The notes beneath the pieces are model-generated. The model made no database searches, was not told the origin of the DNA, and worked only from the letters and a program-made list of their open reading frames with translations. Made by a program: the position numbers and the translations under genes. From positions 1 through 35,650 of the forward strand of contig CAIWTA010000022.1 of assembly GCA_903915465.1 (NCBI GenBank): a stretch of DNA of 35,650 bases, read 5' to 3'. Of this stretch, positions 1 to 35,650 are shown piece after piece. This stretch comes from an uncultured Bacteroidales bacterium (GTDB lineage: Bacteria > Bacteroidota > Bacteroidia > Bacteroidales > FEN-979). The stretch's first letter is position 1; every line of letters begins with the position of its first letter.

Positions 1-99
1 AACATCAAAACAGATAATAAAAAAGTTCTCGCTAATTTTCGCATAAAAGGACTCTGATTCATGCAGAATTAGTAACTGTTTGTTTTTTGCGAAAATTTG

Positions 100-144
100 C
101 ATTTCGATCAGCGTAAATCTGCGGGAAAAAAACACAATTCCCGC
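100..144. repeat. Dispersed-repeat-like motif with hairpin, downstream of the PorE-like gene
   Basis: The stretch around 106-127 reads ATCAGCGTAAATCTGCGGG, which resembles the ATCTGCGTAAATCTGCG-type intergenic repeats seen in many Bacteroidota. Immediately after it, GCGGGAA (121-127) pairs with TTCCCGC (138-144) around a 10-nt A-rich loop. The hairpin lies 28 nt beyond the stop codon of the minus-strand gene ending at 172, but no U-run follows it on that strand, so a terminator role is uncertain. Nothing else is recognisable in positions 1-171. Confidence 0.4.
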
Positions 145-171
145 ATATTCAATATGTACTCACCCTTGAAT

Positions 172-2124
172 CTATTTTGATAAAATACGAAACTCAGTCC
201 GGCGGTTATTCGCCCTGCCCTGTTCAGTTTCGTTGGTATCGATGGGTTTCGTCATTCCATATCCATTATATGAAAGACGTTCTGCAGCGATACCATGTTG
301 AACCAGGTAGTCATAAACAGCTTTGGCACGATTTTTCGAGAGCACCACATTATGGTCGGCTGCTCCCTGGTTGTCGGTATGTCCGCTGAGTTCTGAGTGG
401 ATATCCTTATTGGCAGTCAGGAAGGTGACTAATTTTCCAAGTTCCGTGCGTGATTCCTCTTTGAAGTCATATTTATCCGTATCGAAGAAAATATTTTTCA
501 GAATGACGGTCTCCCCTATCCGGATCTCCTGCAAAGGAATGTTTTTGATAAATGGAAGTGCCTTTGAACTCAGACCTTTTAGTTCAAAATGATCAGAGTA
601 GAACAAATAACCATCTTTTGAAACATTCAAAGCATAATTTTTATCAACAGGAAGAGACAATAAGAATTCACCATTTACAGGATCCGAATTCGCATTAACA
701 ACTGTTTTATTTGTAGCCAGGTCGATCAGTTCAAATTTCGCTTCGAGCCGTTTTTTCGAATCCCTGTCAAAGACGATTCCTTTCATATAAGTTGCTTTCC
801 CGGGGCGGGCTTCCGGGTAAAGTATGAATGTGTATATATCCTGCTTACCTTTTCCTCCTGCTTTGTCAGAAGAGCAATAGGCCAGCTCACCGTTTGCATT
901 GACAACAAGTGTAATCTCGTCAGCAAAAGTATTGATCGGATAACCCATATTAACAGGTTTCATCCAGTTACCGTTTGCATCTTTCCTCGAATAATAAAGA
1001 TCCAACCCGCCCATACCGGGATGTCCCCTGGAAGAAAAGTACAGAGTTTGGTCGTCAGGATGAATAAAAGGCGCCATTTCCGGCATTGTAGAATTGATGG
1101 AATCCCCAAGGTTAACCGGCTCCGACCAATTTCCATCCTGCTGTAATTCTGTCCTCCAGATATCTGAACTTCCTTTACCTCCTTTGCGTTTACTTGAAAA
1201 GTATAGCGTCTTTCCATCGGATGAAAATGAAGGTTGTGAATCCCATTGAGGTGAATTTACAACAGGGCCCATATTCAACGGGATCGACCAGCCATCACCA
1301 TCTTTCTTTGCCCAGTAAAGATCGCAGCTTCCATATCCGTCGGCACGTTCACATGCAGCAAAGAAAAGGAACTGCCCGTCAGGTGATATGCATAATGCTC
1401 CTTCATTTCCGAAAGTATTTATCGGAGCGCCCATATTTCGTGCTTTTCTCCAGATACTGTCGATCCGGGCAGCACGATAAAAATCTTCATTGAATTCTGA
1501 AGTATGTTCTACCAGTTCACTGCTTCTGAGAAGTTTTCGTGTAAAATACAAACTCTGGTCATCTGTAGTTATAGCATTTACGTACTCGTCGTCACCTGTA
1601 TTGATGCTATCACCGAGATTAACCGGATCAAACGGCACAGGATGTTCCATGGCATTTATCCCGAAATCACACGATTTAAGATTATTCCTTGCTTTTGATT
1701 GTTTCTCCGCTGTGATCTCCTGAGATTGTAGAAATTTCAGATAATCTTTTCTTGAATCCTGGTATCGACCGATGGCAAGCTCAATGTTAGCGGTAATATA
1801 ATAAAGCTGGGGAGAAAATTCAGGATTGATGCTAAGGGCTTGCTTATAGCAGTTCAAGGCATCTGGAAATTGCTGTTCTTCCGCCTGGATATCACCTTTC
1901 AGGATAAATGCTTCAATGAAAAATGGATCATCTTCAGTAGCTTTATCTAATGCTTTCATGGCTTTTTCAAAAGCCTTACCATCATAGAATTCGACTGCAT
2001 CCATAAAATAGCGAAAAGCTTTTTTGGAGTTGGTCTTTGGAATTTGTGTCTGTCCAAAAACAGGAATAACAAAAGATGTGGAATACAAAAATATAAGCAA
2101 GAAAAACACAAACCTGGTTTTCAT
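172..2124 (-). CDS. PorE-like envelope protein (TPR, PD40 beta-propeller, regulatory fold, OmpA domain)
   Basis: The protein is about 650 aa. I chose the ATG at 2124 because it opens directly into a signal peptide (MKTRFVFFLLIFLYS... ending near VFGQ); the reading frame stays open upstream to 2244 but that part does not look like secreted-protein sequence. In order there are: TPR-like helices (about residues 30-140), several PD40/WD40-like blades with repeated LYFSS and SPDG-type motifs (about 175-430), a carboxypeptidase-regulatory-like beta domain (about 450-530), and a C-terminal OmpA peptidoglycan-binding domain containing FFDTDKYDF, SGHTDNQG and LSKNRAKAVYDYL. This is the architecture of PorE, the T9SS component that anchors to peptidoglycan in Porphyromonas. 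Bacteroidota carry several paralogues of this design, so the exact orthology is unproven. A T9SS cargo gene lies at 8428. The gene follows the restriction-modification cassette on the same strand. Confidence 0.8.
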   Translation of the reverse strand: MKTRFVFFLLIFLYSTSFVIPVFGQTQIPKTNSKKAFRYFMDAVEFYDGKAFEKAMKALDKATEDDPFFIEAFILKGDIQAEEQQFPDALNCYKQALSINPEFSPQLYYITANIELAIGRYQDSRKDYLKFLQSQEITAEKQSKARNNLKSCDFGINAMEHPVPFDPVNLGDSINTGDDEYVNAITTDDQSLYFTRKLLRSSELVEHTSEFNEDFYRAARIDSIWRKARNMGAPINTFGNEGALCISPDGQFLFFAACERADGYGSCDLYWAKKDGDGWSIPLNMGPVVNSPQWDSQPSFSSDGKTLYFSSKRKGGKGSSDIWRTELQQDGNWSEPVNLGDSINSTMPEMAPFIHPDDQTLYFSSRGHPGMGGLDLYYSRKDANGNWMKPVNMGYPINTFADEITLVVNANGELAYCSSDKAGGKGKQDIYTFILYPEARPGKATYMKGIVFDRDSKKRLEAKFELIDLATNKTVVNANSDPVNGEFLLSLPVDKNYALNVSKDGYLFYSDHFELKGLSSKALPFIKNIPLQEIRIGETVILKNIFFDTDKYDFKEESRTELGKLVTFLTANKDIHSELSGHTDNQGAADHNVVLSKNRAKAVYDYLVQHGIAAERLSYNGYGMTKPIDTNETEQGRANNRRTEFRILSK

Positions 2125-2267
2125 GGAACCTGTTGGTATGTTAGTATTGCACATCCCAGTGGAATCCGGACATAATTTTAACTCTGTGTTATCGGCAACT
2201 TTAACCATCGATTGTGTTTCTATCAACCTTAAAAGGAAAATCAAACAGCCAACTCACCTATGTCAAT

Positions 2268-3212
2268 CTATCTTACCCAAACAGGAATTGACTCATGTAT
2301 TTGCTGATACCAAACACTTTCATCATCCAAGGATAAATTTTTCTGAATGAGATCGTCCAAGAATGACTTCAAGAATTTTGAGTTGTTGAAACTTTTATCT
2401 TTTGCAATTGTAATGAACGAAACAAACTGATTTAGATTCATTGGAACAATTCTTGTTTTACCACCGTATAATTTCGTGTTCATTCGGTTTAGGTTGAAAA
2501 AATGTGCTAAAGCACCTTCACTAATTTTCGGTGCGACAAACAAACAATAAACAGGAACATCAGAATTTCTTTGCAAGTTTCCGAAATGACGCGCAACAGG
2601 TTCTCCTTCCATTTCATACTGTTTGTTTCCGCTTGACATTGTTACCTCAATAATCATTTTAAATCCATCATACTCTGCTTGAATATCAGGCATATTGCCG
2701 AGAGCAGGATTCAACGGAACTCCATCCAGATCCAAAACAAAATTTCCTTTGATTTGTTTAGCGAAATTAATCATAACCATTGCTCTCCAAATATTCCATT
2801 CCAAATAAAGGGGCGGATCTGGAACTTCCTTCTTCTGAATTTTTCCGAACACATCAATAATATCATCAAACTCTTGATAATTTTTCAAAGCAACTTCTGT
2901 TTCTTCAATCGCAGCAGAAATCAACTTCTTTTCAGTTGCCTCCAATAAATCTTTCAATGACTCGATACTTGCAGTTGAATCAAACTTCACAGACAATTTT
3001 GAAAGTTGTTTTTCAAGATATTTTCTATTATCAGTCAGCAACAATAAAGAATCCGGATTGAAAAGATATTTTTTGTAATCTTTTTCGTTTATTAAGATAT
3101 TAGCTTTTCTATCAACTTTCTTTAGAACATAATCGACTTCAAGAGTACGAGACGGGGCAATAATCATTCGGTAAGTTTTTTTTTCAAATGAAATGAATTG
3201 AGTTGCTCTCAA
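2268..3212 (-). pseudogene. AlwI/BstNBI-family restriction endonuclease, C-terminal (cleavage) part, frameshifted from the N-terminal part
   Basis: This 314-aa reading frame starts only with a TTG codon, and its frame is open and meaningful further upstream (GNHIDNADAFIRYL in frame just before it). It is therefore best seen as the second half of one gene. It carries the nuclease core: LEW (E138), MPDI (D176), EVT (E189) and EGEPV (E202). The spacing E-38-D-13-E-13-E matches, from memory, the catalytic Glu418/Asp456/Glu469/Glu482 of the nickase Nt.BspD6I/N.BstNBI, which supports the AlwI family (Pfam RE_AlwI, type IIS enzymes for GGATC or GAGTC sites). The catalytic residues all appear intact. 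The frame lacks its own DNA-recognition domain, which is encoded in the preceding ORF. It is either an inactivated gene, a sequencing error, or a frameshift-expressed protein. Confidence 0.75.
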
Positions 3213-3949
3213 ATAACGAATAAAAGCATCGGCATTATCAATATGGTTGCCTTTCTTAGTCTTACAAACTTTGCAAGAGAAACATCATCACTCTCACGGG
3301 TTTTAAGGTCATTTGCTTTTATTTCCTCAGCATACACTTTCAAAATTTCATTCGTAAACTTGCCTTCAATAAAAGTCCTACGATTACCCTTAAACTTTGA
3401 AACATCGGTTCTAAACTCTTTTATTGCAGCAACAATAGAATCAAATTTGTTGTTGTGAGTCATTTGAACAAAATAAATTGCAACCTCCATTTTTGAAATG
3501 TTGCCAAGTTCTTTTATTAACCGTAACAATTCTAAATAAGGCTTTACATTAAAACCTCTATCTCGAGGAATTTTATGATATGGAGACGGCAACTGAAATT
3601 TAAAAAGTTGTCGTGCTATTACTTCACTTGTTCTTTTACCACTTAGTAATTGTTTGCCGACTATTGATAAAGCTATTTTGGGCTTTAAGTCAACAAAACC
3701 AAGAGCTTTAGGGGCTCTTGTAATTCTATCTCTTGCTGCAAATGATTTTCTAGCTCCGCTTATGCTTGGAATTCCTCCTTCAAAGAAGTCAGATTCACAA
3801 AGCTTATCATAGAATCCGATCTGAGAATCAATATTCCAATCTTGCCCAGAAAATGAGTCTATTAATACCTGAATTTCAGGAATGATTTTCTCAATGGTTC
3901 GTGGAGAAGTAAAAGCGAATATTGTTCTTGTCTTATTTAGATTTGCCAT
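3209..3949 (-). pseudogene. AlwI/BstNBI-family restriction endonuclease, N-terminal (recognition) part
   Basis: This 246-aa reading frame starts at ATG 3949, 17 nt inside the end of the methyltransferase gene, so translation is probably coupled. The segment SFAARDRITRAPKALGFVDL and the helical region after it are typical of the DNA-recognition half of AlwI, MlyI and BstNBI enzymes. The last 15 or so residues (from about RLRK onward) turn hydrophobic and unlike the family. Reading one base back at that point gives RLRKGNHIDNADAFIRYLRA, which joins smoothly to the downstream ORF. The combined product would be about 560 aa, close to the length of family members (about 550-600 aa). The break lies near 3250-3256, at an A/G-rich run. 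Confidence 0.75.
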
Positions 3950-4955
3950 TCAAAAATAATTTTGTCATTGCTTCATCATCTGCCAAGGCTGATGAATTTT
4001 GATAAATGTCAGTTTTTGATTTCAAAAACTGTTGAACCCTTTCCTTGGAAACTGAAATTGATTTATCGGAAATATCACAACCTAAAAACCTGCAGTCAGA
4101 TTTTATTGCTGCAATAGCCGATGAACCACTTCCAAGAAATGGGTCGCAAACGACAAAATCTTTTTCTGCACTTCCTATCAACATTAGTTCAAAAACCTCT
4201 GTAGGTTTTTGCGTAGGATATTGCGAGGAATTAACTCTTTTTATTTTCCAGACATCAGGAATGTTTTTTGAATTCAAGTGCCGTTTTCCCTTGCTTGCAA
4301 ACAATATAAATTCGTGCCTACGTCTGAAATAGTGGCCAAGTCCAATGTTTACTTTGTCCCAACACAAAACATTTTTTACTTCAAAGATATCACGAGCAAT
4401 TGGAGCAAGTGATAACAGGGAGAAAGAGTCAAACATTATGTAAATGTGACGATTGTTTTTCAAAACACGATAACATTCTTGCAAAAAGGTTTTGTAGTTG
4501 TCTTCGGTATCATGAAATTCTTCAAACCACTTTGCTCCATTTTTTCCAGCATCAGAATACTTGCCTATGATTTTTCCACGACCAAGTTTCAAACGCTGGT
4601 TCATTCCCGAATAGGCAGGGTCAGTAATAATTACATCAACACTTGCTGCAGGTAAGTTTTTTAAAAAGTTAATCGCATCGTCTTGAAACAATGAAATTCT
4701 ATTGTTGGCACTTTCAAAAACTGGTTTCTGTTTTGCTTCAATCTTATGACCGTTCAACAAATAAAAAGGTTTGTCATTTTCATAACCGTTTTGTTTTGAA
4801 ACCTGACTTGAAAATAAATCCAGCAGCATTTGATATGACTTCTCTGACAGAGACCCATTCTTACCGACTTTTATTTTGTTGAGACGAATATATTTCTCAA
4901 CATCCTCTTCAACTACTGAGAGTTCATCTATGACATCTTGAACTGTATGAATCAT
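3933..4955 (-). CDS. DNA methyltransferase (N6-adenine/N4-cytosine, beta class) of the R-M cassette
   Basis: The 340-aa protein transfers a methyl group from SAM to a base in the cassette's target site, protecting host DNA. Motif IV is TDPAY (residues 111-115, a DPPY variant), YPTQKP is at 246-251, and the SAM-binding motif I is DPFLGSGSS (271-279). Motif IV before motif I is the beta-class order (Pfam N6_N4_Mtase). Residues 1-50 look like a helical DNA-binding or dimerisation segment. The next gene, an AlwI-type endonuclease, starts 17 nt before this gene ends. Only one methyltransferase is present, although AlwI-type sites are usually asymmetric; it must modify both strands if the enzyme is or was active. 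The target sequence cannot be read from the gene. Confidence 0.9.
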   Translation of the reverse strand: MIHTVQDVIDELSVVEEDVEKYIRLNKIKVGKNGSLSEKSYQMLLDLFSSQVSKQNGYENDKPFYLLNGHKIEAKQKPVFESANNRISLFQDDAINFLKNLPAASVDVIITDPAYSGMNQRLKLGRGKIIGKYSDAGKNGAKWFEEFHDTEDNYKTFLQECYRVLKNNRHIYIMFDSFSLLSLAPIARDIFEVKNVLCWDKVNIGLGHYFRRRHEFILFASKGKRHLNSKNIPDVWKIKRVNSSQYPTQKPTEVFELMLIGSAEKDFVVCDPFLGSGSSAIAAIKSDCRFLGCDISDKSISVSKERVQQFLKSKTDIYQNSSALADDEAMTKLFLNGKSK

Positions 4956-4975
4956 TATTTCCGTTTACTTTGTTA

Positions 4976-4983
4976 CAAATTTA
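4976..4983 (-). promoter_or_regulatory. Bacteroidota -7 promoter element before the methyltransferase
   Basis: On the minus strand this reads TAAATTTG, a perfect TAnnTTTG box, 20 nt upstream of the methyltransferase ATG at 4955. The -33 region about 20 nt further upstream is T-rich without a clean TTTG. The box suggests the R-M cassette has its own promoter, separate from the ffh-folD-queE run that ends at 5142. Confidence 0.45.
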
Positions 4984-5141
4984 GGAAGAATTATCAGAGG
5001 AAAAAAGAAAATTGCCAACACACAACTTGTGCAGTACTAACTTTGTCAAAACACACCTTCAAACGAAGAGCAAGGTCGGAAATAACATCAGATTATATGA
5101 AAATTTCATTAATCCCCGATGTGTTCATACTTAATCTCATT

Positions 5142-5774
5142 TCATGGAATTCTCATGTATTTATGACTCTGAAGAGAAATTTTCCAAATAGGATGAGATT
5201 GAACAAATGTTACAATTTTCGGGATGATAAAATCTCTTACACTCCATTCAGGTTGCAGGATTAAGAAACAATCCTTACCAACTTTTGTTGCGTTTTCCTC
5301 TGCCCAGTCAAAATCAGAAGAATCTTCAATAATTACCTTTATTTCATTGGCCAGAGGAAGAATTTCCTGTACTGGCGGGTTTTCTTTTTTTGGGGAAAGA
5401 CATATCCAATCCCATTTCCCACTTAAATTATAGGCTCCGGAAGTTTCGAGGAAGGTTTTTATCCCTCTCTGATGAAGTTGATCACAAAGAAAATCAAGAT
5501 TATAAAGCAGTGGTTCACCTCCTGTTATAACGATTGATTTTGCCGGGTATAAAGCTGCATGCTCAGCAATCAGCATGGCGGAAACAGGTGGATATTTTGT
5601 AGCATCCCAGGATTCCTTGATGTCGCACCAGCAGCACCCCACATCACAACCACCGATCCGCGCAAAAAAGGCAGGTTTGCCTGCATGAAATCCTTCACCC
5701 TGGATCGAATAAAACTCTTCCATGAGCGGAAGAACTTTCCCCTCCCTGAGTAATATTTCCAATTTTTTATCCAA
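5142..5774 (-). CDS. queE: 7-carboxy-7-deazaguanine synthase (radical SAM)
   Basis: QueE converts 6-carboxytetrahydropterin to 7-carboxy-7-deazaguanine, the ring-contraction step on the way to preQ0 and queuosine in tRNA. The 210-aa protein shows the N-terminal substrate segment EEFYSIQGEGFHAG (19-32) and a radical-SAM cluster motif C43-x3-C47-x2-C50 (CDVGCCWC). It also has TGGEPLLY and a late LQPEW segment, all QueE hallmarks. C48 is an extra cysteine inside the cluster loop. It starts 4 nt after the stop of folD, so it is almost certainly co-transcribed with folD and ffh. No other queuosine gene is visible in the window. Confidence 0.92.
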   Translation of the reverse strand: MDKKLEILLREGKVLPLMEEFYSIQGEGFHAGKPAFFARIGGCDVGCCWCDIKESWDATKYPPVSAMLIAEHAALYPAKSIVITGGEPLLYNLDFLCDQLHQRGIKTFLETSGAYNLSGKWDWICLSPKKENPPVQEILPLANEIKVIIEDSSDFDWAEENATKVGKDCFLILQPEWSVRDFIIPKIVTFVQSHPIWKISLQSHKYMRIP

Positions 5775-5778
5775 AAGG

Positions 5779-6663
5779 TCAGTACTGAATTTCTTTTCTG
5801 GCTGCTTTCAAGGTATTCAGAAGGAGTCCAGCTACAGTCATTAACCCAACACCGCCGGGAACGGGCGTAATGTAGCTACACTTTTTCGAAACCTCATCAA
5901 ACTTTACATCTCCAATGAGACGGTATCCGGATTTTGTCTCTTCTGAAAGAATTCTGTGTATTCCGACATCCACCACAACGGCATCCTTTTTCACAAACTC
6001 TGCTGTAACAAATGACGGTTTCCCCATTGCAGCAATGAGAATATCTGCCCGGGAGGTGATTTCCTTCAGGTTCCGGGTAAAGCTGTTGCAGAGTGTAACT
6101 GTTGCATTTCCGGGATTGGTCTTGCGTGATAACAAAAGACTCATGGGCGTTCCAACTGTATGGCTGCGGCCAAGTACAACGCAATTTTTTCCTTCAGTTT
6201 CAATCCCGTAACGTTCCAGCAGAATCATGATTCCATAGGGTGTGGCCGGCAGGAAAGCAGGAAGGTTGAGCACCATACGACCGATATTGATCGGATGAAA
6301 TCCATCAACATCCTTTGCGGGATTTATTCTTTCTATGATTTTGTGCTCATTGATATGAGCTGGTAACGGCAACTGGACAATAAACCCATCGATTTCAGGA
6401 TCTTTATTAAGGAAATCCACTGCTTCCATTAGTTTATTCTCGGTTATCGCAGCAGGATAACGGTAAACGGAAGAGATGAAGCCCGCTTCCTTACAGGCTC
6501 TTTCTTTGGAAGCAACGTATGTTTCGCTGGCAGGATCAGACCCAACAAGAATCGCAGCCAGGTGAGGTGTATTGATTCCATTGTCCAACATCTCATTCTT
6601 AACCTGAGCAGCAATTTCTGATTTTATTTGATCAGAAATAAGTTTTCCATCCAGCAGTTTCAT
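5779..6663 (-). CDS. folD: Bifunctional methylenetetrahydrofolate dehydrogenase / methenyltetrahydrofolate cyclohydrolase
   Basis: FolD interconverts 5,10-methylene-, 5,10-methenyl- and 10-formyl-tetrahydrofolate in the cytosol, feeding purine synthesis and formyl-Met-tRNA. The 294-aa protein is full length. It has the catalytic Y49-x3-K53 (ETYVASKERACKEAGF), the folate-site motif QLPLPAHI, the DVDGFHPINIGRM loop, the NAD(P)-binding VVLGRSHTVGTPMSLLL, and the C-terminal PVPGGVGLMT signature. It starts 12 nt after ffh and ends 4 nt before queE, forming a three-gene run on the minus strand. Confidence 0.96.
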   Translation of the reverse strand: MKLLDGKLISDQIKSEIAAQVKNEMLDNGINTPHLAAILVGSDPASETYVASKERACKEAGFISSVYRYPAAITENKLMEAVDFLNKDPEIDGFIVQLPLPAHINEHKIIERINPAKDVDGFHPINIGRMVLNLPAFLPATPYGIMILLERYGIETEGKNCVVLGRSHTVGTPMSLLLSRKTNPGNATVTLCNSFTRNLKEITSRADILIAAMGKPSFVTAEFVKKDAVVVDVGIHRILSEETKSGYRLIGDVKFDEVSKKCSYITPVPGGVGLMTVAGLLLNTLKAARKEIQY

Positions 6664-6675
6664 TGTTTTCTTTCG

Positions 6676-8013
6676 TTAAGTATTTTTTTGCATGTTCCGC
6701 ATCATGTTGGCCATTCCTCTTCCTTTGTTTGTGGTCATCATTTTCATCATTCGGCGGGTATCCTCAAATTGTTTTACCAGTCTGTTTACTTCCTGAATGG
6801 TTGATCCGCTTCCATCTGCAATTCTTTTCCGGCGGCCGCCGTTTAATACAGTCGGATCTTCACGTTCTGCAGGTGTCATTGAATAGATGATTGCTTCAAT
6901 GCCTTTAAATGCATTGTCATCAATATCCATGTCCTTTATGGCTTTCCCCATACCAGGGAGCATTCCGATCAGGTCTTTCACATTCCCCATTTTTTTGATC
7001 TGCTTGATCTGAGAAAGGAAATCATTGAAATCAAACTGGTTTTTGGCTATTTTTTTCTGAAGTTTTTTTGCTTCTACTTCATCAAATTGCTCCTGGGCCC
7101 TTTCCACCAGAGAAACGATATCACCCATACCGAGAATACGGTCGGCCATACGTTCCGGGTAAAAAATGTCGATAGCGTCCATTTTCTCACCAATACCGAC
7201 AAATTTGATGGGTTTGTGGACAACAGATTTAATTGTGAGTGCCGCTCCACCTCTGGTGTCACCATCCAGTTTGGTAAGTACCACACCTTCGTAATCTAAC
7301 CTATCATTGAAAGCTTTTGCCGTATTGACTGCATCCTGCCCTGTCATAGAATCCACAACAAACAAGGTTTCCTGCGGATTCACCGTTTTCTTGATGGCAG
7401 CGATCTCATTCATCATTTCTTCATCAATAGCAAGACGTCCTGCCGTGTCGATGATAACAACGTTGAACCCGTTCTCTCTCGCGTGAGTGATTGCGTGTTT
7501 GGCAATTTTGACCGGTTCTTTACTTCCTTCTTCAGTAAAAACCTGCACTTCGATCTGCTGACCAAGCACTTTTAACTGGTCAATAGCGGCAGGTCGGTAA
7601 ACGTCGCCGGCAACAAGAAGAGGGTTTCTCCCCTTTTTTGTCTTCAGGTAATTTGCAAGTTTGGCGGCAAACGTGGTTTTTCCAGATCCCTGCAATCCTG
7701 CAATCAGGATAATGGCGGGATCTCCTTTTATGTTAAGGTCGGTTTTCTGACCACCCATAAGTTCTGTAAGCTCGTCGTGAACAATCTTGACCATCAATTG
7801 CCCGGGAGAAACCGAAGTGAGTACATTCTCACCGAGTGCTTTTTCCTTTACATGATCTGTGAATTGTTTCGAAATCTTGAAACTGACATCCGCATCCAAT
7901 AATGCTTTTCTCACATCCTTCAGGGTTTCTGCAACATTGATTTCCGTAATATGACCCTGACCTTTCAGAACTTTGAATGCTCTGTCGAGTTTTTCACTTA
8001 ATCCTTCAAACAT
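6676..8013 (-). CDS. ffh: Signal recognition particle protein Ffh
   Basis: Ffh is the SRP54 GTPase. It binds signal sequences of nascent membrane proteins and 4.5S RNA, and docks with FtsY. The 445-aa protein shows the N-domain helices (1-95), the GTPase motifs GLQGSGKTT, DTAGRLAIDEE and TKLDGDTRGGAAL, and a Met-rich M domain. The M domain contains the RNA-binding signature DPTVLNGGRRKRIADGSGST and ends with RMMKMMTTNKGRGMANMMRNM. It is the first gene of the run ffh-folD-queE. Upstream (8014-8427) is a repeat-bearing gap shared with the divergent gene at 8428. Confidence 0.97.
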   Translation of the reverse strand: MFEGLSEKLDRAFKVLKGQGHITEINVAETLKDVRKALLDADVSFKISKQFTDHVKEKALGENVLTSVSPGQLMVKIVHDELTELMGGQKTDLNIKGDPAIILIAGLQGSGKTTFAAKLANYLKTKKGRNPLLVAGDVYRPAAIDQLKVLGQQIEVQVFTEEGSKEPVKIAKHAITHARENGFNVVIIDTAGRLAIDEEMMNEIAAIKKTVNPQETLFVVDSMTGQDAVNTAKAFNDRLDYEGVVLTKLDGDTRGGAALTIKSVVHKPIKFVGIGEKMDAIDIFYPERMADRILGMGDIVSLVERAQEQFDEVEAKKLQKKIAKNQFDFNDFLSQIKQIKKMGNVKDLIGMLPGMGKAIKDMDIDDNAFKGIEAIIYSMTPAEREDPTVLNGGRRKRIADGSGSTIQEVNRLVKQFEDTRRMMKMMTTNKGRGMANMMRNMQKNT

Positions 8014-8066
8014 AACAATAGAATTTTATTGACGGGATATTCATAAGTATTTTTAAGACTGTTAAA

Positions 8067-8251
8067 ATTTACGATTAATTCGATTTACGATTTACGATTA
8101 TATTGACGATTTTGGATTTACGAATTTCGAACTTTGATTAGTATTAAAAGAGGTATAAGAGAATTATCATTCCCTTACGAATCATGAATAATAAGTCTAA
8201 CATTGCAATCAAAAATTCAATCGAAAATCGTAAATCGAATTAATCGTAAAT
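8067..8251. repeat. Long inverted repeat of the ATCGTAAATC family
   Basis: Positions 8067-8093 and 8225-8251 are exact reverse complements (27 of 27 bases), separated by 131 nt. The arms are built from the word TTTACGATT/AATCGTAAA, which also occurs singly around 8099-8120, twice at 10450-10480 and in a second inverted repeat at 23282-23404. The element sits between the divergent genes ffh and the T9SS protein at 8428. No coding sequence or terminator is recognisable inside it. It may be a non-autonomous palindromic element. Confidence 0.75.
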
Positions 8252-8377
8252 CAATCAAGTCGAAAGATTAAATAAATTATAACCCGTTTCTTAATATCCC
8301 TGTTCTTAATGGCTGGCAAAAGTACGAATTTTCAATGATTTTTTTTTCAACTGCCGTACATTATCAAAAAAAACCTG

Positions 8378-8385
8378 TATGTTTG
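8378..8385 (+). promoter_or_regulatory. Bacteroidota -7 promoter element before the T9SS cargo gene
   Basis: The sequence TATGTTTG is a perfect TAnnTTTG box, 42 nt upstream of the ATG at 8428. No TTTG is found at the expected -33 spacing, so only the -7 half of the promoter is supported. The leader after it is A-rich, as is usual for Bacteroidota genes that lack a Shine-Dalgarno site. Confidence 0.45.
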
Positions 8386-8427
8386 TGCAATTAAAAACTA
8401 AACATTAACCATTAAAATTTAACCACT

Positions 8428-10074
8428 ATGAAAAGAACATTACTCTTTTTAGTAGCACTTTTGATCGTGACAATGTCTTCTTTTGCCCAATGGACAATGC
8501 AGAATACAGGATTCACAGCAGCCTCAAGAGGGATCAACTACATTAGTATCGTCAGCCCCAGCACTGTTTGGGCAATTGCTTATGATGGAAGCGGCGGCGG
8601 AGCTTATATCACCGATTTCACCCGCACAGTTAATGGAGGGACGTTATGGACTCCTGGACATGTTGTTACCGGAACTACTTATGGGCTAGGAAACATTTCA
8701 GCTATTGATGCAACTACAGCATGGGTAGCTCTTTATAATGGCACAGGCGCTCAGGATAATAACTGCGGTGTCTATAAAACCACCAATGGTGGTACTACCT
8801 GGACTCAGCAACCAGGTGCACTTCAGGGATCAGCGTCATTTGCTGACAACGTGTATTTCTGGGATGCCAATGATGGCATGTGCCATGGTGATGTGAAGGA
8901 TGGCTATTTTGAAATTTATACCACATCAAACGGTGGAACAACCTGGACAAGGGTTCCCCAGGCAGATATTACAGCTACTGTTGTTACTGGTGAAGGTGGA
9001 TGGACTTCAGTTATTGATGCCGCAGGCGACAGCTCAGTTTTCTTTGGCTCCAATAAAGGTGTCCTTTATATTTCTCATGACAGAGGACATCATTGGGTAG
9101 GTAAAGCCACTGGTATTGTTGCTGCAACGAATGGCGGTGTTCAGCACATTGCTTTTTTAGACGAAATGAATGGGTATGTAGCTCAGGAAAATAATCCCGG
9201 CGCTGCTACTGATACTACTTTACAAATTTACGGAACTACTGATGGCGGAAACACCTGGGCACCGGTTACCAAAAGTGGTTGGGTTTTCAGTAATAGTCTT
9301 GCCGCAGTTAAAAATTCACCCAGCACTTTTGTAACAACAGGGGCAAACGGCGGTACTACTACCGTTCCGCATGTTGTAGGTTCATCATATTCATTTGATG
9401 GTCATGCATTCGTAGAATTCCCTGGTACAGTTGGAACTCCTGCTGCCGGCGGAACTCAATTCCTTTACGCTTCATTCCTGAATGATTCGACAGGTTGGTC
9501 TGGTTATTTCAATACAGATGCCACCCATGATGGTATCTGGAAATTTACCGGAGTCCTTGCACTTCCGGTTGCCGAATTCATGACACCAGATACTGCACTT
9601 ACTCTTGGCAGTACTGCTCATTTCACCAATCTGTCGACTGGTAAACCCACTTCTTATCGATGGAAATTCATGACGGGTCTTACTGATTCTATTATTTCAA
9701 CACTGAAAACTCCTCCTGCAATACTTTACAACTCACCTGGAGATTTTAATGTAACTCTTAAAGTTACAAGTGAAATGGGCACAAACACTCAAACGAAAGT
9801 TGGATACATTCATGTGGGTGATGTAGGTATCTCTGACCAGACAAAAGCTACGATTATTATTTATCCTAATCCTGCTACTGACGTTGTTAACGTTCAGGCC
9901 AGCAGCAACATCACAGAGGTTCAGATCTTCAACCTTGTTGGTCAGGTTGTTTTGACCAAGAAAGTTGACAGCAAAATGATTTCTCTCAATACTACTGCTC
10001 TGAAAAGTGGTGTATACAATCTGAAAGTTGTCATGAGCGATGGTTTCATCAACAAGAAAATTGTTATCCAGTAA
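8428..10074 (+). CDS. T9SS-exported protein with YCF48/BNR-type repeats, PKD domain and type A sorting domain
   Basis: The 548-aa secreted protein begins with signal peptide MKRTLLFLVALLIVTMSSFAQ. Residues 22-375 form a beta-propeller-like region with recurring blades such as VYKTTNGGTTWT, IYTTSNGGTTWTRV and IYGTTDGGNTWAPV, similar to YCF48/BNR glycosidase-type repeats. A PKD-like domain follows (about 385-465, with STAHFTNLSTGKPTSYRWKF and SPGDFNVTLKV). The last 75 residues are a type A T9SS C-terminal sorting domain: IIIYPNPATDVVNV, then VQIFNLVGQVV, and ending SGVYNLKVVMSDGFINKKIV. Such proteins are moved across the outer membrane and usually cleaved and attached to the surface. The substrate or partner is unknown. 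The gene stands alone, with a terminator-like hairpin downstream. Confidence 0.88.
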   Translation: MKRTLLFLVALLIVTMSSFAQWTMQNTGFTAASRGINYISIVSPSTVWAIAYDGSGGGAYITDFTRTVNGGTLWTPGHVVTGTTYGLGNISAIDATTAWVALYNGTGAQDNNCGVYKTTNGGTTWTQQPGALQGSASFADNVYFWDANDGMCHGDVKDGYFEIYTTSNGGTTWTRVPQADITATVVTGEGGWTSVIDAAGDSSVFFGSNKGVLYISHDRGHHWVGKATGIVAATNGGVQHIAFLDEMNGYVAQENNPGAATDTTLQIYGTTDGGNTWAPVTKSGWVFSNSLAAVKNSPSTFVTTGANGGTTTVPHVVGSSYSFDGHAFVEFPGTVGTPAAGGTQFLYASFLNDSTGWSGYFNTDATHDGIWKFTGVLALPVAEFMTPDTALTLGSTAHFTNLSTGKPTSYRWKFMTGLTDSIISTLKTPPAILYNSPGDFNVTLKVTSEMGTNTQTKVGYIHVGDVGISDQTKATIIIYPNPATDVVNVQASSNITEVQIFNLVGQVVLTKKVDSKMISLNTTALKSGVYNLKVVMSDGFINKKIVIQ

Positions 10075-10113
10075 CCAGAAAGAAGATTGATATCCCTGTA
10101 AAGGGAGACAATT

Positions 10114-10155
10114 AGAGAGGCTGTCTCAAGGCGAGGCGGCCTCTCTTTTCTATTT
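10114..10155 (+). terminator. Rho-independent terminator-like hairpin after the T9SS gene
   Basis: AGAGAGGC (10114-10121) pairs with GCCTCTCT (10139-10146) and is followed by a T-rich run. It lies 40 nt after the stop codon at 10074. The loop contains GGCTGTCTCAAG, a word that recurs after two other genes in the window. Confidence 0.6.
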
Positions 10156-10286
10156 TGCCGGACCATCACTTATCCGGTCAAAGAACAACAACTTGAGATG
10201 AGATTCAAAGAAGAAAAATAAAACCTTACAAACCCTTTATTGGAATTGTAATTTATATTAAATCAGTCCATTGAATTACTGAATTT

Positions 10287-10394
10287 TCACCACGAAGACA
10301 CAAAGATCATGGAGTTTCACGGAAGAATTCATGAACGGAATTAGTACTAAATATTCTCTGTGATTTCTCTGTGTATTCCGTGTCTCCGTGGTTA
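10287..10394. repeat. Palindromic intergenic repeat of the ACCACGAAGACAC type
   Basis: The left arm ACCACGAAGACACAAAG (from 10289) is an imperfect reverse complement of the right end, CCGTGTCTCCGTGGT (ending near 10393). The inner part CTCTGTGATTTCTCTGTGTA continues the pattern. The family, with many spelling variants, is common between genes in Bacteroidota and other phyla. A sibling lies at 16624-16695. It shows no coding potential and fills most of the gap between the T9SS gene and argS. Confidence 0.65.
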
Positions 10395-10446
10395 CAATAA
10401 TCGTACAAAAAACACCAATGTGGTTTTGCTTCTTCGCAGTGAAAAA

Positions 10447-10486
10447 ACCGTAGATCGTAAATCCTGTCAATCGTAAATAAAATTGT
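10447..10486. repeat. Single copies of the ATCGTAAATC word
   Basis: Two copies, GATCGTAAATCC and CAATCGTAAATAA, stand directly beyond the stop codon of argS. They belong to the same word family as the inverted repeats at 8067-8251 and 23282-23404. No second arm is present here. Confidence 0.45.
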
Positions 10487-12292
10487 CTACATCCGGTCCG
10501 GCACTTCAATCCCAAGCAAATTCAAGGCTTTCCGGATTACATCCCCGGTAAAAGCTGAGATCATCAAGCGGGTGATAATTTTATCCCTGGCTTCTTCTTT
10601 CAAAATCGGAGTTTCCTGGTAAAACTGGTTGTATCCTTTCACCAATTCGTAAACATAATTGGCAATACACGAAGGATCATAATCTTTTCCTGATTGTGCA
10701 ACCACTGAGGGAAATTGATGCAGCAGTTTAATAATCTCTTTTTCCTGCTTTAGCAAGGTGTGATAAGGCCATTCTCCGGAGTTTTTACCATTCTTTTCCT
10801 GCAATTTATAACCAGCGATGGCAGCTTTTTTTAACAAGGATTGAATCCTGGCATACGTGTATTGAATAAAAGGACCGGTATTCCCGTTGAAATCAATAGA
10901 TTCCTTAGGATCAAACAACATGTTTTTCTTAGGATCTACTTTCAGGATAAAATATTTTAGCGCTCCCATGCCTAAAATGCGAAATAAACTTCCGGCTTCT
11001 TCATCAGAAAAGTCATTTAACTTTCCTAATTCCCTGGTAGTCGTTTCTGCTGTCCGAACCATTTCTTCCATCAGGTCATCGGCATCCACAACTTTCCCTT
11101 CACGGGATTTCATCTTCCCTTCAGGGAGTTCGACCATGCCATAAGAAAGATGATAAATCCGGTTTGCCCATGAATGTCCTGTTTTTACAAGTATTTTCTT
11201 CAGAACATCAAAATGATAGTTTTGTTCGTTTCCTACTACGTAAATTAAATTAGATGGGAGAAACTCATTGTGGCGCAACTCGGCTGTTCCCAAATCCTGT
11301 GTCATATAAACTGAAGTCCCGTCACTTCTTAAAAGTAGCTTCTCGTCCAATCCTTCAGTCCTGAGATCAGCCCAGATGCTGCCATCTGCTTTTTGTTCGA
11401 GGCATCCATTGCGCAACCCTTCCATAACGAGTGCTTTCCCATGAAGGTAGGTTTGTGATTCATACTGGATCTCATCAAAATCGACTCCAAGATTTTGGTA
11501 CGTTTCTTTAAAACCAAGGTAGGCCCAATTGTTCATCTGGTGCCAGAGTTCAAGCACATTTTTATCTTTCTTCTCCCATTTGCGCAATATTTCCTGGGCT
11601 TCCAGTATGAGAGGAGCTTGTTTTTCTGCAGCCTCCTGCGTGATTCCTTGTAAAATCAATTCCTGAACCTCCTCTTTAAACTTTTGATCAAAGAGAACAT
11701 AATATTTGCCAATGAGATGATCGCTTTTTATCGCCGCTGATTCCGGAGTTTCTCCATTCCCCCATTTCATATAGGCAAGCATGGATTTGCAGATATGGAT
11801 CCCCCGGTCGTTGATAAGGTTCAACTTGACCACTTTATGCCCGTTTGCTTTCAGAATCCTGGCAATGGAAAATCCCAGAAGATTGTTACGGATATGCCCA
11901 AGGTGTAAGGGTTTATTCGTATTTGGAGATGAGTATTCAACCAGGATCGGAGCTTCATTCCGTTCAGATTGAACTCCGAATGACGGAGTAGAAGATTTTT
12001 CATGAAGAAATGAAAGCCAGAAAGAATCTCTTAATATTAAGTTCAGAAATCCTTTGATAACTTTCACATCTTCGATCTCAGGAACCTCTTGTTTCAATCT
12101 TTGCCCTAGCTCTGCAGCAGTTACTTCAGGCGATTTCTTTGAAACCTTACTCAAGGGGAAAACCACAATCGTATAATCCCCTTCTATCTCCTTTTTGGTT
12201 TTTTCGAGTCCAATCGCATCCGGATTTATTTCCTGGCCATACAACAATTTAATAACCGCTGAAGTCCTTTCCTGCAGTAGTTTTTCTATCAT
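10487..12292 (-). CDS. argS: Arginyl-tRNA synthetase
   Basis: ArgRS charges tRNA-Arg with arginine (class I synthetase; tRNA is needed for amino-acid activation). The 601-aa protein is full length. It has the N-terminal Add1 tRNA-binding domain (1-90), the HIGH-type motif HLGH at 130-133 within SSPNTNKPLHLGHIRNN, a KMSKS-like KMKSREGKVVDADDL, and a C-terminal DALR anticodon-binding domain (LLHQFPSVVAQSGKDYDPS onward). It is transcribed away from the gene at 12469, and the intergenic region carries the promoter of that gene. Confidence 0.96.
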   Translation of the reverse strand: MIEKLLQERTSAVIKLLYGQEINPDAIGLEKTKKEIEGDYTIVVFPLSKVSKKSPEVTAAELGQRLKQEVPEIEDVKVIKGFLNLILRDSFWLSFLHEKSSTPSFGVQSERNEAPILVEYSSPNTNKPLHLGHIRNNLLGFSIARILKANGHKVVKLNLINDRGIHICKSMLAYMKWGNGETPESAAIKSDHLIGKYYVLFDQKFKEEVQELILQGITQEAAEKQAPLILEAQEILRKWEKKDKNVLELWHQMNNWAYLGFKETYQNLGVDFDEIQYESQTYLHGKALVMEGLRNGCLEQKADGSIWADLRTEGLDEKLLLRSDGTSVYMTQDLGTAELRHNEFLPSNLIYVVGNEQNYHFDVLKKILVKTGHSWANRIYHLSYGMVELPEGKMKSREGKVVDADDLMEEMVRTAETTTRELGKLNDFSDEEAGSLFRILGMGALKYFILKVDPKKNMLFDPKESIDFNGNTGPFIQYTYARIQSLLKKAAIAGYKLQEKNGKNSGEWPYHTLLKQEKEIIKLLHQFPSVVAQSGKDYDPSCIANYVYELVKGYNQFYQETPILKEEARDKIITRLMISAFTGDVIRKALNLLGIEVPDRM

Positions 12293-12370
12293 CTGAACGG
12301 GATTTGATTACAAAGGTAAAGATATTTCATACATACTTTCATTTGAGATGCTCTGACTTTTTCTTCCTGG

Positions 12371-12402
12371 TTTGTGTAATTCCCGAAAAATTAGTAGGTT
12401 TG
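12371..12402 (+). promoter_or_regulatory. Bacteroidota promoter (TTTG-N20-TAGGTTTG)
   Basis: TTTG at 12371-12374 and TAGGTTTG at 12395-12402 are separated by 20 nt, a full match to the Bacteroidota housekeeping promoter pattern. It lies 66 nt upstream of the ATG at 12469 and inside the upstream extension of that reading frame, which argues strongly for the internal ATG as the true start. Confidence 0.7.
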
Positions 12403-12468
12403 TGCACAAATTACCAGGAACTTCCAAATTCAATATATATTTTCAAAACAGAAAAAAGAGAGGTATTT

Positions 12469-13815
12469 ATGAAAAAGAATGTAATCATCATCGGCGCCGC
12501 CGGAAGGGATTTTCACAACTTTAACACATTTTACAGGAACAATAGCGACTTTAATGTCGTTGCATTTACAGCTGCCCAGATTCCTGATATTGATGGCAGA
12601 AAATATCCTGCAGCCCTTGCAGGTAAACTTTATCCTAAAGGAATTCCTATCTATGCTGAATCTGAATTACCCGCTCTCATTAAAAAGTTTAATGTCGACA
12701 TCTGCAATTTCGCATACAGCGATGTTCCTTACCAGCGCGTAATGAATTTAAGTTCATTGGTTAATGCAGCCGGAGCAAATTTCCTTCTTCTCGGCCCCAA
12801 AGACACGTATGTGAAAAGCACCAAACCGGTTATTGCAGTTTGTGCAACCCGCACCGGATGTGGAAAAAGCCAGACTTCCCGACGCATCATTGAAATCCTT
12901 ATGAATATGGGATTGAAAGTTGTTGCAGTGCGCCACCCGATGCCATATGGAGACCTGGTTGCTCAGAAAGTCCAGCGGTTTGAAACTGTGGCAGATCTTG
13001 CAAAACACAAATGTACCATCGAAGAGATGGAAGAATACGAACCACATGTTATACGTGGTAATGTGATTTATGCCGGTGTAGATTATGAAGCGATCCTGAG
13101 AGCGGCAGAAAAAGACCCAAAAGGCTGTGATATTATCCTGTGGGATGGCGGAAATAATGACTTCCCTTTCTACCAACCAGATCTCATGGTTACCGTTGCT
13201 GATCCGCATCGTCCGGGTGCAGAAGTAAATTATTATCCGGGTGAGGTTAATATCCGCATTGCAGATGTAGTGATACTCAATAAGATCGACACTGCTTCCC
13301 CTGAAAACATTACGGAAGTCAGAAAGAATATTCAAAAAATCAACCCAAAAGCCATTGTTGTTGATGGTGCCTCTCCAATCCGCGTAGATAACGAGGCTAT
13401 TATTCGTGGAAAAAAAGTATTGGTTATCGAAGATGGTCCGACATTGACACATGGCGAAATGAAGATCGGAGCAGGCATTGTAGCTGCAATGAAATATGGT
13501 GCTGCTGAATTGGTTGACCCAAGACCTTATGTGGTTGGTAAAATTGCTGATACTTTCAGGATCTATCCCAATATCGGTCAGCTACTTCCTGCAATGGGCT
13601 ACGGGGCTCAACAAGTGAAAGACCTGGAAACTTCCATCAATAAGGTACCATGTGATTCGATCATTATCGCTACCCCCATTGATCTTAACCGGATCGTAAA
13701 GATCAAAAAACCCAACACCAGGGTTTATTATGATCTGCAGGAAATCGGGAAACCTGATATGAATGATATCCTGACCGATTTTTTAAAGAAACATAAAATC
13801 AAAACAAAAAAATAA
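12469..13815 (+). CDS. Cyclic 2,3-diphosphoglycerate synthetase-like P-loop GTPase
   Basis: The 448-aa protein resembles archaeal cyclic 2,3-diphosphoglycerate synthetase (cPGS), which in methanogens makes a thermoprotective, phosphate-storing metabolite from 2,3-diphosphoglycerate and ATP. Visible features are the N-terminal nucleotide-binding fold MKKNVIIIGAAGRDFHNFNT, a P-loop ATRTGCGKS (126-134), the central segment PHRPGAEVNYYPGE, and a guanine-specificity-like NKID motif (VVILNKIDTA). I placed the start at ATG 12469 from family resemblance and the promoter inside the longer frame. The role in mesophilic Bacteroidota is not known to me, and the call is by family, not by activity. A strong terminator follows, so it is probably not one operon with pyrB, although pyrB begins only 56 nt later. 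Confidence 0.75.
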   Translation: MKKNVIIIGAAGRDFHNFNTFYRNNSDFNVVAFTAAQIPDIDGRKYPAALAGKLYPKGIPIYAESELPALIKKFNVDICNFAYSDVPYQRVMNLSSLVNAAGANFLLLGPKDTYVKSTKPVIAVCATRTGCGKSQTSRRIIEILMNMGLKVVAVRHPMPYGDLVAQKVQRFETVADLAKHKCTIEEMEEYEPHVIRGNVIYAGVDYEAILRAAEKDPKGCDIILWDGGNNDFPFYQPDLMVTVADPHRPGAEVNYYPGEVNIRIADVVILNKIDTASPENITEVRKNIQKINPKAIVVDGASPIRVDNEAIIRGKKVLVIEDGPTLTHGEMKIGAGIVAAMKYGAAELVDPRPYVVGKIADTFRIYPNIGQLLPAMGYGAQQVKDLETSINKVPCDSIIIATPIDLNRIVKIKKPNTRVYYDLQEIGKPDMNDILTDFLKKHKIKTKK

Positions 13816-13817
13816 TC

Positions 13818-13843
13818 AAAGGGGCTTTTGCCCTTTTTTTTTT
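13818..13843 (+). terminator. Rho-independent terminator between the cPGS-like gene and pyrB
   Basis: The sequence AAAGGGGCTTTTGCCCTTTT forms a GGGC/GCCC stem extended by A-T pairs with a TTTT loop, followed directly by a run of T. It starts 3 nt after the stop codon at 13815. Confidence 0.75.
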
Positions 13844-13871
13844 ACCTTTAATGTTTAAAAATTCACTTTTA

Positions 13872-14786
13872 ATGAAAAATAAAAGTCTTGTATCCATTAA
13901 TGATTTCTCCCGGGAGGAACATATACAGATCATGGATTTTGCAGAGAAATTCGAGAAACACCCAACACAAAAAATCCTGGAGGAATATGTCGTTGCCACT
14001 TTGTTCTTTGAACCATCTACCCGTACCCGTTTGAGCTTTGAAAGTGCAGCATCACGACTTGGAGCAAAAGTTATCGGTTTCTCAGAACCCGGATCAACCA
14101 GCGTTAAAAAAGGCGAATCATTGCGTGATACCATTATTACGGTAGCCAACTATTCTGATATTATTGTCATGCGACACCCATTAGACGGCAGTGCCAGGTT
14201 TGCCAGCGAAGTTTCCCGTGTTCCGATTATCAATGCAGGCGACGGTGCAAACCAACATCCAACCCAGACACTATTGGATATGTATTCAATAAGAAAAACT
14301 CAGGGAAGCTTAGATAACCTGAACATCGCATTTGTAGGTGACCTGAAATACGGCCGGACCGTGCATTCATTAGTAATGGCTTTATGCAACTACAACACAA
14401 CTTTTCATCTGGTTTCTCCCGATGAATTGAAATTACCCAGTTCTGTGAAGATGCATATCAAAGAGAACAATCACGAATACCATCAATACAGTGATATAAT
14501 GAAGGTGATACCGCATGTGGATATCCTCTATATGACAAGAATACAGAGAGAACGATTCTCTGATCCGCTGGATTATGAAAAGGTAAAGAATTCCTATGTC
14601 TTGCGTAATTCAATGCTGGAGAAATCAAAACCGACTCTTAAAATCATGCACCCCCTGCCCCGCATCAATGAGATCAGCATTGATGTGGATGATAGCCCGC
14701 AGGCTTACTATTTCACACAGGCACTGAATGGAGTCTATGTCCGGCAAGCCATATTGGCAGCAATTCTGGGAGTAAAAGTAAATTGA
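13872..14786 (+). CDS. pyrB: Aspartate carbamoyltransferase catalytic subunit
   Basis: PyrB condenses carbamoyl phosphate and aspartate to carbamoyl aspartate, the committed step of pyrimidine synthesis. I chose ATG 13872 (MKNKSLVSIN...), which matches the usual N-terminus of Bacteroidota PyrB; the frame opens 7 codons earlier. The 304-aa protein shows the carbamoyl-phosphate site FEPSTRTRLSFE (46-57), the SVKKGESLRDTI loop with its Lys, MRHPLDGSARFASE, NAGDGANQHPTQTLLD and the C-terminal HPLPRINEI. The regulatory subunit gene pyrI follows after 30 nt, so this is the heteromeric, allosterically regulated type of ATCase. Confidence 0.96.
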   Translation: MKNKSLVSINDFSREEHIQIMDFAEKFEKHPTQKILEEYVVATLFFEPSTRTRLSFESAASRLGAKVIGFSEPGSTSVKKGESLRDTIITVANYSDIIVMRHPLDGSARFASEVSRVPIINAGDGANQHPTQTLLDMYSIRKTQGSLDNLNIAFVGDLKYGRTVHSLVMALCNYNTTFHLVSPDELKLPSSVKMHIKENNHEYHQYSDIMKVIPHVDILYMTRIQRERFSDPLDYEKVKNSYVLRNSMLEKSKPTLKIMHPLPRINEISIDVDDSPQAYYFTQALNGVYVRQAILAAILGVKVN

Positions 14787-14816
14787 AAGTAAGAAAACAT
14801 AATTATATCAATAGGA

Positions 14817-15290
14817 ATGGAAAAAGACGTTATCAGAAAAGAATTAAAAGTTTCTGCCATCGAAAATGGAACAGTGATCGACCATATTCCGAGTAAAACA
14901 GTCTTTCAGGTTATCAAGATCCTTAACCTTAAAGAAGCTGAAAATCAGATCCTGTTTGGAACAAACCTGGAAAGCGCTAAGATGGGGAAAAAAGGTATTA
15001 TCAAAGTCAGCAATAAATTTTTTCAGGCCGATGAGATCAATAAAATAGCTCTTGTTGCACCAAACGCTACCCTGATCATCATAAAAAATTTCAAAGTATC
15101 TGAAAAGAAGAAAGTGCAAGTACCTGATGTCGTTGAAAAGATCGTAAAATGCTTTAATCCCAACTGCATCACCAACAACGAAGATGTGACCTCAAATTTC
15201 ACAGTGATCGATAAGAATGAACTGAAATTAAAATGTCACTACTGTGAGAAAATCACAATTAAGAGTACTATTTCATTTCTTTCCTCATAA
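14817..15290 (+). CDS. pyrI: Aspartate carbamoyltransferase regulatory subunit
   Basis: PyrI binds nucleotide effectors and joins PyrB trimers into the regulated ATCase holoenzyme. The 157-aa protein has the N-terminal allosteric domain (NGTVIDHIPSKTVFQVIKIL, residues 17-36) and a C-terminal zinc domain with C112-x4-C117 and C140-x2-C143, all four ligands present. It begins 30 nt after pyrB on the same strand and is surely co-transcribed with it. Confidence 0.95.
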   Translation: MEKDVIRKELKVSAIENGTVIDHIPSKTVFQVIKILNLKEAENQILFGTNLESAKMGKKGIIKVSNKFFQADEINKIALVAPNATLIIIKNFKVSEKKKVQVPDVVEKIVKCFNPNCITNNEDVTSNFTVIDKNELKLKCHYCEKITIKSTISFLSS

Positions 15291-15329
15291 AAAGGTATAA
15301 TACATCTCAGGAATCAAAATTTTTAAACC

Positions 15330-16574
15330 ATGAAAAAGTTTGCCGGTTCAATCCTAGCAATATTGATTTTTTTAACGGCCTTCTCTCAGCAGCCAAAAGA
15401 TAAAGGTATCCTGACTGACCCCAAGGCAGGCTATTTCCAGAATACCATTATGAAGGATGCGAATACATTCGACCAATCATTGATACCAGAGAAAAAGGAA
15501 AGAAAATTTCTGGCAGACCTTTCGAACATGGATTTTCCGAATAAGGTCAACTTATATCAGCAGGAATGGCGGTTACCTCCGGTTTCACAAGGAAGCACTA
15601 GCACCTGTTGGTGTTTTTCTGCGATTTCCCTTTTTGAATCTGAATTAAAACGATTGACAGGACAGGAAATCAAGCTCTCTGAAATGTACATTGTGTATTG
15701 GGAATATGTTGAAAAAGCCAGGAAATTTATCCGGGAAAGAGGAAATTCAACCTTTGGCGAAGGATCGGAATGCAATGCTGTGATGAGACAAGGAGCCATA
15801 TATGGCATGGTTCCCGAAAGCGCTTACACTGGGCTGGAACCAGGAAGAACATTCCATTCACATGCAAAAATGCACAAAGAACTTCATTCATATCTTGAAT
15901 CCCTTAAAGCAAGTAATTCCTGGAATGAAGAGGAGGCGATCTCCACAATCAAATCTATCATGAATCATTATATGGGAAAACCGCCAACAATCGTTACATG
16001 GAAAGATAAAACCTATACACCAAAAGAGTTCCTTTCCAATGTTCTGAAGCTTAAATTGGAGGATTATGTGGATATTCTTTCCATCATGCAACAACCCTAT
16101 TGGGAGAAGGTTGAATATGAAGTTACCGACAACTGGTGGCATAGCAAAGAATATTTCAATGTGCCATTGGAGGATTATATGAACGCGCTGAAAAATGCCA
16201 TTCGCAATCATTATACGCTTGCAATCGGCGGAGATGTTTCTGAAGCCGGTTTAAACAGGGATCAGCAAGTTGCCATTATCCCGACATTCGATATTCCCAT
16301 GGCATATATTGACGACAATGCCCGCCAATTCAGGTTCTCAAATGGCTCAACCACCGATGATCATGGATTGCACCTGGTGGGATATTATGAAAAGAACGGT
16401 AATGACTGGTATTTGATAAAAGATTCCGGCTCCGGATCCAAATCTAATGATGAAAAAGCAGAAGAATTCGGATATTATTTTTTCAGAGACGATTTTATCA
16501 AATTAAAGATGATGAGTTTTACGGTTCATAAAGATGCCGTGAAAGATCTGCTTAAGAAATTCGGAAGTAAATAG
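15330..16574 (+). CDS. Secreted papain-family (C1, bleomycin-hydrolase-like) cysteine peptidase
   Basis: The 414-aa protein has a signal peptide (MKKFAGSILAILIFLTAFSQ) and a C1-peptidase core: the oxyanion Gln and nucleophile in VSQGSTSTCWCFSAIS (Q87, C93), and the catalytic His in TTDDHGLHLVGYY (H345). The third triad position, normally Asn in an NSWG motif, reads YLIKDSGSGS (D365). This Asp form seems typical of a Bacteroidota subgroup rather than a lesion, because the rest of the protein is intact. It probably acts as an aminopeptidase C-like enzyme in the periplasm or outside the cell. It lies 40 nt after pyrI on the same strand, but there is no functional link. Confidence 0.85.
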   Translation: MKKFAGSILAILIFLTAFSQQPKDKGILTDPKAGYFQNTIMKDANTFDQSLIPEKKERKFLADLSNMDFPNKVNLYQQEWRLPPVSQGSTSTCWCFSAISLFESELKRLTGQEIKLSEMYIVYWEYVEKARKFIRERGNSTFGEGSECNAVMRQGAIYGMVPESAYTGLEPGRTFHSHAKMHKELHSYLESLKASNSWNEEEAISTIKSIMNHYMGKPPTIVTWKDKTYTPKEFLSNVLKLKLEDYVDILSIMQQPYWEKVEYEVTDNWWHSKEYFNVPLEDYMNALKNAIRNHYTLAIGGDVSEAGLNRDQQVAIIPTFDIPMAYIDDNARQFRFSNGSTTDDHGLHLVGYYEKNGNDWYLIKDSGSGSKSNDEKAEEFGYYFFRDDFIKLKMMSFTVHKDAVKDLLKKFGSK

Positions 16575-16594
16575 TCTTGTCAAATGACAAATAA

Positions 16595-16609
16595 GGCTGT
16601 CTCAAAAGT
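16595..16609 (+). repeat. GGCTGTCTCAAAAGT word after a stop codon
   Basis: This 15-mer starts 21 nt after the peptidase stop codon. A near copy in the opposite orientation (14 of 15 bases) is at 23258-23272, and a shorter copy (GGCTGTCTCAAG) is at 10119-10130. Similar words occur at the ends of some insertion sequences, but no transposase accompanies any of the three. Confidence 0.5.
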
Positions 16610-16623
16610 CATCTTTTTTCTTT

Positions 16624-16695
16624 CACCGCGAAGACGCAAAGACGCAAAGCCCAGATAATCAGTATTAAACTTTTTGCGTCTTAGCGACTTAGCGA
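16624..16695. repeat. Palindromic intergenic repeat of the CGCGAAGACGCAAAG type
   Basis: The left arm begins CACCGCGAAGACGCAAAGAC, and the right arm reads CTTTTTGCGTCTTAGCGACT before ending TTAGCG near 16694. The arms are imperfect reverse complements around a 25-30 nt spacer. It is a variant of the element at 10287-10394. No reading frame or T-run supports another function. Confidence 0.65.
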
Positions 16696-16740
16696 TAATA
16701 TCTTGTCTTTTAAGACACCCTCATTCGTAAATTCTTAGTC

Positions 16741-17367
16741 GTGTCTCATCATATTCTGAAACTGATTGAAGAAGGGGAACATCAGAAACTCGATTTTAAA
16801 TTCGAGATAAGTGATGCAAGGCGGATTGCACGTACCCTGGTGGCATTTGCCAACACACATGGCGGACGTCTTCTTATTGGTGTAAAAGACAATGGTGCAA
16901 TTGCCGGAGTACGTTCAGAAGAAGAATATTACATGCTGGAAGGTGCAGCGAAAATGTACTGCAAACCCCCGGTAGAATTTCAATCTAAAGAATGGACGCT
17001 CAACAATAAAACTGTTCTGGAAATCATCGTTCCGAAAAGTTCACAAAAACCTCATTATGCAGCTCAAAAAGATGGAAAATGGTTGGTTTATATAAGAGTT
17101 GCAGACCAGAATCTGCTTGCAAACCGCGTTCTTTTAAAGGTTTGGGAAAAAGAACGAAAACCGCAAGGAGTGTTCTTGAAATTTACAGATAAAGAAAAAA
17201 CACTTTTAGAATACTTAGAAAATAATTCCACTATCACTCTCTCAAAATTCAGCCGAATAGCATTTATTTCAAGAGCAAAAGCTGAAAATATTCTGGTTAA
17301 ATTTGTGCTTTTAAAACTGATTAAAATACGTTTTGAGGAGAAACAGACGTTATATCATATCATTTGA
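16741..17367 (+). CDS. Small AlbA_2 (Schlafen-type) domain protein with C-terminal winged-helix-like region
   Basis: The 208-aa protein starts with GTG (no ATG is available before residue 65). Residues 8-110 match the AlbA_2/Schlafen fold: GEHQKLDFKFEI, then RTLVAFANTHGGRLLIGVKD followed by NGAIAGV. This fold binds nucleic acid and in bacteria often sits in regulators annotated as ATP-binding or helix-turn-helix proteins. Residues 145-208 (FTDKEKTLLEYLENNSTITL onward) look like a small winged helix. A probable outer-membrane protein gene starts 25 nt downstream on the same strand, so the pair may be an operon. Its target is unknown. A second AlbA_2 protein lies nearby on the opposite strand (18235-19554). 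Confidence 0.8.
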   Translation: MSHHILKLIEEGEHQKLDFKFEISDARRIARTLVAFANTHGGRLLIGVKDNGAIAGVRSEEEYYMLEGAAKMYCKPPVEFQSKEWTLNNKTVLEIIVPKSSQKPHYAAQKDGKWLVYIRVADQNLLANRVLLKVWEKERKPQGVFLKFTDKEKTLLEYLENNSTITLSKFSRIAFISRAKAENILVKFVLLKLIKIRFEEKQTLYHII

Positions 17368-17392
17368 GGATTTCCTAACATCAAGATGTGAA

Positions 17393-18052
17393 ATGAAATT
17401 CAACCCACTGCTTTTAATCAGACGAACGATTACTCTGTGTTTACTGGTCACGCTGGCATGCTTGTCATTGAACGGATATTCCCAATCGGCATCGTTTGAT
17501 ACGATTCCCTCTGCCACATCCCCGAGTATGCAGAAGCAGAATCATTTTATTCCCCGAAAAATGGATTTCGGAATCCAGGTCGGGACTCAATTTTCAACTT
17601 CTTCTTATGGCACGGGTTTTAGTACATTTATTTCTCCACATCTCACCTACAGATTGAGCAAAAGATTCAGTATGAGTGGAGGAGTCAGCATAGTCAATAC
17701 AAGCCTGAACGGACTTTCCTATACTTCCGTCTCCCGGAATGAATATTCCTTAAACGGGAACTACACTTCTGCCATGGTATTCTTATCCGGGCAATACCTT
17801 GTAAACGAAAGGCTTACGATCAGCGGTACCGCATATAAGCAATTCAATCTCTTCGGAAATATCCCTGGTTATAAAAGCTTCGGAAATAATGATGCACAAG
17901 GAATCTATATGAACGTCAAGTATACAATCCTGGAAAATGTCCACCTGGAAGCAGGATTCGGGTATTCCAGAGGATACAACCCGTTCAATTCCTTATATAA
18001 TGATCCCTTCAATCGTTCATTTGGAGATCCTTTCTTCCACCAGTTCCCTTAG
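17393..18052 (+). CDS. Small predicted outer-membrane beta-barrel protein
   Basis: I chose ATG 17393 because it opens into a signal peptide (MKFNPLLLIRRTITLCLLVT... to GYSQ); the frame stays open 20 codons upstream without secretion features. The mature part (about 190 aa) has alternating hydrophobic/polar strands, for example MDFGIQVGTQFSTSS, LTYRLSKRFSMSGGVSIV and YMNVKYTILENVHLEAGFG. This suggests an 8-stranded outer-membrane beta-barrel. The tail is rich in Asn, Phe and Pro (YNPFNSLYNDPFNRSFGDPF). I do not recognise the family and its function is unknown. It follows the AlbA_2 gene after 25 nt. Confidence 0.6.
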   Translation: MKFNPLLLIRRTITLCLLVTLACLSLNGYSQSASFDTIPSATSPSMQKQNHFIPRKMDFGIQVGTQFSTSSYGTGFSTFISPHLTYRLSKRFSMSGGVSIVNTSLNGLSYTSVSRNEYSLNGNYTSAMVFLSGQYLVNERLTISGTAYKQFNLFGNIPGYKSFGNNDAQGIYMNVKYTILENVHLEAGFGYSRGYNPFNSLYNDPFNRSFGDPFFHQFP

Positions 18053-18157
18053 GCAAAAGTGCCTGATTCAGTGTGATTCACATACTATTCACTAACAATT
18101 CTAGATTTAGTGAATAAAGTGAATGCCAAAAACATTTGCAAATCAGAAAGTCTAGTT

Positions 18158-18234
18158 CTCGGATCTCGGATCTCAGATCTCGGATCTCGGATCTCAGATC
18201 TCGGATCTCAGATCTCAGATCTCGGATCTCGCAT
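18158..18234. repeat. Tandem array of 11 x 7 bp (CTCGGAT/CTCAGAT), rich in GATC
   Basis: Eleven head-to-tail 7-bp units run from 18158 to 18234. Six read CTCGGAT, four read (with one third-position-like change) CTCAGAT, and the last reads CTCGCAT. Every one of the ten first units creates a GATC when joined to the next, and six create GGATC. The array ends exactly where the minus-strand gene's stop codon (18235-18237) begins. A unit of 7 is not a multiple of 3, so copy-number change would shift any frame reading through it. A short ORF across it on the plus strand is low-complexity and not a gene. Confidence 0.9.
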
Positions 18235-19554
18235 TTACTCAAACCTGTCTGCAATATACTTCAATGCTTCGCTGATATCCAGAGAAGCGCTACTTGGGCC
18301 TAGCCTGATGTAGAATTCTTCTTCAAACCCAGGCTGTCGCAAAAAAATCGGACGAAGACTGCGTGAACAGGTTATTACACAAATCGTTTTTTCATTGATC
18401 TTTTCCAGACTGGTTTGAATATACGGACTGACATCTCTCCCAAGGCAGGTCCGTATCAAGGTCCATAAATGCAAAAGGAACCTGTCATCATTCAATAGCC
18501 GGTCACTTTCAATACCTTCAATTGAGCCGTCATCCCTGACTCCAATAATAAGCGTTCCACCAGTTGCATTCAGGAAAGCGCAAAGGGTTTTCAATGAAGC
18601 ACGTTCAACAGCCTGGTTGGTCTTTCCGGCTCGCAGATCCCAACGTAGCGTTGATTTAAACTCCAGGTGGCTGCTTTCTCCTGCTGCAATCATTTCCCGG
18701 GTTTGTCTTTCAGATGATGCAGGTAACAAAAAATAGGAAAGATAGTCGAGTACAATGGCACCATCTTGGAATATCGAAAAGAAATCCCCCAAGTTTGGCT
18801 TCCTTTCCGCGGTTCCAAAAAGTTCTTGATATGGCATATCCAAAAATGGGACAAACTTTTTTTCATCCGCTCCATGATTCCTTAGATGCAATGCTAAAAC
18901 CCCTTTTGCATATTCTGAAACAGTCAGTTTTCCACTTACAAAAAGCAGTGGAAGGACAAAACCTGACTGATGATACAAGTAAAGTAACTGAATGGCCGTT
19001 TTTTTCTCGGAAGATGACTGGATATATTGCTGTTTGAGCAACAAGATAAGTGGATTTTCATGATCTTCAAGTAATTCCGTTTGACCGATGTTATCCTCAA
19101 TAAAAATGTTAAGGTTCTTAAGGATTGAAGAAAACGACCAAAATGCCAGATTGATCGCATTGTCGTCAGCTTCGGCAGGTAGTTCGTTAACCGATCTTGA
19201 GGCAATTGTCGTTTCTTTCTCACCTGAGGTTTTTAGTAAGATAAACGGATCTCTTTTTGCAATCATTTCAAATTCTCTCAAAAGAAAATCATCTGCAAGA
19301 TTCAAATGATCTTTTTGAAATTCAAAAAGAAGCGTATAACTAATTCCTGGCTGGTTCTTGTCATTTCGCGTTTGAAATTCAGTCAGAAGATGTTTCATGA
19401 GCCGGTCATTGGTATGCGAGAAGATTTCTCCACACCTAGTTTTTAAAGGTTGATCCTGGAAATAAATGATATATTCCTGATCCAGGAGAGCCAGGTCGTA
19501 TTGTTGTTGTAAATGTTGATTTTTCAAAGTTTTCTGAATAAAAATCAAGAACAA
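18235..19554 (-). CDS. AlbA_2 (Schlafen-type) domain protein with a long N-terminal region
   Basis: The 439-aa protein has a C-terminal AlbA_2 domain (about residues 296-420): GESSHLEFKSTLRWDL, then ASLKTLCAFLNATGGTLIIG followed by VRDDGSIEGI, and later EEEFYIRLGPSSASLD. The first 280 residues are helical and unrelated to AlbA_2. They contain YIIYFQDQPLKTRCGE with LMKHLLTEFQ and a later hydrophobic SGFVLPLLFVSGKLTVSEYA. These faintly recall the ATP12 chaperone fold, but I am not sure. The frame has only TTG codons near its 5' end and the first ATG is at about residue 53, so the start is uncertain. Its stop codon directly abuts the 7-bp repeat array. It is convergent with the 16741-18052 genes. 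Confidence 0.7.
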   Translation of the reverse strand: MFLIFIQKTLKNQHLQQQYDLALLDQEYIIYFQDQPLKTRCGEIFSHTNDRLMKHLLTEFQTRNDKNQPGISYTLLFEFQKDHLNLADDFLLREFEMIAKRDPFILLKTSGEKETTIASRSVNELPAEADDNAINLAFWSFSSILKNLNIFIEDNIGQTELLEDHENPLILLLKQQYIQSSSEKKTAIQLLYLYHQSGFVLPLLFVSGKLTVSEYAKGVLALHLRNHGADEKKFVPFLDMPYQELFGTAERKPNLGDFFSIFQDGAIVLDYLSYFLLPASSERQTREMIAAGESSHLEFKSTLRWDLRAGKTNQAVERASLKTLCAFLNATGGTLIIGVRDDGSIEGIESDRLLNDDRFLLHLWTLIRTCLGRDVSPYIQTSLEKINEKTICVITCSRSLRPIFLRQPGFEEEFYIRLGPSSASLDISEALKYIADRFE

Positions 19555-19619
19555 TTTTTTTTAAAATTAATGAAAATATTTATTTGCAACTAAGAAATCA
19601 CGAAACGTTGATGAATTGA

Positions 19620-19650
19620 TTTGTAATAATTGAAATAGTTTGTACTTTTG
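19620..19650 (+). promoter_or_regulatory. Bacteroidota promoter of the tRNA-Ser genes (TTTG-N19-TACTTTTG)
   Basis: TTTG at 19620-19623 and TACTTTTG at 19643-19650 are 19 nt apart and end 5 nt before the first base of mature tRNA-Ser(UGA). This is a full match to the Bacteroidota promoter pattern. It would give a very short 5' leader to the tRNA transcript. Confidence 0.7.
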
Positions 19651-19655
19651 CCCAC

Positions 19656-19740
19656 GGAGAGATGGCAGAGTGGTCGATTGCGGCGGTCTTGAAAACCGTT
19701 GAGGTGCAAGCCTCCGGGGGTTCGAATCCCTCTCTCTCCG
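19656..19740 (+). tRNA. tRNA-Ser (anticodon TGA)
   Basis: The acceptor stem GGAGAGA (19656-19662) pairs with TCTCTCC (19733-19739), with discriminator G. The anticodon stem-loop GCGGTCTTGAAAACCGT carries TGA. A long variable arm (class II) is present, and the T-arm GGGGGTTCGAATCCCTC is intact. The discriminator G and long variable arm are serine identity elements. No CCA is encoded. Reading frames on the minus strand over this and the next tRNA are antisense shadows. Confidence 0.95.
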
Positions 19741-19817
19741 CGAAGCGGGTGTGTGTTTGGATTTGGGCGTGGGTGTGGCGTCACACTCAAACCAACACTT
19801 GAACACAAACCCGCCTC

Positions 19818-19904
19818 GGAGAGATGCCAGAGCGGTCGATCGGGGCGGTCTCGAAAACCGTTGACCTCGCAAGGGGTCCGGGGGTTCGAATCCCCCTCTC
19901 TCCG
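19818..19904 (+). tRNA. tRNA-Ser (anticodon CGA)
   Basis: The acceptor GGAGAGA (19818-19824) pairs with TCTCTCC (19897-19903), with discriminator G at 19904. The anticodon loop CTCGAAA carries CGA, and the long variable arm and T-arm GGGGGTTCGAATCCCCC are present. Unlike the upstream tRNA-Ser, it is followed by CCA (19905-19907), so its 3' end may be partly encoded. The two genes lie 77 nt apart and share the acceptor stem and the upstream promoter. Confidence 0.95.
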
Positions 19905-19913
19905 CCAGCAAAA

Positions 19914-19940
19914 AACCCGCCGATAGGCGGTTCTTTTTTT
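19914..19940 (+). terminator. Rho-independent terminator after the tRNA-Ser pair
   Basis: CCGCC (19917-19921), loop GATA, GGCGG (19926-19930), then TTCTTTTTTT. It lies 10 nt beyond the second tRNA, consistent with one transcript for both tRNAs. Confidence 0.8.
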
Positions 19941-20414
19941 GCAGAAAACAGAAAACTTGTTTTCTTGTTTTCTAAAAAAAATGAACCCGGACACGAAGTG
20001 GACGAGGTTTGTTGATGAAGCCTCCCCTTTTCGGGTTCTTTCACGAAGTGAAAAATTCCTTACATCTCCTTGAGAAATAAATATCCGAGAACTTAGTGGC
20101 TGGTTTTCAGGAGGAAACCTAAACCTTCAGTCAAACAATATTTCTGGATATTTTTCAATTAAATATTCATAAAAATATCATGATTTACCGGCTGCCGGCA
20201 TTTCAGGTATGCCGTTTGTATGTAATTCATAAATAGCTTCTTACAAACTCAGATCTAGTTATAATTACTTAGTTATGGTTTAAAAATTAAGTAATTATAC
20301 CTATTTCAAGTCAGAAAATATTGTCGTAAATTCATATCAGGTTTATTCTAGAACAAAACCAACAAAATTTCAGAGTACTAATTCACTAGATGTTAAACAA
20401 AAAAACCTAATAAC
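19941..20414. other. Gene-free stretch with inverted repeats
   Basis: No convincing reading frame is present. A broad inverted repeat joins GAACCCG (near 19983) with CGGGTTC (near 20032), followed by a small TTCACGAAGTGAA hairpin. Further on, TATAATTACTTA (20260-20271) is an exact reverse complement of TAAGTAATTATA (20288-20299) around 16 nt, about 115 nt before the next gene. The role could be transcriptional, but nothing identifies a binding protein. Confidence 0.5.
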
Positions 20415-20954
20415 ATGGCAAAAGTTGGCAACAACATTTTAACACATGGTCTCTCAGGAATGGTCGGAGACCTGATCGTATTTCGTCAAAGAGACGGAAA
20501 GACCATTGTATCCTCAAAGCCCGAACATCATGGCCCAATGTCGGAAGCACAGCTCCAGCACATTCAAAAATTCCAGGAAGCTGTGATCTACGCAAAATCC
20601 GTTCTGGGTGACCCTGAAAAAAGGGATGCCTACAAACATGCAGCAAAACAAGGGCAGTCAGCATATAATGTTGCTCTTGCGGATTTCCTGAAAGCACCAC
20701 ATATCGAAGAGATCGATGTCAGCGGTTACAATGGACAACCAGGTTCAAGAATCCGTGTCAGGGCCGTCGATGACTTCAAGGTAGCGGAAGTTTCAGTCGT
20801 GATTCAGGATGCAGATGGAAAAGAGCTGGAGTGGATAAACCATTTTAAGTTGTGGTTTCTATGTCAAAGATACAATCTGAAAGCAATTCGTGCCTCAATC
20901 ATATTTATGAATTTAAAAATTGTCCTATATTTGATCTTTGATTTTATCAAATAA
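20415..20954 (+). CDS. Hypothetical protein, conserved-looking N-terminal part with an abnormal C-terminus
   Basis: The 179-aa protein begins MAKVGNNILTHGLSGMVGDL and contains YNVALADFLKAPHIEEIDVS and SRIRVRAVDDFKVAEVSVVI. This layout resembles a family of small Bacteroidota proteins of unknown function with a DNA-binding-like start and a beta-sandwich end. Up to about residue 140 (DADGKELE) it looks normal. After that the sequence becomes hydrophobic and low in family character (HFKLWFLCQRYNLK..., ILYLIFDFIK-like tail) and overlaps the promoter of the next gene. Other frames do not continue the family, so the 3' end may have been lost by deletion. No signal peptide or membrane anchor is visible in the normal part. 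Confidence 0.55.
   Translation: MAKVGNNILTHGLSGMVGDLIVFRQRDGKTIVSSKPEHHGPMSEAQLQHIQKFQEAVIYAKSVLGDPEKRDAYKHAAKQGQSAYNVALADFLKAPHIEEIDVSGYNGQPGSRIRVRAVDDFKVAEVSVVIQDADGKELEWINHFKLWFLCQRYNLKAIRASIIFMNLKIVLYLIFDFIK
20904..20933 (+). promoter_or_regulatory. Probable promoter of the tag gene (TTTA-N18-TATATTTG)
   Basis: TATATTTG at 20926-20933 is a perfect TAnnTTTG box, with TTTA at 20904-20907 in the -33 position 18 nt upstream. It lies 63 nt before ATG 20997 and inside the 3' end of the upstream reading frame, consistent with that frame being truncated. Confidence 0.5.
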
Positions 20955-20996
20955 GTTTAACCAAAAGCTTCAGGTAACATTAAATTCTTTATTGGA

Positions 20997-21629
20997 ATGA
21001 AGGAGAAGAAAACCAGTGAGAAGCCCGCAAAGGAGGTAATTGGATTAAAGAATTTATCAGGAAAGGATAATAATTCCTGCGAATGGCCGTCTAATGACCC
21101 GCTGATGCTCAAATACCATGATGAAGAATGGGGTGTACCACTTCATGATGACAGGAAAATTTTTGAATTCATGGTATTGGACAGCTTCCAGGCTGGATTA
21201 AGCTGGAAAACAGTGCTCTATAAAAGAGAAAACTTCAGGGAAGTTTTCGATGATTTCGACTATCGTAAGATAGCACGATACGATCAGGAAAAAATTGATT
21301 CCCTTTTGCAGAATCCAGGCATTATCCGAAACAAATCGAAAATCAATGGTGCCATTAATAACGCCAGACGCTTTCTGGAGGTTCAAAAAGAGTTTGGCTC
21401 ATTTGATACGTATATCTGGCAATTCACCAATTGGAAAACGATCCATAATAACCGCGAATCTTTAAGGGATCTTCCTGCCAAATCAGAAGAATCTGATGTG
21501 ATGAGCCGAGATCTTGTCAGACGCGGTTTTAAATTTGTCGGATCAACGATCTGCTACGCCTTCATGCAAGCGACAGGCATGGTTAATGATCACCTGGTTA
21601 CATGCTATCGGTACAATATGATAACATAA
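20997..21629 (+). CDS. tag: DNA-3-methyladenine glycosylase I
   Basis: Tag removes 3-methyladenine from alkylated DNA, starting base-excision repair. The 210-aa protein has the family core CEWPSNDPLMLKYHDEEWG (28-46), the FEFMVLDSFQAGLSWKTVL segment and the C-terminal DHLVTCYRY. The zinc ligands of the family are all present (C28, H41, H199, C203). It has about 25 extra N-terminal residues, rich in Lys and Glu, compared with E. coli Tag; a shorter start is not available in this frame before C28. A promoter is visible upstream. It shows no operon link to its neighbours. Confidence 0.94.
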   Translation: MKEKKTSEKPAKEVIGLKNLSGKDNNSCEWPSNDPLMLKYHDEEWGVPLHDDRKIFEFMVLDSFQAGLSWKTVLYKRENFREVFDDFDYRKIARYDQEKIDSLLQNPGIIRNKSKINGAINNARRFLEVQKEFGSFDTYIWQFTNWKTIHNNRESLRDLPAKSEESDVMSRDLVRRGFKFVGSTICYAFMQATGMVNDHLVTCYRYNMIT

Positions 21630-21693
21630 CTTTCCATTATTCTTCCCGATGATTCCTCTTTTGTCGATTATAGCAAGGGTTTCACAGATAACA

Positions 21694-21726
21694 TTTGCAA
21701 CCTGACCTGAAATTACAGTACCTTTG
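21694..21726 (+). promoter_or_regulatory. Bacteroidota promoter (TTTG-N21-TACCTTTG) of the GWxTD gene
   Basis: TTTG at 21694-21697 and TACCTTTG at 21719-21726 are separated by 21 nt, a full match. The ATG at 21772 lies 45 nt downstream. Confidence 0.7.
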
Positions 21727-21771
21727 TCTGGCATTTAATTCAGTGATAACAGTACATTAAAGCTATTGATT

Positions 21772-23241
21772 ATGAAAAAATCTGGCATATTTCTGGCGCT
21801 ATTTCTTGCATCTTTCTTTGCTGGCAATTCTGAAGCAAAGAACCTCTGGGCTTTTCTTACCTATTCTACTTTTAATTCTCCCGAAGGGCCATATATCGAA
21901 ACTTATCTGACTGTTGCAGGAAACAGTGTGAGATATATTAAAAAGGAAAATGGAAAATTCGTGGCCACAGTGAATATCCTTATGACTTTCAAACAAAATA
22001 ATGATATCAAAGCTTTCAAGAAATATGAATTGAACAGTCCTGAAATCGAGGATACCATCAAGAACAATTTTGAATTTCTTGACGAACAGAGATTCTCAGT
22101 CCCAAACGGAAACTATGATTTCGAACTCCAGATCTCTGATAAAAATAATGAGATAAAACCTACTCCTCTCACCCAGCCGGTTATTGTTGATTTTCCCGAA
22201 AATGCGCCATCTGTTTCAGGAATTCAATTAGTACAATCCTACACAAAGAGTGAAACTCCGAAGATAATCACAAAGAGCGGATATGATCTTGTTCCCTATG
22301 TTTATAATTTTTATCCTCAGAAGGAATCAAAATTAATCCTTTATTGCGAATTGTATAATCTGGATAAAGCACTTGGAAATGATTCAAAATTCATTCTGTC
22401 ATACTTTGTTGAAGGCTTTGAAAACAACATCAAATTCAATGATTTTGCCCGCATAAAGAAAGAAACCGCCAAATCCATTAATGTCCTGATGGCTGAGTTT
22501 TCGATTGAAAGCATGGCTACAGGAAACTACAATCTGGTGGTTGAGGCACGCAATCAGCAAAACGAGATGATAGTATCAAAAAAACTATTTTTCCAACGCA
22601 GCAACCCGAATGCAAAACTATCCTTTACGGAAATGTTGGCATCTTCAGCCACAAATACCTTTGCGGATAAAATTTCCAATCTTGATAGTCTTCGGGAATC
22701 TATCAGTTGCCTCTTCCCAATTTCGACAGGTATTGAGAAAGCATATATGAAAAACGTACGAAAATCAACTGACCTGAGCAGCCTGCAACAATACTTCTAT
22801 GGTTTTTGGCTAAGACGCGATGCTTCACATCCTGAGAAAGCCTGGTTAACTTATAAAGCAGAAGTGGATAAAGCTAACTTTAACTTCAAAACCCCTGTAA
22901 AAAAAGGTTACCAAACCGATCGCGGGCGCGTTTACCTTGAATACGGACCACCAAATGTCAGAAGCCAGCAATACAGTGAACCCGCGGCCTATCCGTACGA
23001 AATATGGCAATATTATACACTGAACAACAATCAGAGGAACAGGAAATTTGTATTTTATTCACCGGATATGGTGTCCAGCGACTTTTTCCTCTTACATTCT
23101 GATGCACAGGGTGAATTTAATAATCTCCAATGGAGGGTTGACTTGTTAAACCGAGTCAATTCTCCCCGTGATCTTAACCAAACCGAAACCATCAACTCCT
23201 GGGGCGGATTTTCAAAGGATTACTGGGAATTACCAAACTAA
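21772..23241 (+). CDS. GWxTD domain-containing secreted protein
   Basis: The 489-aa protein has a signal peptide (MKKSGIFLALFLASFFAGNS...). I chose ATG 21772; a TTG two codons upstream is less likely. The C-terminal domain (about 350-485) carries the GWxTD signature variant KKGYQTDRGRVYLEYGPPN followed by YPYEIWQYY. The first 300 residues are beta-rich repeats (NYDFELQISD, NYNLVVEARN). GWxTD proteins are found in Bacteroidota and relatives, and I know of no firm biochemical function for them. The gene has its own promoter and is monocistronic as far as can be seen. Confidence 0.8.
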   Translation: MKKSGIFLALFLASFFAGNSEAKNLWAFLTYSTFNSPEGPYIETYLTVAGNSVRYIKKENGKFVATVNILMTFKQNNDIKAFKKYELNSPEIEDTIKNNFEFLDEQRFSVPNGNYDFELQISDKNNEIKPTPLTQPVIVDFPENAPSVSGIQLVQSYTKSETPKIITKSGYDLVPYVYNFYPQKESKLILYCELYNLDKALGNDSKFILSYFVEGFENNIKFNDFARIKKETAKSINVLMAEFSIESMATGNYNLVVEARNQQNEMIVSKKLFFQRSNPNAKLSFTEMLASSATNTFADKISNLDSLRESISCLFPISTGIEKAYMKNVRKSTDLSSLQQYFYGFWLRRDASHPEKAWLTYKAEVDKANFNFKTPVKKGYQTDRGRVYLEYGPPNVRSQQYSEPAAYPYEIWQYYTLNNNQRNRKFVFYSPDMVSSDFFLLHSDAQGEFNNLQWRVDLLNRVNSPRDLNQTETINSWGGFSKDYWELPN

Positions 23242-23257
23242 TATTGTCGGTCTTGAC

Positions 23258-23272
23258 ACTTTTGAGACAGTC
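23258..23272 (-). repeat. Inverted copy of the GGCTGTCTCAAAAGT word
   Basis: On the minus strand this reads GACTGTCTCAAAAGT, 14 of 15 bases identical to the plus-strand word at 16595-16609. It starts 17 nt after the stop codon of the GWxTD gene and directly precedes an ATCGTAAATC inverted repeat. Confidence 0.5.
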
Positions 23273-23281
23273 TGACTATTT

Positions 23282-23404
23282 ACGATTGGACGATTTACGA
23301 GTTACGATTAAATTGTAATATTTACGATTGACGATTAAATTTAATTTAAAATCGTAAATCTAAAATCAAAAACTTCATTCTGAAATCGTAAATCGTCCAA
23401 TCGT
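23282..23404. repeat. Inverted repeat of the ATCGTAAATC family
   Basis: ACGATTGGACGATTTACGA at 23282-23300 is an exact reverse complement of 23386-23404 (19 of 19). Several further copies of TTTACGATT and ATCGTAAATC lie between the arms. The element shares its word with the longer inverted repeat at 8067-8251. It fills most of the 312-nt gap between the GWxTD gene and the glycosyltransferase; no gene is seen there. Confidence 0.75.
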
Positions 23405-23553
23405 CATTTTTAAACAGTCGTGTACAGTGTTGAAAAAAACATTTGGTTCCCCGACGGATAATTTTTCTTTTTATCGGATTCAATTATTTGCTATTTTTAC
23501 AGCTGATTGAGGTTACCAATTCCCTCATTAAACCTTCTTGAATATTAATCCCT

Positions 23554-24576
23554 ATGGTACGGATTGCTGTTGTTATTCTGAACTGGAACGGGAAGAAGTA
23601 CCTTGAGCAATTCTTACCCAGGCTTACCGAAACCACGCTGGATATAGCCGAAATTATTGTAGCCGACAACGCATCAACAGATGCCTCCATTTCCTTTCTT
23701 AAACTAAATTATCCCTCCATCCGAATTATACAGAACCTGAAAAATGATGGTTTTGCCAGGGGCTATAACCTTGCTTTAAAGCAAGTTGAAGCTGAGTATT
23801 ATATTCTTTTGAATTCCGACATTGAGGTGACTTCAAACTGGATCATGCCAGTAATTGAGCTGATGGAGAAAGATCCGATGATCGCAGCTTGTCAGCCTAA
23901 AATTCTTTCTTTTTCGGATCGAACAAAATTTGAATATGCCGGTGGTGCTGGTGGATTTATTGACAAATACGGATATCCATTTTGCCGGGGACGATTGTTC
24001 CAATCAATTGAAGAAGATCAAGGGCAATATAACGATGAGATCGAAATTTTTTGGGCAACCGGAGCTTGCATGTTTGTAAAGGCAAAATTATTTCATCAGT
24101 TGGGCGGGTTAGATGAGGATTTCTTTGCACATATGGAAGAGATCGACTTCTGCTGGCGGTTGAAAAACCTGGGATATCGGATCATGTATTGTCCTTTATC
24201 AACTGTCTTCCACATCGGTGGCGGCACATTACCAAAAGTTTCCTGGCGGAAAACCTATTATAATTTTCGCAATAACTTTTTTCTGCTTTATAAAAACCTG
24301 CCGGATAACTTACTCTTTGAGGTTTTCTCCAAACGGCTGATTCTGGATGGGATCGCAGCCATGAGGTTCCTGTTCACTGCAGGGTTTAAAGATTTTTTTG
24401 CAGTTTCCAAAGCCCATTTCAGTTTCTATTCTATGCTCGGGAAAGTGCGTGCAAAAAGGCGTATGCTCAAGCATCCAGAACCAAAGCATGTATATAAGAA
24501 AAACATCGTATTTGAACACTTTTTGCGCGGAAAGAAAAAATTTTCCGACCTTGATCCTCAGAAATTCTTTCGGTAA
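23554..24576 (+). CDS. Family 2 glycosyltransferase
   Basis: The 340-aa protein is a GT-A fold transferase of the rhamnosyltransferase/WbbL type. The nucleotide-sugar site starts VVILNWNGKKYLEQFLP and includes VADNASTDAS; the metal-binding-like region is LLNSDIEVT; the acceptor region ATGACMFVKAKLFHQLGGLD ends in EEIDFCWRLKNLGYRI. The C-terminus is basic. It has no signal peptide or clear membrane helices. It probably adds a sugar to a surface polysaccharide or glycoprotein, but no other glycan genes are next to it, so the substrate is unknown. It ends 13 nt before the convergent aroQ. Confidence 0.9.
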   Translation: MVRIAVVILNWNGKKYLEQFLPRLTETTLDIAEIIVADNASTDASISFLKLNYPSIRIIQNLKNDGFARGYNLALKQVEAEYYILLNSDIEVTSNWIMPVIELMEKDPMIAACQPKILSFSDRTKFEYAGGAGGFIDKYGYPFCRGRLFQSIEEDQGQYNDEIEIFWATGACMFVKAKLFHQLGGLDEDFFAHMEEIDFCWRLKNLGYRIMYCPLSTVFHIGGGTLPKVSWRKTYYNFRNNFFLLYKNLPDNLLFEVFSKRLILDGIAAMRFLFTAGFKDFFAVSKAHFSFYSMLGKVRAKRRMLKHPEPKHVYKKNIVFEHFLRGKKKFSDLDPQKFFR

Positions 24577-24589
24577 AATAATTTTTCCC

Positions 24590-25012
24590 TTACAGTATCA
24601 TTCTGAAGTTTTCTATTGCCAGCCGGTATGATTCCATCCCGAAACCAATGATGCTGCCTTTGACGTTAGGTGCAATCAAAGAATTGTGCCTGAAGGATTC
24701 CCTGCCAAAGATGTTGGAAATGTGCACTTCAATTACATGGGTTGATATCGCTTTTATTGCATCAGCTATAGAGACAGAAGTGTGCGTGTATCCTCCGGCA
24801 TTGATGATGATCCCATCATAAACATGACCTGCTTTCTGGATGGTATCAATAATCTCCCCTTCAATATTACTTTGGTAATATTCAATCGTGATTTCAGGAT
24901 AGTACTCCTGAAGCTTTTTTAGATATGTTTCAAACGTTTGCTTACCATACAACTCTGTCTCCCTTTTCCCAATCAGGTTAAGGTTTGGGCCGTTAATAAT
25001 GAGAAGTTTCAT
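24590..25012 (-). CDS. aroQ: Type II 3-dehydroquinate dehydratase
   Basis: AroQ dehydrates 3-dehydroquinate to 3-dehydroshikimate in the shikimate pathway. The 140-aa protein is full length for the dodecameric type II enzyme. It has NGPNLNLIGKRETELYG with the catalytic Tyr22, IINAGGYTHTSVSIADAI, EVHISNIFGRESFRHNS (catalytic His and Arg region) and GSIIGFGMESYRLAI. It is transcribed toward the glycosyltransferase and away from the riboswitch gene. Its promoter is not clear. Confidence 0.95.
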   Translation of the reverse strand: MKLLIINGPNLNLIGKRETELYGKQTFETYLKKLQEYYPEITIEYYQSNIEGEIIDTIQKAGHVYDGIIINAGGYTHTSVSIADAIKAISTHVIEVHISNIFGRESFRHNSLIAPNVKGSIIGFGMESYRLAIENFRMIL

Positions 25013-25117
25013 CTTTACTGTTTTTACAAATATAGTGGATTCTGGAAAAGATAAAGGATAAATTGATTCTTTTGTTGTTCACTATTATCTGTTTTCTTTT
25101 CATTGCTAATTGTGCAT

Positions 25118-25140
25118 TGTTCACTTGCGAAGAGTGAACA
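25118..25140. repeat. Short hairpin in a GTGAACA-rich stretch
   Basis: TGTTCACT (25118-25125) and AGTGAACA (25133-25140) are exact reverse complements around TGCGAAG. The surrounding 25077-25180 has further GTTCAC/GTGAAC copies, resembling the low-complexity GTGAACAATG-type spacers found between genes in Bacteroidota. It lies between aroQ and the riboswitch. Confidence 0.45.
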
Positions 25141-25216
25141 GCGAAGGTTTAGCGAACAACGAATAACTACCAGTGAACAGTTTGTTCAATTTGTATTACT
25201 TTTACACAATTATTTC

Positions 25217-25293
25217 CAATAGGGGTGCCTTAAAATAAGGGCTGAGATTATACTCTTTGAACCTGATACGGGTAATGCCGGCGTAGGGAGAGC
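25217..25293 (+). ncRNA. TPP (thiamine pyrophosphate) riboswitch
   Basis: The conserved THI-box segments are present in order: GGGGTGCC (25222-25229), GGGCTGAGA (25239-25247), TTTGAACCTGAT (25257-25266 region), GGGTAATGCC and CGTAGGGA (to about 25289). The P2 helix word CTGAGA and the pyrophosphate-helix word GGGTAATGCC are unmistakable. It lies about 60-70 nt before the TonB-dependent receptor gene, on the same strand. TPP binding to such elements usually lowers expression of the downstream gene. Confidence 0.93.
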
Positions 25294-25362
25294 AAAATTA
25301 GCTTCCGTTTTTTTCCTCTATTGATTGATTGGTGATGTTTATTAACCGTGAAGATCAGTCAT

Positions 25363-27813
25363 ATGTTAGCAAAAGCAATTTTTATAAATTGTACCTGGAA
25401 AAGAATTATCACTTCTGCTTTTCTGTTCCTTTTCTGCGGAATGTGCTGCCTGGCACAGGTTTCGTTTTCCGGAATTATTCGTGAACATGATACCGGAAAG
25501 CCTTTATCAGGAGGAAACCTGGCGGTTGAAAAAAGTTACCTTTCAACGTTCAGTGATACCAACGGACATTACTCCATTCGCAACATCAAACCTGGAACCT
25601 ATATCCTGAAAGTTTCATATATGGGATATCAGACAATTAAGAAGGAACTCAGGATCTCCAAAGATACATTGATCAATTTTGAGATGATCACCAATGTTGT
25701 GCTTGGCGAAGAAACCAATATCATCGCCACGCGGGCACAACCCAAGACCCCTGTCACATATAGTATGCTCGATGCCAAGGAAATAAAAGAAGCCAATCTG
25801 GGCGCCGACCTCTCCTACATCCTGCAGTCTACGCCATCTGTAAATGTCACTTCCGACGCAGGAACAGGCATCGGATACACAGGAATCAGCATCCGGGGCT
25901 CTGATCTTTCCCGTATCAATGTTACTCTGAATGGAATTCCGTTAAATGATGCAGAAACCCAGGGTGTATGGTTTGTCGATTTTCCGGATCTTGCTTCTTC
26001 CACTGAAAATATTCAGATACAGCGCGGTGTTGGAACATCCACCAACGGACCAGGTGCATTCGGAGCCACCATCAACATTCAGACTTCATCGCTAAACCAG
26101 GATCCTTATGCTGAACTGAACGCATCGTGCGGTTCTTTCAATACTCTGAAAAGCACATTCCGTTTTGGAACAGGAATTATCAAAAACAAATTTTCAGTTG
26201 ACGGACGGGTTTCATACCTGACCTCCAATGGATATATCGACCGTGCTTCGGCAAGGTTGAAATCCTTTTATATCTCCGGCGGATATTTTGGAAAAAAAAC
26301 CACCCTCAAATTCAATGTTCTTTCAGGAATAGAGAAAACTTACCAGGCCTGGGAAGGTGTTCCGAAAGATTCGCTGGCAACAAACCGTACATACAATCCA
26401 AGCGGAGAATACAGAGATAAAAATGGCAACATCGTCTATTACGACAATCAAACCGATAATTATCAGCAGGATCATTACCAAATACTGTTTTCCAGGGAGT
26501 TCGGAAAATCCTTCAATATTAATACTGCTTTTGACTATACAAAAGGAAGAGGATATTATGAGAGTTATAAACCGGATCAGGCTTTCAGCTCTTACAGATT
26601 AGAGAATGTCGTATTTGGGCTTGATACCATCACTCATACCGACCTGATTAACAGGAAGTTCCTGGATAATGATTATTACTGCGTCACATTTTCCGGGAAT
26701 TATCAGAGAAACCAAAAGATTAAAATCAGTATTGGCGGTGCATGGAGTCAATACTACGGCGAACATTACGGGAAAGTTGTCTGGGCACAGTTCGCTTCAA
26801 ATGGAAACACCAGCCGAAACTGGTACTACAGCACCGGGGTAAAAAAGGATTTTAATATTTTCCTGAAAGGAAATTACCAGTTGATGAAAAAGATAAACCT
26901 TTATGCCGACTTGCAATACCGGTACGTTTATCATAATATCCAGGGAACCCTTGATAACCTGAATCCGATCGATCAGCTTCATAAATTCAATTTCTTTAAC
27001 CCCAAGGTTGGAATATATTTCGACATTTCCAATAAACAATCCGCCTATTTCTCTTTTGGAATTGCCAACAGAGAACCAAACAGGAACAATTACGAAGTTG
27101 CAGACAAAGATCATATACCTGCTTCTGAAAAATTGTATGATTATGAATTGGGATACAACCTGAAACTTTCCTGGTTTAATGCCGGTGTCAATTTATATTA
27201 TATGAATTACACCGATCAATTGGTGCTGACGGGACAAATTAATAATGTTGGAGAAGCTATTATGACCAATGTTCCTGAAAGTTACAGGGCAGGGATTGAG
27301 ATCACTACAGGAGCCATTATTTTTAAATGGCTGAACTGGAATCTTTCTGCAACGCTCAGCAGGAACAGGATCAAGTCCTTTACAGAATATATCGACACAT
27401 ATGATTCAAACTATACCTTTACCGGGCAGGTTAGCAATAATCTGGGAGAAACGAACCTTTCCTTCTCTCCTTCCATCCTTCTGACAAACGTTTTTACTTT
27501 TCATCCGATAGATAAATTGTCTTTAAGTCTCACTTCAAAATATGTGGGAGATCAGAATATTGATAATACTTCCTCTGCCGATCGGATGCTGCACACCTAT
27601 TTTGTAAATGGATTTTCTGCGGGATATACGGTTAAAACCAAATGGTTTCAGGAGATCGGCTTCCACCTGGCTATCAATAACCTCTTCAGCAATAAATATG
27701 AATCGAATGCATGGATCTACCGGTATTATGTAAATGGACAACCTTATGAAGACAATGGATATTTCCCCCAAGCCTTGATTAATTTCTTAGTCGGGATAAG
27801 TATACAGATTTAA
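25363..27813 (+). CDS. TonB-dependent outer-membrane receptor, probably for thiamine
   Basis: The protein is 816 aa from ATG 25363; a GTG at 25348 would add five residues. A signal peptide (FLFLFCGMCCLAQ region) precedes a carboxypeptidase-regulatory-like domain (about 35-110, with GKPLSGGNLAVEKSYLSTFS). A plug domain follows with STPSVNVTSDAG, SIRGSDLSRINVTLNGIPL and VGTSTNGPGAFGATINIQT. The rest forms a 22-strand-type barrel ending PQALINFLVGISIQI. The gene is controlled by a TPP riboswitch. In Bacteroides, TPP-regulated receptors of this kind take up thiamine or its precursors (established for OMthi-type receptors), so thiamine uptake is the best inference. No inner-membrane partner is adjacent. 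Confidence 0.88.
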   Translation: MLAKAIFINCTWKRIITSAFLFLFCGMCCLAQVSFSGIIREHDTGKPLSGGNLAVEKSYLSTFSDTNGHYSIRNIKPGTYILKVSYMGYQTIKKELRISKDTLINFEMITNVVLGEETNIIATRAQPKTPVTYSMLDAKEIKEANLGADLSYILQSTPSVNVTSDAGTGIGYTGISIRGSDLSRINVTLNGIPLNDAETQGVWFVDFPDLASSTENIQIQRGVGTSTNGPGAFGATINIQTSSLNQDPYAELNASCGSFNTLKSTFRFGTGIIKNKFSVDGRVSYLTSNGYIDRASARLKSFYISGGYFGKKTTLKFNVLSGIEKTYQAWEGVPKDSLATNRTYNPSGEYRDKNGNIVYYDNQTDNYQQDHYQILFSREFGKSFNINTAFDYTKGRGYYESYKPDQAFSSYRLENVVFGLDTITHTDLINRKFLDNDYYCVTFSGNYQRNQKIKISIGGAWSQYYGEHYGKVVWAQFASNGNTSRNWYYSTGVKKDFNIFLKGNYQLMKKINLYADLQYRYVYHNIQGTLDNLNPIDQLHKFNFFNPKVGIYFDISNKQSAYFSFGIANREPNRNNYEVADKDHIPASEKLYDYELGYNLKLSWFNAGVNLYYMNYTDQLVLTGQINNVGEAIMTNVPESYRAGIEITTGAIIFKWLNWNLSATLSRNRIKSFTEYIDTYDSNYTFTGQVSNNLGETNLSFSPSILLTNVFTFHPIDKLSLSLTSKYVGDQNIDNTSSADRMLHTYFVNGFSAGYTVKTKWFQEIGFHLAINNLFSNKYESNAWIYRYYVNGQPYEDNGYFPQALINFLVGISIQI

Positions 27814-27903
27814 TAGCGAGTAACCCTCAATTTTATGGGTAAATCTTATTTTTAATTAACTTGCGCAAAATATTTTTACCTCATAATTAAAAAACTTACT
27901 GCG

Positions 27904-30726
27904 ATGAAACAACAAATTACAAGATCATTTCTTATGATCCTGTTTGCACTGGGATTTTCAGTTCTCTTTGGTCAAACTACTACGGTTGACCTTAGTTATC
28001 CACTCCCGGTGGATCCGGATGTCAGGATTGGGAAACTCGACAACGGGCTGACTTATTACATCCGCCGAAACAAGAAACCGGAAAACCGTGTTGAACTCAG
28101 GTTGGCCATCAATGCCGGATCGATTCTTGAGAACGACGACCAGCAAGGATTGGCACATTTCATGGAACACATGAATTTTAACGGTACGAAGACTTTTCCA
28201 AAAAATGAATTGATCGACTTTCTGCAGAAGACAGGGGTGAAATTCGGGGCCGACATCAATGCCTATACAGGATTTGATGAGACCGTTTATATGCTTCAAT
28301 TACCAACAGATGATACTGTTTTGGTTGAGAAAGGCTACACTGTACTGGAAGATTGGGGGCACAATGCCCTGCTCGATGATACTGAAATTGACAAAGAACG
28401 TGGGATCATTGTCGAAGAATGGCGTCTCGGACTTGGAGCGCAGGATCGAATGATGAAGAAGTTCTTCCCGATAATTTTCAAAGATTCAAAATATGCAGTC
28501 AGAATCCCAATCGGGAAAGTAGATATTATCGAACATTTCAAACATGATGTGTTAAAAGATTTTTACAGGACATGGTATCGTCCGGATCTCATGGCTGTAA
28601 TTGTTGTTGGTGACATTGATCCGGTTAAGGCTGAAGCAAGAATTAAAGCTCATTTCTCAGGAATCAAAAATCCAACTCCTGAGAAACCAAGGCTTCTTCT
28701 CGATCTGCCAGATAATAATGAACCTCTGATCGCAATCACTACCGACAAAGAAGCTACGAACAACACGGTTATTCTGTTCTATAAACATCCGGTGAAAGTC
28801 GAAAAAAATCTTGGCGATTTCCGGGATAAGCTCCTTGCCCAGCTTTATACAAGTATGTTAAACAACCGTTTTGGAGAAATTGCTCAGCAACCTGAATCAC
28901 CTTATATTAACGCCAGTTCAGAATATGGGAGATTTCTGGCGCGATCAAAAGATTCCTACATGATTTATGCTCAATCAAAAGAAAATCAAATCGGGAAAAG
29001 CCTGGCCACTATGCTTGCTGAAAATGAACGTGTGAAAAGATTCGGCTTCACAGCAACCGAGCTTGAAAGGCAGAAAGAAGATATGCTTAGTCAATATGAA
29101 AAAGCCGCAAAGGAATCCAATAAAACGGAATCCATGCAATTTACCAATGAATATGTGGCCAATTTCTTAACTGGCGATCCCATCCCCGGAGCACAGAAAG
29201 AATTCAAATTCGTCACAAAACTTTTACCCGGAATCAAACTGGAAGAAATCAATGCGCTGGCAAAACAATTTGTCACCGACAACAATATGGCCTTAGTCGT
29301 AATGGCACCAGAGAAAGAAACAGTAAAAGTTCCTTCAGAAAGCGAAGTCCTTAATATCATCAGGCAGTCAAAGACTATTGATCTGAAACCTTATATAGAT
29401 AAATTCCGGGAAGAACCATTGGTTAAGGATGATCTTAAAGGTGGGAAAATTGTTGAAAGGAAGGAAAATAAAGAATTGGGATTTACCGAACTTATATTAT
29501 CCAATGGCATTGTTGTTGCAGTCAAACCAACCAATTTCAAGAATGATGAAGTGCTTTTCAGTGCATTTAGCCTGGGAGGAAATTCATTGTATCCTGACAA
29601 TCAATTTATGTCGGCAAATTATGCAACCAAAGTGATTGATATGAGCGGTGCAGGAAATTTTGACAATGTAGAATTGGAAAAGAAATTAAAAGGGAAGAAC
29701 TTAGAAATCCATCCGTACATCGATGACACAAAAGAAGGATTAAAAGGAAACAGTACGCCAAAAGACCTTGAAACTCTTTTGCAGCTTGTGTATCTCTATT
29801 TTAAAGGCCCCCGGAAAGACACGACCGCTTTTAAAGCATTCATGTCACAAATGGAAAACCAGATGAAGTTTATGAAGAGTAATCCCATCATGACTTTCTA
29901 TGATACACTCTTCAAAACAGTTTATCCGGGGTATAAACGTCTCGTTATTTTCCCATCTGAAGCACAGTTGAAAGAAGTCAAGCTCGATGAGCTTTATAAG
30001 ATCTATACCGACCGTTTTGCAGATGCCAGTGATTTCAAATTCTTCTTTGCAGGTAATTTTAATGTAGATTCAATCAGTGCCATGTTAGAGAAATACCTTG
30101 GAAGCCTTCCTTCGCTGAACCGGAAAGAAACATGGAAGGACACTTCTCCAAAAATCCCGGAAGGAATCACTAATCTTACTTTCAATAAAGGATCAGATCC
30201 TCAAAGTATGGTTGGATTGGTTATGTCAGAGAACTTCGAATGGAATCCGAAAAACCTGCTGATGCTAACCATGATCAAGGAGATTATTTCTATCAAACTC
30301 ATTGAAGTGATCCGTGAACAAATGAGCGGTGTTTATTCACCTCAAGTGATGCTCCAACCGGAACATTTTCCTCAATCAAACTTCAATTTTATCGTGCTCT
30401 TTGGTTGTTCTCCCAGGATGCCTGATTCCCTGACCAATGCTGTGCTGGGTGAAATCAGGAAAATACGTGAAAAAGGGCCGACAGATGTCGACCTGAAAAA
30501 GGCGCAGGAAACTATGATCCGTGCCCGCGAAACTGATTTTGAAAAGAATGAGTTCTGGCTTGGAAAGATTGAATCAATCTACTATGACAATACAGATCCA
30601 TCCTCGATCCTGAACTTTACAGACAGGGTAAATGCCATCACCATTGAAGACCTGAAGAATGCAGGCACAAAGTACTTTGACCTCAAACATTATGTCAGGG
30701 TAGTTTTGATGCCAGAGAAGAAATAA
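27904..30726 (+). CDS. M16 family zinc metallopeptidase (pitrilysin-like)
   Basis: The 940-aa protein has a signal peptide (MKQQITRSFLMILFALGFSV...) and two M16 halves. The catalytic half has the inverted zinc motif HFMEH (H85, E88, H89) and the third ligand E165, exactly 76 residues after H89 as in pitrilysins. The second half (from about 520) is the catalytically inactive partner domain that closes the chamber. Such Bacteroidota proteins act in the periplasm or outer membrane on peptides; the substrate is unknown. smpB starts 3 nt after its stop codon, so the two are probably on one transcript, though their functions are unrelated. Confidence 0.92.
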   Translation: MKQQITRSFLMILFALGFSVLFGQTTTVDLSYPLPVDPDVRIGKLDNGLTYYIRRNKKPENRVELRLAINAGSILENDDQQGLAHFMEHMNFNGTKTFPKNELIDFLQKTGVKFGADINAYTGFDETVYMLQLPTDDTVLVEKGYTVLEDWGHNALLDDTEIDKERGIIVEEWRLGLGAQDRMMKKFFPIIFKDSKYAVRIPIGKVDIIEHFKHDVLKDFYRTWYRPDLMAVIVVGDIDPVKAEARIKAHFSGIKNPTPEKPRLLLDLPDNNEPLIAITTDKEATNNTVILFYKHPVKVEKNLGDFRDKLLAQLYTSMLNNRFGEIAQQPESPYINASSEYGRFLARSKDSYMIYAQSKENQIGKSLATMLAENERVKRFGFTATELERQKEDMLSQYEKAAKESNKTESMQFTNEYVANFLTGDPIPGAQKEFKFVTKLLPGIKLEEINALAKQFVTDNNMALVVMAPEKETVKVPSESEVLNIIRQSKTIDLKPYIDKFREEPLVKDDLKGGKIVERKENKELGFTELILSNGIVVAVKPTNFKNDEVLFSAFSLGGNSLYPDNQFMSANYATKVIDMSGAGNFDNVELEKKLKGKNLEIHPYIDDTKEGLKGNSTPKDLETLLQLVYLYFKGPRKDTTAFKAFMSQMENQMKFMKSNPIMTFYDTLFKTVYPGYKRLVIFPSEAQLKEVKLDELYKIYTDRFADASDFKFFFAGNFNVDSISAMLEKYLGSLPSLNRKETWKDTSPKIPEGITNLTFNKGSDPQSMVGLVMSENFEWNPKNLLMLTMIKEIISIKLIEVIREQMSGVYSPQVMLQPEHFPQSNFNFIVLFGCSPRMPDSLTNAVLGEIRKIREKGPTDVDLKKAQETMIRARETDFEKNEFWLGKIESIYYDNTDPSSILNFTDRVNAITIEDLKNAGTKYFDLKHYVRVVLMPEKK

Positions 30727-30729
30727 AGT

Positions 30730-31179
30730 ATGGAGAAAACAGTAACCATCAAGAATAAGAAAGCTGGTCATGAATATTTTCTGTTGCAGGAATTAACTGC
30801 AGGAATTCAGCTTTCCGGTACGGAGATAAAATCCATCCGGGAAGGGAAAGCCAGTATTGTTGATGCTTACTGTATATTCAAAAACGATGAGCTCTTTGTG
30901 ATTGCGATGCACATTGCAGAATATGTTTTTGGCACTTATAACAATCATGAACCTAAAAGAGATCGCAAGTTATTGCTGACCAAACGTGAGCTAAGGAAGC
31001 TTCACACGAAAGTGAAGGAAAAAGGATTTACAATTATCCCTACTCTTCTTTTTATAAACGAAAAAGGATTGGCTAAACTTGCGATCTCCCTCGCCAAAGG
31101 GAAACATCATTATGATAAGCGGGAAACATTGAAGAAAAAGGATATCCGGAGAGAAATTGACCGTGGCAGAGACTCATAA
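30730..31179 (+). CDS. smpB: SsrA-binding protein SmpB
   Basis: SmpB binds tmRNA and delivers it to stalled ribosomes for trans-translation. The 149-aa protein is the usual length. It has the N-terminal [36 protein letters not shown] (classic SmpB segment), the [19 protein letters not shown] motif and a basic C-terminal tail ([15 protein letters not shown]) that enters the decoding centre. It starts 3 nt after the M16 peptidase. No tmRNA gene is seen in the window. Confidence 0.96.
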
Positions 31180-31210
31180 TTAATGTTCAATGAATTTGAA
31201 TTATCTTATC

Positions 31211-31218
31211 TACCTTTG
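31211..31218 (+). promoter_or_regulatory. Bacteroidota -7 box close before the thioredoxin-like gene
   Basis: TACCTTTG is a perfect TAnnTTTG box ending 12 nt before ATG 31231. If used, transcription would start only a few bases upstream of the start codon, giving a nearly leaderless mRNA. No TTTG lies at -33 spacing. Confidence 0.4.
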
Positions 31219-31230
31219 TAAAAAAAATTG

Positions 31231-31800
31231 ATGCGTAAGCTATTTCTTCCCCTACTGACCGTTTTTATTATCATATTCATATCTGAATATGCCTGGCCTC
31301 AGGCTGAAGGAAAAGAACGAAATGCCACGAAACAAGACAAAGTCAAGTGGTATTCTTTTGAAGATGCTTATAAACTCAATAAAAAAAAGCCGCGAAAAAT
31401 ATTTATCGATGTATTTACAGACTGGTGTGGCTGGTGTAAAAAAATGGATGCAGAAACATTCACACACCCGGTTATTGTGAAGTACATGAACAAGAATTTT
31501 TATTGTGTGAAGTTCGATGCTGAAAGGAAAGACACTATTATTATCGACGGAGTGACTTTTGTAAATCCAAATCCGAATGGCCGGAGAACCTCGCATCAGC
31601 TCGCCGTGGAACTGCTGAAAGGGAAAATGTCATATCCTTCATATGTGTTCCTGAATGAGAAGAGTCAATGGCTGACTGTCATTCCAGGATACCAGCAAGC
31701 GAAGGACTTTGAATCTGTTATTCATTATTTTGGTGACGATGCTTACCAGAAAACTCCATGGGAAGATTATAAAACGACATTTTCCGGGGAAATAAAATAA
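31231..31800 (+). CDS. Secreted thioredoxin-like protein (CGWC active site)
   Basis: I chose ATG 31231; the frame also has a TTG one codon upstream. The 189-aa protein has a signal peptide (MRKLFLPLLTVFIIIFISEY...) and a thioredoxin-fold domain with IFIDVFTDWCGWCKKMD. The active site is C66-G-W-C69, followed by a C-terminal extension containing KMSYPSYVFLNE, with the cis-Pro in SYPSY as expected. It probably acts as a periplasmic thiol-disulfide reductase or isomerase; partners are unknown. It follows smpB by 51 nt and has its own -7 box. Confidence 0.85.
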   Translation: MRKLFLPLLTVFIIIFISEYAWPQAEGKERNATKQDKVKWYSFEDAYKLNKKKPRKIFIDVFTDWCGWCKKMDAETFTHPVIVKYMNKNFYCVKFDAERKDTIIIDGVTFVNPNPNGRRTSHQLAVELLKGKMSYPSYVFLNEKSQWLTVIPGYQQAKDFESVIHYFGDDAYQKTPWEDYKTTFSGEIK

Positions 31801-31891
31801 ATTTCATTTACCAAATCACAAATTTTGCAGAACAACAACAAAACATGTAAACGAATAAGCTCAGAAAGACGACCATGTCTGATGAAGCTGA

Positions 31892-32059
31892 ATCCTTGAT
31901 TTCACCCATCTACGCCAGTCATTAGATAGTACAGTACTCCCCGAATACTTCCATGAGAGATATTACCGACCAGAAAGACCGTTTGGTATCGATGTGTTGA
32001 AAACCTTTAACCAGGGTGCCAGGTTACTTCACAGATTCAAATACTGTTCAGCCTGTTAA
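31892..32059 (+). pseudogene. Possible remnant of a protein gene
   Basis: A 55-codon stretch without stop or start codon reads as ordinary protein, for example STVLPEYFHERYYRPERPFG and VLKTFNQGARLLHRFKYCSA. Its codon use and amino-acid mix differ from the A/T-rich spacer around it. There is no ATG and the frame is closed on both sides (stop at 31889-31891 and at 32057-32059), so if it was a gene, only a fragment is left. I do not recognise the family. Confidence 0.25.
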
Positions 32060-32062
32060 ACC

Positions 32063-32173
32063 CTATTTCTTTTTGGTTTCACGTTTTGCTTTCTTCTCAG
32101 CTCTTTTTTCCTTCAAATTTTTTGTTGGCGCTTTTTTATTCTTTTCCTTAGACGGAGATTTTTCCTTTGACAT
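32063..32173 (-). CDS. Tiny Lys-rich basic protein (36 aa)
   Basis: The frame runs from ATG 32173 to TAG at 32063. It encodes 36 residues, about 17 of them Lys, with the segment NKKAPTKNLKEKRAEKKAKR. This resembles short K-rich proteins I associate with Bacteroidota (NLKEKRAEK core), of unknown function; nucleic-acid binding is a plausible guess from charge alone. A full promoter lies just upstream on the same strand (32196-32229), and the leader holds the palindrome CTAATTTTAATTAG, all of which favours a real gene. It lies in a 599-nt gap that otherwise holds only a possible gene fragment. Confidence 0.55.
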   Translation of the reverse strand: MSKEKSPSKEKNKKAPTKNLKEKRAEKKAKRETKKK

Positions 32174-32195
32174 AGCTTTCTAATTAAAATTAGAA

Positions 32196-32229
32196 CAAAA
32201 ATACAGCAAGATTCCTGATGTTAGCCAAA
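32196..32229 (-). promoter_or_regulatory. Bacteroidota promoter (TTTG-N22-TATTTTTG) of the tiny Lys-rich gene
   Basis: Read on the minus strand, TTTG (32226-32229) is followed after 22 nt by TATTTTTG (32196-32203), a full match to the Bacteroidota consensus. It lies 22 nt upstream of ATG 32173. Confidence 0.6.
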
Positions 32230-32399
32230 TATTTTAAATAATAAATTTACTGATCATCAGTTTGAATTTGCTTACATCCAGTTGTATTCATTAAATATGA
32301 TAAGAAAATGTGCTAAATTTGCTCATCTTTAAATTCTGAATTACATTTACACAATAATTCCAAAATTTTCTATACTATTAATTTTAACATGGCAAATTT

Positions 32400-33017
32400 A
32401 TGAAAACCTCACGTAATCGGTTTATTCATTGTGTTATGATGACCCTAATCAGCATTCTGTTTGTTCTTCCCTTCACATTGAATGCACAGCAAGAAGGCAC
32501 TTCTAAAGATTCGCGTGATCATCGCGTTTACCAATGGATTAAGATTGGGAATAAAATCTGGATGGCTGAAAACCTCAAGTTTTCCACACAGGCTGGAAGT
32601 TGGGTATACAATAATGATTCTTCCAATCTGGAAACTTTCGGTCGTTTATATGATTGGAACACCGCCTCCACTGCATGTCCAAAAGGATGGAATCTCCCGA
32701 CAGCACTTGATTTGGCATCTTTGATGAACACACTGGGTGGAAGGGACGCAGCTGGCGGAAAATTGCAGCAGATGGACACTACAAACCAAAAAATCAATAA
32801 AAAAATCACTAATACAGGTGCGCTTTCCACACTCCTTGGCGGAATAAGACATAGTGATGGAACTTTCACTGGAATCGGGTTGTGGGGTGGCTACTGGTCG
32901 GGAACATCAACCAATGATGGTGCTACAAACTATCTTTTTGCTCATGGTGACAAAAGCCTCGGGTTAAGTACAAACGATAAAGGTTCCGGCTTCTCTGTCC
33001 GTTGTGTTAAAAAATAA
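32400..33017 (+). CDS. FISUMP-domain (Fibrobacter succinogenes major paralogous domain) secreted protein
   Basis: The 205-aa protein has a long signal peptide (MKTSRNRFIHCVMMTLISIL... to LNAQ) and a single FISUMP domain. The domain has YQWIKIGNKIWMAENL, FGRLYDWNTASTACPKGWNL with a following PTALDLASLMNTLGG, LLGGIRHSDGTFTGIGLWG, YWSGTSTN and GFSVRCVKK. The two Cys of the domain (CPKGW and RCVKK) are present. Such proteins are extracellular or outer-membrane lipoproteins of unknown function in Bacteroidota and Fibrobacteres. No sorting domain or lipobox is visible. Confidence 0.85.
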   Translation: MKTSRNRFIHCVMMTLISILFVLPFTLNAQQEGTSKDSRDHRVYQWIKIGNKIWMAENLKFSTQAGSWVYNNDSSNLETFGRLYDWNTASTACPKGWNLPTALDLASLMNTLGGRDAAGGKLQQMDTTNQKINKKITNTGALSTLLGGIRHSDGTFTGIGLWGGYWSGTSTNDGATNYLFAHGDKSLGLSTNDKGSGFSVRCVKK

Positions 33018-33089
33018 AAGTCGCACCTCGTCGCATCGTTTTTATCAGAAATTTCTTACTTCCTTATTACTTTAAGCTAACGCTCTGAT

Positions 33090-34544
33090 ATGGATTGGAA
33101 ACCCAATCATGACGAAGAGTTCAGGAAAAACTTTCAGGAACTCAAACACTTGCTTGACAGTACTTTGAAAAAAATCAAGCAGATAAACGATCTTCGCGAA
33201 GCCAAGGGATTATTAATCAATGTTCAGAACTCCTTTAAAGAGGTAAAACTTCACCGGGATGATCGCGAAGAACTTTATGGCAGGCTGCAAGAGGCATTTG
33301 GTGAAATAAATAAAAAATCGACCGATGAACGAGTGCAATTTGAACACGAAGCTCAATTAAACTATTCTGATTTTAAAATCCGCATAGATGAGGCTGTTTT
33401 TCTCGCCACTAATTCACGGGATTTTCATGAAACCTGGAATTATCTTATAGAAGTTCAGACAAGTTTCAAAGGTGCTAAATTTCTGCGGGAACATCGGGAG
33501 GAACTTTATAACCGTCTGCAAAGTGCTTTTGACATACTTAAGAGAACGCAAACTTTTGAGAAGTCCAGTGAATTTTCGCAATCAACTCAAAACTTTGAAC
33601 GTCTCCATGGGTTGGTTGAAGATGCAGCAACACTTGCTTCAACTTGCTTGGATCTTAGAAATTACCGTGAAGAGATGATCAGGCTCCAGACAACTATACG
33701 TGAAGCCAAACTTGTCAAAGAACACCGGGATGAATTGAATGGAAAAGTCCAGGATGCTTTTCTTATCCTGCAAATCCGGAAAGATGAGGAATTTCAAAAA
33801 ACCAGTGCTGAAGCCACAACCAATTTCCTCAGATATAAACCTCAAGCTGCGGAATTGCTAAAACTATCTGAAAAATCAGTTGATTTCCATTTGGTGCGTG
33901 AAAAGATAAAAACTTTGCAATCAGAAATCCGGAATACGCAACTTCTGAAAGATCAGCGCGAAGAACTTTACAGCCTTTTGCAGGAAGCCTTTGAATCATT
34001 AAGCATCAGACAGGATGAAAACCAAGTAGTGTTCAATAAAGAAGCCAAAAGTAATTATGAACGACTCAAACTCCTCGTGGATAAAGGGTTTGCACAGGCA
34101 GAAGAAACTATCAAGTACAAAGAGACCAGGGAATTTCTAAAAAAGATCCAATCTGAATTTGCAGCTATTAAAATGGTGCGAGAACAGCGGGAAGAGCTTT
34201 ATTCCCGACTCCAATCTGCATTCAATATCCTGAATAAGAGAGTAGATGAATTTTTCAGGGAAAAGAAAAAGAATTGGATGCTGAAGATGCAGTATAAATT
34301 CTCTGAATCTTCAAGCGAAATATTCACGCTCCAACAAAGCCTCGCAAAAGATCAAATTTCATTAGATGAGTTGGAAGATCAATTGGAAATCGTTGTCCTG
34401 GCAGCAAAATCTAAGGAAGTAGTCGCTGGACTACAGTCACGAATAAACTCAACAAAAAAGACCATTGAAAGAAAGCTCCAGGAGATTCAAACACTTGAAG
34501 ACAAAATAAACGATCTGCAGGACCTGGTAGAACCATCAGAATAG
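33090..34544 (+). CDS. Cytosolic coiled-coil protein with five ~75-residue repeats
   Basis: The 484-aa protein has no signal peptide or membrane segment. It contains five repeats, each ending in a REELYxRLQxAFxIL-like segment: DDREELYGRLQEAFGEI, EHREELYNRLQSAFDIL, EHRDELNGKVQDAFLIL, DQREELYSLLQEAFESL and EQREELYSRLQSAFNIL. The repeats are spaced about 75-80 residues apart. Each also has an upstream helix with a conserved F and a xxIQSxF-type stretch. Residues 395-484 form a long coiled coil (DELEDQLEIVVLAAKSKEVV). The REEL/RLQxAF core is reminiscent of DUF349 repeats, which I can only suggest. Function is unknown. The protein is likely elongated and a scaffold or tether. Confidence 0.7.
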   Translation: MDWKPNHDEEFRKNFQELKHLLDSTLKKIKQINDLREAKGLLINVQNSFKEVKLHRDDREELYGRLQEAFGEINKKSTDERVQFEHEAQLNYSDFKIRIDEAVFLATNSRDFHETWNYLIEVQTSFKGAKFLREHREELYNRLQSAFDILKRTQTFEKSSEFSQSTQNFERLHGLVEDAATLASTCLDLRNYREEMIRLQTTIREAKLVKEHRDELNGKVQDAFLILQIRKDEEFQKTSAEATTNFLRYKPQAAELLKLSEKSVDFHLVREKIKTLQSEIRNTQLLKDQREELYSLLQEAFESLSIRQDENQVVFNKEAKSNYERLKLLVDKGFAQAEETIKYKETREFLKKIQSEFAAIKMVREQREELYSRLQSAFNILNKRVDEFFREKKKNWMLKMQYKFSESSSEIFTLQQSLAKDQISLDELEDQLEIVVLAAKSKEVVAGLQSRINSTKKTIERKLQEIQTLEDKINDLQDLVEPSE

Positions 34545-34760
34545 TTTTTATATACTTATCTAACCTTCTTATAAACAAAAATAACTACTCCCCCCTACCA
34601 ATAAGTATAGATTTTTGCACGAATCATTCTGAAAAAATAATAAATATTTTAATATATACTTTACAAACCTAAATTTATTTACTACTTTGGGATCATCACA
34701 GGTATTTCTGCCTGTAATATTTTAAAGCATTAACCACGAAAGGCAAAATATCCACTAACC

Positions 34761-35342
34761 ATGGGTTTTCATAATTTAGTCGAATTCAATGACTTATATT
34801 CCACCGAGGAGATCTGCAGAAAAAAATTATCTCAATTAAGATGGAATGACAATCCTGTTTGTCCTCATTGTCACAATATCAAAGTGTATGAATACAAGGA
34901 CGGAAAACTATACAGATGTGCAAAATGCAGGAGGCAATTTTCAATAAAAGTCGGAACAATATTCGAGGACAGTAGAATTCCCCTGAAGAAATGGTTTACT
35001 GCTATCTACCTTGTCACATCAAATAAAAATGGCACAAGTTCAATACAATTAAGCAGGAATATTGGTGTTACTCAAAAAACGGCCTGGTTTATGCTTCATA
35101 AAATCAGGCAAGAATTTCAAATAAAGTCGAATAGTATTCTAGACGGGACGCAGAAGAAAAACCTCCAGGAGCCCATGATGAAACAGATCGCTAAACCTTT
35201 TGACACTGTATTAAAAAGCCTGATCAAAAATAATTCCACAGAAATACAAGGGCTGAAAGGCATCGTTGAAAGCAAGACATCCCAACAACAAAAACCAACT
35301 TTTAATCGTCCATCAAGGGATTTTGATCCGGAAACAGACTAA
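34761..35342 (+). CDS. IS1595-type zinc-ribbon and HTH protein lacking the transposase nuclease domain
   Basis: The 193-aa protein begins like an IS1595/ISXO2 transposase: an N-terminal helix (STEEICRKKLSQLRWNDN), a zinc ribbon with CPHCH (34-38) and CAKCRR (56-61), then FSIKVGTIFEDSRIPLKKWF and the helix-turn-helix-like LSRNIGVTQKTAWFMLHKIR. In true transposases a DDE domain starting with a VEVDExxxGG motif follows. Here the protein instead ends after about 70 residues of polar sequence (TQKKNLQEPMMKQIAKPF, ... RPSRDFDPETD) with none of the catalytic acids. The stop codon is normal and no terminal repeats are seen. It could be a truncated element or a host-adapted DNA-binding protein. Confidence 0.8.
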   Translation: MGFHNLVEFNDLYSTEEICRKKLSQLRWNDNPVCPHCHNIKVYEYKDGKLYRCAKCRRQFSIKVGTIFEDSRIPLKKWFTAIYLVTSNKNGTSSIQLSRNIGVTQKTAWFMLHKIRQEFQIKSNSILDGTQKKNLQEPMMKQIAKPFDTVLKSLIKNNSTEIQGLKGIVESKTSQQQKPTFNRPSRDFDPETD

Positions 35343-35451
35343 TGTTTTTACTTATTGGTTTATTAATTTGATTTTGATACTTAGCTGCTGTTACAGACTT
35401 CTTCATAACTATCTGATAACCAACAAATATTTTCTCGCCTTGTTTTAGAGA

Positions 35452-35650
35452 CTGTTTAAAAATTTCATTGCGACAATTTCAATTCTTAATGAAATTATCT
35501 TTTTTTACTTTACTTTCTTTTGCTTCCACAAAAAGAAAGTACCAAAGAAAAGGTACTGTGTTAAATTCACTAAAAATTTTCGTCATTCGCTAAACTGCGG
35601 AAACTCGTCGCTGCGCTCCTCAAACAGTCCGCAGTTTTTGACGCTCATTC
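35452..35650. repeat. Repeat element at the right edge (two palindromes)
   Basis: After GACTGTTTAAAAATTTCATT there are two palindromes. TACTTTCTTTT (35511-35521) pairs with AAAAGAAAGTA (35531-35541), and AAACTGCGGA (35592-35601) pairs with TCCGCAGTTT (35628-35637). The words resemble multicopy intergenic repeats of Bacteroidota genomes. The element runs off the window, and no gene is visible from 35343 to the end. Confidence 0.55.

Follow-up and report, generated by a model that had tools for sequence, protein, structure and literature searches.

An open reading frame joining the DNA-binding half of an IS1595 transposase to an accessory-protein-like tail: a probable deletion remnant in a Bacteroidales genome

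Results

An open reading frame close to a contig end

The window, by which we mean the whole stretch of DNA that was analysed, is a complete contig of 35,650 bases (G000:C22), one of 329 in a genome of 4.07 Mb (G000). Near its right-hand end, the forward strand carries an uninterrupted open reading frame (ORF; 34761–35342, stop codon included) that has its ATG at 34761 and its stop at 35342, contains no internal stop, and encodes 193 aa. We describe it below as a fusion of an IS1595-type DNA-binding half and an accessory-protein tail. The contig ends 308 bases past the ORF, and its final stretch (35443–35650) is a dispersed repeat: a query of 35343–35650 gave at least 48 matches in the same genome, itself included (40 of 141 candidates scored), many of them at contig ends. 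This repeat probably breaks the assembly here.

The gene upstream (33090–34544) encodes a 484-aa protein with similar repeated segments, visible as overlapping tblastn matches. Relatives of about 330 aa occur in 6 of 40 other genomes, and the product has no Pfam match above cut-off.

The DNA-binding half is well preserved

An earlier note, made from the DNA letters, described an intact IS1595-type zinc ribbon and helix-turn-helix (HTH), and our analysis bears this out. The zinc ribbon (aa 15–59; 34803–34937, + strand) matches Pfam PF12760, Zn_ribbon_IS1595, with an E-value of 1.4e-14 and 54.2 bits (cut-off 25.4). Its four cysteines, C34, C37, C53 and C56, are intact and fall in nearly invariant columns of alignment A2. 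The HTH region (aa 75–118; 34983–35114, + strand) is modelled as three helices of high pLDDT, and a profile built from 161 full-length relatives aligns to aa 3–130 with an E-value of 6e-61. Block-mean pLDDT in the structure model is 91–98 for aa 11–120 and 49–72 for the tail. Scored with held-out transposase profiles in five-fold cross-validation, the N-terminus reaches 198–201 bits, which places it at the 74th percentile among 185 full-length relatives. Of the 29 columns with ≥85% conservation it matches 28, differing only at position 114, where it has K instead of R. Given the profile score, the kept columns and the confident structure model, the N-terminal half appears undecayed.

The closest relatives of the ORF are full-length transposase genes with 53–58% identity, and in a tree the N-terminus groups with full-length transposases, apart from a stand-alone nuclease-less family described below. 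Loci of relatives were the best 80 of 582 in one search and the best 80 of 132 in another. The DNA-binding half also matches 3 phage and 370 plasmid records. A Foldseek search of the model against the PDB returned nothing at an E-value of 0.001 or better; a sequence search of the PDB gave weak zinc-ribbon matches, the best being ribosomal L37Ae (E-value 0.0012). GC content hardly varies between codon positions in the N-terminal half (0.34/0.35/0.36), in contrast to up484, smpB and M16, although a neighbouring gene, 32400–33014, is nearly as flat; this is at most a faint hint that the ORF may have arrived recently.

No DDE domain is detectable between the ORF and the contig end

The earlier note also stated that the DDE domain is absent, and we agree: no reading frame, from the ORF up to the end of the contig, gave a DDE match above noise, and no leftover was detected downstream in another frame. 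Specifically, the full-length profile runs to position 306, and its positions 133–306 were unmatched above noise in all frames of 34761–35650. The NCBIfam model NF033547 (transpos_IS1595) matches aa 71–128 with its first 61 of 215 positions, at 57.1 bits, under its cut-off of 75. For ten relatives, BLAST alignments made without composition correction extend beyond aa 150 and into the DDE domain. When the tail was compared with those ten DDE parts separately, the score was reached by between 20 (L080) and 985 of 1000 shuffles; the second-lowest value, for L035, was 41 of 1000, far weaker than the accessory match described next. There is still a small chance of a faint DDE trace in the tail.

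The tail resembles a small protein encoded behind IS1595 transposases

The earlier note called the C-terminal part of the ORF a polar tail. A tail with a clean stop is indeed present, but it is not arbitrary. Transposase similarity stops, and similarity to an accessory protein starts, at approximately aa 130–131 (35148–35153, + strand), a junction placed by the profile and by shuffle tests. The tail itself (aa 131–193; 35151–35339, + strand) resembles, by sequence comparison, the accessory ORF found behind IS1595 transposases. The core of the accessory family lies at aa 147–156 and is a short helix in the structure model, predicted with low confidence.

Searching 199 relatives with aa 126–193 gave matches in eight genomes at E ≤0.1, the genome of origin included. 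The best was on G012:C71 (E-value 5.4e-4), and six further genomes fell between 0.05 and 0.1. A per-genome E-value of 5.4e-4 corresponds to about 0.1 across 199 genomes; hence, the case for the tail rests on the shuffle test and on context. Both can be given for G012, which is from the same bacterial family. The local alignment of the two sequences spans 33 columns with 45% identity, and its score was reached in 0 of 5000 shuffles of the tail. What the tail matches there is a separate ORF of 50 aa that follows a transposase remnant (profile positions 253–305, E-value 3.6e-7); the ATG of this ORF overlaps the end of the C-terminal remnant as ATGA. At an E-value of 0.05, the only tail matches among 279 loci were L120 and L154, which are one place in G012, and L121, which is weaker (30% identity, E-value 0.003) and belongs to one of the six weakly matching genomes.

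Small ORFs like the tail also lie behind IS1595 transposases in bacteria of several phyla. A model of the accessory family was seeded with 23 ORFs chosen by eye; it recovers 24 of 161 loci, which is no unbiased frequency since these are mostly its own seeds. When the model was built without the window and G012 and then iterated, the G012 ORF scored 1.7e-4 and the window tail 0.003, with the best of 818 control ORFs at 0.28 and none of the 818 at 0.001; in the first pass of this held-out model, the tail had an E-value of 0.62. With the hand-picked seed model, the tail had an E-value of 0.29 and 6.4 bits, against 6.3 for the best of 500 shuffles, and the whole ORF scored 3.7 bits, under several shuffles. 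In comparisons with single family members, the score of the tail was reached by 0 of 2000 shuffles for L245 and 1 of 2000 for L074, and less clearly for L215 (66 of 2000) and L182 (98 of 2000). An ORF of 28–80 aa starting 4 bases before the stop follows 22 of 161 transposases, as opposed to 10 of 335 other ORFs at the same loci.

Accessory ORFs lie directly downstream of the transposase in L042, L047, L073, L074, L088, L099, L105, L215, L245 and other loci. They encode about 40–70 aa with the motif F-D/E-x-x-hydrophobic and mostly a basic end, and several overlap the transposase stop as ATGA. At L090, L096 and L165, also downstream of the transposase, the accessory motif opens a protein of 181–185 aa; the three share a second part that is absent from the other listed accessory ORFs and may be a cargo that has become attached to the accessory protein. 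We scanned five accessory-type sequences against Pfam, including the window tail, and saw no match at an E-value of 0.1 (the best for the tail was 0.12); the three scanned against NCBIfam had none at an E-value of 1. A search of plasmids with the G012 accessory protein gave no match. Siguier et al. 2009 reportedly gave the IS1595 family its name. At the level of titles and abstract openings, the literature yielded nothing on the accessory ORF, and a description in that paper is possible.

A degenerate left-end-like repeat lies upstream

No inverted repeats had been seen around the ORF in the earlier note. This holds for the right end as far as the contig reaches, 308 bases past the ORF; on the left, there is a degenerate repeat that is the best match in the window. 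Among full-length relatives, 40 of 107 have inverted repeats scoring ≥18 in flanks of 1500 and 2500 bases, as opposed to 0 of 107 shuffled controls. Shorter flanks (300 and 600 bases) missed most of them, with 13 of 158 at ≥14 and one control. Long inverted repeats were present at 61 loci; to build a terminal inverted repeat (TIR) matrix, we used the 38 that fit a core pattern written by eye. The consensus of these 38 loci is GGtAACTATATACTTGacTaACCaAA.

Applied to both strands of the window, the matrix ranks first a site at 34543–34568 that touches the stop codon of the upstream gene. It lies upstream of the ORF and on the + strand, as expected for a left end. When the upstream region was shuffled 2000 times with dinucleotides preserved, 34 of the shuffles (1.7%) reached its score of 5.2 bits, whereas 69 of 186 full-length loci score ≥15 upstream. 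A second, weaker site (34647–34672, + strand), also upstream of the ORF, ranks 14th in the window. Two separated sites at such a level were seen 6 times in 2000 shuffles, and at 5 of the 186 full-length loci. These TIR-like sites would support an element origin, albeit weakly.

No TIR-like site was found downstream as far as the contig end (best score −8.9). Since the last 208 bases are a dispersed repeat, which could hide the right end, that end may sit on another contig. When the left site was searched for across the same genome, no second copy appeared; there was one other match, with three mismatches, and a reversed control pattern gave four matches. A further candidate for the element ends, an inverted repeat of 11 bases near 34597 and 35350, was rejected: 14 of 200 shuffles reach its score, and it is unlike the TIRs of the relatives. 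Separately, three loci in genome G161 (L148, L152 and L153) carry IS1595-like genes of 268–274 aa with inverted repeats around CAATAGATACNTGTTG nearby and without the usual DETY motif; these are perhaps catalytically altered or dead full-length copies.

The whole protein is confined to one genome

We looked for orthologues with the same tail among 199 relatives and 395 genomes drawn from the phylum, and the whole protein was found only in its own genome. Among the 395, the furthest-reaching match stops at aa 158. Outside this genome, then, there are chiefly full-length transposases, the closest relatives of the ORF, and matches to the tail at G012 and, more weakly, L121 (279 loci). The genomic site is likewise not shared, as the ORF was unmatched in all six of the stretches of 6–6.5 kb around relatives of 33090–34544. 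The N-terminus is well kept, but the searches gave no orthologue of the whole protein for a dN/dS comparison.

In the genome of origin (about 99% complete), the whole ORF is covered by nothing other than its own 100% match. The only other matches are a 151-codon frame on contig C283 and a weak match on C236 with three stops; hence, no full-length IS1595 copy or autonomous partner was found in this genome.

A stand-alone nuclease-less family

The frame on C283 (G000:C283:14226–14663, − strand; L285 in alignment A3) belongs to a family of proteins of about 132–150 aa with a zinc ribbon and HTH and no DDE domain. Of 43 genomes sampled from the bacterial family, 40 have it, with one or two copies each; at an E-value of 1e-20, it is found in 86 of the 199 relatives. 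Some lower-scoring matches in other bacterial families are probably transposases because their open frames are about 300 aa long. The 20 loci that we fetched cluster as a single clade (support 0.977), to which neither the window ORF nor the transposases sampled belong. A neighbouring gene cluster is common to 18 of the 20, the copies in G000 and G005 lying elsewhere, and 17 have an open frame bearing the thioredoxin motif WCGPCK. At the two loci inspected closely, this is a divergent thioredoxin pair, followed in L269 by WbqC and FeoAB. In addition to those of the ribbon, four cysteines (C43, C71, C86 and C107) do not vary among the 20.

These features make the family a candidate redox-linked regulator, and it looks truly domesticated. 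The earlier suggestion of domestication thus fits the C283 protein better than the window ORF. At the level of titles and abstract openings, we found nothing on the family in the literature; Siguier et al. 2009 possibly describe it.

DDE-less derivatives at other loci

There were 28 loci with short ORFs, of which we classified 26 after leaving out L021 and L097 (<90 aa). Four run off their contig, and four (L095, L030, L203 and L164) keep the remaining transposase behind a frameshift, insert or stop. Twelve stop before or inside the DDE domain and have unrelated tails; at least two of these, L033 and L034, are members of the stand-alone family. In L178, the deletion is out of frame. The remaining five (L163, L214, L101, L160 and L232) are in-frame derivatives without most of the DDE domain, although assembly errors are possible in single cases since four of them, all but L101, are from metagenomic viral contigs. 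In both L163 and L214, an in-frame deletion connects the N-terminal part with its own C-terminus (0 of 2000 shuffles each). Short C-terminal remnants persist in L101 (9 residues; 0 of 2000 shuffles) and L160 (17 residues; 1 of 2000). In L232, the DNA-binding half is joined in frame to an accessory-like protein (0 of 2000 shuffles). Terminal repeats flank L214 and L228 on both sides; L232 has only the left one, as in the window.

Discussion

We consider it likely that the ORF is a remnant of the left end of an IS1595 element, in which an internal deletion fused the DNA-binding half of the transposase to an accessory gene, and that it is now a leftover with no function. An in-frame fusion by internal deletion is the best reading because the tail resembles the accessory protein behind IS1595 transposases. 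A single deletion would have begun near codon 130 of the transposase and ended around the start of the accessory gene. It would have removed the DDE catalytic domain together with the end of the transposase gene, and would have joined the zinc-ribbon/HTH half in frame to the accessory gene that normally lies behind the transposase, both halves being recognised by their sequence. If translated, the protein may recognise the terminal-repeat DNA of its own element type, but would not cut it. This would leave at most a role like that of InsA, as a competitor and repressor at transposon ends. The likeliest state, however, is that of a jobless and fairly recent leftover, since no full-length partner was found in its own genome; this and the degenerate left end make a leftover likelier than a working repressor. 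The alternatives offered in the earlier note, domestication or recent truncation, thus separate: truncation is favoured, in the form of an internal deletion fused to an accessory gene, and domestication is disfavoured.

Could the ORF instead be a working repressor made by the element population? Here, derivatives that keep the DNA-binding half would be favoured, dampening transposition in trans as InsA does. The in-frame DDE-less derivatives L163, L214, L101, L160 and L232 are consistent with such a process, as is the retention of both terminal repeats by L214 and L228, and InsA of IS1 is described as binding both ends and repressing transposition (PMC12428005). However, no full-length partner was found in the genome of the window ORF, its left repeat is degenerate, and in-frame and out-of-frame derivatives are known only from a sample that is not unbiased. 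We therefore regard a trans-dominant repressor as unlikely for this ORF. Somewhat less likely still is the broader idea that IS1595 transposons repeatedly make DDE-less InsA-like repressors, that fusion to the accessory protein strengthens them, and that the window ORF is one of these. Under this broader idea, the accessory protein would be a regulatory partner.

Retention of the fused protein by the host as a DNA-binding regulator is improbable. The intact frame, the four zinc cysteines and the 28 of 29 conserved columns would fit selection, and a related nuclease-less family has seemingly been retained by its hosts. Yet the whole protein is absent from all other genomes searched, its genomic site is not common to relatives, and its N-terminus clusters with full-length transposases, not with the stand-alone family. 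The flat codon-position GC of the N-terminal half points the same way, though the neighbouring gene 32400–33014 is nearly the same.

It is very unlikely that the assembler joined pieces of one element or of two. The assembly does comprise 329 contigs, and the window ends in a repeat, but neither half has a near-identical second copy in the genome, so there is nothing alike to collapse, and about 500 bases separate the junction from the end of the contig. Least probable of all is a simple frameshift or premature stop with transposase DNA read in the wrong frame, as at L095, L030, L203 and L164, because DDE similarity is nowhere above noise in any frame of 34761–35650 and the tail, as it is read in the ORF, matches the accessory protein.

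A probable fusion by internal deletion replaces a guess of domestication with a traceable event. Two findings outweigh the ORF itself: the accessory protein of IS1595 transposons, and the deletion derivatives that retain the DNA-binding half.

Comparison with known systems

The ORF shares with IS1595 transposons (NF033547, PF12760) the zinc ribbon, the HTH, a left-end-like repeat and an accessory ORF of the same group. It differs from them in that the DDE domain is gone, the right end was not seen, the left repeat is degenerate and the accessory gene is fused in frame.

InsA of IS1 is produced when frameshifting does not occur, within an intact element. Like the window ORF, InsA has a zinc finger and an HTH and no DDE domain. 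In contrast, the window ORF would have been made by deletion and has an accessory tail, and its cognate active element was not found in its genome. InsA binds both ends of IS1 and blocks transposition, and its overexpression in E. coli lowers frameshift-induced IS1 transposition about 600- to 1000-fold (PMC12428005); judging by the title of Siguier et al. 2009, as cited there, IS1595 and IS1 are related.

Non-autonomous deletion derivatives and MITEs also arise by internal deletion of an insertion sequence, and an IS1595-family MITE is listed in PMC3852290. The window element differs in encoding a 193-aa protein and in having a single copy and one end found. A parallel in build is L232, on an IMG/VR contig, which is likewise an in-frame fusion to the accessory-like protein of its own subgroup and has only the left repeat. 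L232 retains a few more residues of the DDE start, and its fusion appears to be an independent event since it involves a different subgroup of both element and accessory protein.

The stand-alone family (alignment A3) has the same IS1595-type zinc ribbon and HTH and also lacks the DDE domain. It differs in forming a separate clade with extra conserved cysteines, in lying mostly near thioredoxin genes and in having no accessory tail. The two therefore contrast: a probable transposon remnant in the window and, linked to thioredoxins, a family for which domestication is likely.
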